64,000 bases of DNA. It comes from an uncultured Prochlorococcus sp. GTDB taxonomy: Bacteria > Cyanobacteriota > Cyanobacteriia > PCC-6307 > Cyanobiaceae. The DNA is taken from contig CACMTJ010000005.1 of the NCBI GenBank assembly GCA_902616595.1, forward strand, positions 29,398 to 93,397. The letters run 5' to 3'. Every line of letters begins with the position of its first letter. Positions within the stretch are counted from its first letter, which is position 1. Below the pieces are notes generated by a model. That model was given only the letters and a program-made list of their open reading frames with translations, was not told the origin of the DNA and searched no databases. Below, piece by piece: positions 1-64,000 of the stretch. A program made the position numbers and the translations under genes.

Positions 1-186
1 ATAAGAATAAAAATTTATACCTTTGATAAATAATTAATTAGTCTGAAATACTTTTAAATTTTTCTCAAAGAAGTTTAGATAAATTAATAGAAATCTTTTA
101 ATTAATGTGAATCTTATTGAGGTAATTAATAGTAACTTATGAATTATCTTTTTATATTTATGAAATAATAAATCTAATTAAAATAA

Positions 187-663
187 ATGTTTAAGAAATT
201 TCTTTTAACTTCTTTTTTACTTTTAAGTTCCCTCATAACTATATATCCTTCAAAAAAAGAAAATACTAATTTTTTTGATTATTGTTATTCTTTAGAAAAA
301 ACAATTTCTAGAAATACAGTAGAAAAAAATAAGAATCTATCTAAGAATTTTAGATCTTTAGCAAAAGATATTGCTTTATTTGGGACTAAAAAAACTAAAG
401 GGACTTTCGTAAATAAGATAATTGATCAATATAAAAATTCCAAAAAATTATTTATTATTACTTTTGTTCCAAACAAAATTTATTGTTTAGCAGGATATTG
501 GATAGAGGAGGTAAGTCCAGGAAAATTTGAATCAATTTTCTATCAGAAAACCAAACGAAAAATAAATGAGTATAAGAATACTAAAAAAGAAGTAGATGAA
601 TTTATTAAAGGTATTAATTTAGAATATAAATCTATAAAAAAAGAAATTAATGATTTTTTTTAG
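187..663 (+). CDS. Hypothetical secreted or membrane-anchored protein
   Basis: 158 residues, ATG start. The N-terminus has two lysines followed by a hydrophobic stretch (residues about 5-20) that looks like a signal peptide or membrane anchor; no lipobox cysteine is obvious. The rest is lysine-rich and hydrophilic with no motif I recognise. It stands alone; the next gene is the small minus-strand zinc-ribbon-like ORF ending 30 bases downstream. Function unknown; export is inferred only from the N-terminus. Confidence 0.6.
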   Translation: MFKKFLLTSFLLLSSLITIYPSKKENTNFFDYCYSLEKTISRNTVEKNKNLSKNFRSLAKDIALFGTKKTKGTFVNKIIDQYKNSKKLFIITFVPNKIYCLAGYWIEEVSPGKFESIFYQKTKRKINEYKNTKKEVDEFIKGINLEYKSIKKEINDFF

Positions 664-694
664 AATGTTAAAAATTTTTTTTAATAGAATTAAT

Positions 695-850
695 TTATTT
701 TGACTTTCTAGTTCCGCCATAGGAATAATTTTTATGTGTGGAAATTAGATTCCAACATTCTTTACAACAAAAAATCCAGTTCGTATGAATTATGGATTTA
801 ACTCTGTAATGAATTTTATCTGGCTTATGACATAAATCACATTTTTTCAT
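695..850 (-). CDS. Small cysteine-rich protein, zinc-ribbon-like
   Basis: 51 codons from ATG at 850. Two cysteine clusters are visible, CDLC near the start and CCKEC about 25 residues later, a spacing that could bind one zinc ion. The ORF is closed and sits between two unrelated genes. No known family is recognised, and a zinc-ribbon role is inferred from the cysteine pattern alone. Confidence 0.5.
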   Translation of the reverse strand: MKKCDLCHKPDKIHYRVKSIIHTNWIFCCKECWNLISTHKNYSYGGTRKSK

Positions 851-1189
851 TTATCTATTAATTTTTTAATTTATTTTAGATATGCAAAAGTATGATTTAA
901 AAAGATTCACGAAAAAAATTTTATCGTGTCATTATATAAATGCACTAAAAATATCCTGAAGCAAAGCAGTGGTTTTAATGAGTGCGATTATTTTAATGAT
1001 TGGATAAAAAATTTCTAATTTTCACTTTTAAAATTTCTAGTCAACCTCAATATTTATATAAAATTTACTAGACTTTATACGTCTTTCATAAAATTAAATA
1101 TTTGATTATACATCTAAATTAGAACTTTAAAAAGAAACTCACGAATGATATTTAATTAATTTTATTATGATTTTATTGATTTTAATAGT
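851..1189. other. AT-rich spacer, no gene seen
   Basis: 339 bases between two small ORFs. I see no supported ORF and no strong hairpin. Upstream regions of the two flanking, divergently oriented genes must lie here. Confidence 0.4.
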
Positions 1190-1333
1190 ATGAACATTTA
1201 CCTATTCTGGATATTATTTTTAGCTCTATGGGCAATAGTTCCCCTAATGATTATTAAAGGTAGAGTAGACGAAGAGCCTAAGATTCAGACTTCACCAAAA
1301 GTTAAAGAAAAGAAAAAAGGTTGGTTTAATTAA
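1190..1333 (+). CDS. Small single-pass membrane protein
   Basis: 47 codons, ATG start. Residues 2-22 are a strongly hydrophobic segment rich in Leu, Ile and Trp, followed by a charged lysine-rich tail. This is the usual layout of the short conserved membrane proteins of marine picocyanobacteria. The DUF1543 gene follows 84 bases downstream on the same strand. Function unknown. Confidence 0.5.
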   Translation: MNIYLFWILFLALWAIVPLMIIKGRVDEEPKIQTSPKVKEKKKGWFN

Positions 1334-1417
1334 CAGGATCTCTTAATTAGTAAAATTATCTTTAAGCTAAATTTTTATAATTTAAATTAAAGTTTAAATA
1401 AAGTTTATTTATTAAAA

Positions 1418-2002
1418 GTGAAAAAATTAAAAAATAATTTTCTTTATTTGGTTGTACTTGGAGGTAGAGCAGAAAAAGCTAATATTGAACTACATGATGT
1501 TAGATGGGTTGTTGGATCTAAAATTGAAGACTCATTCGATACTTTAAGAAAGGACTGGTTTGGATCCTCAAAAGGTTTGCATATTGATAGCTATAAAAAA
1601 ATACAATATATAGATGGTCATAAGATTAATTTAAAAGATGTTGAAAAGCATAAAGTAGGAAAAAAGCAATTAGTAAAAAAAAATAATGCCAAAAAATATT
1701 TATGGTTTGTCAATATTGGAGGCTATGATCCAAATTCTATGATGGAAAAACATGAGTTTGGATTAGTTATAGCTTCAAATAAATTAGAGGCAAAAAATAT
1801 AGCTAAGTCTAAATGGCTTATTGGGTGTAAAAAAAAGCATAAAGATGATCTTGCTTCTTTAGAAATGTTAATTAGTTTCGATGATTGTGAACAAATAAAA
1901 AAGATAGGTAATTGGGAAATAGAATTAATTCCAGATAATAACTTTATTCAAGAAAACAACTATCCTGATTGGTATGGTTATCAAAAAATTGACGAGAAAT
2001 AA
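1418..2002 (+). CDS. DUF1543 domain protein
   Basis: 194 residues with a GTG start. The N-terminal half has the DUF1543 signature: a beta strand, LGGR, then a conserved run containing ANIELHDV, and later KDWFG and LHIDSY. The second half starts again with a related pattern (VNIGGYDPNS, then EFGLVIA and AKNIAKSKWL), so the protein appears to hold two copies of the fold. DUF1543 has no established biochemical role. It runs on the + strand toward the lptF/G-family gene, which reads the opposite way. Confidence 0.8.
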   Translation: MKKLKNNFLYLVVLGGRAEKANIELHDVRWVVGSKIEDSFDTLRKDWFGSSKGLHIDSYKKIQYIDGHKINLKDVEKHKVGKKQLVKKNNAKKYLWFVNIGGYDPNSMMEKHEFGLVIASNKLEAKNIAKSKWLIGCKKKHKDDLASLEMLISFDDCEQIKKIGNWEIELIPDNNFIQENNYPDWYGYQKIDEK

Positions 2003-2069
2003 AGATTTAAGAATCTATTACTTGCAAAATAATTTTGTAATGTATGTTCTTATTTATGTACTTAAAATA

Positions 2070-3275
2070 TTAAAAAGAACTTGATTTCCTCAAGAAATAA
2101 ATTCCGCCTCCTAAAGAAACTAAGACCGGTAACCATGCAGCAAAAATTGGAGGTAATATCCCTTTTACTCCGAAGGAACTAAATACAAATGACATTACAT
2201 AATAAATTAATATAAGTATTACGCTCAATCCGAATCCCTGACTTTTAGAAGACCTTATATTAGATTTAGAACCCAAACTGCTACCTATTAAACCAAATAC
2301 TAAGCATGCAAATGGTAGAGTGAATTTTTCTTGTATGCGTACCTGAATTCTTCTTATCTCTTTTAAATTACCAGTTTTTTTATAAATCTTTTCTGCATTT
2401 AAAGCCTGCTTTAAAGTCATTTCAGTGGCGTCTTTAGGCACTTTTGCTAACTCCAATGGCCCCTCTACAAATGGATAGGTATATTCTTTAAATTGAATAT
2501 TTGTAGTTTGGCCACTTGGATCAATTGATATAATGTTTCCTTCAGAAAATATCCAAGAGGAGTTTTTTGAGTCAAATTTTGCTGTCTTTGCCTTTAAGAC
2601 TTGTTGAAAATCTTGTCTTGAAAAATCCAATACTGTAACTCCCTTCATAATGTTGTTTTCGTACCATGAAGCATAAAATATGTGAGTAAGGAAAGTATTT
2701 GTTTTTGTTGGCTTTTTAGTTGATCCATTTATCCTAGAACCATATCTAGAAAACATAATATTGTCTTTACCTTTTTCACCGCTAAAGGAACTTCCAATTC
2801 CTGCTCTTAATGTTGTTTCAGCTAACTTATTACTTGTAGGAACTAAATTATCATTAAAGTAAAAAGTCAAACCTGTCATAAATATTGAAAGTGCAATAGC
2901 TGGAGAAATAATTCTTGATGTTTTTATCCCTAAGGATTTCAATGCTAATAACTCATAATTACTTGATAATTTTCCATATGCCAATAATGTAGAAAGCAAA
3001 ACTGCCATTGGAAATGATAAAACTAAAAAGCTGGGTAAGCTAAAAAAAAGAACTTTTAAGGCTAAAAATAGAGGCAACCCAAATTCAACAATTTTTCTTA
3101 TGAGATCGAACATTACCCCAACAGATAATGAAATAACTGTAAATGCAGAAATTGCAAATATCATAGGAGGAATGATTTGACCTAATAACCACCTATCTAT
3201 TAAAGGTATTAAATACCAGGGACTAATTACTTTATTAATAGTTTTTTTAATTAGCGCTTGATTTGAAAGTTTCAA
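2070..3275 (-). CDS. LptF/LptG family permease (YjgP/YjgQ)
   Basis: 401 residues. The layout is that of the LptF/G family: transmembrane segments near residues 30-50, 65-90 and 100-125, a large soluble domain at about 130-300, then three C-terminal transmembrane segments. In proteobacteria LptF and LptG form the inner-membrane part of the LptB2FG exporter that lifts lipopolysaccharide toward the outer membrane. Only one copy is in this window. Its likely partners in lipid A synthesis (lpxC, lpxA, lpxB) are 40 kb away at 46.5-49.9 kb. Family assignment is good; LptF versus LptG cannot be decided. Confidence 0.85.
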   Translation of the reverse strand: MKLSNQALIKKTINKVISPWYLIPLIDRWLLGQIIPPMIFAISAFTVISLSVGVMFDLIRKIVEFGLPLFLALKVLFFSLPSFLVLSFPMAVLLSTLLAYGKLSSNYELLALKSLGIKTSRIISPAIALSIFMTGLTFYFNDNLVPTSNKLAETTLRAGIGSSFSGEKGKDNIMFSRYGSRINGSTKKPTKTNTFLTHIFYASWYENNIMKGVTVLDFSRQDFQQVLKAKTAKFDSKNSSWIFSEGNIISIDPSGQTTNIQFKEYTYPFVEGPLELAKVPKDATEMTLKQALNAEKIYKKTGNLKEIRRIQVRIQEKFTLPFACLVFGLIGSSLGSKSNIRSSKSQGFGLSVILILIYYVMSFVFSSFGVKGILPPIFAAWLPVLVSLGGGIYFLRKSSSF

Positions 3276-3462
3276 AAGAGATTTATTTGTTTTTTACGGC
3301 CTTTTTAATATTATAAAATATCAATGATTAAGAAACCAATATAAAATTGATAGTTAAGAAAAATATTTTAATTCTTTAAATTTCAATAAAAATTAGAAAA
3401 ATAATTTATTAAAACTTGCAATAAAATCAGAAATTTGTTTTCTTTAAAAAAAGAGTTTATGC

Positions 3463-3582
3463 ATGAAAAATAAAACTTTTATATACGAATGCAATTGCAT
3501 ACACTGCCAACAAAAACTAAATCAAATTAATAATGCAAAACTATATTGGGAAAAATTAATTTTAAGAAAAAAATTAGTATAG
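3463..3582 (+). CDS. Tiny ORF with CxC and CxxC cysteines
   Basis: 39 codons, ATG start. It contains ECNCIHCQQ near residues 9-17, a compact cysteine group, then a basic tail. It could be a real small protein, but there is no supporting context. Confidence 0.35.
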   Translation: MKNKTFIYECNCIHCQQKLNQINNAKLYWEKLILRKKLV

Positions 3583-3714
3583 TTTCTGCACTAAATTCTC
3601 AAAGTTTTTCCAAACTTTATAAAGAATTTATTTTGAAATCTATTATTTTCAGGAAAAAAAATTTTTTAAGATTTCTAGATCTTTAAGTATTAAGCTTTTT
3701 TTAGAAAAATGATA

Positions 3715-3816
3715 TTATTTAACCTTTTGATTTTTTTTGTAGATCATATTTTCTCGATTTAAAAGAAAAAGGATAATCAAAATACAAAATGGTATGAGAA
3801 TAAAATCTAAAGACAT
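3715..3816 (-). CDS. Tiny hydrophobic membrane ORF
   Basis: 33 codons from ATG at 3816. Residues 4-20 are almost purely hydrophobic and the tail is basic, as in other short membrane proteins of this window. Support is the ORF and its composition only. Confidence 0.4.
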   Translation of the reverse strand: MSLDFILIPFCILIILFLLNRENMIYKKNQKVK

Positions 3817-3949
3817 AAATTTTATTTTGTTAAGTCTATTTTCTATCTAGCAAATAAATAAATCTTTGACATAAGTTGCTTATCTAAAGATTTTTTTTAA
3901 TAGAACAAATAATTATCTTTGCGCTTGATATTTGCTTTTTTTAAAATTG

Positions 3950-4060
3950 AAAGAGCTTGCAAGTATCCCACTGGCAAGCTCATGACGACCTAGTTAATTC
4001 AGATTTCTGATTCAACCAGCTAAGCACTTCCTAAATGCTGTAAATATTCTACTAAGTAAA
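3950..4060 (-). ncRNA. Candidate structured RNA upstream of hli
   Basis: The perfect stem GAGCTTGC/GCAAGCTC with a 13-base loop lies beside other short palindromes (around 4000-4012 and 4022-4040). Read on the minus strand, the main hairpin is followed by TTTCAATTTT, a weak terminator-like tail, so a short minus-strand RNA is possible. This is inference from structure only. Confidence 0.25.
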
Positions 4061-4168
4061 ATTACTTACTGTGAGTATAAATGCTTATTTATAATAATTG
4101 ATTGCGAATTTGACGATAAAAAGTGATTCGTATAAAAAATGCGACCTGTTAATTTTTAAACAGAAATG

Positions 4169-4183
4169 TCACATATTGACCTA
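4169..4183 (+). promoter_or_regulatory. Motif TCACATATTGACCTA shared with petF upstream region
   Basis: This 15-base string matches 31931-31945 upstream of petF at 14 of 15 positions. Here it ends 89 bases before the hli start. It may hold a -35 element (TTGACC) or a regulator site. The match is seen directly; the role is inferred. Confidence 0.35.
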
Positions 4184-4272
4184 TAGTAAATTTCTCAGGT
4201 GAAATTATTAGAGATATTGGTTTACATAAGTTAATATTTATGTTAATTTAATTAACAATTATTATCTTTTTA

Positions 4273-4479
4273 ATGACAAAATCAGGAGTTACTACAGAAT
4301 CTGGCGGAAGGCAGAATATGTTCCCATCAGAAACTAGACCTTATATTGATGAAACTGTGTCTTACGATGGATATCCTCAAAATGCAGAAAAAGTAAACGG
4401 TAGATGGGCTATGGTTGGCTTCGTTGCATTATTAGGTGCCTATGTAACAACTGGACAGATTATTCCAGGAATTTTTTAA
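4273..4479 (+). CDS. hli: High-light-inducible protein (Hli/HLIP/SCP)
   Basis: 68 residues. The C-terminal half carries the Hli signature: KVNGRWAMVGFVALLGAYVT then TGQIIPG, that is, the E/N-x-x-x-G-R-x-A-M chlorophyll-binding helix and the hydrophilic end typical of multicopy hli genes. Hli proteins are single-helix relatives of light-harvesting proteins that sit in the thylakoid membrane, bind chlorophyll and carotenoid and protect photosystem assembly under high light. The roughly 30-residue N-terminus with a Pro- and Tyr-rich part is longer than in the minimal forms at 5.1-5.4 kb. Conserved N, R and A-M residues are present. Confidence 0.92.
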   Translation: MTKSGVTTESGGRQNMFPSETRPYIDETVSYDGYPQNAEKVNGRWAMVGFVALLGAYVTTGQIIPGIF

Positions 4480-4552
4480 TTTTTAAGTAACCGTTTTCAT
4501 AAATTTAGTTCAATCTATACTTTTTAATACTTAAAAATGAAAAATCTAGATT

Positions 4553-4681
4553 TTATTTTAAATTTGAAAATAAGAAAAACCAAATAAAAGTTATGGCATT
4601 CAAGCTAAATATTATTCCTAAAAATGTATAAGCAAACTTTTTCCCAATAAATGCTGTCTCCGGTTCAAGCTTTACTCTCAT
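4553..4681 (-). CDS. Small single-pass membrane protein
   Basis: 42 codons from ATG at 4681. The first 14 residues are hydrophilic, followed by a hydrophobic helix running almost to the C-terminus. It is convergent with the hli gene ending at 4479. No family is recognised. Confidence 0.45.
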   Translation of the reverse strand: MRVKLEPETAFIGKKFAYTFLGIIFSLNAITFIWFFLFSNLK

Positions 4682-5070
4682 TAAATCCTCGGAATATCTC
4701 GATTAAGATAACATCAATCAACAAATAAATTTAGGTTTTAAAGGAGAAAAATATTTAAATTAATATTTTTTTAAAAGCTTTTTTATATTAATAATTTTCT
4801 TTATTCAGCTTTCTAAGTAAAAATTATGTTCTTGCATATTGTTACTAATAAAATTTTTTAGTTTATTTTATTTCCCGCATATATACATCATAAAATTACC
4901 CAAACAAATCTTTCAAAACCAACTTTCAGCATAAGATAATTTGATAAACAAAAACTTTAAATCTAATTTTTAAAAATAAAAAAATGTTTTTATGCTGATT
5001 TTTAGCATACTTTTTTGTTGGAATTATTAAACCCTTAATTAATAAAGACCATTTATTGAAAAAAAACTCA
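4682..5070. other. AT-rich spacer with a weak hairpin
   Basis: About 390 bases with no supported ORF. A short hairpin, TATGCT/AGCATA at 4991-4996 and 5004-5009, is followed by CTTTTTT on the + strand and could act as a weak terminator or an RNA 3' end. Confidence 0.3.
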
Positions 5071-5106
5071 AAAAAAAGTCTAATTTAATTTTAAATTAGA
5101 CTTTTT
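5071..5106 (-). terminator. Rho-independent terminator of the hli pair
   Basis: A perfect 10-bp stem (5078-5087 with 5092-5101) with a 4-base loop, flanked by seven A on the left and five T on the right. It lies just past the stop of the minus-strand hli pair, where the A run becomes the T tail, and can work in both directions. Confidence 0.8.
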
Positions 5107-5126
5107 ATGAAATTAAAAGATTTGAA

Positions 5127-5267
5127 TTAGATAAAACCAGGAATGATTTGACCTGTAGTTAAATATGCGCCAACTAGAGCAACAAAACCTAACATCGCGA
5201 ATCTACCGTTAAGCTTTTCAGCAACGATTTTTTCTTTTTCAATTATTTTTGGCTCGTTATTTTTCAT
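5127..5267 (-). CDS. hli: High-light-inducible protein, second of an overlapping pair
   Basis: 46 residues starting at the ATG at 5267-5265. After a charged start it has EKLNGRFAMLGFVALVGAYL and TGQIIPGFI, the full Hli helix signature. Its start codon overlaps the stop of the upstream hli by one base (TAATG), a typical translational coupling. A longer frame without the overlap exists but reads through the neighbour in the wrong frame. A strong terminator follows at 5106-5071. Expected role: thylakoid chlorophyll-binding photoprotection, perhaps as a heterodimer with its partner. Confidence 0.92.
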   Translation of the reverse strand: MKNNEPKIIEKEKIVAEKLNGRFAMLGFVALVGAYLTTGQIIPGFI

Positions 5268-5374
5268 TAGAACCAACCTGGAATGATCTGGCCTGTTGTG
5301 ACATATGCACCAACGGCTGCAACGAAACCTAACATTGCTGCCCAACCATTAAAACGTTCTGCTTCTGGAGTCAT
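5267..5374 (-). CDS. hli: High-light-inducible protein, first of an overlapping pair
   Basis: Only 35 residues from ATG at 5374. It has the minimal Hli form: AERFNGWAAMLGFVAAVGAY, then TTGQIIPGWF. The usual R of N-G-R is W here, while N, A and M are kept. This small form with the GQIIPGWF end resembles the multicopy, phage-type hli genes of Prochlorococcus. The downstream hli overlaps its stop codon. Confidence 0.9.
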   Translation of the reverse strand: MTPEAERFNGWAAMLGFVAAVGAYVTTGQIIPGWF

Positions 5375-5738
5375 TTTGTTTGTATAATTTGTAAATAAAT
5401 ATAACATAATTATTTAATAATGTAAAGAGAATCAGGGATTATTCTCTCTCTTTATCAGGAAAATTTAAAAAACTGCTACATATTTGTGTCGAAATATACC
5501 TTATCGATTTTTTTTTATTTTTGTTTTGATTTTTTAAATTTGAAAAAAATATAAGCTTTTAACCTTTTTTTTTTAAGAGGTATATCCTCATTTAGAGGTA
5601 AATTAAATTAATATATAACAAGAGTCAGCTAGTAGGGATACAGGCTGACTCTTTTTTTGAGAATTTTTGGTTTTTGACTAAAAGTAGTTTTTAGAATTCA
5701 AAAAATTGCTATTAATAAATTAGATATATTTTTAATTT
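5375..5738. other. Intergenic region with hli-pair promoter and an orphan terminator
   Basis: 364 bases without an ORF. The hli-pair promoter must lie in the left part, which includes a purine/pyrimidine stretch near 5427-5455. The right part holds a strong + strand terminator hairpin (5621-5658) that has no gene in front of it. Confidence 0.4.
5621..5658 (+). terminator. Strong terminator, possibly the 3' end of a small RNA
   Basis: A 9-bp perfect stem, AGAGTCAGC (5621-5629) and GCTGACTCT (5644-5652), followed by a run of T to 5658. No coding sequence precedes it on the + strand, so it probably ends a short untranslated RNA starting within 5400-5600. Confidence 0.75.
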
Positions 5739-5903
5739 ATGTCATTCGCGTCATACTACATGCATTTAATTTTTGGAAGGATTCCTTCTCTAATGAGTTC
5801 TGATTTAATACTTTATATCTTGCCTGCTCTTACAATTTCAATATTATTCTTTAGCCTTAAAATAATGTTTTTCAAGACTCCTAAATTGAGAAAGGTTAAA
5901 TAA
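5739..5903 (+). CDS. Small membrane protein
   Basis: 54 codons, ATG start. Residues about 22-45 form one hydrophobic helix and the tail is basic with KTPKLRKVK. It lies 51 bases upstream of the DUF938 methyltransferase gene on the same strand and may be cotranscribed with it. Function unknown. Confidence 0.5.
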   Translation: MSFASYYMHLIFGRIPSLMSSDLILYILPALTISILFFSLKIMFFKTPKLRKVK

Positions 5904-5954
5904 TCAAGGATTTTAGAATTATTATTTTTACTGAAACGCCCAATTTTTTTAATT

Positions 5955-6572
5955 TTGGATAACAGACTTTTTTTTTCGGCAACTCAAAGAAATAGAGACT
6001 GCATTGGTAATGTACTATCCCGAATTATAAAAAAAGGTTCAGTATTGGAAATCGGGAGTGGCAGTGGTGAACATGGAGTGTTTTTTCAGAAACGCTTTCC
6101 TGGAATAATTTGGCAAACAAGTGACCCAGAGTTAGTGCATAGAAAAAGTATAAGTTCTTGGATTGAGTATGAAGACCTATCTAAGAAAATGCCCCAGCCT
6201 CTTGAGATTGATGTAGAAAAAATTCCTTGGAAAATTCCATTGATATTAGCTAATTCTTTGCAAGGAATAGTCTCTATAAATATGATTCATATAGCAGAGT
6301 GGTCTTGCACTGTAGCACTCTTTAGAGAATCAGGAAAATTACTGAATAAGGGACAATTTTTGATGTTGTATGGGCCATTTAAAATTTGTAATAAGCATAC
6401 AAGTGAAAGTAATTATTTTTTCGATAATTCATTAAAAATGCAAAATGATCTTTGGGGTATTAAAAATCTTGAGGAAGTTTGTGATGAGAGTAAGAAAAAT
6501 GGTTTTTCTCAAGAGGATATTTTTAGTATGCCTGCAAATAATTATTCAATAATTTACAGAAAAGTTTCTTAA
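5955..6572 (+). CDS. DUF938 family SAM-dependent methyltransferase
   Basis: 205 residues, TTG start. Near the N-terminus it has SATQRNRDCI, characteristic of DUF938, then the SAM-binding glycine loop VLEIGSGSGEHG (about residues 30-41) and the acidic residue of motif II in TSDPE. The C-terminal half carries MLYGPFK and SNYFFDNSL, also seen in this family. Length matches the family. The substrate is unknown; the class I fold and SAM use are well supported. Confidence 0.85.
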   Translation: MDNRLFFSATQRNRDCIGNVLSRIIKKGSVLEIGSGSGEHGVFFQKRFPGIIWQTSDPELVHRKSISSWIEYEDLSKKMPQPLEIDVEKIPWKIPLILANSLQGIVSINMIHIAEWSCTVALFRESGKLLNKGQFLMLYGPFKICNKHTSESNYFFDNSLKMQNDLWGIKNLEEVCDESKKNGFSQEDIFSMPANNYSIIYRKVS

Positions 6573-6623
6573 TAAGGCAAATAAAAATATCAATAAGTTT
6601 TTAAAATTCATCTTATTAGATGA

Positions 6624-6785
6624 TCAACCTGATAGTTTTTTGCTCCATTCTTTATGCTTTTGATCTAAATCTGAAATTTTTTCGCCTAAACTCAACTGTC
6701 TTTCTAATAATTCAACTTTTGTAAGCGTTATTTTTTCCGAATAAAATTTAATAGGCTGTTTACCATGTAGATTGTCGCCACTCAT
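6624..6785 (-). CDS. Conserved-looking small hydrophilic protein
   Basis: 53 codons from ATG at 6785. Charged, predicted helical and with no hydrophobic segment; residues 20-50 could form a coiled coil. It lies between the methyltransferase and desaturase genes. No family recognised. Confidence 0.45.
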   Translation of the reverse strand: MSGDNLHGKQPIKFYSEKITLTKVELLERQLSLGEKISDLDQKHKEWSKKLSG

Positions 6786-6892
6786 AGAATTACTAAGATT
6801 GTGAGTATTTTCTAAGATGAAAAATTTGTTATTGCTAATTCTTTTATATTTTTTTCAGATTTGCGTAAATTAAAGTGATAAAGAATTGGTGC

Positions 6893-8071
6893 TTATTGTG
6901 TTTTTAATCCATCTTTTTTGTATGAAGATTGCCATATATATCTTCCTCTCTTGATGTCAGACTCAACAGCAACGCAATTGCAAGCAATATTCCATAAAGC
7001 TTTGTGTATTGGATCAGGATTAAAAAGATATGCTTTTTTAAAGGCTTTTTTAATTAAGACAGTTGCCTTTTTTGCATGATAATGAGGGATCGTTGGACAT
7101 ACATGATGAACGACATGGCTAGAACCTATATTATGGTGAAGAAAATTAAGGACTCTACCGTAAGGCCTGTCAATAGATAGAAATGCTCCTCTCATAAAGG
7201 AAAATTCCGTATTTGAAAGATGAGGCACATCTGAATCTGTATGATGAAGCCATGTATAAACTACTAACCAACAATTAACAACTAATAAAGGGCCAAAATA
7301 CAGAGTAATTACTGGAAATAATCCATACTTGAAAACTAAATAAACAATGCCCACTAATGTCAAACCTACTCCAATATCTGATATCCAAACTTTCTTGGCC
7401 CATACTGATGGCCATAATGCTTTAGAAAATGGTTTAATTGGCCAAAAATGATTTGAAGTGCCATATTTAACACCTCCTGTACTTCCAGTAAGTAAATAAG
7501 CAGGCCAGCCAAATATTAGATGTAAAACAAGTTGTAGAATTCCATAATTTTTCTTACCTAAGGAATTTGAAAAATGTAATTCTTTTTCTCCACCAACTTT
7601 TTCTGTAACTCCATTCCCTTTAATAACTAAAGGGACGTGAGTTTCTCCATTAGTTATGTTATTTGTGAATCGATGATGAACTGCATGAGAACGCTGCCAA
7701 GAAAAATAAGGCACCAGAAGTAATGAATGTAGTAAATAACCAGTTACAGATTCCAATGTTTTGTTTTTAGAGAATGCTCCATGCCCACATTCATGGGCAA
7801 TTACCCAGAATCCCATTGCAGTGGTACCTGATATTAATGCGTAAATTATCCAAATTGGGATCATTTTTGGGTTAAATGGAATAGATAACCCTATTGCAAC
7901 TACTAATGATTGAATGAAAGCTGATTGAAAAAGATACCTCAAAGAAGTTTTGGTATTGCACTTAAAGTAGTTATCTGGGATAACATCCTGAAATTCTTTT
8001 ATGCTTGGAATATCTTTATCCTTTATTACAAGCGCTTGGCCTTTAAGACCAGAAAAGTTTATATTACTCAA
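6893..8071 (-). CDS. Membrane fatty-acid desaturase (DesA-like)
   Basis: 392 residues. Three histidine boxes that bind the di-iron centre are intact: HECGH at 93-97, HAVHH at 129-133 and HVVHH at 319-323, with HYHAK just after. Four hydrophobic segments separate them. This is the acyl-lipid desaturase type of cyanobacteria and plants, which uses ferredoxin as electron donor to insert double bonds into membrane glycerolipids. HECGH and the THVPL and HHTDSDVPH segments resemble omega-6/omega-3 enzymes. The exact double-bond position cannot be read from sequence. A second, divergent desaturase lies at 9626-10732. Confidence 0.88.
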   Translation of the reverse strand: MSNINFSGLKGQALVIKDKDIPSIKEFQDVIPDNYFKCNTKTSLRYLFQSAFIQSLVVAIGLSIPFNPKMIPIWIIYALISGTTAMGFWVIAHECGHGAFSKNKTLESVTGYLLHSLLLVPYFSWQRSHAVHHRFTNNITNGETHVPLVIKGNGVTEKVGGEKELHFSNSLGKKNYGILQLVLHLIFGWPAYLLTGSTGGVKYGTSNHFWPIKPFSKALWPSVWAKKVWISDIGVGLTLVGIVYLVFKYGLFPVITLYFGPLLVVNCWLVVYTWLHHTDSDVPHLSNTEFSFMRGAFLSIDRPYGRVLNFLHHNIGSSHVVHHVCPTIPHYHAKKATVLIKKAFKKAYLFNPDPIHKALWNIACNCVAVESDIKRGRYIWQSSYKKDGLKTQ

Positions 8072-8284
8072 ATTTTTGTTGGTTAAGAATTTTGTTAAAT
8101 AAAAGAGAATTTATATGTTCTATTATCTATCACAGGATCTCATTATGAAAAGAATTTTTAAATTTTTTTCGATAAAGTTTTTAAGATTTTAATTTCATCT
8201 TCAAATAAAACTATCTTTGGAAAAATTTTTTATTTATTTCTTTTTATTGCTGATTGTATATGCTCTTTTTAAAGCTTAATTAAT

Positions 8285-8416
8285 TTAAAGACCGCGTATA
8301 TACCTTTTAGGTAAACCAGATTGTTTACGTGGCTTTACTAAAATAGGTAAAGCAATAACTCCTACGGTAAAAAGACAGATTGGAGCAACTACCATCAATA
8401 TAGATTCTAGAGACAT
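8285..8416 (-). CDS. Small single-pass membrane protein
   Basis: 43 codons from ATG at 8416. Residues 4-27 are hydrophobic, followed by a basic tail with KPRKQSGLPKRYIRG. The size and layout resemble a small photosystem-associated subunit, but no known Psb or Pet sequence matches. It lies 214 bases upstream of the desaturase start on the same strand. Confidence 0.5.
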   Translation of the reverse strand: MSLESILMVVAPICLFTVGVIALPILVKPRKQSGLPKRYIRGL

Positions 8417-8605
8417 GAATAATCTTAGATTTATTTATAAATAGCAGGATTTTTTTTTAAAGTCATGCGTATTTATATCTATTTTGTGAGAATAGATTCA
8501 ACATTTTTATAAATTATTAAGTAAAAAAGAAAAAAAGATTAAAAAAAAGCAATTTTTTCAAAATTTATCCTATTTACTTAATCATTATTTAAATAGTGAT
8601 TAGTT

Positions 8606-8746
8606 ATGGATCAAGAAAAAAATTGGATGCTTATGACCTATTATTGTCCAACTCATGGTGATTCAGGATTAGTAAAACCGATTCAACTAACAAAAAAAGA
8701 AATTAGTAAAACATTCTTAAAAAAAGGTAGGAGTTCTAAAAATTAA
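8606..8746 (+). CDS. Small hydrophilic protein
   Basis: 46 codons, ATG start. Contains TYYCPTHG, a Cys/His pair that could bind metal, and a lysine-rich tail. No family recognised. Confidence 0.45.
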   Translation: MDQEKNWMLMTYYCPTHGDSGLVKPIQLTKKEISKTFLKKGRSSKN

Positions 8747-8878
8747 TTTTTAGAATAAAAATATAGTTTTATGAAAATGTTCTAAATATTGATTGAAATC
8801 TGATTAATTAGAATCCTACAAAAATCCCATAAGCTGCTTTTTTATCAGCAGTATTAAAAATATATTGAAAAACATATC

Positions 8879-9031
8879 TTAATTTGTATCAGAATCGCAT
8901 GTTAATTCACATTGATTAAGATCATATGATGATATCTTTTCTAAAATTCTTAACATATCAATTTCGGAAAGCTCTCCATTCGAGTTCCATTTTAAAGTTG
9001 TTTTTCTTTGAGGTGAATTTTTTTTATTCAT
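8879..9031 (-). CDS. Small protein, second gene of a coupled pair
   Basis: 50 codons from ATG at 9031. Its start overlaps the end of the upstream gene by 8 bases, which implies translational coupling. Hydrophilic, with two cysteines close to the C-terminus (QCELTC). Function unknown, but the coupling argues that both ORFs are real. Confidence 0.5.
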   Translation of the reverse strand: MNKKNSPQRKTTLKWNSNGELSEIDMLRILEKISSYDLNQCELTCDSDTN

Positions 9032-9233
9032 TTTGATCACCTCCCTTTAAATGAACTTCTAAACAACGAGTAATACATTCTTGATGACCATCCACAATAC
9101 TGCATTCAGTAATACACTCGAAATATGAATTAATAGAATCTATTTCTGTATTCTGATTGGTAGAAACAAATGAATCATTCATAATATTGTTGGATTTATT
9201 TGGAATAGAGATATAGCACGAATTTATGTTCAA
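9024..9233 (-). CDS. Small protein with twin CX3C motif
   Basis: 69 residues. The C-terminal third holds two CX3C motifs, CITEC and CITRC, separated by eight residues. Twin cysteine motifs of this kind often form two disulfides in a helical hairpin or bind metal. There is no signal peptide. It overlaps the next minus-strand ORF by 8 bases. A start further in (residue 18) is also possible. Not assigned to a family. Confidence 0.55.
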   Translation of the reverse strand: MNINSCYISIPNKSNNIMNDSFVSTNQNTEIDSINSYFECITECSIVDGHQECITRCLEVHLKGGDQNE

Positions 9234-9439
9234 TAATTTAATTTATTAAGTGAATCAGAAAAAATAAGTATTATTTACTAAATTTTTTTTGCAACTGGTT
9301 TACCTTGAAAAAGATAGTAAAATCCTTCTTTTAAAACACAAAAGTAAAAAATAATTTTGATTATTTAATATTAATTTATAAGGTAATATTCTAAAAAAAT
9401 CAGCATAAAGACTGATTTACTTTTCAGTAATTTAGTTAG

Positions 9440-9622
9440 ATGATTAAAAAGTACACTTTTAGATTGCACATGAAATCAGTAATCACTTGGCTTTCGAAAA
9501 TGTTAGAGAGTATGGCAAATGCTTTTATGCATCCTTTAAAGAATGACTTGCCTCCATCTATTGGTACTCATGCATATAGCAGTATTCCTCTAAAAAGAAA
9601 ATTGAGAAGAAGGTTGAATTAG
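9440..9622 (+). CDS. Small basic protein
   Basis: 60 codons. An internal ATG at 9470 is an equally likely start. The middle part contains NAFMHPLKNDLPPSIGTHAY, and the end is very basic (LKRKLRRRLN), suggesting a nucleic-acid or membrane-surface contact. It ends four bases before the stop of the convergent desaturase gene. Function unknown. Confidence 0.55.
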   Translation: MIKKYTFRLHMKSVITWLSKMLESMANAFMHPLKNDLPPSIGTHAYSSIPLKRKLRRRLN

Positions 9623-9625
9623 GTA

Positions 9626-10732
9626 TTAATTTATTGGAATTAATTTTTCATTTTTATTATCCCAAATAATATATTTGAAGCAGTTTGAAAAATCGCTTAA
9701 TTTTAAGAACTTTGATTGTTGGAGTAAATGAATGTTTGCTTTATGACAAGCTCTTAAGTTGTAATTTGGTATTCTCTCAGAGAGATGGTGAATGCTGTGG
9801 AAGGATATGTCTGCTAAAAACCAATTTAACCAATTAGGGATATCTAAATTGCTACTACCTAAAATAGCTCCATCGATGAGATCCCAATTTTTTGTATTTT
9901 TAGCATATGCATTTTCGTAGTTATGTTGTACAAAAAAAACACATATTAAAATTGCTGCTGATAAGGTTAATATAATGGAATAAAACGATAAGAAAAAAAC
10001 TACCCCCAACCACTTACACATAAAAATCCACCCTATTATTACTACTATGTTATTGATTATTAATTCACATAGTTCACTAAAATTATCTCCATAATCAGAA
10101 AAAGGTGGTTTCACTCTTGAATTAATAACTAATAGTTGAGAAATATCTCTGTTTTTTATTTTGATAAAAGTCTCTTCCAATATATCTTTAATGAAATTAA
10201 AAATTATAATGACTAGTCCTAATCTAGGCTTTAAAACTAAGTAAAAAAAACCGCCAGGGAATAGCATCATCCAGTTTCGACTTACTTTATAAAATATTTG
10301 CTCTCTTTTTGTAAGAGATTCATAGTCTTCAAGACTTAAAACATCTATCGGCCCTTTGTAAATTTCCCAATTTCCGTTATTTCTATGATGAAATGCATGA
10401 TCAATTGACCATGACTTCTGGGGAATACCATTAACCAAGCCAAGTAAAAATCCAAAAAAGCGGTTTAATTTCTGTTTTGTAAAAAGAGAATTATGACCGC
10501 AATCATGCATTAATGAGAATGTTCGAGAAGAGAACAGAGTTAGAAGAATTATAAAAGGCACTAATAGGAATGCTTTAATCAATAATGAAAAAGGTTGAAT
10601 TATTATTTGGTGGACAATTAACCAGATAAAAATTATTGGGAGGATGGTAGAAATAATTTGATAACAAGCTCTAATATTATTTCTTTTTAAAAATGGCTTT
10701 ATTAAAAAATCTCTTCTATTTACTTTTAGCAT
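9626..10732 (-). CDS. Membrane fatty-acid desaturase family protein
   Basis: 368 residues. Three histidine boxes are present: HDCGH at 76-80, HAFHH at 112-116 and HSIHH at 312-316, with four or more hydrophobic segments between them. This makes it a member of the di-iron acyl-lipid desaturase/hydroxylase superfamily. It is only distantly similar to the other desaturase at 6893-8071, so it may act at another position or on another substrate, such as a carotenoid or a glycolipid head group. Catalytic histidines are complete, so it should be active. Confidence 0.82.
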   Translation of the reverse strand: MLKVNRRDFLIKPFLKRNNIRACYQIISTILPIIFIWLIVHQIIIQPFSLLIKAFLLVPFIILLTLFSSRTFSLMHDCGHNSLFTKQKLNRFFGFLLGLVNGIPQKSWSIDHAFHHRNNGNWEIYKGPIDVLSLEDYESLTKREQIFYKVSRNWMMLFPGGFFYLVLKPRLGLVIIIFNFIKDILEETFIKIKNRDISQLLVINSRVKPPFSDYGDNFSELCELIINNIVVIIGWIFMCKWLGVVFFLSFYSIILTLSAAILICVFFVQHNYENAYAKNTKNWDLIDGAILGSSNLDIPNWLNWFLADISFHSIHHLSERIPNYNLRACHKANIHLLQQSKFLKLSDFSNCFKYIIWDNKNEKLIPIN

Positions 10733-10812
10733 ATTTCACTTATTATTTTTGATACTAACAATTTTTAAAAAGTATTGATTATTTAATAAACAATAAAATT
10801 TTAAAAATCATA

Positions 10813-10968
10813 CTAAAGAATAAATTCTTTAGACATAGTTCTCAATTGATCAAGATTTAATCTTTCTAAGTAATTTTTAAAGTCACTAACATTCTTAGTA
10901 GAGTCAGAATTTCTGCTCTCGTAAAGAAGACTATTAGAAATTAACTCAATAAGATGATCTTTATCCAT
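10813..10968 (-). CDS. Small hydrophilic protein
   Basis: 51 codons from ATG at 10968. Charged and predicted helical, without cysteines or a membrane segment. It lies upstream of the desaturase on the same strand, 81 bases away. No family recognised. Confidence 0.45.
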   Translation of the reverse strand: MDKDHLIELISNSLLYESRNSDSTKNVSDFKNYLERLNLDQLRTMSKEFIL

Positions 10969-11053
10969 AACTCCTTATAGACCAAAATTCCTGTTTAAAA
11001 AATTAAGGTCTTGAATTCGAGATCATTCACTCATCTCTATTTAAGAGTTATTT

Positions 11054-11272
11054 TTATAAATTTTTTAATTCTTGTTCTATTTTTTCTAATCTTTCATTTA
11101 ATTCTTTTTGTTCCTTAATTAAGGATTTTTTCTTTTCTGCACGCTCTTTGTTTAAAGGAGAATTGAAATATTTTTGGTAAGAGACAAAAAAAACTGCTAT
11201 CGCTACTGCAATGCCAAGAGCACCAATTATTAAAATTGGAGATGAAGGAAAGTCGTAAAATGGAATTGACAA
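11054..11272 (-). CDS. Small membrane protein with coiled-coil tail
   Basis: 72 residues. A hydrophobic helix at about 12-31 is followed by SYQKYFNSPLN and a 35-residue Lys/Glu-rich stretch with heptad-like leucines (LIKEQKELNERLEKIEQEL). This predicts a membrane anchor with a cytoplasmic coiled coil, suggesting a scaffold or complex-assembly role. No known family recognised. Confidence 0.65.
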   Translation of the reverse strand: MSIPFYDFPSSPILIIGALGIAVAIAVFFVSYQKYFNSPLNKERAEKKKSLIKEQKELNERLEKIEQELKNL

Positions 11273-11480
11273 TGTACTTTAAAAAAATAAATTCTAGCTA
11301 TCTCATAAACAAAAAAATGAGTAATAAATACTTATTCTTTTAAAAGCTTTATGGTAATTATGCTAGTTATTTTGTAAAAAATAAATAAGGTTATTCTTTA
11401 ATTGGTTTTTTAAAATAAGTATTTGTACAGCTGTCAAAGAATGAATAACTAATAATGATTAAACTAGTAAAAATTTTTTC

Positions 11481-11798
11481 ATGAAGAAAATCATAAATAA
11501 AAAAAGTAATAAAAATGAACCATGGTTTAAATGGTTAACAAGAGAACTTAATTCTTATGAAGCTTTTCAGGATTTCGAATCGGGCAAGAATCCACAAGAT
11601 GTAGCAGAGGATTTTATTTCTAAAAATAGTAATGCTATTTCAGAAGTTTTCGAGAATTTTGATGAAGAAGATAAAGATACACTCGATCAGTTTCTTAAAT
11701 TAACCGAATGCGAAATGCATGTATTTAGAATTCTTGAAAAACAAATAGAGTTAAGAAACAAGGTAAGATTTGTAGATTTTAAAAAAAGAAAAAAATGA
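11481..11798 (+). CDS. Hypothetical protein, paralogue of the gene at 22134
   Basis: 105 residues, basic at both ends. The core shares a spaced pattern with the 88-residue protein at 22134-22400: W-F-x-W, then G-x-x-P-x-x-(V/I)-A-E-x-F, D-x-L-x-x-F-x-K-L-x-E-x-E-x-H. Both are predicted all-helical and soluble. A short family of unknown function is therefore present at least twice in this genome. It runs convergently toward the DUF805 gene, 11 bases apart. Confidence 0.7.
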   Translation: MKKIINKKSNKNEPWFKWLTRELNSYEAFQDFESGKNPQDVAEDFISKNSNAISEVFENFDEEDKDTLDQFLKLTECEMHVFRILEKQIELRNKVRFVDFKKRKK

Positions 11799-11809
11799 CG
11801 AGTTAATTT

Positions 11810-12145
11810 CTATATAAGTTTATTCTTCCCATTACCAGTCTTACCAAAGCCTAGCCAGATGAACCACAAGATCCATCCGAAGATAGGTATTAAATTAATA
11901 AAGATCCATTTCCAATCTTTACCAAAGTCTCTGATTCTTCTTATATCAATAGCTATTTGAGGAATGACACAAACTAATCCATAAGCATTGAATCCAAACG
12001 TTTTTAAAAATATTGGGATAGTTAGTAAAGAAATTATAAGATTCGCTAATTGAACTAACCACCAGTCTGAGCGACATGTGAATCCTTTGAATTCTGTAGC
12101 TTTAATCCAAAACTCCTTATATGCATTAAAAAAATTATTAAGCAT
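11810..12145 (-). CDS. DUF805 family membrane protein
   Basis: 111 residues. Typical DUF805 features are visible: an N-terminal YKEFWIKATEFKGF region, the RSDWW motif, RRIRDFGKDWKW, and a C-terminal helix ending in FGKTGNGKN. About three hydrophobic segments. DUF805 proteins are small inner-membrane proteins of unknown role, some related to phage or stress loci. Confidence 0.8.
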   Translation of the reverse strand: MLNNFFNAYKEFWIKATEFKGFTCRSDWWLVQLANLIISLLTIPIFLKTFGFNAYGLVCVIPQIAIDIRRIRDFGKDWKWIFINLIPIFGWILWFIWLGFGKTGNGKNKLI

Positions 12146-12214
12146 ATATTAAAAATTCAAAGAATTTAATACTATCAATTTAATCTTCAATTTCTCAAAA
12201 TGTTTTTTTATTTA

Positions 12215-12379
12215 CTAAATAGGATCAAATAAATTCATATCATTTGAATCTTCTTTTGGGAGATCATCTCGATTTGGTAATGAACAGAATCCGTCTTTGC
12301 AAATCATCTTTTCTTTTTCAATACTTCTAGTTTCTGAGAATATATTTTTGTTATTGTTATTTGAAGATTCTTTCAGCAT
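12215..12379 (-). CDS. Small acidic protein
   Basis: 54 codons from ATG at 12379. Contains MICKDGFCSLP, a C-x4-C pair, in the middle and acidic residues after it. No membrane segment. Function unknown. Confidence 0.45.
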   Translation of the reverse strand: MLKESSNNNNKNIFSETRSIEKEKMICKDGFCSLPNRDDLPKEDSNDMNLFDPI

Positions 12380-12461
12380 TTATATAAAAAAATTAAATCC
12401 AATATTAAATTAATAACTCAATTTATTTTGATAAGCAATAAATTTAATATTAATTATTTAT

Positions 12462-12557
12462 TTACTTTTTTTGATTTGGCAAGTCTCTCCAAAACAGCGC
12501 CATTATATAAATGAATAAAGATATAGAACAAATATAAAGTAAAGAATTTAGATGCAT
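12462..12557 (-). CDS. Tiny single-helix membrane protein
   Basis: 31 codons from ATG at 12557. One hydrophobic helix (residues 4-23) followed by RDLPNQKK. The size is that of small photosystem or cytochrome b6f subunits, but the sequence matches none that I know. Confidence 0.35.
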   Translation of the reverse strand: MHLNSLLYICSISLFIYIMALFWRDLPNQKK

Positions 12558-12669
12558 TTTTATTTATTAAAGTAATTAGTAGGAGAGCTCCTTCACAAAA
12601 AGGAATAACCATGAATTTGTAGTTGTCTAACTTAGTAATCCTTCAAATTCTAGTATTTATTTAAGTTTT

Positions 12670-12810
12670 TTACGATTTATCCTTATTTATATCTGTTAAA
12701 GCTTTTCTCCCTTCTTTAAGGGTTCTTAAGACGAGCCAAGATAGAGAGGAAATGATAAGAATGGTAAGTGTAATTAGAGAAATATGAGTTGTTTCGATAT
12801 TGTTAATCAA
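12670..12810 (-). CDS. Small single-pass membrane protein
   Basis: 46 codons with a TTG start at 12810. Residues 10-29 are a hydrophobic helix, followed by a basic tail. The start codon is uncertain. No family recognised. Confidence 0.35.
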   Translation of the reverse strand: MINNIETTHISLITLTILIISSLSWLVLRTLKEGRKALTDINKDKS

Positions 12811-12856
12811 TCTACTGAAATTTTTATAGAGATTGTAATTTAAAATCTAAAAAATT

Positions 12857-13036
12857 TCAAACTTCAGATCTAGAGTAAGCAGGTATAAGCATTCCACCAT
12901 CTTGGTCATCGTTATCATCATCAAACCCACCCCCTAGAAGTAATTCAATAATTACAAGTACAGCTACTGGATAAAGGCACCATAGTATCGCTGTAAAAGG
13001 ACTTACTGAGGAAGAAGCTGAGTAAAATTCTGTCAT
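12857..13036 (-). CDS. Small membrane protein with acidic DQDGG tail
   Basis: 59 codons from ATG at 13036. A hydrophobic helix (about residues 13-35) precedes a strongly acidic stretch, FDDDNDDQDGG, and a short polar tail. The same acidic-then-DQDGG arrangement recurs in the gene at 14175-14309. The pattern suggests a cation-binding or electrostatic patch on the membrane surface. Function unknown. Confidence 0.6.
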   Translation of the reverse strand: MTEFYSASSSVSPFTAILWCLYPVAVLVIIELLLGGGFDDDNDDQDGGMLIPAYSRSEV

Positions 13037-13321
13037 AAACTGATATTAATCTAAAGAAACAACAATTGTGGATCTTCTAGGTAGTGTTTTATTCAATATT
13101 TTTATTAATATTTTTTAAAAACTTTTCTCTTTAGCACGAATAGATCTTTGGTATGTATTGATATTTTTATTCTTAAAATCAATTTGAATAATAATTTTTT
13201 TTGAACTTACTGAGAAACTAATAATGACATAATGAATCGCGCGATTGTTATTTTTTATACTTAACAACAATTGTACAATTTTGATTCAAAAACTATTATT
13301 TATCTTGATTTTATAAATTCT

Positions 13322-13453
13322 ATGTTTTCTTTCACTTTTGATCCTTTGGCTGCGATATTTGGTATATCTGGAATTGTAGGCTTCTTTTTCTTCGTTTCTG
13401 CTGCTAAGGGAACTTCCAGTATCAATACAAAACCAAAAAAGGAATTAGATTAG
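13322..13453 (+). CDS. Small single-pass membrane protein
   Basis: 43 codons from the ATG at 13322; a TTG start at 13271 would add 17 residues. Contains FDPLAAIFGISGIVGFFFF, a hydrophobic helix, then a polar tail. No family recognised. Confidence 0.5.
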   Translation: MFSFTFDPLAAIFGISGIVGFFFFVSAAKGTSSINTKPKKELD

Positions 13454-13516
13454 AACTTATTTTCTCAGAAAACTAAATTGAAATTTTAAATTTAGTATTT
13501 AAAAGGCTCTTTAATT

Positions 13517-13688
13517 ATTACTTATTCCATTGTTTAGAAATAAATTCAAGAAAATCTTTTAGATCCTCTTCAGGACAATTTGTTTGTTTTTGTAAATCAA
13601 TGCAAATTTGCTTAATATTTTCAAAGGCCTTTTTAACTATTTCGTTTTTTTCAATAACCTCAAAATATTCTTGATCAGTAAAAGGCAT
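13517..13688 (-). pseudogene. Small ORF broken by an apparent frameshift
   Basis: From ATG at 13688 the frame reads MPFTDQEYFEVIEKNEI and then stops at a run of five A (minus strand). One A fewer would let it continue for more than 30 codons through IKQICIDLQKQTNCPEEDLK to a stop at 13517, giving about 56 codons. The second part also has protein-like composition. Either a recent frameshift, a sequencing error, or two unrelated tiny ORFs. Confidence 0.35.
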
Positions 13689-13779
13689 AATATTAGTTTC
13701 CTTCTTGAAAATTATTTATTACCCATATTTTATCTACATTGACTTAACAGTAAAGAAGAAAAACTCTTTTTTCTTAAAT

Positions 13780-14055
13780 TTAGCTACCCAATCGATAATG
13801 TTTTTTAATACTTTTGGTTACTTCCCATTCGCAGTTAAGTCCAGCAGGAAACTCAACTAGATCTCCAGCTTTAATCACGTAAATGTCACCGTTTTGGGTA
13901 CTTATTTTCGCTTGACCTTCAATAATTAAGCAAATTTCCTTATCATCGTAATTCCATTGAAATTTGCTTGGCTCACATTCCCAAATAGGCCAACTTTTTA
14001 TTCCATACTGAATTATTACGCTTGCACTACAGGGGGAAGTTATTAGAACTTTCAC
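13780..14055 (-). CDS. Cupin-domain protein (DUF861-like)
   Basis: 91 residues, the size of a single cupin barrel. The order is WECEPSKFQWNYDDKEICLIIEG, followed by GDIYVIKAGDLVEFPAGLNC and WEVTKSIKKHY, which fits the (S)-ureidoglycine aminohydrolase-type Cupin_3 domain. The E in the first motif is kept, while the usual metal-binding histidines are sparse. Ligand unknown. Confidence 0.8.
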   Translation of the reverse strand: MKVLITSPCSASVIIQYGIKSWPIWECEPSKFQWNYDDKEICLIIEGQAKISTQNGDIYVIKAGDLVEFPAGLNCEWEVTKSIKKHYRLGS

Positions 14056-14174
14056 GAAATAGTTCGGATGTGTTTTTTCATTTTACAAATAAAAGAAATA
14101 TTTATTTTCGAGAATGTGTATTTCTTTACTGTCTTTTATTTTTTTTCGTTTATCATAAAAAAAATTTCGAATTT

Positions 14175-14309
14175 ATGGATGAGCTTTCTGTATTATCAAT
14201 TTCGCTATCTATAGCTTCTCTAGGAATATTTTTTTTATTTTTCGCTTCAAATGATGATGATGACCAAGATGGAGGTAAGTTGATTAAATCATTAGAAAGA
14301 ATTAATTAA
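14175..14309 (+). CDS. Small membrane protein with acidic DQDGG tail
   Basis: 44 codons from ATG at 14175; the frame is open further upstream but that part does not look coding. A hydrophobic helix (residues 5-25) is followed by SNDDDDQDGGKLIKSLER. The tail mirrors the protein encoded at 12857-13036, so the two may belong to one small family. Confidence 0.6.
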   Translation: MDELSVLSISLSIASLGIFFLFFASNDDDDQDGGKLIKSLERIN

Positions 14310-14428
14310 TTCCAAGTAAATAAAACATTTAATAGAGATTTATAACCTATAAAGCCTGCATAAATGCAGCTTAAAAAAATAACATAAACTTCCAATGTGC
14401 CAAGTCTTTTTTTCTTTAATGTTTTCAT
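14306..14428 (-). CDS. Small single-pass membrane protein
   Basis: 40 codons from ATG at 14428. Basic start (KTLKKKR), then a hydrophobic helix at residues 13-30. It overlaps the stop of the convergent gene by four bases. Function unknown. Confidence 0.45.
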   Translation of the reverse strand: MKTLKKKRLGTLEVYVIFLSCIYAGFIGYKSLLNVLFTWN

Positions 14429-14505
14429 TTTTTTGAGTGTTTATAAGGTAATTTTATTTAATTTGATTTTTATTAACATGAGTATTTTTTACATTAACTC
14501 AGAGA

Positions 14506-15378
14506 TTAAAGAATTATTAATGTCAAGCCAAAAAATAAAAAACAAGTAAAAAATATTATTTTTTTGGTAATTTCTCTTTCCTCAGTCTTAGCAAAAAATA
14601 ACGAAATTATTGGAGATATGCTTAGTAAAGCCCATCCTACTCCTATGGGAAGGGTTTTAAACACAACTTGTTGTAGAAATATTCCTAGATTTGTTCCAAG
14701 AAGTATTGAAATAAAAAATCTTTTTTGTTGTTTTTTGTCTATGTTTTTGAAGAAAAAATTAATCTTAAATCGTTTTAGACTAATTAAAAAAATTATTGCA
14801 CCTAATAATCTTATTTCAGTTGTAAGGAAAGGAGATAAATTGCTTTGAAGGAAAACCATCCTTGATAAAAGACCTCCAAGAACAGCACATAAAACTGATA
14901 AAAAAGGAAAAGCAAAAATCTTAAAGTTATTTTTTTCTGAGAAAGAGGAGTTTTCCTCTTTAAAATCGTCACCTTTTCTGAGAATTATGAATAGCGAAAT
15001 CGTTACTATAATTATTCCAACCCATGATTTTGTTGTTAAATTTTCATTAATAAAAAATTCTCCTGACAAAGCTGCCATTAACGGAGACAGAGTTTCTATA
15101 GATAAAGTTTTTCTTGTTCCAATTGTTTGTAGTGACTTTAAATAGAAAGTATCACCTAAACCAATACCTATTATTCCACTTATTAGTAGGATAAATATGT
15201 TTTTTAATTCAGTTGTAGAACTTAGATTGATAAAAGCAGGTATAAAAATTAAAAAAGCTATTATATTTTTTATTAAATTAATATCTATCGATTTATATTT
15301 TTGAGTTTGCGAGCGCCAAATAAAGCACGCATATGTCCAAGATGTAGCAGCTCCAAAAGCAGAAAGGATTCCAATCAA
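14506..15378 (-). CDS. EamA/DMT family transporter
   Basis: 290 residues with about ten hydrophobic segments in two repeated halves, each with the EamA signature (W-T-Y-A in the first; ISGIIGIGLGDTFYLKSLQ and LGTNLGIFLQQVVFKTLPIG as repeat motifs). DMT proteins export amino acids, nucleobases or other small metabolites across the inner membrane. Substrate not predictable. Confidence 0.85.
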   Translation of the reverse strand: MIGILSAFGAATSWTYACFIWRSQTQKYKSIDINLIKNIIAFLIFIPAFINLSSTTELKNIFILLISGIIGIGLGDTFYLKSLQTIGTRKTLSIETLSPLMAALSGEFFINENLTTKSWVGIIIVTISLFIILRKGDDFKEENSSFSEKNNFKIFAFPFLSVLCAVLGGLLSRMVFLQSNLSPFLTTEIRLLGAIIFLISLKRFKINFFFKNIDKKQQKRFFISILLGTNLGIFLQQVVFKTLPIGVGWALLSISPIISLFFAKTEEREITKKIIFFTCFLFFGLTLIIL

Positions 15379-15399
15379 AACGAATAATTTTTAAAAATT

Positions 15400-15498
15400 T
15401 TATTTTATAAATTGAGTAAATGCTAAAAAGAATACATAAATAAGAATCAAAATACCTGGTAAGAACTGAATAAGTGATTTGAAATTATTTTTTTTCAT
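15400..15498 (-). CDS. Tiny single-helix membrane protein
   Basis: 32 codons from ATG at 15498. A basic N-terminus, then one hydrophobic helix (residues 9-29). Lies just upstream of the EamA gene on the same strand, 18 bases before its start, and may be cotranscribed. Confidence 0.4.
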   Translation of the reverse strand: MKKNNFKSLIQFLPGILILIYVFFLAFTQFIK

Positions 15499-15516
15499 GT
15501 TTCTAAAATAATTATT

Positions 15517-15753
15517 TTAAACAGTTTTTTTATTAGTAGGGTACAAACTCTCTAACTTCTTTCTTCTTTGAACTTTCGCATTAATTCTTTCTTCTTTTTC
15601 TTTTTTCTTGATCTCATCATTTATCTTATTTTGTCTATATCCAAACCAAAGTAGAACCCAAATAACAGAAGTTATTAAAAGAAGAGCAGTATATTGACCA
15701 GTCATAGGAAAACTGGCCTCAGAATATTTAACGTAAGAAAATAACAGACTCAT
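15517..15753 (-). CDS. Small membrane protein with basic coiled tail
   Basis: 78 residues. One hydrophobic helix (about 20-40), then GYRQNKINDEIKKKEKEERI and a Lys/Arg-rich tail predicted helical. It forms a minus-strand run with the ORF at 15400 and the EamA gene. No family recognised. Confidence 0.6.
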   Translation of the reverse strand: MSLLFSYVKYSEASFPMTGQYTALLLITSVIWVLLWFGYRQNKINDEIKKKEKEERINAKVQRRKKLESLYPTNKKTV

Positions 15754-15939
15754 TTAATTAAGTTAAAGCATAAAAATAACTACTGTGTTGATTTTTCTAG
15801 AAATTTAAAAATTAGCGAATCGAGGCTATTTATCATATATTTTTAAAATTTTTATATTTATTTTTTTATGGTTTTTGGGGTAATTTTTCTTTATTAGTCC
15901 TTGCTATTATCAGATTGAAGCATATTAAATAATAAGTTT

Positions 15940-17184
15940 TTGGAACCTTTTGATTTAGCAGTTGTTGGAGGCGGTGCAGCCGGTTTTATGACAGCAATAA
16001 CTGCTGCTGAAAATGGAGTAAAAAGAATAATAATTCTTGAAGGAACTTCAAAACTTATGGAGAAAGTAAGGATTAGTGGAGGGGGAAGATGTAACGTCAC
16101 TAATGCGACATGGATACCGAATGAACTAATTGAGAATTACCCCAGAGGTGGAATTCAGCTCTTGGAATCATTTAATCGTTTTGCTGCTGGAGATGTATAC
16201 GATTGGTTTGAGAAAAAAGGGTTAAAATTAAAAATTGAGGAAGATCTAAGAGTATTCCCAGTTTCTAATTCTTCTTCAGATGTTATTGATTGCTTGAGAA
16301 AAAGTGCCTTATCAAAAAACGTAGAGATACTAACAAAATTTTTTGTAAAAGAAATTTCAAAAACTCCAGATAATATATTCAATATTTTTAGTCTTAAAAA
16401 AGCAAAGGTAACTGCAAAAAATATTATTCTTTCAACAGGAGGCAATCCAAGCGGATATAAATTAGCTCAAAATCTTGGACACACCATTGTTAAACCTGTA
16501 CCATCGCTTTTTACTTTTTCTACAAAGGAACCAAATTTGGATGAATGTAGTGGGGTATCGATAAGGGGCATAGATATAGAAATTAATTTAAACAATAAGT
16601 ATTTTCAAAATAGAGGCGATTTACTAATAACGCATTGGGGGTTTAGTGGGCCAGCAGTACTAAAACTTTCATCAATTGCAGCAAGGGAACTTTATAGCCA
16701 AAAATATAAATTTAATTTAATCATTAAATGGTCTTCTTTAAGTTATGAGGAGTTAAAAGAAAAAATTAATTATTTAAGATTAAATAAAGGCAAGGTGAAT
16801 CTTATTAATAGTAGACCTGTTCCACTATTAACAAAAAGATTATGGATTTTTTTATTAAAGAAAATAGGTATTGATAAAGAGAAAAAGTGGGCTGATTTAC
16901 TGGCGGATGAAAGAGAGAAAATGATAAATACTCTAATGAGGGATAAATATATAATTTCTGGCAAAGGTCCATTTGGAGAGGAATTTGTTACTTCCGGAGG
17001 CGTAAAAATTAATGAGGTTAATTTTAAAAGTATGGAGAGCTTAATTTGTCCAGGTTTATTTTTTTCTGGAGAAGTTTTGGATGTTGATGGGATCACTGGT
17101 GGATTTAATTTTCAACATTGTTGGACAAGTGGATGGATCGCTGGGATGGCAGTCTCAAAGTTAAATCAATCAATAATAAATTAA
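15940..17184 (+). CDS. NAD(P)/FAD-dependent oxidoreductase, HI0933/YhiN family
   Basis: 414 residues, TTG start. The N-terminus has the dinucleotide-binding loop VVGGGAAGFM (residues 8-17), then an acidic residue at the end of strand 2 (ILEGT). ISGGGRCNVTN and the C-terminal SGEVLDVDGITGGFNFQ with WTSGWIAG are diagnostic for the HI0933/BaiN-like flavoproteins. These enzymes are poorly characterised; an aminoacetone oxidase activity has been described for one relative. Length fits. Confidence 0.88.
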   Translation: MEPFDLAVVGGGAAGFMTAITAAENGVKRIIILEGTSKLMEKVRISGGGRCNVTNATWIPNELIENYPRGGIQLLESFNRFAAGDVYDWFEKKGLKLKIEEDLRVFPVSNSSSDVIDCLRKSALSKNVEILTKFFVKEISKTPDNIFNIFSLKKAKVTAKNIILSTGGNPSGYKLAQNLGHTIVKPVPSLFTFSTKEPNLDECSGVSIRGIDIEINLNNKYFQNRGDLLITHWGFSGPAVLKLSSIAARELYSQKYKFNLIIKWSSLSYEELKEKINYLRLNKGKVNLINSRPVPLLTKRLWIFLLKKIGIDKEKKWADLLADEREKMINTLMRDKYIISGKGPFGEEFVTSGGVKINEVNFKSMESLICPGLFFSGEVLDVDGITGGFNFQHCWTSGWIAGMAVSKLNQSIIN

Positions 17185-17303
17185 TAAGTAATAAATCAGT
17201 AAGTAACAATTCAATAAGTTTATCTTTTTTTTATTAAGTATTAGACGGAAAAAGTTTTTTGTAGAAACTTTAATTTTAAAGTTTTAATTATTGGTGAAGA
17301 TTA

Positions 17304-18053
17304 ATGCAGAATCTTGTATCAAAAAAAGAAGAAGAGGAAAGAAGATTAAAAGCTTTAGCAGAATATAGAATTTTGGGAACCAAGCCAGAATCATGTTATG
17401 ACGATATTACAAAAATTGCTGCTACAACCTGTAATGTGCCTATTTCTTTGATGACTTTGGTAGACAAAGATAAACAATGGTTTAAATCCAAAATAGGACT
17501 TCAAATATCAGAAACTAGAAGAGATTGGTCTTTTTGTACACATGCAATAAAAGAAAATAGTCCATTAATTATTCATGATGCTTTCCAAGATGAAAGATTT
17601 ATAAATAATCCATTGGTAACTGGAGATCCAAAGATTCGTTTTTATGCAGGTTTTCCCCTTAGAAATAGTGATGGTAATAAGCTTGGAACTCTGTGTGTAA
17701 TAGACAGAAAGCCAGGAAATCTAACTACACAACAATTTAATATTATGGAATTATTATCCAAGCAAATAGTTTCATTTTTAGAGCTTAGAAAAAAGTCATT
17801 AAATTTGCTAGATGCTTTATCTAATTTGCATAAACAGGAAGGGATTTTATCTGTATGTTCATATTGCAGAGAAGTGAAAAATAAGGAGGGAGATTGGATG
17901 CATTTAGAAAAATATCTTTCGAAAATTAGTGATATTAGATTCAGTCATGGGGTTTGTGATAATTGTATGGAAAAACATTTCCCAGATGTAATCGAAGTAT
18001 GGAATAAAAAGGATTTCTTTGAAGATGGTCAAAAAAGGTTTTTAGAGTCCTAA
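17304..18053 (+). CDS. GAF-domain protein with C-terminal zinc-finger-like tail
   Basis: 249 residues. Residues about 30-165 form a GAF domain (SLMTLVDKDKQWFKSKIG, then FCTHAI, FYAGFPL and LGTLCVID are typical). A short helix leads to a tail with CSYC at 185-188 and CDNC at 218-221, separated by GDWMHLEKYLSKISDIRFSH. This tail is often found behind receiver or GAF domains in bacterial signalling proteins and probably binds zinc. There is no kinase or output domain, and no conserved bilin cysteine can be assigned with confidence. Likely a soluble sensor or adaptor, ligand unknown. Confidence 0.8.
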   Translation: MQNLVSKKEEEERRLKALAEYRILGTKPESCYDDITKIAATTCNVPISLMTLVDKDKQWFKSKIGLQISETRRDWSFCTHAIKENSPLIIHDAFQDERFINNPLVTGDPKIRFYAGFPLRNSDGNKLGTLCVIDRKPGNLTTQQFNIMELLSKQIVSFLELRKKSLNLLDALSNLHKQEGILSVCSYCREVKNKEGDWMHLEKYLSKISDIRFSHGVCDNCMEKHFPDVIEVWNKKDFFEDGQKRFLES

Positions 18054-18141
18054 ATTCAATACCTGGCTTTTTATTGTTTAATTTATTTTCTAAACAAATT
18101 CTTTATTTGGTGGTTAGTATTGTATAAATTTTGACTAGAAA

Positions 18142-18627
18142 ATGTTATTAGGAACTTTATTGACAGGTGAAATTGCTAAAAGTGCATTAGTAGCATATGT
18201 TCATTATTTAGGAATAATATTGTGTTTCGGTTCTCTTTTGTTTGAAAGATTGACTCTCAAAGTAGGTCTTAATAGAAATGAGACGATCTCAATGATAATT
18301 GCAGATGTGGTTTATGGGTTGGCAGGAGTTGCAATATTAGTTACTGGGATTTTGCGTGTTAAGTATTTTGGACAAGGAGGTGATTTCTATACTGGTAATC
18401 CTGTGTTTTGGATAAAGGTTTCGCTCTACATTTTGGTTGGCTTACTTTCTTTATACCCAACGACAACATATATCCTCTGGGCAATTCCACTAAGTAAGAA
18501 TAAACTACCTGAAATTTCAGAAAACCTAGTGAAGAGGTTTAGACTAATCATTACCACTGAATTAGTTGGCTTTGCAACAATACCTTTGTTCGCAACCCTT
18601 ATGGCTAGAGGTGTAGGTTTAGGTTGA
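18142..18627 (+). CDS. DUF2214 family membrane protein
   Basis: 161 residues with four hydrophobic helices. VAYVHYLGIILCFGSLLFER at the start (residues about 18-37), the loop YFGQGGDFYTGNPVFWIK, and the C-terminal MARGVGLG fit DUF2214. The family is common in cyanobacteria and proteobacteria and has conserved His and Arg that could hold a cofactor, but its role is unknown. The next gene starts inside its stop codon (TTGA overlap). Confidence 0.8.
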   Translation: MLLGTLLTGEIAKSALVAYVHYLGIILCFGSLLFERLTLKVGLNRNETISMIIADVVYGLAGVAILVTGILRVKYFGQGGDFYTGNPVFWIKVSLYILVGLLSLYPTTTYILWAIPLSKNKLPEISENLVKRFRLIITTELVGFATIPLFATLMARGVGLG

Positions 18628-19166
18628 AAAATTTGTTTTTAGAAAGAAATTGTTTAATAAGTGCTAACAAAATATATAGATGGAGTTTAAGTTATAAGAT
18701 TTCTAAATCTAAAAAAGAGATTATTTTTATTGGTCTAAATCCTTCATTATCAGATGCAGTTTTCTTGGATAATACAACAAAAAAGATAATTAAAATCTCG
18801 AAAAATAATAATTATGGCAAAGTTAAATTAATCAATTTATTTGCTCTTATTTCAAGTAAACCAGGAAGACTCTTTAATCATAAAAACCCTGTTGGGTATT
18901 TAAATAATAATCATATTTATAAAAACTTAAAATTCTGGTCTGAAAATAAAAATTGTGATTTATGGTTAGGTTGGGGTAACAAAGGGAAATTTCTAAATAG
19001 AAATAAAAGAATATTAAAAAAAATAATGCAATATAACTCAATCAGAAAAAATAATTTTGATAATCCTCTTGGACCGCTTTTAATTAAGAAAACAATCAAA
19101 GATAATCCTATACATCCTCTATACTGTTCTGATAATTCCATTCTGAAAGCTTTAAATACGATTTGA
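18624..19166 (+). CDS. DUF1643 domain protein
   Basis: 180 residues, TTG start overlapping the DUF2214 stop by four bases, so the two are probably translated together. The DUF1643 signature is clear: a hydrophobic strand, then IGLNPSLSDA and LDNTTKKI, later VKLINLFAL, and LGWGNKGKF. The fold resembles small nucleoside- or glycosylase-like domains, but activity is unknown. A basic, Asn-rich protein typical of AT-rich genomes. Confidence 0.78.
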   Translation: MKNLFLERNCLISANKIYRWSLSYKISKSKKEIIFIGLNPSLSDAVFLDNTTKKIIKISKNNNYGKVKLINLFALISSKPGRLFNHKNPVGYLNNNHIYKNLKFWSENKNCDLWLGWGNKGKFLNRNKRILKKIMQYNSIRKNNFDNPLGPLLIKKTIKDNPIHPLYCSDNSILKALNTI

Positions 19167-19231
19167 TGCAAAGGTTTAAGAGGCAATTAATTTAAACTTA
19201 TGTTAAAATTACTTTAAGAACGGGTTAAATT

Positions 19232-19360
19232 ATGAGTAACACAAAGCAACTGCAAAAACTTAAAAACTTAAATGTAAAAGCAGAAAAATGCCTTACAAGA
19301 GATGAAGCACAAAAAATATTGACAAAGGCTAATAAGGCTCAGAGTAAAATAAATTTTTAA
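19232..19360 (+). CDS. Small basic helical protein
   Basis: 42 codons, ATG start. Lysine-rich, with LTRDEAQKILTKANKAQ, which looks like a short helical hairpin. A possible start region precedes it (AAGAACGGGT). No family recognised. Confidence 0.5.
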   Translation: MSNTKQLQKLKNLNVKAEKCLTRDEAQKILTKANKAQSKINF

Positions 19361-19453
19361 ATTTGATATTTGCTTTTTTTTTAGGAATAATTTATCAAAA
19401 AAATTTTACAAATATTTTTCTAATTATTTAGAATTTTTTTATTCTATTTAATT

Positions 19454-20188
19454 TTGATGGTTTTTAATATTATTAAAATAAGAAAATCCGATGATAGATT
19501 TTTATCAAGAAGAGATTGGCTGCATTCAATGCATTCATTTTCTTTCGCAGAGCATAGAGATCCAAAATGGGATAATTTTGGGAAAATTAGAGTTATAAAC
19601 GAAGATATTATTTCTCCTAATGCAGGATTTAATACACATTCTCATGCAAATATGGAAATAATTACTGTCGTAACAAAAGGAGCAATAACTCATAGAGACT
19701 CTTTAAACAATCTTGGAAAAATTCACAAAGATGAAGTACAGGTTATGTCTGCAGGTACTGGAATCTCTCATAGCGAGAAGAATGAAGAAAATGAGAACTG
19801 CAAGTTGTTCCAGATTTGGATATACCCTCAAAAAGAAAATATCAAACCTCGATATGATCAAATTTCATTAAGTGAAAAGTTGTGGGATAACCTTATTTTT
19901 AATTACAAAGACGGTAAAAATAATAAGCTTTTTCTAAATCAAAGTATCTCTTTATGGCGTTGTAAATATAAGCCAATTAAAGAAAAAAAATTGCCATTAA
20001 AAATCGATAAATATAATTGGATACAAATAATAGAAGGTAATCTTTTATTAAAAAGTAAAGACTCTAATTCAAATATACTTCTCGAATCTGGAGATGGTTT
20101 GGGTTTTGAAGTTAATTATTATGATGATGTTTCTATAGATACTGAAAAAAACTTAGATTTTCTCTTGTTTTCGATGCCTTCCTTATAA
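19454..20188 (+). CDS. Pirin family bicupin protein
   Basis: 244 residues. The pirin signature is clear: SMHSFSFAEHRDP near residue 25, then NAGFNTHSHANMEIITVV and VMSAGTGISHSE. The expected metal ligands are His62, His64, His106 and Glu108. Two cupin barrels are expected; the second half is more divergent. Bacterial pirins include quercetinase-like dioxygenases and redox-linked regulators. Substrate unknown. Confidence 0.88.
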   Translation: MMVFNIIKIRKSDDRFLSRRDWLHSMHSFSFAEHRDPKWDNFGKIRVINEDIISPNAGFNTHSHANMEIITVVTKGAITHRDSLNNLGKIHKDEVQVMSAGTGISHSEKNEENENCKLFQIWIYPQKENIKPRYDQISLSEKLWDNLIFNYKDGKNNKLFLNQSISLWRCKYKPIKEKKLPLKIDKYNWIQIIEGNLLLKSKDSNSNILLESGDGLGFEVNYYDDVSIDTEKNLDFLLFSMPSL

Positions 20189-20201
20189 TTTATCTGTTAT
20201 T

Positions 20202-20516
20202 TTAACCATCAACTCCTTTATTAAATGCATTTAAGGCTTGCAAAGCCATGTTAAGGTGAACTTCCATAGCACCAAGTGCAATTAAAGAATTTGGTGATTT
20301 ATCTTTTAGTAATTTCTCTTTTCTTTTTGATAACTCGTTAACTACCTTCTTAGTTGAAGCTTCCCAATTGTTGATTAACTCTTCAAATTCTCTTCTTTCC
20401 GGGCTTTCTATTTCTGCTAATTCATCAGAAAAATGAGAATCCTTTTGTGCCTTAAGCATCAAGTAACTTAATTTTTTATGACTTATTGCTTGAGGTAAAT
20501 TGTTAGATTCACTCAT
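20202..20516 (-). CDS. Conserved-looking hypothetical protein
   Basis: 104 residues from ATG at 20516; an upstream ATG at 20540 would add eight. Predicted all-helical and charged, with ESPERREFEELINNWEAS and a C-terminal MEVHLNMALQALNAF segment. Soluble, no cysteines. No family recognised. Confidence 0.6.
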   Translation of the reverse strand: MSESNNLPQAISHKKLSYLMLKAQKDSHFSDELAEIESPERREFEELINNWEASTKKVVNELSKRKEKLLKDKSPNSLIALGAMEVHLNMALQALNAFNKGVDG

Positions 20517-20602
20517 TGCTAGTGGTTTATTTATAAACAAAATCTAACTAATTAAGTGAATATTTGCTAGAGGGTAAACGGTTGTGATGACCGACCTGAA
20601 AA

Positions 20603-22033
20603 TTACGAAATGATACTTGAACAAAAATTGGATTTATTAACCAATAATTTTTCACTTATTAGTTTCTTGAAATAATCTCCACGCTCTTCATAATTTTTAA
20701 ATTGATCAAAACTAGAGCATGAAGGTGAGAATAATAATGTTCCAGCCCTATTATTTTGTAAATAATGGAAAACAAAATTTATAAGCTCTTTTAGATCTGA
20801 AAATTCAAAAATATTTTTTTTAAATCCTTCATTAATAAGCGCCATTTTTAGGACTTTTGAGCTTTCTCCAAAAAGGAAAACACATTTAACTTTTTTCTTT
20901 AAAACTTTTATCCACTCACTATATTCATTGCCTTTTAATCTACCCCCAGCAATTATTATTATTTGACCTTCAATTGAACTTATTCCCGCAATAGATGAGT
21001 CAAAATTTGTAGCTTTACTATCATTAATGATTTCCAGATCATTATTTTTATAAATTGTTTCCATCCTATGGGGTAATTGTTTGTAATTAGATAAAGAATC
21101 TTTAATCTTCTTGCCAGATAATCCAACTTTTCTTGCTGCTGCAATTACCAATAAAAGATTTTGAAGATTATGCATTCCTTTTAAAGAAAAATGTTCAAGT
21201 TTGAATAATTTCTTCCCTCTCTCAACAATGAACGCTTGTTCATCTATCCAATAATCGCAATGAATAAAATTTGATTGATCAAAACTAGTTGTTATCCAAA
21301 CCCCTCTTGATAGTGAACTGTAGTGATTTCTTAGGTTTTTATCGTCATAATTATAAATTCTAAAATCAGATTTTTCTAACAAGCTTTTTTTTATGTTGAA
21401 ATAGTTTTCAAGTGTTTTATGTCTTTCAAGATGATCTTCTGTGAAGGTTGTCCATATCCCAATATTAGGTTTTACTTCTGGAGATATTTCTATTTGATAA
21501 CTGCTTAATTCAGCTACAACCCAATCAATTTTTTCATGTTTTTTGGAGTGAGCATACTTACATAAAGGTGTACCAATATTTCCAGCAAAAGGAGCATATA
21601 ATCCAGTATCACAGAGTATATGGCTTAGAAGATGAGTAACAGTAGTCTTGCCATTAGTGCCAGTAATACCTATCCAATTTTTGTCTTTTAGAATTTCCCA
21701 TGCAACATTAATTTCTCCAATTACTTTAATTCCCTTTTTTTTTAATTCAATAACAGTTATATGGTCATAAGGTATTGATGGACTTACAACAACAGATTCG
21801 ATCTCTTTCAAAAAAGGTTGAATTTCTTCAAATACAAATTTTTTATTTAGAGAAACTATGATATTTAGCTCTTCTAATGCTGTTTTTCTTTCTAAGAATT
21901 CTATCCCATCTTTACTTTCCCAAACAATTACTCTCTTATTAATGCTTTTCAAATACTTGGCAGCCCAAAATCCAGATTTACCTAATCCAATTACAAGATT
22001 AATATTTCTTTTACTTAAATGATTATCTATCAT
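20603..22033 (-). CDS. murD: UDP-N-acetylmuramoylalanine--D-glutamate ligase
   Basis: 476 residues from the ATG at 22033 (an ATG at 22081 would add 16 residues before the nucleotide-binding start, which is unlikely). The N-terminal [12 protein letters not shown] is the Rossmann loop that binds [18 protein letters not shown] is the Mur ligase P-loop, followed by the conserved E in [15 protein letters not shown], and the ATP/Mg site NDSKATN with the C-terminal GG. MurD adds D-glutamate to UDP-MurNAc-L-Ala in the cytoplasm for peptidoglycan. Confidence 0.94.
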
Positions 22034-22133
22034 TAAATTTATAATTGCATTTATATTAATTGTGTTTAAAGGGTAATTCAATCATGAGATTTTTCTTCAG
22101 TATTTATAGTATTCGCCCAAGAAAAGTTAATTA

Positions 22134-22400
22134 ATGGAAGATAATACTGCAAAATATTGGTTCTCTTGGTTTTATGAAAAGTGGGAGAAAAATGCTCCAG
22201 GTGAATTAATTGAACAGGGTTTAACTCCCTCTCAGATTGCTGAGCGCTTTGTTAATGAAAACCATGATAGTTTTATTCAATTGTCAAAAAAAATTGATGA
22301 AAAAAATTATGATGCCCTAACAGAATTTATGAAACTCTCAGAGAGTGAATTACATATCTTGAAGTATTTTCTAAAGTTAGTAAAAATGAAAAATTTATAA
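22134..22400 (+). CDS. Hypothetical protein, paralogue of the gene at 11481
   Basis: 88 residues. Shares W-F-x-W, G-x-x-P-x-x-(I/V)-A-E-x-F, and L-x-x-F-x-K-L-x-E-x-E-(L/M)-H with the 105-residue protein at 11481-11798. All-helical, soluble. It diverges from murD and overlaps the convergent SDR gene by six bases. Function unknown. Confidence 0.68.
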   Translation: MEDNTAKYWFSWFYEKWEKNAPGELIEQGLTPSQIAERFVNENHDSFIQLSKKIDEKNYDALTEFMKLSESELHILKYFLKLVKMKNL

Positions 22401-23324
22401 GAAGTTATTAAGTATTTCGAGGCTTTTTTCCCATAAATTTTTTCTTTCTTTTTTATTCATGGCGAAAGGAGAAGTAGGGGATAGTTTTGGATGACCTCTG
22501 AAATTAAATCTAGGACCATAATGATCACCGCCTCTTGCATCTGGTGAAGTAGCTGCAAAAAGCTGAGGTAAAGCACCCATCTCAGCAGTTTGAAAAATAG
22601 GACTAAATAATTCCAATGAGAATGTTTCTAATGGACCAGGGTTAGGTTTTTGAGCAGTAAAGAGATTTGTTTTTGCAATTCCTGGGTGAGCAGCTAAAGA
22701 AAGTAGATTTTTGTGCTTTAAGTTCTCATTTAGTTCCAAAGCAAACATTACATTTGCCAATTTGCTATTGGAGTAAGATTCCCATTTGTTGTAATAGTTC
22801 TCGGCTTTCAGATTTTTCCAACCAACTTTGCCAAAAAATTGTGCTCCGGAAGTCACCGTCACTATTCTAGATTCTTCTTTTTTTTCAATAATTGGAAGTA
22901 ACTTTAGAGTCAAAAGCATGTGAGCTAGATGATTAACTGCAAATTGTATTTCATATCCTTGGACACTAAGAGTTTTAGGCGGATGCATAATGCCTGCATT
23001 ATTGATTAGCAAATCCAAATTTTCAAAATTATCAAAAATTTTGGACTGAACATCTACAATATTTTTTAAATCTGACAAATCTAATTCTAATGGTGTAAAT
23101 AATCCTTCAGGATTAAGACCTTTAAGTTTTTTGATAGTTTGATTAGCTTTTTCGAGCGATCTACAAGCTATAACAACATGAGCATTTTTTTCTGCTAAGG
23201 CCTTTGCAGTGTAATATCCAAGACCACTATTCGCACCAGTAATTAGCGCTGTTTTGCCTGTAAGGTTTGGAATATTAGATGTTTCCCAGTTAGAGATTTT
23301 TGGTCTTGAAATAGTGGCAGTCAT
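22395..23324 (-). CDS. Short-chain dehydrogenase/reductase
   Basis: 309 residues. Classical SDR motifs: TGANSGLG (29-36) for NAD(P), NNAG (108-111), the catalytic Ser near 159 (VTSG) and YSNSK (Tyr184, Lys188). Arg after the second strand (ACRS) favours NADPH. Its length and C-terminal part, PDARGGDHYGP, resemble the retinol-dehydrogenase/protochlorophyllide-reductase-like subfamily common in cyanobacteria. Substrate unknown. Confidence 0.88.
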   Translation of the reverse strand: MTATISRPKISNWETSNIPNLTGKTALITGANSGLGYYTAKALAEKNAHVVIACRSLEKANQTIKKLKGLNPEGLFTPLELDLSDLKNIVDVQSKIFDNFENLDLLINNAGIMHPPKTLSVQGYEIQFAVNHLAHMLLTLKLLPIIEKKEESRIVTVTSGAQFFGKVGWKNLKAENYYNKWESYSNSKLANVMFALELNENLKHKNLLSLAAHPGIAKTNLFTAQKPNPGPLETFSLELFSPIFQTAEMGALPQLFAATSPDARGGDHYGPRFNFRGHPKLSPTSPFAMNKKERKNLWEKSLEILNNFL

Positions 23325-23432
23325 TTAATAATCCTGCAAATTGCTTTGGAATTTAACCAAAATTTAATTACTTTTCTACTGTAAATACTGGAAGTCAGTA
23401 TCGTGAGCTCTTATTGAAGGTACTATTCAATA

Positions 23433-24182
23433 TTATTGTTCAATTGCATATTGCCATTCGTTATTTTGAGATATACTTTTCTCTCTAAGTAACTGTAATT
23501 TCCTACTATTTATTTTTATAACTATCCCATTAGTTGGATATTTTGCAAATATTTTTTTCTCTAACCAATTTTTTTTATATATTTGGATTTCGCTTGTATG
23601 ATTTGTGAAGTAACTGTCAGGGGTGCTGAAGCCACATTTTTTAAGATAGTTAAGGGTTTCGTATTGATTAAGTCTTCCATTAAGTATTTGGAAACAGCAA
23701 AAGCGGAAACTTTCTCCAATCCCTTTCTTATCATTGAGGTATTTTCGTGTAATTCTTTGGGAAATGCCGGCAACTTGGTTTGCAGCGTATAGTTCACCTC
23801 TAATTTGAAAATCTCGTTTGATAGGAATACAATCGGGGACATTTTTAATTTGTTTAATTTTGCTTGAGACATCAAATCCTTTTTTTGTAATAGCTTTATT
23901 AAAATTGCCATCTATATATCTAATTGCAATAGCACAGCCATCAATTTTTGGTTGAATGCTTAATCTTGTTTTTGTTAATAAACTTTCCAAAAATTCTTTA
24001 TAGTTTTTTTTAGCTAATTTTGGCAAAAGTTTATTATTTTTTTGATTAAAGTAGTCAGGCTTTGGATCAATAGGAATAAAGAGCTTCTCAAGTTGCTTAA
24101 ATGCATCATCCGAAATTATGCCTTCACCTATTCTGTATTGTTCATCTAGATACTTAACATCTCTCACTATTAAATTATTCAT
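23433..24182 (-). CDS. Stand-alone NAD-dependent DNA ligase adenylation domain, truncated
   Basis: 249 residues. The nucleotidyl-transferase motifs of LigA can be followed: motif I with Lys79 in KIDG, then TKKG, motif III RGE at 128-130, FRFCCFQI, and motif IV NGIVIKIN at 218-225. The start holds a shortened NAD-recognition region (YRIGEGIISDDAFKQLEKL), where the usual Tyr-Asp pair is replaced by Phe-Lys. The protein stops at EWQYAIEQ, in the middle of motif V, before its lysine. The OB, zinc, HhH and BRCT domains are absent. Full LigA is about 670 residues. It could be a degenerate gene, an AMP-transfer enzyme with another use, or a regulator. Confidence 0.75.
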   Translation of the reverse strand: MNNLIVRDVKYLDEQYRIGEGIISDDAFKQLEKLFIPIDPKPDYFNQKNNKLLPKLAKKNYKEFLESLLTKTRLSIQPKIDGCAIAIRYIDGNFNKAITKKGFDVSSKIKQIKNVPDCIPIKRDFQIRGELYAANQVAGISQRITRKYLNDKKGIGESFRFCCFQILNGRLNQYETLNYLKKCGFSTPDSYFTNHTSEIQIYKKNWLEKKIFAKYPTNGIVIKINSRKLQLLREKSISQNNEWQYAIEQ

Positions 24183-24459
24183 AATAATTCTGATAAATAT
24201 TTAAAAATCTTTTAGAAAAAATCATTTAAATAAAGATTTGAAAATTAAAATTAGATCTAAAAAGTAATTGAACACTAAATATCCTCCTATGCAGAGAGCG
24301 ATTTAAGAGTATAAAATGTACTGATAAGGCGTTTAAATTAAATACTTCAATCAAACATATTTACTTAAAAGTGAAATAGAAAATTTTAAGGATTAATTTG
24401 AAGGCAAATTTTTGAAATTTCTATCAATACAAAAAAAAATTTTTTAAAGTTATGAGAAA

Positions 24460-25614
24460 ATGTCATTTTTATTAAAAGCTCAAAATACCTGGGAAAATTT
24501 TGCGAAATACAAAATTAATGATTATGCAAAATTAAGAAATTTTGATTTTGGGCCAAATAACGAAAGTTCAGTTTCAAAATTATCGCCTTTCATTACACAT
24601 AGAATTTTATCGGAATATGATCTGATTCAAGATATTAAAAGTAAGTACAAAATCAAAAATTCAACTAAATTTGTTGAAGAAATATTTTGGAGAGTTTACT
24701 GGAAAGGGTGGATGGAAAATAGACCTAAAGTTTGGAGGAATTTTATTTCAGAAAACAATCTCGATTTTGATTATGAGGTATATGAAAGTGCAATTAATGG
24801 AAATACAGAATTAGATTTTTTTAATTCTTGGGTACATGAATTAAAGCAGTACAACTATTTGCATAACCATACAAGAATGTGGTTTGCGAGTACTTGGATA
24901 TTTAATTTAGGCCTTCCATGGCAATTGGGAGCAAAGTTTTTCTTTAAATATCTTTTTGATGGTGATGCTGCATCTAATCTCCTTAGCTGGAGATGGGTCG
25001 GAGGATTGCAAACGAAGGGAAAACAATATCTTTTTTCATCATCAAACCTCAGAAAATTTTCAAATAACAGATTTAATGCAGAAAAAATCAGTAATCAACA
25101 AATTTTTCTTGAAGAATCTAATCAAATACCATTAGAAGATGAGATTTATAAAAATGATATGAATCCTAAATCAGATATTCTGCTTATGTTTGAAAATGAT
25201 CTGCACCTTGCAACCCTTAAAAATTTACTTACAAGCTATAAAAAAGTACTTATTATCCTTTTAAAAAATGAACAAAGACAAATTAAATTGTCTGAATCTG
25301 TTTTGAAATTTAAACAAGATTTGGTCTCTGAATTAGTAGAGGATTTTAATAATGTTGAACAGATTGATCCTGATTCACTTGAAAATACTTTGAAAAATAC
25401 CAACCAAATAGACATTATTTATCCTGGAGTGGGAGAAAATTATGATTTCATAACAGAGTTTAAAAATTTACACCATAAAAAAATTTTTAACCTTGTTAGA
25501 GATGAAGATTTATTTGCTTGGCAATTCGCCAAAAAAGGGTTTTTCAAATTTAAAGAAAATATTCCGGAAATTAATCAGAGAATATTAAAAAATTATTCAA
25601 AAAATAATTTTTAA
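24460..25614 (+). CDS. Photolyase/cryptochrome-like FAD protein with inverted domain order
   Basis: 384 residues. Residues about 40-200 match the FAD-binding helical domain of photolyases: LSPFITHRIL, FVEEIFWRVYWKGW, NYLHNHTRMWFAS, and LFDGDAASNLLSWRWVGGLQ. Normal enzymes carry an alpha/beta antenna domain of about 150 residues before this, which is missing here. Instead an alpha/beta-like region with ILLMFENDLH and VRDEDLFAWQFAKKG follows at about 238-384. It could be a light-dependent DNA repair enzyme or a blue-light receptor. FAD binding is likely; the role of the C-terminal part is unknown. Confidence 0.78.
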   Translation: MSFLLKAQNTWENFAKYKINDYAKLRNFDFGPNNESSVSKLSPFITHRILSEYDLIQDIKSKYKIKNSTKFVEEIFWRVYWKGWMENRPKVWRNFISENNLDFDYEVYESAINGNTELDFFNSWVHELKQYNYLHNHTRMWFASTWIFNLGLPWQLGAKFFFKYLFDGDAASNLLSWRWVGGLQTKGKQYLFSSSNLRKFSNNRFNAEKISNQQIFLEESNQIPLEDEIYKNDMNPKSDILLMFENDLHLATLKNLLTSYKKVLIILLKNEQRQIKLSESVLKFKQDLVSELVEDFNNVEQIDPDSLENTLKNTNQIDIIYPGVGENYDFITEFKNLHHKKIFNLVRDEDLFAWQFAKKGFFKFKENIPEINQRILKNYSKNNF

Positions 25615-25751
25615 ATTAGTTGATTTCCTAATCAAAAAAAAGAATTCATTAGAGTACTAAGTATAAATACTTAATTAGGCACGACTTTTGCTGTTTAATC
25701 CACGATGGATACTGTGACTAGTTATTTTTACTTAAGGATAACTTTTTTATA

Positions 25752-26303
25752 GTGCTTTCAACAATTCTTACCAAGTCGTTTAGCAAGGATACTGCTTTAT
25801 TAATTCTTAGAGTTATAACTGGAACTGTTCTTATTCATCACGGTTATGAGAAATTAGCAAATATAGAAAATTTCGCTGATGCTTTTGTCAGACCTTTACA
25901 TCTTCCATTCCCAATATTTTTATCATACATAGCTGCATTCTCAGAAATAGGTGGTAGTTGGCTACTAATAATAGGCTTAGCTACAAGATTCGGGGCTTTG
26001 GCGATTGTGGGAACAATTTCTGTCGCTATATATCATGCACTTGTTACTTCAGGTTTTAATATTTTCTTATTAGAGCTTTTACTTTTGTATTTTGCTTCAG
26101 CAACTTCAATTGCGTTAACAGGACCTGGTAACTTCTCCTTAGATGAAGTCATTATCAGAATTTTGAAATCAGAAGACGAAGATGAAATCATTACCTCAAC
26201 TAAATCAAAAAATTCTAAAGAAGTTGAAGTTAATGAAGAAACAAGCAAAGGTGGCTTATTTCAATTTCTACAAGCGAACATACTATCAGACACTTCAAGC
26301 TAA
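25752..26303 (+). CDS. DoxX family membrane protein
   Basis: 183 residues, GTG start. Four hydrophobic helices in the first 125 residues, with LRVITGTVLIHHGYEKLANI near the start, LPFPIFLSYIAAFSEIGG, and LLYFASATSIALTGPGNFSLD, the DoxX layout. A polar, acidic tail of about 60 residues (SEDEDEIITST) is an unusual addition. DoxX proteins take part in quinone or redox-stress functions in some bacteria; the substrate here is unknown. Confidence 0.85.
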   Translation: MLSTILTKSFSKDTALLILRVITGTVLIHHGYEKLANIENFADAFVRPLHLPFPIFLSYIAAFSEIGGSWLLIIGLATRFGALAIVGTISVAIYHALVTSGFNIFLLELLLLYFASATSIALTGPGNFSLDEVIIRILKSEDEDEIITSTKSKNSKEVEVNEETSKGGLFQFLQANILSDTSS

Positions 26304-26468
26304 CTTTTTAGGATAAAGGTTATTGATTAGTTCTAACCTTTTTCTATAAATGTTTCTTTTCTCAAGTTTTATCTTAATTGTTGCTTCAGAAAGACTTATA
26401 AATAGTCCTATAGCAGTCACCCAAGATAAAAAAATAAAAGGGTTTTCTGGAATTTCTGAGAAATTCAT
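26295..26468 (-). CDS. Small single-pass membrane protein
   Basis: 57 codons from ATG at 26468. One hydrophobic helix (residues 10-28), then a basic tail, KLEKRNIYRKRLELINNLYP. Overlaps the convergent DoxX gene by nine bases. No family recognised. Confidence 0.5.
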   Translation of the reverse strand: MNFSEIPENPFIFLSWVTAIGLFISLSEATIKIKLEKRNIYRKRLELINNLYPKKLA

Positions 26469-26542
26469 ATGAATAATACTTCTTTTTTAAAACTGACTGA
26501 TCATTATATTTTTTTCAACCTAAATATACAATTTAGAAATAT

Positions 26543-27094
26543 TTAAGGATTAATTTCAACTTTTTCCCATTTCTTACTCTTTTCCCAAAGATATCTTTTA
26601 TGAACAGGCTGTTCTAATTTAAGAAGATCTACTGAATCGATTTCAAAATTTAGAACTACAAAATTTTCTGAGTTGGGAAGATTGGATAATATTTCATAAG
26701 CAGATTGGACTTTTGGGTTTATTTTCTCTCCAGGAGATCCCCAAAACCAAGAAGATTTTGATTTTTCTGATAATAAATCCCAATAATTTTTGTTATCACT
26801 TAATTCATGTATTTTTCCTTTGAATCTATATTGTGATTTGGTTTTCAAAAAGAACCATAATATTTCTGCATTAGGGTTAGATTTTATATGCCCAATTTTT
26901 TCACTTCTTCTATCTGTAAAAAAAATCATTGAACTATCTTTATGCCATCCTCTGAAAACAACTGTTCTTAATCTTGGCTCATTTTCTTCGCTGACTGTTG
27001 CAAGCTGTATCCATCTATTAGAGGGTGATTTGCCCTCTTTTTTTCTAGAGGACTTTAAATCTTGCCTCCAACTGGGTAAGTTGTTTTCAGGCAT
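26543..27094 (-). CDS. Pyridoxamine-phosphate-oxidase-like FMN protein (Npun_F5749 type)
   Basis: 183 residues. PRLRTVVFRGW and FFTDRRSEKIGHIKSNPNAE are the FMN-binding motifs of the PPOX split-barrel fold. The C-terminal YLWEKSKKWEKVEINP replaces the usual RxxP end, as in the cyanobacterial Alr4036/Npun_F5749 branch, which is distinct from true pdxH. An FMN oxidoreductase role is likely; the substrate is unknown. Its start overlaps the upstream methyltransferase-like gene by eight bases. Confidence 0.85.
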   Translation of the reverse strand: MPENNLPSWRQDLKSSRKKEGKSPSNRWIQLATVSEENEPRLRTVVFRGWHKDSSMIFFTDRRSEKIGHIKSNPNAEILWFFLKTKSQYRFKGKIHELSDNKNYWDLLSEKSKSSWFWGSPGEKINPKVQSAYEILSNLPNSENFVVLNFEIDSVDLLKLEQPVHKRYLWEKSKKWEKVEINP

Positions 27095-27707
27095 TTAATT
27101 TAGGCAATATAAGACCACTTTTCTTTTTGTATTCTTCGAATGAATCATATTTTGAGAGCGATTTATCTTTTTTTATCATTCTTGGTAGAAAAACTATAGA
27201 GAAAAATATTGCAAGAATTACTAATGGTATGAAACTCATTGAAAGTATGGCGAATGATAGATAAATTAGTATTTCTCCTAGATAATTAGTATTCCTTATA
27301 TTTTTGAAAAATCCTTCTTTAATTAGATCTTTTTTTAATTTAAGAGAAAAATATTTTTGGGCATCACTAGCAAAGTGTAGAAACACACCAATTATATTTA
27401 TAGATACAGATGCAGCTATTACGATATTTGGAACAGATTTCTGAGATGAGATAAGAATGTAGGGAGCTACCCAGTAACTTCCAAGGAAAATAAAACCAGT
27501 AACTGAAGTTAAAAAATTGATTTTTTCTTTAAAATAAGGATCTGGGAATATCTTTTCTTTTAGAAGCCAAAGTAATCCATAAGTACCATGCAGAGCTAAA
27601 TAAACGTAGGGAGCGATCGTAAAATTATCAAAAAAAATCATTAGACCTATCACTACAAATGCAGTGAGTCCCTTATGTAGATTAATTATTTGATTAAGTT
27701 TCATCAT
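27087..27707 (-). CDS. DUF1295/isoprenylcysteine-methyltransferase-like membrane protein
   Basis: 206 residues with about five hydrophobic helices. The C-terminal part has FKNIRNTNYLGEILIYLSFA and PRMIKKDKSLSKYDSFEEYK, which match the steroid-reductase/ICMT-like fold (DUF1295). Such enzymes reduce or methylate lipid substrates in the membrane. It probably forms an operon with the FMN protein that overlaps its end, which may supply electrons. Confidence 0.75.
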   Translation of the reverse strand: MMKLNQIINLHKGLTAFVVIGLMIFFDNFTIAPYVYLALHGTYGLLWLLKEKIFPDPYFKEKINFLTSVTGFIFLGSYWVAPYILISSQKSVPNIVIAASVSINIIGVFLHFASDAQKYFSLKLKKDLIKEGFFKNIRNTNYLGEILIYLSFAILSMSFIPLVILAIFFSIVFLPRMIKKDKSLSKYDSFEEYKKKSGLILPKLNA

Positions 27708-27772
27708 TTTTTCATAATCTAAAAAATGAAATTATTTTCTGTGGATATAACCTAGGCCGTCAAAAGTTTTAA

Positions 27773-27844
27773 TGGGCGATACTGGATTCGAACCAGTGGC
27801 CACTACCGTGTCGAGGTAGTGCTCTACCACTGAGCTAATCGCCC
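27773..27844 (-). tRNA. trnV: tRNA-Val (GAC)
   Basis: Minus-strand cloverleaf: acceptor GGGCGAT/ATCGCCC, D arm GCTC...GAGC, anticodon stem CTACC/GGTAG with loop TCGACAC (anticodon GAC), T arm ACTGG-TTCGAAT-CCAGT, discriminator A. CCA is not encoded. Position 33 is C instead of the usual T. Confidence 0.93.
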
Positions 27845-27892
27845 CAATTGAGGAATTATTAACCCCCTTATAAGAAAATAGCAGGTTGCGTT

Positions 27893-28684
27893 TCATTTTC
27901 TAAGTAATTTAACTTTCCATCTTTCTCTTTTGGTCATTTCTAAATTGAGAATTTCAATAAATCCTTTATTTTCAAGTTCTAGTTTGTCTCCAATTTTTAG
28001 ATTAATTGTTGGCTTATTAACTTTGCTTCCATTTAATCTGAGCATCCCATTTTCTATCCTTTCAATGATTTTGGTTCGTGATACCCTAAAGCCAGCTGAA
28101 GCTATAGCATCTAATCTTGTTGAAGCTTCTACTGTATTGACAAGTTTTTTTGATCTTCCAGAAGGTATTTGTAATTCATTTATACCTACTAAATTAACTT
28201 TTACTTTTACGTCTCTTAAATAAAAAATCTTTTCATCTAAATGCTTAATATCTGAATTATCAATTATCCCTTGTGCTCCCCTATCGCCAATAGTCCATAT
28301 ATCTCCAACTTTTATTTGATTAATCCCATTTTCACTTAAGAGGGATCTAAAGTCGTCTTGTGTAGCATTATCAAATAAAAAATTTCCATTAATTTTTATT
28401 CCTTGAGCTGGAAAATTACTTTTTAGCGCATCCTCTTCAGGAATATTATCTCCTCTAAAGCAAGCTATCCTAGATCTTTGAGAAGAGGAGAATCCTCCAT
28501 AAATAAAAAATTTGAAATCATTTAAATTTTCAAAATCTTTTAAAATCTCTTCGCAAACATAAGTTGAATTAAACCCAGTCCAATAAGTTTCCCAGTGTTT
28601 GTAAGCTAAGTTAGCGATATTTATTAATTCCTCAGTTTCTTTTTTGTAGTTTGAATTTATTAAGATCTCTTTTAAGTCAATCAT
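27893..28684 (-). CDS. Photosystem II S4-domain protein
   Basis: 263 residues. An N-terminal domain with FFIYGGFSSSQRSRIACFRG (about 57-77 region) and a GDIWTIGDRGAQ motif is followed by an S4 RNA-binding domain (about residues 185-245, with STRLDAIASAGFRVSR and NGMLRLNG). This is the cyanobacterial and chloroplast PSII S4 protein, related to YlmH, thought to act in photosystem or division-linked translation. Forms a pair with the gene just upstream (no gap). Confidence 0.9.
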   Translation of the reverse strand: MIDLKEILINSNYKKETEELINIANLAYKHWETYWTGFNSTYVCEEILKDFENLNDFKFFIYGGFSSSQRSRIACFRGDNIPEEDALKSNFPAQGIKINGNFLFDNATQDDFRSLLSENGINQIKVGDIWTIGDRGAQGIIDNSDIKHLDEKIFYLRDVKVKVNLVGINELQIPSGRSKKLVNTVEASTRLDAIASAGFRVSRTKIIERIENGMLRLNGSKVNKPTINLKIGDKLELENKGFIEILNLEMTKRERWKVKLLRK

Positions 28685-29251
28685 TTAGCCTTCTAAAAAA
28701 ATTATATCTTTCGCTTCTGATTGTTTTATCAAAGCCCATGGTAATTCAGCTCCAATTTGATTTTCAAGTAGAACAAGCCATTTACCCTCTTTATTAAAAT
28801 TAATGATCGATCTTAACTCTTTATTTCTATTAATGTTGATACTTGCAGAAGAAACAATGCTTCCTAAATATCCTGAACCCATTCCTAAAAGACCTCCAAT
28901 TAATGATTCCCCGATGTTATTTAAACCAAGAAAGCTGAAGGTAGATAAATTTGTCATATTAGAAAAAGCTATTCCAGCTATAAACCCAAATGGCATTAGC
29001 CATCTACTCATATCTTGTTGTCTGATCTTTCTATCAAGTTTAGGATTTAAGATTCTTATATCTTCAAAATTTTGAGATTTGAATAAGATATTCGCTTTCG
29101 TATTGAGTAATTCTGTTTCGTCTGATGATATTTTCTCACTTATTGGTGGGATCAAAATAGCTTCAGAGAGCATTACTGATTTTTCTTTGAAAACATCAAA
29201 TAGCTGGATACATTTATCAATGTCTTCAAATATCACAATACTTTTAGTCAA
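28685..29251 (-). CDS. Cyanobacterial conserved-type hypothetical membrane protein
   Basis: 188 residues. A soluble start, then a glycine-rich hydrophobic region (about 85-140, with GLLGMGSGYLGS) that probably forms two helices, then a soluble end, ELPWALIKQSEAKDI. It ends one base before the PSII S4 gene begins, so the two are surely cotranscribed. Function unknown; context suggests a photosynthesis- or membrane-related role. Confidence 0.75.
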   Translation of the reverse strand: MTKSIVIFEDIDKCIQLFDVFKEKSVMLSEAILIPPISEKISSDETELLNTKANILFKSQNFEDIRILNPKLDRKIRQQDMSRWLMPFGFIAGIAFSNMTNLSTFSFLGLNNIGESLIGGLLGMGSGYLGSIVSSASININRNKELRSIINFNKEGKWLVLLENQIGAELPWALIKQSEAKDIIFLEG

Positions 29252-29350
29252 ATTTCAATCCTCAATTGTTTGTGTGTTATTCAAATTAATAAAATAAGAT
29301 ACATACACTATAGATTAAGTTAAAGTAAAAGATTAAAGAACCAATCTTAA

Positions 29351-30937
29351 ATGACAAAAGTTCTCATTACAGATCCAATTGATCAAACAGGAATCGATAT
29401 TCTTTCACAAGTTGCTCAGGTTGATCAGAAGATAGGAATCTCAGACTCTGAGTTAGCTTCCATTATTAGAGATTATGATGCTTTAATGATTCGCTCTGGC
29501 ACTCAAGTGACTGAAGAGATTATTAACTCTTCAAGTAAACTGAGAATCATTGGGAGAGCAGGAGTTGGAGTCGATAATGTAGATGTTAAGGCTGCCACAC
29601 AAAAAGGAGTCCTTGTTGTTAATTCTCCAGGGGGTAACACAATAGCTGCGGCTGAACATACTATAGCGATGATGTTGGCTTTATCTAGACATATTCCGAT
29701 TGCTAATAGTAGTACTTTATTAGGTAAATGGGAAAGAAAGAAATTTGTTGGGAATGAGCTTTATAAGAAAAAATTAGGTGTAGTAGGTTTAGGAAAAATT
29801 GGTGCTCATGTAGCTAAAGTTGCTAATGCATTGGGAATGGAAGTTTACGGATATGATCCCTTCGTTTCAAATGAAAGAGCTCAACAAATACAAGTTAAAT
29901 TATCTGAATTAGAGGATTTATTTCGACAATCTGATTATGTAACTTTGCATTTGCCTCGAACTCCAGAGACAGAGAATTTAGTAAATATGGATGTGCTTAA
30001 AAGCATGAAAAGTAGTGCAAAATTAATTAATTGTGCTCGAGGAGGCTTGATTGACGAAGAAGCATTATCAGAAGCTTTAAATAAATCAATGATTGGAGGC
30101 GCTGCAATAGATGTCTTTTCTAAAGAACCTTTAGAATCTAATTCGCCACTTTTGAAGGTTGAAAAGAATCTTATTCTTACCCCTCACTTAGGAGCATCTA
30201 CTCGGGAAGCACAAGAAAATGTAGCTGTTGATGTTGCAGAACAAATCAGAGATGTCTTACTTGGTTTATCTGCTAGAACTGCGGTAAATATACCAGGTTT
30301 GAGCCCTGATATTATGGATAGCCTAAAACCTCATTTGCAGTTAGCAGAAACAATGGGTTTACTTATAAGTCAGCTTTCAGGTGGACAGATTCAAAAACTA
30401 GAAGTAAAGCTTCAAGGCGAATTTGTTCAACATCCTTCCCAGCCATTAATAATAGCTAGTCTAAAAGGGCTTCTAAGTAAAGCTTTGGGAGATAGGATCA
30501 ATTATGTGAATGCCTCTCTAGAAGCAGATTCTAGAGGCATTACAGTTGTCGAAAGTAAAGATGAGGCAAGACCTGAATTTGCTAGCGGTTCGCTTCAATT
30601 AACCACTTATGGAGATAATGGAGACCATAGTGTAGCAGGAAGCATTTTTGCTGATGGCGAATTAAGAATCATTAGTATTGATCAATATCCTGTTAATGTA
30701 TCGCCAAGTAGATACATGCTGGTTACTAGGCATAGGGACATGCCTGGTATTATCGGAAAGCTTGGTTCTTTATTGGGTAGCAATAATGTAAATATTGCCT
30801 CAATGCAAGTTGGGCGCAAAATTGTTAGAGGAGAAGCTGTTATGGTCCTAAGTATTGATGATCCAATTCCTAATAAGTTGCTTGACACCATTATTGAAGT
30901 AGAAGGAATTACTAACGCTAATCCAGTTACTCTTTAG
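29351..30937 (+). CDS. serA: D-3-phosphoglycerate dehydrogenase
   Basis: 528 residues, the long SerA form. NAD-binding [13 protein letters not shown] is near 143-155. Catalytic Arg lies in NCARGGLID, and the active-site His in PHLGAST. An intervening domain follows, and a C-terminal ACT domain (about 455-528, [17 protein letters not shown]) gives serine-binding control. The enzyme starts the phosphorylated pathway of serine synthesis. prmA follows 17 bases downstream. Confidence 0.96.
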
Positions 30938-30954
30938 AGAGGCCCGCTCTTTTA

Positions 30955-31866
30955 ATGGCAAATAAAGATTGGTATAAACTAACTTTTCTGATAGATAGTG
31001 ATTCAGAAGAAATTATTATTTGGAAATTAAATGAGCTGGGAATATTTAGTTTTTCATTTGAATATTTAATCAATAATGAAAATAAAAAAGAAGTGAGTAT
31101 ATGGCTTCCAGTCGATGATTGGGGCGAGAGTTCTAGGTATGGTTTTGAAAAAATAATTAGCAAACTTCTAAACATTAATGCTCCAGAGAATCAATTTTTT
31201 GACTGGAGTATTATTAAAGAGGAGGATTGGTTGACAAGCTGGAAGAAATATTGTGCGCCTGAATTAGTAGGTAATCATTTTTTAATATTGCCTTGTTGGA
31301 TAAATCTAAATAAAAAATTTAAAAATAAAAAAATCATAAAAATAGATCCTGGAGCAGCCTTTGGTACAGGTAGTCACCCTTCGACTTATCTTTGCTTGGA
31401 AAAAATGGAGAATATTTTATTTTCTGATAAAAAGATATTAGATATTGGGAGTGGTAGCGGGATTTTGAGTGTCGCCGCAAGATTACTCGGCGCTAAAGAG
31501 GTATGTGCAGTGGATAATGATTATTTAGCTATAAATTCAACAAAATCTAATTTCCAACTAAATTTCGGTGATCTAAACAATTTAAATACATATTTGGGAT
31601 CTTTTAATGAGGTAATTTTAAAAAATCAACTCGAACAATTTGATTTTGTTTTATGCAATATTCTTGCCGAAGTAATAAAAGGAATGATTCCAAATATTTA
31701 TAAGTGCTTGAGAAACAATGGGGAAGTCATTTTCAGTGGAATTCTGAATTCACAAAAGGATGAAATTATAAAAAAATTAAATCAGCATGACTTGAAATTA
31801 TTGGATGTATCAACTAGAAAAGATTGGGCATGCATTTCTGCGCAAAAAGCCAGCAATCCAACCTAA
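30955..31866 (+). CDS. prmA: Ribosomal protein L11 methyltransferase
   Basis: 303 residues. The PrmA N-terminal substrate domain is followed by [27 protein letters not shown] (SAM loop) and [11 protein letters not shown], the characteristic N-I-L-A motif. It trimethylates L11 in the cytoplasm. It follows serA closely and is probably cotranscribed with it. Confidence 0.95.
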
Positions 31867-31930
31867 GTATAAGTTTTTCTTATAGATACTCTTTCATACA
31901 TTTTATTGTGTCATTTTTTACTTCAAAATC

Positions 31931-31945
31931 TCACATATCGACCTA
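31931..31945 (+). promoter_or_regulatory. Motif TCACATATCGACCTA upstream of petF
   Basis: Differs at one base from 4169-4183 upstream of an hli gene. It ends 55 bases before the petF ATG and 70 bases after prmA, in the promoter window of petF. A common light- or redox-responsive site is a possibility; no known box is matched exactly. Confidence 0.35.
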
Positions 31946-32000
31946 ATCGATGTTAAAAATGTATTTGATAGGTATTAATTACCAACAATTTTTTATTTAA

Positions 32001-32300
32001 ATGGCTTCTTACAAAGTTACTCTCATCAGCGAAGGTGAAGGTCTCAATTCAACTATTGAAGTACCTGATGACCAATACATCCTCGATGCGGCTGAAGAAC
32101 AAGGCATTGACCTTCCTTATTCCTGCAGAGCTGGTGCATGTTCAACATGTGCTGGAAAAGTTACTTCAGGTAGTGTTGATCAGTCTGATCAAAGTTTCTT
32201 GGATGACGACCAACTAGAAGCTGGTTTTGTTCTTACTTGTGTTGCTTATCCAACATCTGACGTAACAATTACAACTCATGCTGAGGAAGAATTGTACTAA
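32001..32300 (+). CDS. petF: Plant-type [2Fe-2S] ferredoxin
   Basis: 99 residues. Four cluster cysteines at 42, 47, 50 and 80 in [13 protein letters not shown] and VLTCVAYP. Acidic, and codon use is richer in G and C than that of its neighbours, as expected of a very highly expressed gene. It carries electrons from photosystem I to ferredoxin-NADP reductase and other acceptors, including the desaturases. It has its own upstream region and a strong terminator (32346-32375). Confidence 0.96.
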
Positions 32301-32345
32301 TTATAAAAATTTAACTTTTCTAAGTTGATTATTGATTATTTCTCT

Positions 32346-32375
32346 GCCACCCTCTATGAAGGTGGCTTTTTTTTT
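32346..32375 (+). terminator. petF terminator
   Basis: Stem GCCACC (32346-32351) with GGTGGC (32361-32366), extended by weaker pairs, followed by nine T. It lies 45 bases past the petF stop. Confidence 0.88.
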
Positions 32376-32379
32376 GTGA

Positions 32380-32748
32380 ATGGATAAATTTGAATTTTTC
32401 AAGACTGGCAGTGTTCAATCAAGTTATGGTGGTCAGTACAGTTATAAGGTAATTGGCCCATGTTGCAGACTTTATGATAGGGAAGAGTTACCTTGGCCCT
32501 GCTCAAGGCTTGCTTGGAGAAGTAAGGAGCCTAGTTGGAGAAGAATAGGGTCTAGGTTCGTTGCTGATATGGCTTCAAGAAAATGTCCATCTTACTCAGT
32601 TCAGATTTTGGAGCCTGGATCAAAACCTGTTGAGACAGTAATAACTCTTTTTTCAAAGAAATTTTCTTCTGATATACAAGAATGGTGGTATAGCAAAAAA
32701 CCAGGCTCAAAAGAACCTGGTAATATCTTCCCTTCTGAAATTGGTTAG
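32380..32748 (+). CDS. Hypothetical protein
   Basis: 122 residues starting just after the petF terminator. Contains a conserved-looking part, PCSRLAWRSKEPSWRRIGSRF (about 40-60), with Trp, Arg and Cys, and FSSDIQEWWYSKK near the end. Soluble, basic. I do not recognise the family; composition and codon use indicate a real gene. Confidence 0.65.
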   Translation: MDKFEFFKTGSVQSSYGGQYSYKVIGPCCRLYDREELPWPCSRLAWRSKEPSWRRIGSRFVADMASRKCPSYSVQILEPGSKPVETVITLFSKKFSSDIQEWWYSKKPGSKEPGNIFPSEIG

Positions 32749-32757
32749 CTTTAAATA

Positions 32758-33306
32758 TTATGCTTTTGGCTTTGGAGGCATGTAACCTTTTAAGCCAGTG
32801 CATTCAAGACTATCAATTGTATTAACTCCAGTTTGTGAGTTAGTTCCACTAGCTCTTTCACATAATGATTTTCTCTGAGAAAGATCAAGATTTGCATCTG
32901 TAAAGTCCGCCCCATCAATAATTGCTCCATCAAAAACACTTTTCATTAGCTCGCCATTGGTAAGATTTGCATCTGTAAAATCGGCATTATCAAAGCGTGT
33001 TGCATATGCAATAAGGTCCGTCATATTGGCTCCTTTAAAACTAGAGTTTTTTGCAGTCGTCACACTCATATATGCACCTTGAAGATTAGCTTCTCCTAAA
33101 TCTTGATTAGATAAATCATATTTAACATATTCAGTATTATGAAGGTCAGCACCGTGAAGATCATCTTTTAGAACGTCAACTGATGAAGGATCACTAGGAT
33201 AGAGTGCATTTGCAGATATTGGATTAATAAGTAACCCAATAATTAATGGAAGAAAAATAAATAGTCTTTTGCAAGACTTATGTAGTGATGAAAAAATAGA
33301 GACCAT
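32758..33306 (-). CDS. Exported pentapeptide-repeat protein
   Basis: About 182 residues from ATG at 33306; starts at 33318 or 33321 are possible. The N-terminus is a signal peptide (KRLFIFLPLIIGLLINPISANA), then about 12 A(D/N)LxN-type repeats (residues 60-150) that should form a right-handed beta helix, and a C-terminal part with two cysteines (SLCERA and LECTG). It resembles thylakoid lumen pentapeptide proteins such as TL17/TL20.3; role unknown. Confidence 0.82.
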   Translation of the reverse strand: MVSIFSSLHKSCKRLFIFLPLIIGLLINPISANALYPSDPSSVDVLKDDLHGADLHNTEYVKYDLSNQDLGEANLQGAYMSVTTAKNSSFKGANMTDLIAYATRFDNADFTDANLTNGELMKSVFDGAIIDGADFTDANLDLSQRKSLCERASGTNSQTGVNTIDSLECTGLKGYMPPKPKA

Positions 33307-33392
33307 TTCGATCGACATCAAATAGAAAAACCTATGACTATTATTTCATGGGTTGGTCATTTACAACGCTCCTGCTAACGAACTGTTGCAGT

Positions 33393-34331
33393 TTATTTTA
33401 TTTCTGCCGTTAGAAAATCTTTTGCAAGCTGAGTATTTGGAAAAACTTTTTGAGCCTCTTTAAGCAAATCGCTTGGAGTAATTGCGTTTTTATTAGTATA
33501 TCTTGGACTTAAATGAGTAATAATTAATTTTTTTGTGTTAGATAATAATGCTGTTTTGGCAGCCATGATTGTCGTGGAATGTAATTTTTCGTATGCCATA
33601 CTTTCATCCTCCACTGAAAAAGTCGATTCATGTACGAGTAAATCGGCATTTTTTGATAGTGAAACAGCTGATTCGCTAAACACTGTATCTGTGCAATAAA
33701 CAAAACTTTCACCTTTTCTAGGAGGTCCACAGAATTCTTTCCCATCGAATGTCCTACCATCCGCTAATACGACTTTTTTACCTTGTTGCAGTTCTGAATA
33801 AATTGGTCCAGGTGCTATTTTTAGAGACTGTGCTTTTTTGACATCAAATATACCTGGTTTATCTTTTTCACTCACCCTATAACCATAAGCAGGTATTTTA
33901 TGTTTAAGGCAGGCACAATTTACTTTTATTTTGTTGTTTTCAAAAAGGATTTTATTTTCTGATGCAAAATTTTCAACTTCCACAAAATTTAATGGAAAAG
34001 ACAATTTGCAAAAACTACTTTTAAGTGATGAATTTATAAAACTTCGCAAACCTGAGGGGCCGTAAATTTGAATACCCTCACTATTTCCTGATAAACCTAA
34101 GGTAGCTAAAAGTCCAGGTAAACCATAAATATGATCACCATGCATATGAGTAATAAATATTTTCTTGATTTGTGAAGATTTAATATTGCTTTTCATTATT
34201 TGATGTTGCGTTCCTTCTCCGCAATCAAAAAGCCAAACTTCTGATGACTGTGATAATTTAAGTGCTAGGGAAGAAACATTTCTCGTTAAGGATGGGACAC
34301 CTGAGCTTGTTCCTAAGAAGGTGATATTCAC
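33393..34331 (-). CDS. rnz: Ribonuclease Z
   Basis: 312 residues, GTG start. The metallo-beta-lactamase motif [13 protein letters not shown] (about 61-73) and [11 protein letters not shown] are typical of tRNase Z; the further ligands are in CTDT, HEST and THLSPRY. It removes 3' trailers from tRNA precursors, which matters here since the tRNA genes do not encode CCA. Length is that of the short form. Confidence 0.94.
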
Positions 34332-34404
34332 TTATTTATGATATTTTTGTTGTTATATCTGGATTAAATTTAGACTTTTAGTCAAACTTAGGCAAATTAA
34401 GCAT

Positions 34405-35595
34405 TTGTTTTTAAACAAAGTGATACTTAAATTTAAAAATAACTATAGAAAATGTTGCCTGATATGTATTTTATTTATTTGTATTTTTCAGAGTGAAAGT
34501 GTTTTTGCATCCAGAGAACCAATCATTAGAGTTTTGATATCAAAAAATAACAATTTAAGGATCAGATCAGATAGATCAATTCCTTTAACAATAGAGGGTA
34601 AATTTTTTTCACGCAAAAGAATAAAAGGTCTAACTTTGAAAAATGAGAAAAATAGAAAAATTTTATATTTTGATAAGAATAAACAAAAAAAATATGACTT
34701 AAAAAGTAATCAAAAATTTCAAGTGAGTTCTTCCGATGGAAGAGGTATTTGGGTAGGTCAGAAGAGATTTGCTGGTAAGCTTAATCTCTTTGTACTCGAC
34801 TCCGAAATATTGGTAGTAAATGTTTTAGGAATAGAAAAATACCTTAATAGCGTAGTAGGTTCAGAAATGCCAACAAAATGGCCTATTGAAGCATTAAAGG
34901 CACAAGCAATTGCCTCAAGAACTTATGCTTTAAAGCAAAAGGGAAATAATTTATTTGATATAGATTCAACCCAGAAAAATCAAGTCTATAATGGCTTGCA
35001 ATCAAGAACTTATAAAACTATCAGAGCCGTTAAAAGTACAAGATCTTTGGTTTTAACTTATAAAAATAAATTAATTAATGCTTTGTTTCATAGCAGCTCA
35101 GGTGGAATGACAGAAAATAGTCAAGATGTATGGAAAAATAAATATCCATATTTATCAAGTGTGAAAGATTTTGATAAAAATAATCCAAAATTTAGATGGC
35201 AAAAAAAAATTTCGAGTAATGAATTAATAAATTTATTTCCAAAGATTGGAGGTTTAAAAAATATAGAGATTCTAGATATTACTAGTACAGGGAGGGTAAA
35301 AAATTTAAAACTTATTGGGGCTTATGGTTCTGATCAAATATCTGGGGTAGATTTTAGAAAAAGATTAGGCCTGAACAGTAATTTTATCAGATTTAAATTT
35401 TTTGAGGAAGAATTAAACAACAATACTCCTCAAAAGAAAGGGTTGATAGTTTTTGGACAAGGATCAGGTCATGGAGTCGGAATGAGCCAGTGGGGGGCTA
35501 AATATCTGGCATCTAGAGGCCAAAAAGCTGAAAGAATATTAAAGCATTTTTATAAGGGTGTGCAGGTTAAACCTTTTAGAAAAGATTACCTATAG
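34405..35595 (+). CDS. SpoIID/LytB-domain protein, exported
   Basis: 396 residues, TTG start. An N-terminal hydrophobic segment (about 16-36) is a signal peptide. The SpoIID signature follows: LNSVVGSEMPTKWPIEALKA, QAIASRTYAL, FHSSSGGMTEN, and GHGVGMSQWGA near the end. SpoIID-type enzymes are lytic transglycosylases of denuded glycan or amidase enhancers in the periplasm. Likely role: peptidoglycan remodelling. Confidence 0.88.
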   Translation: MFLNKVILKFKNNYRKCCLICILFICIFQSESVFASREPIIRVLISKNNNLRIRSDRSIPLTIEGKFFSRKRIKGLTLKNEKNRKILYFDKNKQKKYDLKSNQKFQVSSSDGRGIWVGQKRFAGKLNLFVLDSEILVVNVLGIEKYLNSVVGSEMPTKWPIEALKAQAIASRTYALKQKGNNLFDIDSTQKNQVYNGLQSRTYKTIRAVKSTRSLVLTYKNKLINALFHSSSGGMTENSQDVWKNKYPYLSSVKDFDKNNPKFRWQKKISSNELINLFPKIGGLKNIEILDITSTGRVKNLKLIGAYGSDQISGVDFRKRLGLNSNFIRFKFFEEELNNNTPQKKGLIVFGQGSGHGVGMSQWGAKYLASRGQKAERILKHFYKGVQVKPFRKDYL

Positions 35596-35598
35596 AAG

Positions 35599-36516
35599 TT
35601 ATTTAGCATTAAGGACTAATTTTGGATTTATATTAGATTGCTCTTCATTTAAGAAACCTATCCCAAGTAGTATTTGTTTTTCATCTATTACTTTTATGGG
35701 TTTTTTGTAGTCAAAAGATTTGTTTTCCTGGAAGTAATTAATATCAACTCTAATTGCTCTTCCTGTAAGCCAAAAATTGATTTGTTCTTCGGTACTTAAG
35801 ACAAATGATGAAATGTGATTAAGAGCAGAAATTGTTGGAATAATGAAATTTTTCGAGTTTTTTTTATCTTTTTCTATATCAGATATTTTTATCGAGTTTT
35901 GTTCATCAAAGCCACAAGCTGAAATTCTTTTTAGCTGTAGAAGGCAACCCTCGGAATTGAGAATTTCTCCTATATCTCTCGCGATTGATCTTATATATGT
36001 GCCAGCTGAACATTTGATTTTTATTTCTATGATTCCGTTAATTTGGTCCCATTTCATTAAGATAAGTTCGTCTATTTTTACTTTTCTTGGTGCTAATTCA
36101 AAAATTTCATTTCTGAAAGATTTTTTATAAGCTCTCTCACCATTAATGTGCACACTAGATACTTTCGGCGGAATTTGTTTAATGATTCCTCTAAATTTAT
36201 TTAAGTATTGATCTAATTTTTCATCACTGATTTTAGGCCAACTTTTTTGACTAATTATTTCTCCGTGAATATCATCAGTGTTTGTTCTTATTCCTAATTT
36301 AATTTGTCCTATGTAAGTTTTACCCTGAGGAAGATATTGAATAAATCTTGTTGCACTGCCGATCGCGATTGGTAATGTTCCTATAACTTCAGGGTCAAGG
36401 GTTCCTGTGTGCCCGACCTTTTTTGTATTTAGTAATCTCCTTATTTGTTTAACACAATCATGAGAAGTACAGCCTTTATCTTTATTAATTACTAAGAATC
36501 CATCTTTAGTTTCCAT
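35599..36516 (-). CDS. truB: tRNA pseudouridine(55) synthase
   Basis: 305 residues. The N-terminus [15 protein letters not shown] and the catalytic loop [20 protein letters not shown] (Asp within TLDP) identify TruB. It converts U55 in the T loop of all tRNAs to pseudouridine. Convergent with the SpoIID gene, three bases apart. Confidence 0.94.
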
Positions 36517-36559
36517 TTGTAATATTAAGAATACTTTGAGAAAGATTTATAAACATTCT

Positions 36560-37333
36560 ATGATTTTGTCATTGGAAATTAAGAGTAAGAAATTGCAAAA
36601 GAATAATTTCATTTTAAAAGAGTTTTTAGACAATGCTTTTAATTTGAAATCACATTTAATGGAATATTTATCTATTAGAGAATGTGATTTAGATGGATTC
36701 CTTTCAAATGCAAAGATGAATTTGGCAAATTCCCATCCTAGAGATGCTTTAAATGATGTTTCGGATTTTTATACTGAGATTGTGGGAGAAAGGCATATAG
36801 CTGATTTGGCTGCTTGGCATATCACAAGTAGGGATTACATCGCTGATACTTTAAAACTTCAGCAGACATTTTCTAGAGATTTAGTTTTAGATTTTGGAGG
36901 AGGTATTGGTACTCATGCCTTAGCTAATGCTATGTCTTCAAAAGTTAAGCATGTTTTTTTTGTAGATATTAACCAAACAAATAGAAATTTTGTTGAATAC
37001 AGGGCTAAGAAATTAGGAGTCGAAAAAAAACTTACCTTTTGTAAAACAATTCAAGATACAAAAATATTGAAATTTGATACGATAGTTTGCCTTGATGTTT
37101 TGGAACATCTCGCAGATCCAGCTTCTCAAATTAATACTTTCAGTGGGATTATGGATAGTAATTCTATTGCTCTATTCAATTGGTATTTTTATAAAGGTGA
37201 TAAGAATGAATATCCATTTCATATTGACGATAGTCAAATAGTTGAAAAGTTTTTTGAGACACTCCAATCAAATTTTTTAGAAGTATTTCATCCTATTCTT
37301 ATAACTACAAGAGCTTACAAGAAAATTAAATAA
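36560..37333 (+). CDS. Class I SAM-dependent methyltransferase
   Basis: About 257 residues from ATG at 36560; a TTG at 36536 could add eight. The N-terminal 100 residues are helical. The SAM loop is [17 protein letters not shown], followed by acidic FVDINQ and the [11 protein letters not shown] motif. The type resembles methyltransferases acting on quinones, pigments or other small molecules. Overlaps rpmA (convergent) by eight bases. Confidence 0.75.
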
Positions 37334-37586
37334 CTATATTAACTCTTTTTCTATTTCTTAAATTTCTTTTAATGCTTTCGAAACTTACAGTACCTTCTTT
37401 TAGTGCAAAAAGGGTGTCATCTTTGCCTTTACCAACATTGTTTCCTGGCAGAAATGATGTACCTCTTTGGCGAATTAAAATTGATCCAGCAGTAACTTTT
37501 TCTCCTCCATAAGCTTTTACACCCAATCTTTTGGAATTTGAATCTCTTCCGTTTCTAGTAGAACCTGTTCCTTTTTTATGTGCCAT
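37326..37586 (-). CDS. rpmA: 50S ribosomal protein L27
   Basis: 86 residues: [20 protein letters not shown] is the classic L27 start, without a cleaved N-terminal extension. L27 reaches the peptidyl-transferase centre. Forms an operon with rplU, nine bases upstream. Confidence 0.97.
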
Positions 37587-37595
37587 TAGAGTTGT

Positions 37596-38036
37596 TTAAT
37601 TTGTGGATTTTTCTGATTTTGGTTTAGTTTCCTTTTTAACAGTTTCCTTTTTAGAAGTAGACTTAGGAGCGCTTTTACCTGTTGTAATAGATTTTACCAT
37701 AACTCTTGTAAGTTCTTGTCTATGTCCCATCTTTCTTCTTGTCTTTTTTTTGGGACGCATTTTGTATACAAGAATCTTCTTATCTCTTTTATGAGAGACT
37801 ACTTCTAATTCGATTTTTGCGCCTTTGACGTAAGGTTTACCAATAGTTATAGATTCTTTGTCCTTTAAAACTAAAACTTTTTCCAGTGTTATCTTGTCTT
37901 TCTCTTTTGCATTTAATCTGTCTATGTCATAGTATCTATCAACTTCGAACCAAAATTGTTGACCCGAAGTTTCTGCTATCGCGTACAATTCATTTCTTTT
38001 TAAAGAATTGTTTGAGGAGTTTTTAGAATTTGTCAT
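37596..38036 (-). CDS. rplU: 50S ribosomal protein L21
   Basis: 146 residues, longer than the roughly 103 residues of E. coli L21. The core (about 15-112) includes YAIAETSGQQFWFEVDRYYD and KTRRKMGHRQ; both ends are extended, and the C-terminal tail is Lys/Ser/Thr-rich (KSAPKSTSKKETVKKE). It diverges from kaiB with a 143-base gap, where kaiA would lie in other cyanobacteria. Confidence 0.96.
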   Translation of the reverse strand: MTNSKNSSNNSLKRNELYAIAETSGQQFWFEVDRYYDIDRLNAKEKDKITLEKVLVLKDKESITIGKPYVKGAKIELEVVSHKRDKKILVYKMRPKKKTRRKMGHRQELTRVMVKSITTGKSAPKSTSKKETVKKETKPKSEKSTN

Positions 38037-38179
38037 ATCTTAAAGACGCTATCAGGCTCAAATTGATAATTTGATTTAGCCAGATAAGCTATCATAGTAG
38101 TTTGTTTATTTTCTTATTTTGTAGTGTAATAAGTCAAGGGTTGTTTTAAATCTTTTATATCAATTCAGGAACTATAAAA

Positions 38180-38497
38180 ATGGCAGCAAGAAAAACATAC
38201 ATTTTAAAACTTTATGTTGCTGGAAATACTCCTAATTCAATGAGAGCTTTGAATACTTTAAGAGAAATTTTAGAAAATGAATTCAAAGGAGTTTATGCTT
38301 TGAAGGTTATTGATGTACTTAAGCAACCACAACTTGCAGAAGAAGATAAAATTCTAGCCACGCCAACCTTAGCTAAAATTTTACCGCCACCAGTGAGAAA
38401 AATAATAGGTGATCTTTCAGATAGAGAGAAAGTTTTAATTGGTTTAGATCTGCTTTTTGATGAATTAACTGAAACTGAATATAGTGGAGATAAGTAA
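38180..38497 (+). CDS. kaiB: Circadian clock protein KaiB
   Basis: 105 residues. [20 protein letters not shown] and the [20 protein letters not shown] segment are the thioredoxin-like KaiB core. KaiB binds phosphorylated KaiC. There is no kaiA upstream: only 143 bases separate it from rplU. In Prochlorococcus the KaiBC pair is thought to work as an hourglass timer reset each day, rather than as a self-sustained oscillator. Confidence 0.97.
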
Positions 38498-38568
38498 TAT
38501 ACTTAAAACTTTTATAATTAAAGATAAATTCAAAATTTATTTTACTTTTGTTTTATAAGCACAAAACT

Positions 38569-40098
38569 ATGAATAATAAGAAATTTGGCAAATCAAATAA
38601 AATGCAAGTACAAAAATTACCAACTGGAATAGAAGGCTTTGATGACGTTTGCAGGGGTGGGTTACCTACAGCTCGAAGTACACTTGTTAGCGGTACGTCA
38701 GGAACTGGTAAAACTGTTTTTTCACTGCAATATTTACATCATGGAATTTGTAATTTTGATGAGCCTGGAATCTTTGTAACTTTTGAGGAATCACCTTTAG
38801 ATATTATTAGAAATGCCGCGAGTTTTGGTTGGGATTTACAAGAATTAATTGATCAAAATAAACTTTTTATCTTGGATGCTTCTCCTGACCCTGATGGTCA
38901 GGATGTTGCAGGTAACTTTGACTTGTCTGGTCTTATTGAGAGAATTAGTTATGCAATTAGAAAATATAAAGCTAAAAGAGTTGCAATAGATTCAATAACT
39001 GCGGTTTTTCAACAGTATGATGCTATTTACGTTGTCAGAAGAGAAATATTTAGACTGATAGCGAGATTAAAAGAAATTGGCGTTACAACTGTTATGACTA
39101 CAGAAAGGGTTGATGATTACGGACCAATTGCTAGATATGGAGTAGAAGAATTTGTATCTGATAATGTTGTCTTATTAAGAAATGTTCTTGAGTCAGAAAA
39201 GAGAAGAAGAACTCTAGAAGTTTTGAAGTTAAGAGGTACTGTACATATGAAAGGCGAATATCCATTCACTATGGGAATGGATGGAATAAGTGTATTTGCC
39301 CTAGGGGCAATGAGATTAACGCAGAGATCCTCAAATATTAGGATAAGCTCTGGAGTTAAAGATCTTGATGATATGTGTGGTGGAGGATATTTTCAAGATT
39401 CTATTATTCTCGCCACTGGAGCTACTGGTACGGGTAAAACAATGCTCGTATCAAAATTTGTTGAAGATGCTTATAACAATAATGAAAGAGCAATACTTTT
39501 CGCATATGAAGAATCTAGGGCTCAATTGCTTAGGAATGCGACTAGCTGGGGAATAGATTTTGAAAAAATGGAAAGTGATGGGTTATTGAAAATTATTTGT
39601 GCATATCCTGAATCAACTGGTTTAGAAGATCACTTACAAATTATAAAAACGCAAATTAATCAATTTAAACCAAAAAGAATGGCAATTGATTCTCTTTCTG
39701 CATTAGCCAGAGGTGTAAGTTTGAATGCATTTAGACAATTTGTAATTGCTGTTACTGGTTATACAAAACAAGAGGAGATAGCGGGCTTCTTTACTAATAC
39801 TGCAGAAGAATTTATGGGGAGTCATTCTATAACTGATTCTCATATCTCAACAATTACAGATACTATATTATTGCTTCAATATGTAGAAATAAAAGGTGAG
39901 ATGGCAAGAGCTTTAAATGTTTTTAAAATGCGGGGGTCATGGCACGATAAACGAATAAGAGAATTTATTATCACAAATAGTGGACCAGAAATAAAAGACT
40001 CTTTTTCTAATTTTGAGCAAATATTTAGTGGTGCCCCTCACAGAGTTGTGCCTGATCAAAATGTTCAAAATGTTTTTAAAGGATTAGAGAATAATTAG
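38569..40098 (+). CDS. kaiC: Circadian clock ATPase/kinase KaiC
   Basis: 509 residues from the ATG at 38569 (a TTG at 38548 would add seven). Two RecA-like halves: CI with P-loop GTSGTGKT and catalytic TFEES, CII with GATGTGKT and AYEES. The autophosphorylation pair Ser-Thr in SHISTITDT is at bases 39847-39852. The C-terminus (after SGAPHRVVP) lacks clear A-loop features needed only for KaiA binding. Follows kaiB by 71 bases and is convergent with nblS (four-base overlap). Confidence 0.97.
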   Translation: MNNKKFGKSNKMQVQKLPTGIEGFDDVCRGGLPTARSTLVSGTSGTGKTVFSLQYLHHGICNFDEPGIFVTFEESPLDIIRNAASFGWDLQELIDQNKLFILDASPDPDGQDVAGNFDLSGLIERISYAIRKYKAKRVAIDSITAVFQQYDAIYVVRREIFRLIARLKEIGVTTVMTTERVDDYGPIARYGVEEFVSDNVVLLRNVLESEKRRRTLEVLKLRGTVHMKGEYPFTMGMDGISVFALGAMRLTQRSSNIRISSGVKDLDDMCGGGYFQDSIILATGATGTGKTMLVSKFVEDAYNNNERAILFAYEESRAQLLRNATSWGIDFEKMESDGLLKIICAYPESTGLEDHLQIIKTQINQFKPKRMAIDSLSALARGVSLNAFRQFVIAVTGYTKQEEIAGFFTNTAEEFMGSHSITDSHISTITDTILLLQYVEIKGEMARALNVFKMRGSWHDKRIREFIITNSGPEIKDSFSNFEQIFSGAPHRVVPDQNVQNVFKGLENN

Positions 40099-42162
40099 AT
40101 AATTTCTTTAATTTCAGAACCTGAAAAAGAATCTGAATTATTAATAGCATTTGTCAATAATTCATCTTTATCAGATTGTGCTAAGGCTAAATCGAACCAG
40201 AAAGTTGTTCCTACTCCTAATTCACTAGCCATACGAATCACTCCTCCATGTTTTTCTATTATTCCACGCACTATAGATAAACCTAAACCGGTACCTTGCT
40301 CAGTATGAACAGAATTCTCTACTCTATAAAAACGATCAAATATCTTTTCTTGATCAGCTTGAGATATTCCTGAGCCAGTATCAGCAATCTCAATTCTTAC
40401 TTTTGGGAGTGGTGAAACTAATTCACATTGAGGGGCTGAATTATTTTTTATACTTGGAGGGAAAGCAGGACAGGAATCTGGCCATGTGTAAGCTCTTATA
40501 ATTAGGGAGCTGTTTTTTGGACTAAATTTCAATCCATTACCCAGTAAATTATCAAATACCTGTAAAAGTAAATCAAAATTTCCAAGGATTGGAGGTATAT
40601 TTTCCTCTACATCATGCGATAATGTAACATTTTTTTCTGTAGCATTAAGTCTATAATTTCTAAGAGCCTGCTCTATTGCTGTTTTTATTTCCATTTGCTC
40701 TAGTTGAATGATTTTACCAGACTCCAATCTTGATAAATCTAATACATCATTTACAAGTCTTGTTAACCTATCAGTCTCTGAATTTGCAATGCCCAAAAAT
40801 TCTATTTGTTCTTCATCAGAAAGCTGATCTTTTAAATCGTGTAAAGTTTCTACATAACTTTTGATATTAAAGAGTGGTGTTCTTAATTCGTGAGAAACAT
40901 TACTAATAAATCTATTTTGTGCCGCGTTAAGTTCTACTTCTCTAGTTAAGTCTTGGATTGTTACAGCAATTCCTTTTAATTCAACTTTATTTGTATCTAA
41001 AACGGATTGCAAGACAATTCTTAAGGTTCTTGCTGGTTCTCCTAAACTGAATCTTAAATCGTCCTTTTCCTTTTCTCTTTTTAAAATAGATTCAATATTA
41101 GCGTGTAAGTCGTTAGATAAAATTTCGGGGATTTCATTTAAAAAAATGTTTACCCTCTAAGAATCTTCCTTCCCAACGAAATAGTCTTTTTGCAGTTGGA
41201 TTAGTAAGTACAATCTTGCCTTGTGAGTCTAATAATATTGCACCATCTGCCATAGTAGCAATTAGTAACTGCTGCTTGATTTGTGCCGCTTTTAGTTCTT
41301 CTATATTAGCCTCGTCATAATTTTCTAATTGGGTGGCCATTCGGTTAAATCCATTTAAGAGTTCTCCTAGATCACCTGTCATGGGTAGAGAAATTCTGGA
41401 TTTAAAATTTCCTCTTGAAATTTCTCTAACACCTCTTACTAGCTCTCTGACGGGTCTTGTGATGGTTAGTGCATTAAATACAGCACCAAGTATTACTAAA
41501 ACCCAAATAGAGATAAAAACTGCAATGGTTACTTCTCTAGTCAAGGCAGCACTGGCTAGTGCTTTTTTATTAGGGGTGACTCCTAAAGCTAAAGTTCCAA
41601 GATATTTACCTTTCCACAACATTGGGACAAACACATCTGTTACTTGACCTTGAGGTGTAGCATGCTGCCTAACTAATGGAAATTGTGGTCTCTTCTTTAG
41701 TTCTGAGGGTAGTTTTAATCTTCGAGTGAGCTGAAACTGACTGTCTGAGCTTGTCGGTGTTGCACTGATCGGTATCCCAAGTTGAACAATATCTTCAGCA
41801 TCAGTAAAGAATATATAACGCAAGTTTCGACTTGATCTCCAAAACTTTTCAGCTACATTTGAGATCTCTTTTTTTTGGTTGTTAGCGACTAATTCAGTAA
41901 CATTCCCAGATAACAATAAGCCAAGATCTCGAGCATATCTCGTATCATTCATTCCTGCATCTCTTTGTATGCTATTTAATGCAAAAAAAGTTATTCCCGT
42001 CATTAGGAGACTTACTACAAGAGTTGCTATGGCTAACAACTTTGTTCTTAAACTGAACCCACCCCACCAAGTAAGGAGCCCATTAATCCAATAGTTATTA
42101 TTCATATCTTCATTATTAGTAATATTATATTCTCTATTTTCATGATTATTGGAATCCGCCAT
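40095..42162 (-). CDS. nblS: Sensor histidine kinase NblS/Hik33 (DspA), frame interrupted
   Basis: Two frames together encode the whole kinase. The first (42162-41134) holds a transmembrane helix, an extracytoplasmic sensor region, a second helix, HAMP (TRPVRELVRGVREISRGNFK) and the PAS core ending in GRFLEGKH. The second, open from before 41012 to 40095, holds the HisKA box FISNVSHELRTPL (His acceptor) and the ATPase motifs (DNLLGNGLKFS, IADTGSGIS, GTGLGLSIV). Deleting one A from the run 41140-41146 joins them into about 688 residues, the expected NblS length. NblS controls high-light and nutrient stress genes, including hli, through RpaB-type regulators. Probably a sequence error or a recent mutation. 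Confidence 0.85.
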
Positions 42163-42166
42163 AAGC

Positions 42167-43498
42167 TTAATTCTCCTTAGAAAAGTTTTTTCTGACTTGA
42201 TGGCCTATGTCATTTCTAAAGTAGATACCTTCAAAATGAATTTCTTTTAAATTATTGTATGCTCTTTCAAAAACCATATCGAAATCCTTATCTTGGCAGA
42301 CAATACTTAGGACTCTTCCTCCATCAGTTAATAATTTCCCATTTTCACTTAAAGATGTACCTGAGTCGAAAATTTGACAATCATTTGAGTCAACCTTACC
42401 TATATTTATTGGAAAGCCTGTTTTATATTTGTGGGGATAACCTTTGGAGGTCGCTATTACACAACCACTACATTTATCAGAAGAATTAATTTTTTCATCA
42501 CCAGTTAATTTTCCCATTGAGCATTTTTCTAAAAGAAATACAAAATTTTGATCCATCAAGGGCATTATTGTTTGGCATTCTGGATCACCAAATCTACAAT
42601 TATATTCTATAACTTTAGGCCCAGATTCTGTGATCATTAACCCAAAGTAAATTACGCCTCTATAGTCAATATTTCTTTTATTAAGTTCATTTATTGTAGG
42701 TTCAATTACCTCTTTAATAATTTTATCAAGATAATCTTCTGTTAATAATGGGGCAGGAGAATAAGCCCCCATACCTCCTGTATTTGGCCCTTTGTCTTTT
42801 TCATAAAGTCGTTTGTGATCTTGGGCGGTTGGAAGTAATATATATCTCTTCCCATCGCATAAAGCAAAAACTGAAACTTCTGGCCCTTGAATTTTTTCTT
42901 CTAGAACAACTATATTCCCAGATTTGCCAAATTTACCATTAAAAATTGATTCTGCCGCTTTAAAACATTCATCTTTTGAAATAGGAATAAAAACACCTTT
43001 ACCTGAAGCTAGACCATCAGCTTTTACAACCAGTGGAATTGATGTTGAATTAATGATTTTTTGAGCTTCTTCTAGAGAATTTGCTTTCCAAAATTTTGCA
43101 GTTGGAATATTTGCGTCTTGCATAAATTCCTTAGCCCAAGATTTACTAAATTCTAATTTTGCTCCATCTTTATTAGGACCAAATACTTTGAAATTGTTTT
43201 TACGAAGAAAATCAGCTAATCCATCTGCCAGAGGTATTTCTGGTCCGATTATAATTAAATCTATCTTAAAAAAATCAAGCTTTTCGACTAGTTCATTTCT
43301 ATTTTTTAAATCAATTTTTATTCTTTCACATTTATTTATTCTTTCTGAACCAGCATTACCTGGTATTAAATAAACTTTTTTAACTAATTCATTTTTTTGA
43401 ATAGCCCAAGCCAATGAGTTTTCTCTACCGCCATTTCCAATTATTAAGATATTTTCTAATCGAATAGAGCTCCTAGAACTTGTTGAATGTATTCCCAT
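42167..43498 (-). CDS. purD: Phosphoribosylamine--glycine ligase
   Basis: 443 residues. ATP-grasp enzyme of purine synthesis. ILIIGNGGRENSLAWAI is the PurD start, then PLVVKADGLASGKGVF, the PNTGGMGAYSPAP motif and NCRFGDPECQ. It lies four bases upstream of nblS on the same strand, so the two are probably one operon, and diverges from purC (128 bases). Confidence 0.96.
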   Translation of the reverse strand: MGIHSTSSRSSIRLENILIIGNGGRENSLAWAIQKNELVKKVYLIPGNAGSERINKCERIKIDLKNRNELVEKLDFFKIDLIIIGPEIPLADGLADFLRKNNFKVFGPNKDGAKLEFSKSWAKEFMQDANIPTAKFWKANSLEEAQKIINSTSIPLVVKADGLASGKGVFIPISKDECFKAAESIFNGKFGKSGNIVVLEEKIQGPEVSVFALCDGKRYILLPTAQDHKRLYEKDKGPNTGGMGAYSPAPLLTEDYLDKIIKEVIEPTINELNKRNIDYRGVIYFGLMITESGPKVIEYNCRFGDPECQTIMPLMDQNFVFLLEKCSMGKLTGDEKINSSDKCSGCVIATSKGYPHKYKTGFPINIGKVDSNDCQIFDSGTSLSENGKLLTDGGRVLSIVCQDKDFDMVFERAYNNLKEIHFEGIYFRNDIGHQVRKNFSKEN

Positions 43499-43626
43499 AT
43501 TTTTTTTAAGATTGTCAGATTTGATGAAAAATCAGTTAAAATAGAATAGATTTATTTGAAGTAAACTTCTAATAATTATGTTAATTACAAAAAATACTTT
43601 AGTTATCATAATGAGGTTTTAAATTA

Positions 43627-44355
43627 ATGAATAATAAATATGAGTTGATATATGAAGGCAAAGCAAAAAAAGTATTCACTCATGATGATGAAGATAAAGT
43701 AAAAATTGAATTTAAAGATGATGCTACAGCTTTTAATGCGTTGAAAAAAGAAAAATTTGAAGGTAAAGGTAAGCTTAATTGCCTTATAAGCGCAAAGATC
43801 TTTGAGATTCTCATTAAGAAAAATATTCCAACTCATTTTATTGAACTTGAAAATGAAAATACAATGATTGCAAAAAAAATAAAAGTAATTCCATTAGAAA
43901 TTGTTCTCAGAAATACTGCTTATGGTTCTTTGTGTAAACAAACGACTATTAAACCTGGAACTTTTTTATCAAAACCATTAATTGATATCTATTTTAAAAA
44001 TGATGAACTTAATGATCCCCTTATTACAAAAGATAGAATTGAATTAATGAACATATTAAGCTCGGATGATTTAGAGTTAATAACTAATTTAACTTACAAA
44101 ATTAATTTAATCCTGAAAAGTTTTTTTAAAAACATTCAACTTCAACTTGTGGATTTCAAGTTGGAATTTGGTTATGATTCTTGTAATAACATTCTCCTCG
44201 GGGATGAAATAAGTCCTGATAATTGTAGATTGTGGGATCTAAATCAAAAAAATGATACAATTTTAAGCTTAGATAAAGATAGATTTAGGAATGATTTGGG
44301 TGGCCTAATTGAAGCTTACAGTGAAATCCACCGAAGAATAAACGATTTTCTTTAA
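43627..44355 (+). CDS. purC: SAICAR synthase
   Basis: 242 residues. YEGKAKKVF at the start, FNALKKEKFEGKG, VLRNTAYGSLCKQ, LVDFKLEFG and DEISPDNCRLWD are diagnostic PurC motifs. Acts in purine synthesis, joining CAIR and aspartate. First gene of a + strand run toward bamA and the lpx genes. Confidence 0.96.
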   Translation: MNNKYELIYEGKAKKVFTHDDEDKVKIEFKDDATAFNALKKEKFEGKGKLNCLISAKIFEILIKKNIPTHFIELENENTMIAKKIKVIPLEIVLRNTAYGSLCKQTTIKPGTFLSKPLIDIYFKNDELNDPLITKDRIELMNILSSDDLELITNLTYKINLILKSFFKNIQLQLVDFKLEFGYDSCNNILLGDEISPDNCRLWDLNQKNDTILSLDKDRFRNDLGGLIEAYSEIHRRINDFL

Positions 44356-44385
44356 CATAACAGAATTAATAATGACTTATTTATC

Positions 44386-46539
44386 TTGATCAAAAGAACT
44401 ATGCAAAAACATTTTTTAAAATTTGGAAAGGTTTTCACAAATGTTGCTTGCTCCCCCTTGATTTTGATGTCAAATAATTCAGAACTTGCTGCTAAGTATT
44501 TGCCCAATGACGATGATCAATCAATAAAAACTTTAGAAATACAAAATATTAAAAATGGTTTATTTCAAGGGATTGATACTAAACCAGAGAAAAAATTTCT
44601 TTTTGCAGAAAATAATAATGATATTAATGAAGAAAGTGTTCTTATTTCAGAAATAATTATCGAAGGTTGGGAAAATCATCCTGAGGGTAGAAAACTTGAA
44701 TTGGCTGCATATGACTCTATGAGCATAAAGCCTGGGAGTATTGTTGATAATCGAATTTTAAATCAAGACCTAAATGCAATATATGCTAGTGGTTGGTTTT
44801 CAGGAGTTAAAATAAAGTCTCAAGAAGGGCCACTAGGCGTGAGGCTAATAGTAAATGTAGTGCCTAATCCAATTTTGAAGAAAGTTGAACTTAAACCAAT
44901 TAATTCTATAGTTTCCAATGAATACGTAGATGATATTTTTAATAATTATTACGGTACAACTCTTAACTTAAATGAATTACAAAACAAGATAGAAATAATA
45001 AAAAAACGTTATGAAAAAGAGGGTTATTCTTTAGCTAGGATTAATGGCCCGGATAGAATCTCTGAAAACGGAATAGTAACATTAAAAGTTTCTGAGGGTA
45101 TTATATCTGATGTAAAAATAAGATTCCCTGATTCTGATGGTGAATTTGTTATTGATGGAAAACCTAGAAAAGGGAAAACAAAAGATTGGGTCATAAGGAG
45201 AGAATTAAAAACACAACCTGGTACCATTTTTAATAGAAAAACTTTAGAAGCTGATATCGGTAGACTCTATGCCACATCATTATTTGATGATGTCAAGGTT
45301 TCTCTTGGGCCTGATAATTTAAATCCTGGTCAAGTCATAATTTTTTTAGACTTGAGCGAGCAAAGAACAGGATCATTAACAGGCGGACTGGGTTATAGCA
45401 ATAGTTCAGGTATCTTCGCCTCAATTGGTTTGCAGGAAACAAATACACTAGGAAGAGCATGGTCTACAAATTTAAATCTAAATTTCGGAGAATATTCAAA
45501 TACCTATAATTTTTCATTATCTGATCCATGGATTAAAGGAGACAAACATAAAACATCTTTTAGAACGAATATTTTTTTGAGTAGAGATTATCCGCAAGAA
45601 TTTAAAAGTGAAAATAATGGGAAATTATATGCAGTAGATGATCAAACACCATCTAGCTCTGATACTTTTTCATCAATAGTTTTAGAAAAAACAGGAGGTG
45701 GATTTTCTTTCTCAAGACCATTAAATGGTGGAGATCCATTTAAGGTCGCTAAATGGAGAGTTCTTGCAGGAATGAACTTTAAGAAAGTAAAGATGATTGA
45801 TGGTGATGGAAATAAAAAACCTTATGGTGATAGAACGCCAACCACAACTAGGAACAATATAAGCGATATTATTTGTATTGGATTTTCTCCAAATGATGGA
45901 TCATGCCCTGAAGAAAATACATTAGTAAGTGTTATTGCAAGTACTTCTAGAAATAATTTGAATAATTCCATCAACCCAACTGCAGGAAATAAATTTAGCT
46001 TTGGTACCGAACAATTTTTTTCAATGGGGAAAAACTCTCCAACTTTTAATAGAATGAGAGCCTCATATTCATTTTTTATCCCAACAAAATTAATAAATTT
46101 AACTAAAGCATGTAAGTCTAATAATGCTAATAGTGAAGACTGTCCTCAGGCTATTGGATTTCAATTTAAGGCGGGAACTATTCTTGGGGATTTGCCACCT
46201 TATGAAGCATTTTGTATGGGAGGAACTTCATCTGTTAGAGGTTGGGGATCTTGTGATTTGGCTGTAAGTAGAAGTTTTGTTGAGGGCACAGCAGAATATA
46301 GATTCCCTGTTTGGAGAATGATATCAGGAGCTTTATTCGTCGATGGAGGAAGTGATTTAGGCTCTCAGGAGAATGTTCCTGGAAAACCAGGTAAATTACT
46401 GCAAAAATCAGGTTCTGGTTTTTCTCTTGGAGGGGGAGTTGGGGTTAAAACCCCAATAGGTCCATTAAGATTAGATGTTGCTAGTAAGGACCTAAGTGGA
46501 GATTGGAGATATACACTTGGAGTTGGATGGAAGTTTTAA
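44386..46539 (+). CDS. bamA: BamA/Omp85 outer-membrane assembly protein
   Basis: 717 residues. N-terminal signal-like segment, then three POTRA domains (about 80-330: repeated GxxxxxxIxxxL and GxFxxVxV patterns), then a 16-stranded barrel with the Omp85 motif VRGWGSCDLAVSR near 620 and a C-terminal aromatic residue (LGVGWKF). It inserts barrel proteins into the outer membrane. Three POTRAs are usual in cyanobacteria and chloroplast Toc75. lpxC begins immediately after the stop. Confidence 0.92.
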   Translation: MIKRTMQKHFLKFGKVFTNVACSPLILMSNNSELAAKYLPNDDDQSIKTLEIQNIKNGLFQGIDTKPEKKFLFAENNNDINEESVLISEIIIEGWENHPEGRKLELAAYDSMSIKPGSIVDNRILNQDLNAIYASGWFSGVKIKSQEGPLGVRLIVNVVPNPILKKVELKPINSIVSNEYVDDIFNNYYGTTLNLNELQNKIEIIKKRYEKEGYSLARINGPDRISENGIVTLKVSEGIISDVKIRFPDSDGEFVIDGKPRKGKTKDWVIRRELKTQPGTIFNRKTLEADIGRLYATSLFDDVKVSLGPDNLNPGQVIIFLDLSEQRTGSLTGGLGYSNSSGIFASIGLQETNTLGRAWSTNLNLNFGEYSNTYNFSLSDPWIKGDKHKTSFRTNIFLSRDYPQEFKSENNGKLYAVDDQTPSSSDTFSSIVLEKTGGGFSFSRPLNGGDPFKVAKWRVLAGMNFKKVKMIDGDGNKKPYGDRTPTTTRNNISDIICIGFSPNDGSCPEENTLVSVIASTSRNNLNNSINPTAGNKFSFGTEQFFSMGKNSPTFNRMRASYSFFIPTKLINLTKACKSNNANSEDCPQAIGFQFKAGTILGDLPPYEAFCMGGTSSVRGWGSCDLAVSRSFVEGTAEYRFPVWRMISGALFVDGGSDLGSQENVPGKPGKLLQKSGSGFSLGGGVGVKTPIGPLRLDVASKDLSGDWRYTLGVGWKF

Positions 46540-47376
46540 GTGTTTTCTTGGCCTGCTAATTATGATTCTTGTTATACCTTGGCTGGTGTTATATCCAGAG
46601 AGGGTATAGGTCTACATAGTGGAGAAAAAACAAGAGTAACAATTTCTGCCTTTGAAAAAGAAGGATATTATGTCTCATTTAGGGATAAACCTAATGAGAT
46701 TTTTAAGTTAACTCAGGATTTAATTGGAAGTACGATGCTTTGTACAGCGGTTAAATTAGGGGGGAGAAATTTGTATACTATCGAACATTTATTATCTGCA
46801 ATGGCAGGGTGTGGGTTGAGTTATATTCATATTGAGGTTGATGGGAAAGAGATTCCTCTTTTAGATGGATCGGCAATTCAGTGGGTTAGAGCTTTTGAAG
46901 AAGTAGGGATAAAAAAGGCACCTAGGCCAGATAATTTCTTTCGGGAGATTAATAAATCAATAATTTTAAATAAAGAAGACTCAGTTATAGCAGCAACTCC
47001 TTCTGAAAAGACTACAATTATATCCACTATAAGTTTTTCCTATAAAGTAATAGGAAATCAAACTTTTGTGATTGATTTAAATCCAAAAAGTTTTGTTGAA
47101 ATGATTGCTCCCGCTAGAACATTTGGTTTTAAAGATCAATTTCAAGAGTTAAGTGAACTTGGATTAATAAAAGGCGGAAGTTTGGGAAATGCTCTTGTTT
47201 GTGATGGTGATAAATGGGTTAATCCACCATTAAGATTTGATAATGAACCAATAAGACATAAGATTTTAGACCTAATTGGGGACTTGGCTTTGGTAGGGTT
47301 ACCTAAGGCTCAAATTTTAGTTTATAAAGGATCACATTCTTTAAATGCTTTATTGGCCTCATCACTAAAAAACTAA
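46540..47376 (+). CDS. lpxC: UDP-3-O-acyl-GlcNAc deacetylase
   Basis: 278 residues, GTG start directly after the bamA stop. Zinc-site motif EHLLSAMAG (His83), LDGSAIQWV and [13 protein letters not shown] (second His and the Asp ligand). It performs the committed step of lipid A synthesis. Operon with bamA, fabZ, lpxA and lpxB. Confidence 0.95.
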
Positions 47377-47393
47377 CTTTATCTTTAATTGTT

Positions 47394-47852
47394 TTGGAAA
47401 AGAAATTATCCAGTGAAAATAATCAACTTTCCTCTGAGCAAATATTAGGTTTGTTACCTCACAGATATCCTTTCGCACTTGTGGACAAAGTCATAGAGCA
47501 TATTCCTGGGGAGAAAGCAGTTGCAGTAAAAAATGTAACGATAAATGAGCCTCAATTTCAGGGACATTTTCCTGAGAGACCCTTGATGCCTGGGGTTCTT
47601 ATTGTTGAATCAATGGCTCAAGTAGGTGGAATAATTGTAACGCAAATGCCTGAACTTCCTAAAGGACTTTTCGTCTTTGCTGGAATCAACAATGTTAAAT
47701 TCAGAAAACCAGTTGTGCCTGGAGATCAATTGATAATTTCTTGTGAGTTATTGTCAATTAAAAGACAAAGATTTGGGAAGGTTAAAGGTGAGGCGCACGT
47801 TGATGGGAAGTTGGTTTGTGCTGGAGAATTAATGTTTTCATTAGTCGATTAG
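47394..47852 (+). CDS. fabZ: 3-hydroxyacyl-ACP dehydratase
   Basis: 152 residues, TTG start. The hot-dog fold motifs [11 protein letters not shown] and [20 protein letters not shown] include catalytic His58 and Glu72. It dehydrates hydroxyacyl-ACP, and so competes with LpxA for the same acyl pool; the two genes sit next to each other as in many gram-negative bacteria. Confidence 0.96.
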
Positions 47853-47856
47853 GGAT

Positions 47857-48699
47857 ATGAATCATAAAAATAATGAATTTAACTCAAGATTTAGTGGCGT
47901 AAAAGTGCACCCAAATGCTTTCGTTGATCCGAGCGCTGAATTACATGATGGTGTTATTGTCTCTCAAGGAGCTATTGTTGGACCTGATGTGACTATCGGA
48001 AAAGGAACCGAAATAGGTCCGAATGCTGTTATTTCAGGAAGAACTCAAATTGGTGTTAACAATAAAGTTTTCCCAAGTGTTTTTATAGGTCTCGATCCCC
48101 AGGACCTTAAATATAAAGGGGCCCATACTGAAGTAATTATTGGAGATAATAATACTTTCAGAGAATGTGTAACTATTAATAAGGCAACTGATGAGGGCGA
48201 AAAAACAATTATTGGAAATAATAATTTGTTGATGGCTTACACTCATATCGGTCATAATTGTGAAATTGGTAATAGGATAGTTTTATCAAATAGTGTTCAA
48301 GTTGCCGGCCATGTAAAGATTGAAGATAAAGCTATTATTGGCGGTTGTTTAGGTATTCATCAGTTTGTACATATTGGATATTTAGCAATGATTGGAGGGA
48401 TGACTAGAGTAGATAGAGATGTACCTCCTTTCTGTTTGGCCGAAGGGCATCCAGGAAGGTTGAGAGGTTTAAATAGGATTGGAATTAAGAGAAGTGGTTT
48501 AATGGAAAATAAAGATTTTGACTTAAAATTACTTCAAAATACTTGGAATCTACTTTTTAAATCTAATGATGCGATTTCAAATTCATTAGAAAAAGTAATG
48601 AAAGGAGAATTAGATATTTCATCTTCAAAATTATGTAATTTCTTAAAAGAGTCAATATCGAAAGAAAGACGAGGACCAATGCCTATAGTGAATTTATGA
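47857..48699 (+). CDS. lpxA: UDP-GlcNAc O-acyltransferase
   Basis: 280 residues. Left-handed beta helix with hexapeptide repeats (HPNAFVDPSAELHDGVIV and onward). The catalytic His is His133 (THIGHNCEIGN). GLDPQDLKYKGA is an LpxA hallmark. It transfers an acyl chain to UDP-GlcNAc, the first lipid A step. Its stop overlaps the lpxB start (ATGA). Confidence 0.95.
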   Translation: MNHKNNEFNSRFSGVKVHPNAFVDPSAELHDGVIVSQGAIVGPDVTIGKGTEIGPNAVISGRTQIGVNNKVFPSVFIGLDPQDLKYKGAHTEVIIGDNNTFRECVTINKATDEGEKTIIGNNNLLMAYTHIGHNCEIGNRIVLSNSVQVAGHVKIEDKAIIGGCLGIHQFVHIGYLAMIGGMTRVDRDVPPFCLAEGHPGRLRGLNRIGIKRSGLMENKDFDLKLLQNTWNLLFKSNDAISNSLEKVMKGELDISSSKLCNFLKESISKERRGPMPIVNL

Positions 48700-49874
48700 A
48701 TAAAAAGATATTTATAAGTACTGGAGAAGTCTCTGGAGATTTGCACGGAAGTTTGTTATCAAAAGCATTATTAGAGGAATCTAAAAAAAAATCGATAGAT
48801 TTAGAAATTTGCGGATTAGGTGGGGAAAGGATGAAGAAAGAAGGTGTAAAGATTCTTCAAGATACTACATCAATTAGTGCAATAGGAATTTGGGAGGCTT
48901 TGCCTCTTATTCTTCCAACAATAAGAATTCAAAAAAGATTTTATAAATTACTAAAAAAATATCCTCCTGATTGCTTAATTCTTATTGACTATATGGGCCC
49001 CAATATAAAAATTGGAACAAAATTAAAAAGATCGAAAACTAAAATTCCAATTTTTTACTATATTGCTCCTCAAGAGTGGGCTTGGAGGGTTGGCAATAAC
49101 ACTACAACAAATCTAATAAAATTTTCTGATAAAATTTTCGCGATTTTCAAGAAAGAAGCAGCATTCTATAAAAAAAGGGGCGGAAATGTTTTGTGGGTGG
49201 GACATCCAATGATTGATTTGACAAAAAAACTTCCTCTTAAGAAAGATGCCAGAACTATTCTTAACCTTCGCTTTAATCAAAATATCCTGCTTTTGATGCC
49301 AGCATCAAGACCTCAAGAATTACGATATGTATTACCTACTTTTATGAAAGCGGCTAAAAAATTACAACAAAAATATCCAAGCTTGGTTGTCTATATTCCC
49401 TCCTGCAGGAGTTCTTTTGAAGAAATATTTAAAAAAGCCTTTAGGGAATATCAAGTTAAAGGACATGTGATTTCGCAAAAAGATAGTGCAAAATTAAAGC
49501 CTTATATTTATTCGCTCACTAAAATTGCTTTTTGCAAATCTGGGACAGTTAATATGGAATTAGCTTTATATGGCATACCGCAGATTGTTGGTTATAGAGT
49601 CAGTAGGATAACTGCTTTTATCGCTAAAAAAATTCTCAATTTCAAAGTAAGATTTATTTCCCCTGTAAATTTGTTAGTTAATAAATTAATAATACCTGAG
49701 TTTGTACAGAATGAGTTTAATGAAAAGAAAATCTTCTATAAATCTTGTAGGATTCTTGAGGGGAAATCAGAAAAAAGAAAAATAAAAAAAGGTTATGCTT
49801 TTTTAAAAAAAGAATTAGGTGAAGAGGGCGTAGTCCAGAGAGCTGCTAAAGAGATTATTAATTCTATTATTTGA
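48696..49874 (+). CDS. lpxB: Lipid-A-disaccharide synthase
   Basis: 392 residues. ISTGEVSGDLHGSLLSKAL is the LpxB start; YIAPQEWAWR, WVGHPMIDL and KSGTVNMELALYGIPQIVGY are its glycosyltransferase motifs. Condenses UDP-diacylglucosamine with lipid X at the membrane. Coupled to lpxA by a four-base overlap. No later Kdo-transfer gene is seen in this window. Confidence 0.95.
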   Translation: MNKKIFISTGEVSGDLHGSLLSKALLEESKKKSIDLEICGLGGERMKKEGVKILQDTTSISAIGIWEALPLILPTIRIQKRFYKLLKKYPPDCLILIDYMGPNIKIGTKLKRSKTKIPIFYYIAPQEWAWRVGNNTTTNLIKFSDKIFAIFKKEAAFYKKRGGNVLWVGHPMIDLTKKLPLKKDARTILNLRFNQNILLLMPASRPQELRYVLPTFMKAAKKLQQKYPSLVVYIPSCRSSFEEIFKKAFREYQVKGHVISQKDSAKLKPYIYSLTKIAFCKSGTVNMELALYGIPQIVGYRVSRITAFIAKKILNFKVRFISPVNLLVNKLIIPEFVQNEFNEKKIFYKSCRILEGKSEKRKIKKGYAFLKKELGEEGVVQRAAKEIINSII

Positions 49875-49890
49875 ACTTTATAATAAAAAA

Positions 49891-50493
49891 ATGAAATATT
49901 TTTTACCTTTAGTAATCGCTCTTTCAATGCTTATCAACCCTGTAAACGCTTTTGCAGAGGAATTGATTCTTGCAGGAGGTTGCTTTTGGTGTTTAGAACA
50001 TGATTTAGAGTCATTAAGGGGGATAAATTTTGTACAAAGTGGTTATTCAGGTGGACGTTTACTAAATCCTACCTACGAAAATCATGAAGGACATCAGGAA
50101 GTGGTTATGGTGGACTATGATTCCCAATTGGTAACTTTACCCGAGATACTTAGGCTCTATTTGAGAAATATTGATCCTCTAGACGGCAAGGGTCAATTTT
50201 GTGATCGTGGAGATTCATATAGGCCAGTTATCTTTTTCAAAGACGAAATTGAGGAAAGCGATGCAAAAAATGCAATTCTTTCGGCTTCTAATGAATTGCG
50301 AGTGCCATTAGAAAAAATATCTGTAGAACTAAAATCAAAAGGTAAATTTTGGTTAGCTGAAGAATATCATCAGGATTTTGCTGAGAGAAATGAATTAAAA
50401 TATAAGTTCTATAGATTCTCATGTGGGAGAGATCAGAGGTTGGATAAATTATGGGGGGATAACGCTAGATCAATAAATCTTTGGACTGAATGA
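49891..50493 (+). CDS. msrA: Exported methionine sulfoxide reductase A
   Basis: 200 residues. A clear signal peptide precedes the enzyme (hydrophobic 5-18, cleavage after about NAFA). The active site AGGCFWCLE has catalytic Cys31, followed by GYSGG, EGHQEVV and EYHQDFAERN. It reduces methionine-S-sulfoxide in proteins, here outside the cytoplasm (periplasm or lumen), so the reductant must be exported too. It closes the bamA-lpx operon, 16 bases behind lpxB. Confidence 0.9.
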   Translation: MKYFLPLVIALSMLINPVNAFAEELILAGGCFWCLEHDLESLRGINFVQSGYSGGRLLNPTYENHEGHQEVVMVDYDSQLVTLPEILRLYLRNIDPLDGKGQFCDRGDSYRPVIFFKDEIEESDAKNAILSASNELRVPLEKISVELKSKGKFWLAEEYHQDFAERNELKYKFYRFSCGRDQRLDKLWGDNARSINLWTE

Positions 50494-50505
50494 TTTTAAA
50501 TATAG

Positions 50506-51978
50506 TTATTTATTTTTAATCCATTGAACGAGAGTTTTAACTCCAAAACCGGTTGCACCTGATGGGTTTATTCCCTTATTCTTATCAGTCCAACAAGTCC
50601 CAGCAATATCAATATGAGCCCATTTAATCTCTTTATCAAAAAATTCCTCTAAAAATAAAGCAGCAGTTATTGACCCACCTGCTCTAGGACCTGTATTTTT
50701 CATGTCAGCTATATGAGACTTTAAACCTTCTTTATAAGATTTTTGTAAAGGCATTTGCCATAATTCTTCTCCAGACTGGGCTGATGCAGCTTTTAGGTCA
50801 TTTGCTAGATCATCATTATTGCTCCAGAATCCAGCTACATCATTCCCTAATGCAACAACAATAGCTCCTGTTAAAGTGGCGAGATCTATTATTGAATCCG
50901 GTTTTAAATTTGATGCGTAAGTTAAAGCATCCGCTAATGTGAGTCTACCCTCTGCATCAGTGTTATTTATTTCAATTGTCTTACCATTAGATGCTTTAAC
51001 TACATCCCCAGGATGTACTGCAGATCCATTTATCATGTTTTCGCAAGATGCCACAATAAAATGAATTTCTAATCCCTTTGGTTTTATTGCCCCAAGTGCT
51101 TTTGCTGCTCCTAAAACTGCAGCGCTTCCGCCCATATCATATTTCATCATTTCAATTTGAGAGGCTCCCACTTTCAGATTGTATCCTCCAGAATCAAAGG
51201 TTAAACCCTTCCCAACAAGCGCAATCTTTTCTTTAATAGGCCCCTCTGACTTTAAAGTAAGATGTATAAATTTAGGATCTAGATCCGACCCTTTTGCTAC
51301 AGCTAAATATGCACCCATCCCTAAATCTTCACAATCTTTTGCTTCTAAAATTTTTACTCCCAAACTATGATCTTTAGCTATTTGAGAAGCTTGTATAGAC
51401 ATTTCCTGAGGAGTAAGGCTATTTGGAGGGGCGGCTACAAGTCTTCTTGCCAGTTCTACACCTTCACATATTTGTGCTGTCTCTTCAAAGCTAATATTCT
51501 CAAATTTTTTCAAATTCAAAAACTCTATTTCTTTAAGAACTTTCTTTTCATCTTTTTTCTTATTGAATCTATTGTCCTTATAGGCAGATAATCTGATTGA
51601 CTCTGCTAGTTGATTTATTTCTAGTTGTGAATTTATAAATTCCCAAGGTAGCAAAATGCTCATTTTTTCATTTTTATCAACGGTTTTCCTAACTAGATTT
51701 CCTATAGAGTTTTCTATATCACTTTTATTTAGGTCTTTTGATTTGCCAAGACCAACTATGAATAAAGTTTCTAATTTTTGATCTAAAAATTCAAAGCTTA
51801 AAGTTTTTCCTTTTTCTCCTTTAAATTTTTTTTGAGTAACTTTTTTTAATAATAATTTTGGGTCAATAACAAATTTTATGTTTTCAATTTGGCCTGCAAT
51901 TTCTTCCTCTAAAACTCCAAAAATTAATGAAGCACCTTGCCAGTTATCTAGATTTTTTTGGAATGTGGAAAATTGCAT
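50506..51978 (-). CDS. pepA: Leucyl aminopeptidase (M17)
   Basis: 490 residues. The M17 catalytic core is intact: [15 protein letters not shown] (metal Lys/Asp), [23 protein letters not shown] and [16 protein letters not shown] [18 protein letters not shown] two-zinc cytoplasmic enzyme for peptide turnover; the N-terminal domain is family-typical. Confidence 0.95.
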
Positions 51979-52002
51979 TTGTAAAATGGATTTAATTAAC
52001 TT

Positions 52003-52614
52003 TTAATTGTTTGTGAAAGTAGTTGCCCACCTATCTCGAGTTTCTTTATTAAAAGGTGGTAACCATAAATATATCAGTTGTTGTTCTAATTTACGTCTTA
52101 ATTTTACTTCTTTAGGTACATCTAAGAAGAAACGAATATCTTGGTGACTTGAGAGTTTGTTATGAGCTAGGGCTTCTTTATAGTTCATGATGTAATTTTT
52201 ACAGTCATGTTCTCCCTTCCATCTTTTATTCGCTGAATTTGTTTCTCCTATATAGAGGATTATTTTAGAACTCTCCATCGAGTCAATTACAAAATACATT
52301 GCTGGCCCATTGTGTATATATTGATTGGTTCTCCAAAAGTTCAATGATAATGGCTGCAAGGAAAACGGATCAATTTTTCTTTCATCGGAAATTGGATTTA
52401 TAGGAAGACTTGTTTGGTGCAAAATTTTATTCTGAGTATCTTTTGAAATTTTGAATTGGTGATTATATATTCTATCCCTCCATTTAGTGAGGATTTCGCC
52501 TTTGATTTTAAAATTATTTGAGTGTTGAAAATTAATTGATGTATTTACATTTGAACCAAATAATTCAAATTGTCTATTTTGGTTTGAAATATTATTTAAA
52601 TTAAATTTTTCCAA
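52003..52614 (-). CDS. GIY-YIG-type nuclease domain protein
   Basis: 203 residues. The C-terminal half has a GIY-YIG-like core: AMYFVID then ILYIGETNSANKRWKGEHDC, with Tyr, Gly, Arg and His in the right order, and a distal Glu (RRKLEQQLIYLWLPPFNKET) that could bind the metal. The first 95 residues are a separate region with WRDRIYNHQFK. Nuclease activity is likely but the target is unknown; homologues of this type appear in cyanobacteria. Function beyond the fold is inference. Confidence 0.7.
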   Translation of the reverse strand: MEKFNLNNISNQNRQFELFGSNVNTSINFQHSNNFKIKGEILTKWRDRIYNHQFKISKDTQNKILHQTSLPINPISDERKIDPFSLQPLSLNFWRTNQYIHNGPAMYFVIDSMESSKIILYIGETNSANKRWKGEHDCKNYIMNYKEALAHNKLSSHQDIRFFLDVPKEVKLRRKLEQQLIYLWLPPFNKETRDRWATTFTNN

Positions 52615-52833
52615 TATTTATGAAACATGTCTACTAAATTTAATTCTGAAAAAATATAAATCAAAGAATTATTTATAAACTAAAATTTATTAATCTTCTA
52701 ATCAATTTAAAAGATTCTTGTTATCTTGTATTTGAGCCTTAATCTGCGAAGTAAAAAAATCGAAAATGTTCTTTATTTACGGAACAAAAAGTTCATTAGA
52801 TGATCTTGATAAAAGAGAAATATAAGAAGAGCA

Positions 52834-52920
52834 ATGATTGAAGATGAATTTGATGATCCTGATCTTAGGAAAATAGTCATTGAGAGATTTATGGAACTTG
52901 CAAGGGTGAAATTCAAATGA
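52834..52920 (+). CDS. Very small acidic ORF coupled to the peptidase gene
   Basis: 28 codons; its stop overlaps the next start (ATGA). Acidic start, then a helical part, LRKIVIERFMELARVKF. Coupling suggests a real small protein or leader, but length is too short to judge. Confidence 0.35.
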   Translation: MIEDEFDDPDLRKIVIERFMELARVKFK

Positions 52921-53627
52921 GTGCAATTCCAAAGGAGTTATTTGGATTAAAAGTAGAAGTTCTTCGATCCAAAAGAAAAACCTCAGCACTCCATATTATT
53001 GGAGATGAACTTCAAATAAGAGTTCCCAATAGAGTAAGAGATGGGAAAATAGTTGAAATCTTAGAAACCAAAAAAAGATGGATCAGAAATAAAGTAGTTC
53101 AATTACAAAGCAGACCAAAAAGTAAAGAAAGAGAATTTGTTAGTGGCGAATCTTTTTCTCTTTTTGGTAAGAATTTAAAGTTAAAAGTTGTAGAAGGAGG
53201 AAGAGTTGGAACTAAATTAGATGGTGATTATCTTTTTACAAATGTAAGAGCATCCGAAATAGGAGATGTAAGAAAATTTAGAATTAAAACTTATATCGAA
53301 AAATGGTATATCCAAGAGGCATACAAAAGATTAGAAGATAAAGTCATTAAGTATTCAGAAATTATTAGGGTTTCTCCAAGAGAAATAAAAGTCAAAAACT
53401 ATAAATCTAGATGGGGTTCTTGCGATAAGAAAGGAAGATTGACTTTTAATTGGCATCTCATAAAAGCACCGCATTCAATCGTTGACTATGTCGTTATTCA
53501 TGAACTTTGTCATATGGTTCAATCCAACCATTCACCAAAGTTTTGGCGTGAGGTTGAAAAGTATGATCCTTCTTATAAAGACCATAAGAAATGGTTGAAA
53601 CTAAATGGTACAGAATTAATTAGATAA
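52917..53627 (+). CDS. YgjP-type metallopeptidase (M48/DUF45 family)
   Basis: 236 residues. The zinc motif HELCHMVQSNHSPKFW (His, Glu, His plus the distal His) and KVKNYKSRWGSCDKKGRLTF are the DUF45/YgjP hallmarks. The N-terminus with LRSKRKTSALHI fits too. Members often lie beside type I restriction-modification genes; no hsd gene is present here. A soluble zinc protease of unknown target. Codon use is slightly less AT-rich than in most neighbours. Confidence 0.88.
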   Translation: MSAIPKELFGLKVEVLRSKRKTSALHIIGDELQIRVPNRVRDGKIVEILETKKRWIRNKVVQLQSRPKSKEREFVSGESFSLFGKNLKLKVVEGGRVGTKLDGDYLFTNVRASEIGDVRKFRIKTYIEKWYIQEAYKRLEDKVIKYSEIIRVSPREIKVKNYKSRWGSCDKKGRLTFNWHLIKAPHSIVDYVVIHELCHMVQSNHSPKFWREVEKYDPSYKDHKKWLKLNGTELIR

Positions 53628-53679
53628 AAAGAAGGGAAGGCAATGATGATTTCTGACCAGAATTTATCTAAAAATAAAA

Positions 53680-53830
53680 TAAGAGGGCATTTGTTTGCCC
53701 TCTTCGAGTCTTATGCACCTCGCTGTCCACAAAGTCGATGAAGTGCTTTTGACTCCTGAATTATTTATACTCCTACTGAACGAGAAAAGATAGTCGTGAC
53801 AACCACAAAGCACTTCTACTCGGGTAATAA
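53680..53830 (-). ncRNA. Candidate structured small RNA
   Basis: On the minus strand the stem with GAGGGCA and TGCCCTC is followed by TTATTTTATTTTT, a terminator, so an RNA of about 150 bases starting near 53830-53900 would end here. It would contain a long stem of 10 bp around a 57-base loop. No Rfam family is recognised by eye. Confidence 0.35.
53740..53816. repeat. 10-bp perfect inverted repeat
   Basis: GAAGTGCTTT at 53740-53749 and AAAGCACTTC at 53807-53816, 57 bases apart. It can form a long hairpin in RNA from either strand. Confidence 0.6.
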
Positions 53831-53888
53831 TACTCTATGAATTTCAAGTAAAAAGGAGGACAATATAAGTGTAGATACAGGAGGTCTT

Positions 53889-54038
53889 ATGAAACTCATT
53901 ACTCCTTTCACTATCCTCAATCAAAACTTCCATGAAATGGATTTGATTAGAGACGCAATGAATAACAGGAAGTTAGCAACTGAAAGATTACATGATGACT
54001 ATAGAAAAATGTATAAAACCCATCAATTTGCATATTGA
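53889..54038 (+). CDS. Small protein with strong ribosome binding site
   Basis: 49 codons, ATG preceded by AGGAGG five bases upstream, unusual for this genome. Hydrophilic and rich in charged residues (FHEMDLIRDAMNNRKLATER, then HDDYRKMYKTH). No family recognised; the start signal and codon use make it a good candidate for a real, well-translated gene, possibly acquired. Confidence 0.55.
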   Translation: MKLITPFTILNQNFHEMDLIRDAMNNRKLATERLHDDYRKMYKTHQFAY

Positions 54039-54226
54039 AAATAGTTGTGCTGAAGTTGCCTGAAAACGCTTTATTAAAACTGCTTTCAATAGAAAAATAT
54101 AAGTGTTAAATTAGATCAGTTATCTCTACAACAGGTTGATAGTTCTTTATTGCAACTTGATGCCATAATTGTTGTAACTTTCATTGAACTTTCACGAACT
54201 TGCAAGCGATTTCAACTACTAAAAAC

Positions 54227-54325
54227 ATGAAAAGTTACATGGCGTGTAACTATGCTATTCAAGGTGTGCAAGGCGCAAGTTCAACATATAACTACAATCT
54301 TAGTGAAGTAAGGGAGGCATTATAA
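54227..54325 (+). CDS. Tiny ORF just before DUF1825 gene
   Basis: 32 codons from ATG at 54227; its stop ends two bases before the next ATG. Its last codons include AGGGAGG, the likely ribosome site of the DUF1825 gene. It may be a leader peptide that couples translation; weak evidence for a functional product. Confidence 0.35.
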   Translation: MKSYMACNYAIQGVQGASSTYNYNLSEVREAL

Positions 54326-54327
54326 AG

Positions 54328-54651
54328 ATGGGTTTCTTTGAGTCAGACATCGTTCAAGAAGAAGCTAAAAAGCTTTTTACGGATTACCAAGAACTTATGA
54401 AACTTGGCTCTGATTATGGAAAATTTGATAGAGAAGGGAAAAAAATGTTTATAAAAAAAATGGAATCTCTTATGGATCGTTATAAGGTTTTTATGAAGAG
54501 ATTTGAATTGTCTGAAGATTTTCAAGCAAAAATGACCGTAGAACAATTAAAGACACAGTTAAGTCAATTTGGGATTACTCCTGATCAAATGTTCGATCAA
54601 ATGAATAAAACCTTAATAAGAATGAAGGATGAACTTGATAAAACTTCTTAA
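54328..54651 (+). CDS. DUF1825 family protein
   Basis: 107 residues. FFESDIVQEEAKKLFTDYQE and MDRYKVFMKRFELSEDFQAK are the conserved DUF1825 segments; all-helical and acidic/basic mixed. The family is nearly restricted to cyanobacteria and some algae, role unknown. Start follows a good AGGGAGG site; tyrS follows 19 bases after its stop. Confidence 0.9.
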   Translation: MGFFESDIVQEEAKKLFTDYQELMKLGSDYGKFDREGKKMFIKKMESLMDRYKVFMKRFELSEDFQAKMTVEQLKTQLSQFGITPDQMFDQMNKTLIRMKDELDKTS

Positions 54652-54670
54652 AGTTAACGGTTAAAGCTTC

Positions 54671-55909
54671 ATGACAGATAATTTAAAATTGCCATTATGG
54701 CTGTCAAGAGGAATAGAAGAATATTTTCCAATTAAGGGAACAGATCAGACCTTTTCCGAGATAATTGATCATGCGAAAAAAAATAATAAAAAATTAAGAG
54801 TTAAACTCGGCATCGATCCAACTGGAACCGATATTCATCTTGGGCACAGCATATTGTTTAAAAAACTTAGGGCATTCCAAGATAATGGACATATTGCAGT
54901 TTTAATTATTGGGGATTTTACTGCTCAAATTGGAGACCCAACCGGAAAAAACAAAACAAGAGTTCAGTTATCGGAAAAACAAGTTAAGGACAATGCAAAA
55001 ACATACTTAACCCAACTAGGGATGGGAAAGCCAGCCAATGAATCTATTTTAGATTTTGATTCAAAAGATAGACTAGAAATTAGATATAACAGTGAATGGT
55101 TAAAAGGATTAAATCTTAATTCGATAATTGAATTAATGGGGAGTGCAACAGTTAGTCAAATGCTAGCTAAGGAGGAATTTAATAAAAGGTACACTTCGCA
55201 AGTCCCAATTGCTTTGCATGAATTCTTATATCCACTATTACAAGGTTACGATTCGGTAGTTGTTCAATCAGATATTGAGCTTGGAGGCACAGATCAGAAA
55301 TTTAATATTGCAATTGGAAGAGACCTTCAAAGGCATTTTAAACAAGACCCTCAATTTGGTGTTTTGCTGCCTATTTTGACAGGTTTAGATGGAATTAAAA
55401 AGATGAGTAAATCTGAATTTAACACCGTCGGTTTAACTGAAGATCCACTTTCAATGTATTCAAAATTAGAAAAAGTACCCGATAATATAATACCCACCTA
55501 TTTTGAATTACTTACTGAATTAGATTTAAATTTTCTGGAAAACTTAAATCCTCGTGAATTACAGAGAAGAATGGCTTTAGAAGTTACTACTTTATTCCAT
55601 GGGACCGAAGAAGCATTAAAGGCGCAATCAAACTGCGAAGAATTATTCCTTGGGCACAAAGAAAAAGTTGGAGAAATTCCAGAGATTTCGTTAAAAGAAG
55701 TAGTTTTTCCAGTAAAGTTTTTTTATTTATTAAGTGCTCTAAAACTTTTCAAATCTAGCAGCGAATCAAAAAGATCTATTAAAGGTGGGGGTGTAAAAAT
55801 TGATAGTCAAAAAGTAATAAATCCTGATTTAGTTTTTAATTCAAAAAATGATTTGGAAGGAAAAATTTTGCAAATTGGGAAAAAAATAATAAAGAGGTTT
55901 GAAAACTGA
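54671..55909 (+). CDS. tyrS: Tyrosyl-tRNA synthetase
   Basis: 412 residues. Class I motifs HLGH (56-59, the HIGH box) and KMSKS (about 239-243) with GGTDQKFNI. The C-terminal S4-like part (about 350-412, [14 protein letters not shown]) binds tRNA. The TyrZ-like length without the long insert is usual in cyanobacteria. pyrF follows after three bases. Confidence 0.96.
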
Positions 55910-55912
55910 AAA

Positions 55913-56644
55913 TTGATGAAGAATAGATTTAATTCCGAGGATAAAATAATTTTGGCAATTGATGGATTAGATGTAAATCAAGCAAAATTACTTTTGGAAA
56001 AATGTCCTAATATTAAGTGGGTGAAAGTTGGTTTAGAACTTTTTGTTAGGGAAGGTCCAAGGGTTATTGAAATATTAAAAGGTTTAAATAAAAAAATTTT
56101 TTTAGACTTAAAATTTCATGATATCCCAAATACCATGCTTGCAGCATGTTTCCAAGTTTCAAAATTAGGAGTTGATATAATTTCTATTCATGCTTCAGCA
56201 GGTTTAAAAGCTCTTAAAGATTCGAAAAAAGCATCTTTAGAAGGAGCTAATTCAGTCAGTTTAAAACCTCCATTGGTTGTAGGAATAACTGTTTTAACAA
56301 GCTTTTCTCTTAAAGATTTTCAAACTGATCTTGATAGAAATAATTCAATTGAAGAAAATGTATTGAGACTTGCAAAGTTGTCTTTTGATGCTGGATTAGA
56401 TGGATGTGTTTGTTCCCCTTGGGAAGTAAAAATGTTGAGATCTATTTATGAGGATAATTTTGAACTTATTACACCAGGTATCAGATTAAATATTGACAAT
56501 AAAGATGATCAAAATAGAATTATGACTCCCTATGAAGCTATAGATAATGGCGCTTCTAAGTTAGTCATTGGCAGATCAATTTCAAAAGCTATAGATCCTA
56601 ATAAAGCTTTAATAGAAATATTTAAATCTATTGATTCTGATTAA
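55913..56644 (+). CDS. pyrF: Orotidine-5'-phosphate decarboxylase
   Basis: 243 residues. Catalytic motif [12 protein letters not shown] and the phosphate-binding ends [10 protein letters not shown] and TPGIRLN are intact. Last step of UMP synthesis. Downstream of tyrS; its end overlaps the convergent plsY by 17 bases. Confidence 0.95.
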
Positions 56645-57221
56645 TTTTGGATTCTTTTCCCTTGAGCAATCTTGTTATGTTTGTTCTATGTTTCAAGATT
56701 ACTAATAATGCCACAATTAAACTTATAAAAAAGTATGAGTGCATAAATTTACCTAGGTAAAAAAACATAAAAATAGGAAGTAAGATTGCGGCTGCAATAC
56801 TGGATAAAGAAACAAATTTAGTTTTTGTTAGGACTATTAAAAAAATGCCAAGAGATGCGAGTCCAACTTTCCAAGAAAGAGCTAAAAACATACCTAATCC
56901 AGTAGCAACAGCTTTCCCTCCTTTACCTTTAAGCCATATTGGCCAAATATGTCCTGAGATAGCGGATATACCTGCTATTACCTCTATTAATACTTGATCT
57001 GTATAATGTTGAGCAATTTTTACTGCAATAAGGCCTTTCCCAACGTCAATGATAAACACAAAAAGTGCTGGCCATTTCCCGACATTTCTTAAGACATTTG
57101 TGGCACCTGTAGATCCAGAACCCATAGTTCTTAGATCTATATTTTTGAGATATTTTCCAATTAAAAAACCTGTTGGAAGTGATCCTAAAAGATAACTTGT
57201 AAAAATTATTAAGATATTCAT
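56628..57221 (-). CDS. plsY: Glycerol-3-phosphate acyltransferase
   Basis: 197 residues, five membrane helices. The three PlsY motifs are visible: [22 protein letters not shown] and [12 protein letters not shown]. It uses acyl-phosphate to make lysophosphatidic acid, the first glycerolipid step. It is the last gene of a minus-strand run with DUF3086, DUF3119 and the MlaE permease. Confidence 0.94.
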
Positions 57222-57226
57222 AAAGC

Positions 57227-58237
57227 TTAGTTTAGTTCAAGATCATCGTAAATTTCATTATCTGAACCAGCAAATGCAACCCATAATGGAAATTGAAGTA
57301 TTGGAATTTCAACAGAAGTTTCTGCAGCATCAATGATAATAAATGGCAATTCTTCATTGGCTTCTAATCTATCAGCTCTTTCGATGACACCTTCAGGCCT
57401 TTCAAACAGAACAATCCCACTATTAGGTCCAAAGTCATCCCTTGTTAGACCAAGTGAATCTTGAAGAATTCTTCTCCATTCACCTAATCGTTCAGGCTGC
57501 GAAGCTAAAATAAGAGTCTGAAATTGATCTCCATATAATTCGCCAAGAATAGATATTAAGCCAGCTGATAACAAGGCATTTTTTTGTCGAGATCCTCTAC
57601 TTTCAAGAGAACCTCTTCCGCCCATGTTAAAGAACCAATCATCCATAATTTCTAAATCTGAGGAATCAAGACTCCGTCTTAATTTCCAAGGTTCTGCATA
57701 AAAGTCGGGTTGTTCTTTGAAACTTGAAAAGCAACTTTTTATAATCTCTTCATCTGGCTTAAATGTCTCGGAAAGAGCAGGAACATTAACTACATTATTT
57801 GTGCTATTGTCTTGCTTTTTCTGATCAAGGGGAGAGGGCTTTACGATTATTGGTTGAGAAACTAATTCAAGTTTCTCTACGTTTTGTGAAAGATTCTGCA
57901 AAGCTCCAGTTAAGTACTCTTGAAAGCCTTTAACTCTTTTAGCAATATTATCTGACTGTCCTTTAAAATTTGACTCAATATCTTTTTCTATTTCATTTTT
58001 TTTTGTTTCTAACTCTTTTATTTCTTTTACTAAATAGTCTTTTTTTGAAACGAGATCTCTAAAAATTTCATTAGAAATTTCATCAAAGGATTTAGTTGAT
58101 TTGTCATTTTTTGGTGTAATTTTTTTGTTTTGAGTTGTATTTTTCTTACTAATTTGTTTGGTTTTATCATCTGAGATTGACTTGTCTATTATTAATTCCT
58201 TTTCAGGATTATTGTCGGAAATTTCTGTATTGGTCAT
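57227..58237 (-). CDS. DUF3086 domain protein
   Basis: 336 residues. A Lys/Ser-rich N-terminus, a coiled-coil region (about 60-125, [18 protein letters not shown]), and a conserved C-terminal domain from about 165 ([20 protein letters not shown] and [10 protein letters not shown], later [19 protein letters not shown]). Typical of DUF3086, a cyanobacterial family of unknown role. Ends six bases upstream of plsY. Confidence 0.88.
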
Positions 58238-58272
58238 TTAAATAATTTTGATGAATAGGCAAAGTCTGAATT

Positions 58273-58689
58273 TTAAGAATTTTTAATTTCCAGGGAGTTA
58301 ACTTTTTTTATGAGCTCATCTTTTAATTGCTTTGGATTAAATAAAATTGGTAATAAATGGGGACTGGACTTTTCTCTAAAATAAAAAATACCTGGGATTA
58401 TTGGAAAAAAGAATTTCCATGATATCCAGTTCTTGAATGGAAAAGTTCTAATCTCCTTACCTAATTGTAAAACGACAAAATCATCATCTGTAATTTTTAT
58501 TCTTAAGGTGAATGACTGAAGTAATAAAAAAAAGCTAAAAGAAGCAAAAACTATTGTAGGCAATGAACCAATATTTAAAAACAAAAGCATAAAACTTAAA
58601 ACTATTAGAATGATTGGCAACTGAAATGATGGAGATATTATTACTGGTTCCTCTTTTTTTGATTTAGTTTTAAACATAGGATCATCCAA
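58273..58689 (-). CDS. DUF3119 family membrane protein
   Basis: 138 residues with two hydrophobic helices at about 25-60, then LGKEIRTFPFKNWISWKFFF and PHLLPILFNPKQL. The PH-like DUF3119 type in cyanobacteria. Its start lies inside the end of the MlaE gene (eight-base overlap), so they are translated together; a lipid-transport context is suggested. Confidence 0.85.
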   Translation of the reverse strand: MDDPMFKTKSKKEEPVIISPSFQLPIILIVLSFMLLFLNIGSLPTIVFASFSFFLLLQSFTLRIKITDDDFVVLQLGKEIRTFPFKNWISWKFFFPIIPGIFYFREKSSPHLLPILFNPKQLKDELIKKVNSLEIKNS

Positions 58690-59437
58690 ATAAAATTTGT
58701 GTTAGAAATACATCCATTAAAGATACAGTAACGAGAGTCATTACAACTGCACCTGTTGTACTTGTTCCAACTTCTTTTGGACCACCTTTAGTTGTTAGTC
58801 CATATCCACAAGCAATGATTGAAATAAGTAATCCGAACACTACAGATTTTATTAACATTGAAGTTAAGTCTGTACTGGTTAAACTCACGTTACCTGATCT
58901 TACAGATGTCCAAAAAACTATTGGAGGAACTTTATAAAAAATTGTGCTCCAAATTTGTCCGCTCCATAAAGCTACAGATAAAAACAAAAGACACTGTATT
59001 GGAGACATTATTACCATAGATAGTAATCTTGGGACGACCAAATATTGGACTGGTTCGGTCCTTAACATGGTTATTGCCTCAATTTGTTCTGTGACTTTCA
59101 TAGTGCCCAGTTGAGCAGCATATGCAGTGGCAACCTTACCAGTCATTAAAGTAGCAGTTAGAAGAGGAGCCATTTCTCTCGCCATGCCTACTGCTAACAA
59201 ACCTCCAATTTCACTTGAAACCCCCATGCTTGTAAGTTGTGATGCAACTTGAATATTAAAAACTGTACCTGCGGCAATTCCTGTAATTAATACAATTAAC
59301 AAACTGCCAGGACCTGACTCCATAAGTTGGTCAAAGAGATCATTTTTGGAAATTTTACCTTTAAAGATAAAATTAATTGCTTGCCCCCCAATGATTAAAC
59401 TGCTTAGAAGTCTTTTGAAAAAATTAAGGTAATACAT
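58682..59437 (-). CDS. MlaE-family lipid ABC transporter permease
   Basis: 251 residues, about five helices. Signature segments MESGPGSLLIVLITGIAAGT, GLLAVGMAREMAPLLTATLM and MKVTEQIEAITMLRTEP identify the MlaE/TGD1/Ycf63 family. The permease moves glycerolipids between outer and inner membranes (plastid TGD1 imports lipids). The ATPase and the MCE substrate-binding partners are not in this window. Confidence 0.92.
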   Translation of the reverse strand: MYYLNFFKRLLSSLIIGGQAINFIFKGKISKNDLFDQLMESGPGSLLIVLITGIAAGTVFNIQVASQLTSMGVSSEIGGLLAVGMAREMAPLLTATLMTGKVATAYAAQLGTMKVTEQIEAITMLRTEPVQYLVVPRLLSMVIMSPIQCLLFLSVALWSGQIWSTIFYKVPPIVFWTSVRSGNVSLTSTDLTSMLIKSVVFGLLISIIACGYGLTTKGGPKEVGTSTTGAVVMTLVTVSLMDVFLTQILFG

Positions 59438-59446
59438 ATCTTTATA

Positions 59447-60844
59447 TTAGTTTGTAATTAATTTCCGATCCCATTTTTTCATAATTAAAAGACCAATTAT
59501 TACCAGTATTGAGGGTATAAAACCAATACATAATCTAATAGTTAATTGTGCTGAGTAGCATTGTTCAATAATATTTAGACCATCTTTATCAACAAAGCAT
59601 GATTGATAGCCTGATAAATACAATAAAAATCCTAATAATTGAACACTAAACGCGATACCAATCTTCTGAATAAGTACCATCCAAGCAGTATATAATCCTG
59701 CTGGTTTCTCTGGGTCTTCGTCTATTGCATCAGGAAGTAGTGACCAAGGGATAAGAAAAGCGGTTGAAGCTCCAATGCCAATAAGACAGATTATAAAAAT
59801 TAAAAGAATGAACAGAAATATGTTGCTGGGATTTAGGAATAAACTATCTCCAGCTCCTGAAATTTTTGATAATGAAGGTAAAAATAAAGCTGCTGTACAT
59901 GAAATAATCCACATAATCGATCCATAGTTTAACGCTGAAATCCTGTTCAATTTATTAGATACTCTGGTCCATATTTGTAAACCTACTAAAGCGCTAATTT
60001 GGAAAGGTATCGGGATCCACTTCGCAAGATATGTTGGTACGTTCAGTACATCCTCGACATAGATTAACGCTACTGTTTGCATTAATTGTAAGGCGCACCA
60101 GAGAAGAATATAGAGTGTAATAACTTTTAGAAATTTTTTATTTCTGAAGATCCTTTTGAATTGAAGTGTTATAGCTTCAACTTTTCCTGAAGGCCTTCTT
60201 GCTTTTTTTGCGAATGGAGCTAATCCCCAACAAGAAATTAAAGTTGCAGCAACTGCAATACATCCGCTTATTTTACCCATTAAAAAATATTCATTATTTG
60301 CTGATCCTTCGGAACCTAATACAACTCCAGCAATTATTAAACCAGTTAGTCCTGCGATTATTGAGCCAGTAAATCTAGATGCGTTTAGTCTTGTTCTTAT
60401 TGCTGTTTTTTCAGAAATTTCAGTAGAAAGAGCTGCGAAAGGAAGATTAATACTTGTATAAGCAGTCATTACGATTATAGAAATTATGGCATAGTAAATA
60501 GTCTTGGTTAGTACTGAACCAGTGGGTGTCCACCAGATCGCAGCTAAAGATAAACCAAGGGGAACAGATGCTGCTACCATCCAAGGGATTCTAGGCCCCC
60601 ATCTTGATTTAGTACGATCACTTAACCATCCAATTAACGGATCATTTACTGCATCCCATATCTTTATTAACATTAATAATGATCCTGCAATTATTACTGG
60701 TAAACCCGCAGAAATAAAGAATTTGAAAAGAAAAAAACCAAATTGTGTCGCGACTAAACCCGTACCTGCATCTCCTAGCCCATAAGAGAACATTAATCTT
60801 GTTGTTGACCTAGAAATATTTTTTTTCGAGTGTGAATTTTCCAA
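59447..60844 (-). CDS. MFS transporter of the GPH (MelB-like) family
   Basis: 465 residues with 12 hydrophobic segments. Segments GDAGTGLVATQFGFFLFKFF, IWDAVNDPLIGWLSDRTKSRWGPR (the GPH loop 2-3 motif with D-P-x-x-G-x-x-S-D) and a matching one after helix 8 place it with cation:glycoside or pentoside symporters. Substrate unknown. It ends nine bases upstream of the MlaE gene and could share its transcript. Confidence 0.85.
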   Translation of the reverse strand: MENSHSKKNISRSTTRLMFSYGLGDAGTGLVATQFGFFLFKFFISAGLPVIIAGSLLMLIKIWDAVNDPLIGWLSDRTKSRWGPRIPWMVAASVPLGLSLAAIWWTPTGSVLTKTIYYAIISIIVMTAYTSINLPFAALSTEISEKTAIRTRLNASRFTGSIIAGLTGLIIAGVVLGSEGSANNEYFLMGKISGCIAVAATLISCWGLAPFAKKARRPSGKVEAITLQFKRIFRNKKFLKVITLYILLWCALQLMQTVALIYVEDVLNVPTYLAKWIPIPFQISALVGLQIWTRVSNKLNRISALNYGSIMWIISCTAALFLPSLSKISGAGDSLFLNPSNIFLFILLIFIICLIGIGASTAFLIPWSLLPDAIDEDPEKPAGLYTAWMVLIQKIGIAFSVQLLGFLLYLSGYQSCFVDKDGLNIIEQCYSAQLTIRLCIGFIPSILVIIGLLIMKKWDRKLITN

Positions 60845-60905
60845 TCTTTTTACTTTGTTTATTGTTTGATAATGTATTATTGCAATGGTAATTCTATTAC
60901 TTAAT

Positions 60906-60976
60906 GCGGGCGTGGTTTAGTGGTAAAACCTCAGCCTTCCAAGCTGAAGATGCGGGTTCGATTCCCGCCGCCCGCT
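60906..60976 (+). tRNA. trnG: tRNA-Gly (TCC)
   Basis: Acceptor GCGGGCG/CGCCCGC, anticodon stem TCAGC/GCTGA with loop CTTCCAA (anticodon TCC), T arm GCGGG-TTCGATT-CCCGC, discriminator T. No CCA is encoded. It lies between the divergent GPH transporter start and the glgX stop. Confidence 0.95.
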
Positions 60977-60977
60977 T

Positions 60978-63011
60978 TTAGAGTAAATTATTTTTTGCCC
61001 CAAATACTTCTTCTGAAATGATTAGTAAAGAGCTTCTACTCTTTATTGAAACAGATTCTTCATTAATTGTTAAGGGTTCAAAAATCTCAGACATGCTAGT
61101 GTCGATAACTTTTAACCAATTGTATTTACATTTCGGCAAGGGGAAATCGATACTTTTTGAATATGCATTTAAACCTATCCAAACCAGCGGACTAGTATTA
61201 TCTTTGTTAATGCTAAAGGCAACTGTGTGGGACCAACTACCCCAGTCAGGGCTATCTAACTTTGTTCCATGCCAATGATATGTTGGAATATTTTCATTGG
61301 TTTGATTATTAGGGGAGAATGATGGATTAAAAATGTTTATTAGTTTTTTTCGGATTTTTATAACGTATTTAAAATAATCTAATAATTCCAAATCTTGTTG
61401 ACCATGTTCCCAATTCATCCAGCCCAAAAAATTATTTTGGCACCAAGAATTGTTGTTCCCGCCTTGTGTTCTTCCTATTTCATCACCCATAAGTATCATT
61501 GGAACACCTTTGGAGATAAGTAAACTAAGAACAAGATTTTTTTGTTGTCTTTTTCTTAAATCATTGATTAATAAGTTCGTAGTTGGTCCCTCAGTACCAT
61601 GATTCCAAGAATTGTTATGGTTATCTCCATCTCTATTTTGTTCTCTATTGGCAAAATTATGTTTTGTATTGAAAGTTACTAAGTCTTTTAAAGTGAATCC
61701 ATCATGTGAAGTAATAAAATTTATCGACTTTGGAAAAATATTATCTTCTTTGTAAATAGATGGAGAACCTTTTATTTTATCGCTCATATTCCAAGCTGTA
61801 TCTTTATCTCCCTTCCAAAATCTCCTCAAGTCATCTCTGAAATGACCATTCCAAGTGAAAGTATTCCTAGATGGGAAATCACCTAATTTATATAAACCGC
61901 CACAATCCCATGGCTCACTTATGAACTTGATATCGATAAGTTCTGGTTCACATTCTATATCTTCAAAAATTGGAGGATTATCAAGCGGTGAAAGATTTTC
62001 TCCTCTTGATAGGGCAATTCCTAAATCAAATCTAAAACCATCAACTCCTAATTCACTCGCCCAACATTTTAAAGATTCAATAATTAGTTTTCTAACTAAT
62101 CCTCTGTTTGCTGCAATAGTGTTACCACATCCGGAGACGTCCTGATAATTTTTATCTTTTCCAATAAAGTAATAAAGATTTTCATCTATACCTTTCCAAG
62201 ATATTGCTGGCCCTTTTGAATCACCTTCGCAAGTGTGATTGTATACAACATCTAAGATGACTTCAATGTCTGCTTTATGACATTCCTCTACAAATCTTCT
62301 AAATTCCTCTCTATTCTTTTCGGGGGATTCATTCGAAAAATATTCAAAATGCGGAGTAAACCAATTAATTGGACTATATCCCCAAAAATTTTTTAGACCA
62401 TTTGGGGCATCAGTAGGATCAAAGCAAAAAATTGGAAGTAATTCAATTGTTGTAATACCCAATTCTTTGAGATAAGGAATTTTTTTTAAAAATTTCTTAA
62501 AACAACTTTCATCTTTATCAGTTGATTCAGTGAAAGCTTTGATATGGAGTTCATAAATAATTGTTTCTTCCCAAGAATGTTTCGGTCTTGGATAATCCTT
62601 AAAATTAAATAATTTTCTATCGCAAACAACACTTTTAAGACAAGAATTAGTATTTGCTTGATTTTTTAATGCATTTTCTCTTTTATAACTTCTCCATCCG
62701 GCAATACCCCTTGAACATGGATCAAGTAATACTTTTTTTTCATAGTTATTATTAATCTCATTATTTTTTTGTTTCACTCTAAAAGCATAAATACAACCTT
62801 CATCTAGATTTTTTATTTCCGCATGCCAGTATGGACCTGTATTATGAGTCTGATCTAATTTGAATGTGCTTTTTGGGTAAATAGAGTCCTCTTTCTCAAA
62901 CAATAAGATTTCTACATATTCTGCATTTGTGGCTACTAAGGAAAAATTAATCCCTTGTGAAGTTAGAGAACTCCCTAAAGGAAATGGCTTACCTTTATTG
63001 AGATGAATCAC
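60978..63011 (-). CDS. glgX: Glycogen debranching enzyme (isoamylase type)
   Basis: 677 residues. N-terminal CBM48-like domain (about 1-110, SSLTSQGINFSLVATNAEYV), then a GH13 barrel: DVVYNHTCEGD, GFRFDLGIAL (Asp nucleophile), FISEPWDCGG (acid Glu) and INFITSHDGFTL (third Asp). It hydrolyses alpha-1,6 branches in glycogen. It ends two bases from tRNA-Gly. Length and motifs match GlgX, slightly shorter than the E. coli protein. Confidence 0.94.
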   Translation of the reverse strand: MIHLNKGKPFPLGSSLTSQGINFSLVATNAEYVEILLFEKEDSIYPKSTFKLDQTHNTGPYWHAEIKNLDEGCIYAFRVKQKNNEINNNYEKKVLLDPCSRGIAGWRSYKRENALKNQANTNSCLKSVVCDRKLFNFKDYPRPKHSWEETIIYELHIKAFTESTDKDESCFKKFLKKIPYLKELGITTIELLPIFCFDPTDAPNGLKNFWGYSPINWFTPHFEYFSNESPEKNREEFRRFVEECHKADIEVILDVVYNHTCEGDSKGPAISWKGIDENLYYFIGKDKNYQDVSGCGNTIAANRGLVRKLIIESLKCWASELGVDGFRFDLGIALSRGENLSPLDNPPIFEDIECEPELIDIKFISEPWDCGGLYKLGDFPSRNTFTWNGHFRDDLRRFWKGDKDTAWNMSDKIKGSPSIYKEDNIFPKSINFITSHDGFTLKDLVTFNTKHNFANREQNRDGDNHNNSWNHGTEGPTTNLLINDLRKRQQKNLVLSLLISKGVPMILMGDEIGRTQGGNNNSWCQNNFLGWMNWEHGQQDLELLDYFKYVIKIRKKLINIFNPSFSPNNQTNENIPTYHWHGTKLDSPDWGSWSHTVAFSINKDNTSPLVWIGLNAYSKSIDFPLPKCKYNWLKVIDTSMSEIFEPLTINEESVSIKSRSSLLIISEEVFGAKNNLL

Positions 63012-63347
63012 TTTTCTTTATCATTGATTAGTTAAATATTGAGATAATTTATTTAAATTACTGATATTAAAATAATAGATGCAAAATTTAAAAAAAAAAC
63101 TCAATTTTAAGGCTTCACTAATCAACTTTATTAGATCTTGGTGAGTATTAATTTTCTAATTAATTCCAATTTCTTCATCCATCTGCTCAGTACATAAAAC
63201 GATTTATAGAGAAAGTTTAATAATGAGAAAACTAGATTTTTCTTGATTTCAAAATACAAATTGTGTTTTTTCATGTGATGAGAAGGAAATATATCTGAAA
63301 ATTAATAAAACATAATAAATAGCTCAAATTCTTAAATTAACCCCCCT
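63012..63347. other. AT-rich spacer with two C6 tracts
   Basis: 336 bases without a convincing ORF. Two runs of six C at 63341-63346 and 63357-63362, spaced ten bases apart, are unusual in this AT-rich sequence. A 21-codon ORF at 63079-63144 is too short to judge. Confidence 0.3.
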
Positions 63348-63563
63348 TTAACATTTCCCCCCTTTGCAAAATCTAGTTAGATTTTTAATGCTAAATCTAG
63401 TGCCACCAATGCTTTTTGCTGTTTTACAAATGAAGAAGCTATTTTTTATAAATGAAAAAGCGCGGTTATAAGAAATAAATAATGTTGCTAAAAATGTCCC
63501 TAAAATTTGTATAAAGCTTTGCGCCGCCGGCATTTTCGGTTGCCGTATTTGTATTTGCTCCAT
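63348..63563 (-). CDS. Possible small basic protein, divergent from HU
   Basis: 71 codons from ATG at 63563, Lys/Phe-rich, ending CKGGKC. Its weakly hydrophobic middle (FIQILGTFLATLFISYNRAF) could be a membrane helix. Not recognised; it may be a spurious ORF in the hup upstream region. Confidence 0.35.
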   Translation of the reverse strand: MEQIQIRQPKMPAAQSFIQILGTFLATLFISYNRAFSFIKNSFFICKTAKSIGGTRFSIKNLTRFCKGGKC

Positions 63564-63635
63564 ATGATGTGAAAGTTCGAGGTTTAAAATCGATTTAAAT
63601 CTTTTTTTTAACCCCTAGCTTTAATTTAAATTTCA

Positions 63636-63911
63636 ATGAACAAAGCTGATTTAGTAAATCTTGTTGCAGCTCGTACAGAGCTCACAAAAACAGATGTTTC
63701 TTTAGTTGTTGATGCAGCTATTGAAACTATTGTTGATTCAGTAGTGGAAGGCAAAAAAGTCTCTTTACTAGGATTTGGTTCTTTTGAACCAAGAGATCGT
63801 TCTGCAAGACAGGGTTTAAACCCTAAGACAGGCGAAAAAATAGCAATACCCGCTAAAAGAGTTCCAACATTCTCTGCAGGTAAACTTTTTAAGGATAGAG
63901 TTCAAGGGTAA
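63636..63911 (+). CDS. hup: DNA-binding protein HU
   Basis: 91 residues. The MNKADLVNLVAARTELTKTD start and the arm region GFGSFEPRDRSARQGLNPKTG are HU/IHF hallmarks. A histone-like architectural protein that bends DNA as a dimer. Strong terminator follows. Confidence 0.95.
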   Translation: MNKADLVNLVAARTELTKTDVSLVVDAAIETIVDSVVEGKKVSLLGFGSFEPRDRSARQGLNPKTGEKIAIPAKRVPTFSAGKLFKDRVQG

Positions 63912-63943
63912 TTTTGTTAATCTATTTCTTCCTTTAATAAAAA

Positions 63944-63971
63944 GGTGCTCTAATAGGGCATCTTTTTTTTT
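63944..63971 (+). terminator. hup terminator
   Basis: GGTGCTC (63944-63950) pairs with GGGCATC (63956-63962) using two wobble pairs, then a run of eight to nine T. Confidence 0.8.
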
Positions 63972-64000
63972 AATCGCAAAAAGATTCAATTAGAAGATTC

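Follow-up and report, generated by a model that had tools for sequence, protein, structure and literature searches.

A one-base break in the nblS gene of an uncultured Prochlorococcus draft genome is probably an amplification or assembly indel

The light-stress kinase NblS (Hik33) is essential in S. elongatus PCC 7942, and to that extent the original prediction for this locus, which called NblS/Hik33 essential in well-studied cyanobacteria, stands. As a general claim it is too strong, since insertion mutants of dspA (Hik33) in Synechocystis PCC 6803 have been described that segregated fully, and did so in the absence of glucose (PMC1192802). NblS is reported to phosphorylate RpaB and to control a photosynthesis-wide set of genes (PMC13421787). 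Two kinds of described one-base breaks are relevant to a split copy of such a gene. Frameshifts in poly(A) or poly(T) tracts of Buchnera and Blochmannia are described as rescued by transcription slippage, and runs of nine A or T are given for such slippage in bacteria (PMC5009743). Isolated indels also arise in draft assemblies, and a Prochlorococcus single-cell workflow is reported to leave 3.0 indels and 5.0 mismatches per 100 kb in benchmark cultures (PMC6122165). Here we describe an nblS gene whose frame is broken by one base in the genome of an uncultured Prochlorococcus sp. Positions refer to the window, which is the whole stretch of 64,000 nucleotides that was analysed.

The split nblS gene and its neighbours

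The nblS gene lies between two intact genes (Table 1), which are presumably, to judge by their ORF sequences, kaiC and purD, a purine-synthesis gene. The same arrangement is found in the relatives whose loci were fetched. The stop codons of kaiC and nblS overlap by four bases at 40095-40098, and purD is intact in all 78 matches among the 80 loci and our genome.

Table 1. Features of the nblS region, with positions in the window.
Feature	Position	Strand	Description
kaiC	38548..40098	+	intact, convergent with nblS
nblS, whole	40095-42162	-	split at T7 run of coding strand
nblS, first part	41134..42162	-	342-aa ORF with ATG start; transmembrane/HAMP region and start of PAS; TGA at 41136-41134
T7 run	41140..41146	-	A7 on plus strand; in-frame relatives have one base fewer
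nblS, second part	40095..41132	-	other frame; rest of PAS region, HisKA, HATPase_c
purD	42167..43498	-	intact, directly upstream of nblS, same strand

The predicted split of nblS between two minus-strand frames at this run was confirmed by the two open frames. On the coding strand the extra base reads T, and the "extra A" of the original prediction is the same base read on the plus strand. The stop codon of the first ORF follows directly on the seven T, the first frame reading CAT TTT TTT AAA TGA at the junction. With the reading moved on by one base, 345 open codons follow down to the end of the gene, the kinase domains in them score above cut-off, and no further disabling change was found after the break. 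The expected joined length of about 688 codons agrees with that of the orthologue in the complete relative G041, which has 688.

Pfam matches place HAMP (score 44.6) and the beginning of PAS (24.5; profile positions 5-47 of 113, interrupted by the break) in the first ORF, and HisKA (71.9) and HATPase_c (85.8) in the second frame. HAMP, HisKA, and HATPase_c score above the Pfam cut-offs, and the order HAMP, PAS, HisKA, HATPase_c expected of an NblS is kept across the two pieces, in line with the predicted order of the PAS and HisKA parts. The NCBIfam NblS model NF045911 (621 positions long) is the best match for both pieces, which score 460.1 bits (profile 3-311) and 416.2 bits (358-620; second piece taken from its TTG) when searched apart; its curated cut-off is 1000 bits, which neither piece reaches alone.

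As predicted, the second half by itself could start only from a TTG. This codon, at 41012, is its earliest start codon and opens 305 aa, and the earliest ATG lies at 40694. The 305-aa ORF keeps HisKA and HATPase_c, and could in principle allow a two-protein NblS, with a membrane protein and, from its own start, a soluble kinase. We regard this arrangement as highly improbable: no Shine-Dalgarno sequence is visible in the 20 bases preceding the TTG, the ATG that overlaps the TGA of the first ORF is in the wrong frame for the second half, and nblS is split at this junction in none of the relatives whose frame was listed or aligned.

The T7 run itself is not rare. A second T7 at gene position 174 of nblS is harmless, and 58 intact ORFs of the window carry 105 runs of at least seven on their coding strands (29 of T and 76 of A). 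The unusual part is the broken frame. A second nblS copy was considered and rejected; the genome holds one nblS, and its other kinase-half matches are paralogues with 22-37% identity.

The junction in related genomes

The original prediction proposed comparison with sister strains. A scan of genome records gave 80 loci, most of them with single-cell-style names and almost all from records titled Prochlorococcus or uncultured relatives. All 80 have one base fewer at the junction and match an in-frame pattern. Over the full gene, 79 of the 80 are free of interior stops and frame changes; in ten of these the alignment runs over the natural end of nblS at 682-686 of 688. One locus (L015), on a contig titled as a Bacteriovoracaceae MAG, carries a Prochlorococcus nblS and its neighbours at 95% identity. 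Its nblS matches only from residue 243 and has a stop at 250, and the record looks like misbinning or a chimera.

Wider surveys gave the same result. In 72 genus genomes surveyed with the N half, 59 have an open frame of at least 635 codons around it; two of the remainder are cut by contig ends, two match weakly, and nine have no match. With the C half, an open frame of at least 551 codons runs through the junction in 149 of 149 relatives among those listed, compared to 353 codons in our genome; 221 relatives have a strong C-half match, and the frame was seen in these 149 and in nine re-examined, the remaining 63 standing outside the count. Thus, among the relatives whose frame was listed or aligned, none has nblS split at this junction. 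Likewise, no truncated NblS protein ending like the first ORF was seen among the ten of 120 listed protein-database matches that were read. Of 266 genus genomes, only our own has the T7 allele in its context, in a search through flanking context that a T7 with altered flanking pattern bases would escape. On this comparison of genome sequences, the T7 allele is private, and neither conserved nor programmed.

Loss of nblS elsewhere in the genus was likewise considered and rejected. A strong C-half match is lacking in 44 of the 266 genomes, nearly all of which are incomplete, and some C-half match is present in all 87 genomes of at least 90% completeness. In at least one of these, G197 (97% complete), the match is a paralogue only; kaiC and purD are missing as well, and a separate loss of nblS was rejected in favour of absence of the whole region. 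In another genome, residues 76-215 of the nblS kinase half lie in a 745-codon open frame at a contig end (G172:C50:3-422), perhaps through misassembly.

The same data bear on the proposal that the break is real but read through, by slipping of RNA polymerase on the T7 run or by a ribosomal +1 shift on UUU, so that some full-length kinase is made. To get from the first frame into the second, the RNA must lack one U or the ribosome must shift by +1. Both halves are conserved, the run is a homopolymer, and the sequence is such that the P-site codon UUU could re-pair on UUU after a +1 shift. Nevertheless, we consider read-through very unlikely. The extra base is present in no relative examined and in only one of the 266 genomes, leaving no conserved shift site or frameshift signal (0 of 80 relatives), and the run of seven T falls short of the nine A or T of the bacterial slippage runs (PMC5009743). 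The many runs of at least seven in intact window ORFs imply that runs of this length are not very harmful and argue against frequent slipping at seven. Finally, the first-frame codon after the T run is AAA, followed by TGA. Hence neither transcriptional slippage nor +1 frameshifting, both offered as alternatives in the original prediction, is supported.

A heptamer T TTT TTA is present at window positions 41137-41149 in 65 of the 80 in-frame relatives, and a -1 slip there would end at the TGA of the truncated frame. Programmed -1 frameshifting in the intact relatives was considered and rejected, because the heptamer is absent in 15 of the 80 and common codons would yield it anyway.

Selection after the break and the state of the genome

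The gene may instead be truly truncated in this one cell. A real and recent frameshift would mean that the cell or its lineage has lost NblS, that only the membrane/HAMP part is made, and that RpaB is left without its main kinase; we consider this unlikely. The dispensability of dspA in Synechocystis PCC 6803 speaks for it. RpaB is intact in our genome (contig C6; 356.7 bits against NF045944, cut-off 330), and this retention of the partner speaks against it, as do the fully open second half with its kinase domains above cut-off and the absence of the T7 allele from every other genome of the 266.

We predicted that selection would be relaxed downstream of a break that is real and of some age. 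Before the break, the median pairwise dN/dS between our genome and the relatives is 0.046, and 20 of 80 relatives are as high. After the break it is 0.068, where the maximum among the relatives is 0.065 and none of the 80 is as high. Similarly, the gene has two private amino-acid states before the break and seven after it, compared to a maximum of five after it in the relatives (n=80). These seven private replacements of the C half are accompanied by no private synonymous change, against a total of 86 to 165 in the relatives (Fisher P 0.0007). The excess of private replacements and a dN/dS above those of all 80 relatives are what relaxed selection would give, and count against an error. Nevertheless, a dN/dS of 0.068 is far from 1, and random sequence errors likewise are mostly replacements.

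Other counts limit this interpretation. A count with eight relatives gives 8 to 13 after the break, against 21 to 83 (P 0.07); the ratio before it is raised as well, with 5 to 12 against 11 to 69 (P 0.11), and the N and C halves of our gene do not differ (P 0.42). The intact kaiC of our genome is likewise rich in private replacements (2 to 0 against 30 to 225; P 0.015), so an excess of this kind is not confined to the gene with the break. Over 54 window genes, the private replacement to synonymous ratio is 0.552, within the range of the eight relatives (0.519-0.865), and the transversion share of private changes gives no signal (5 of 7 in our C half, 58 of 89 in the relatives). Taken from sequence comparison, the replacement excess after the break would thus weakly favour a real loss.

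The quality of the genome (G000) bears on both interpretations. It is presumably a single-cell genome; its 39 contigs total 1.29 Mb, with 82% completeness and 0.04% contamination. We compared 1589 G041 ORFs of at least 100 aa with 433 kb of it; 370 of them matched and covered 313 kb, and no real frameshift besides nblS was found in these 313 kb. Two apparent further frameshifts in our genome (L102 and L097) were rejected as matches upstream of true starts. Stretches of seven relatives likewise showed no frameshift over about 278 kb covered. The assembly is therefore not full of indels, which counts against an error in nblS.

In-frame stops were present in 22 matches of our genome, and those checked were antisense ORFs, end effects, or start differences, with one exception. 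The class I fructose-bisphosphate aldolase gene (G000:C1:258-1322; L088:258-1322), 97% identical to that of G041, is interrupted by TGA at codon 55 and by TAG at codon 132. Two in-frame stops imply real gene decay in this genome or more than one error, and the gene may really be broken, decay and error both being possible; the finding supports a real loss of nblS and counts against an error there. However, this aldolase is an accessory gene in the genus. It has no match in 22 of 101 genus genomes, including 6 of 29 at >=90% completeness, and among 78 matching relatives it has internal stops in G036 and G047 and split matches in G069 and G072. The nblS C half, by contrast, is matched in every genome of at least 90% completeness (87 of 87), by a paralogue only in at least one of them, G197. 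Rather less likely still, in our judgement, is the full scenario of a wild Prochlorococcus cell that has lost NblS, a kinase retained across its genus, and kept RpaB intact, with an untranslated kinase half gathering replacements faster than in the 80 relatives. If true, it would mean that the smallest free-living phototroph can do without the photosynthesis-wide NblS-RpaB circuit, and would provide a natural nblS knock-out in the open ocean through which the role of NblS could be tested in the wild.

Origin of the extra base and comparison with described breaks

Lone breaks of the same kind are present in other drafts. Three further genomes have a broken nblS, each at a site other than ours: a private extra C in a C7 run in G146 (L274:2061-2067), a private extra T in a T6 run in G174 (L271:1511), and one missing base outside any run in G278 (L272:432). 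The kaiC gene is frameshifted in 2 of 79 relatives (L069 and L084, at about 5340-5360), whose G9 run stands against G8 or GGGGTGGG in the compared relatives; this ninth G is either an error or a clock-gene polymorphism. The purD gene is broken in 2 of 14 low scorers re-examined out of 266 genomes, lying in two frames in G285 (C21:9727-10936) and in three frames in G133 (C1:1265751-1267053), a one-contig genome. Comparable drafts thus carry comparable lone indels in housekeeping genes, as expected if such a break is an assembly or amplification indel. At the benchmark rate reported in PMC6122165, 0.06 indels would be expected per 2.07-kb gene. The nblS genes of the 80 loci have none, which is below that rate and makes it an upper guide.

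We conclude that the nblS split is probably an isolated one-base error of amplification or assembly, and that NblS is probably intact in the living cell, with its 688 codons. This reading is favoured by the in-frame junction of all 80 relatives together with the single occurrence of the T7 allele among 266 genomes, by the isolated breaks that other drafts show in nblS, kaiC, and purD, by the indel rate reported for the single-cell workflow (PMC6122165), and by the retention of domains in both halves and of an intact RpaB. We infer that the extra T is not in the DNA of the cell itself. It would have entered the T run when the polymerase slipped on this homopolymer in whole-genome amplification, or may have come from a wrong consensus call at thin coverage in this fragmented, incomplete draft. 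Of the alternatives raised in the original prediction, sequencing error is the class best supported here, in the form of an indel of amplification or assembly. The finding is then probably an ordinary one. If the break is an error, which is the likelier case, lone homopolymer frameshifts in single drafts should not be equated with gene loss without reads, a caution that follows from the similar breaks in purD, kaiC, and nblS of other drafts.

Compared to the isolated indels of single-cell and other draft assemblies, the nblS break is alike in being private, of one base, in a homopolymer, and in a fragmented draft, and is probably of the same kind. With the poly(A)/poly(T) frameshifts of Buchnera and Blochmannia described as rescued by slippage (PMC5009743), it shares a one-base break in an A/T run of an AT-rich genome; unlike those cases, its run has seven T and not nine or more, and it occurs in one genome only and is known from DNA alone. 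Finally, both pieces belong with the NblS/Hik33/DspA (Ycf26) family NF045911 and keep its HAMP-PAS-HisKA-HATPase_c order, and the gene differs from that family in a frame broken by one base.
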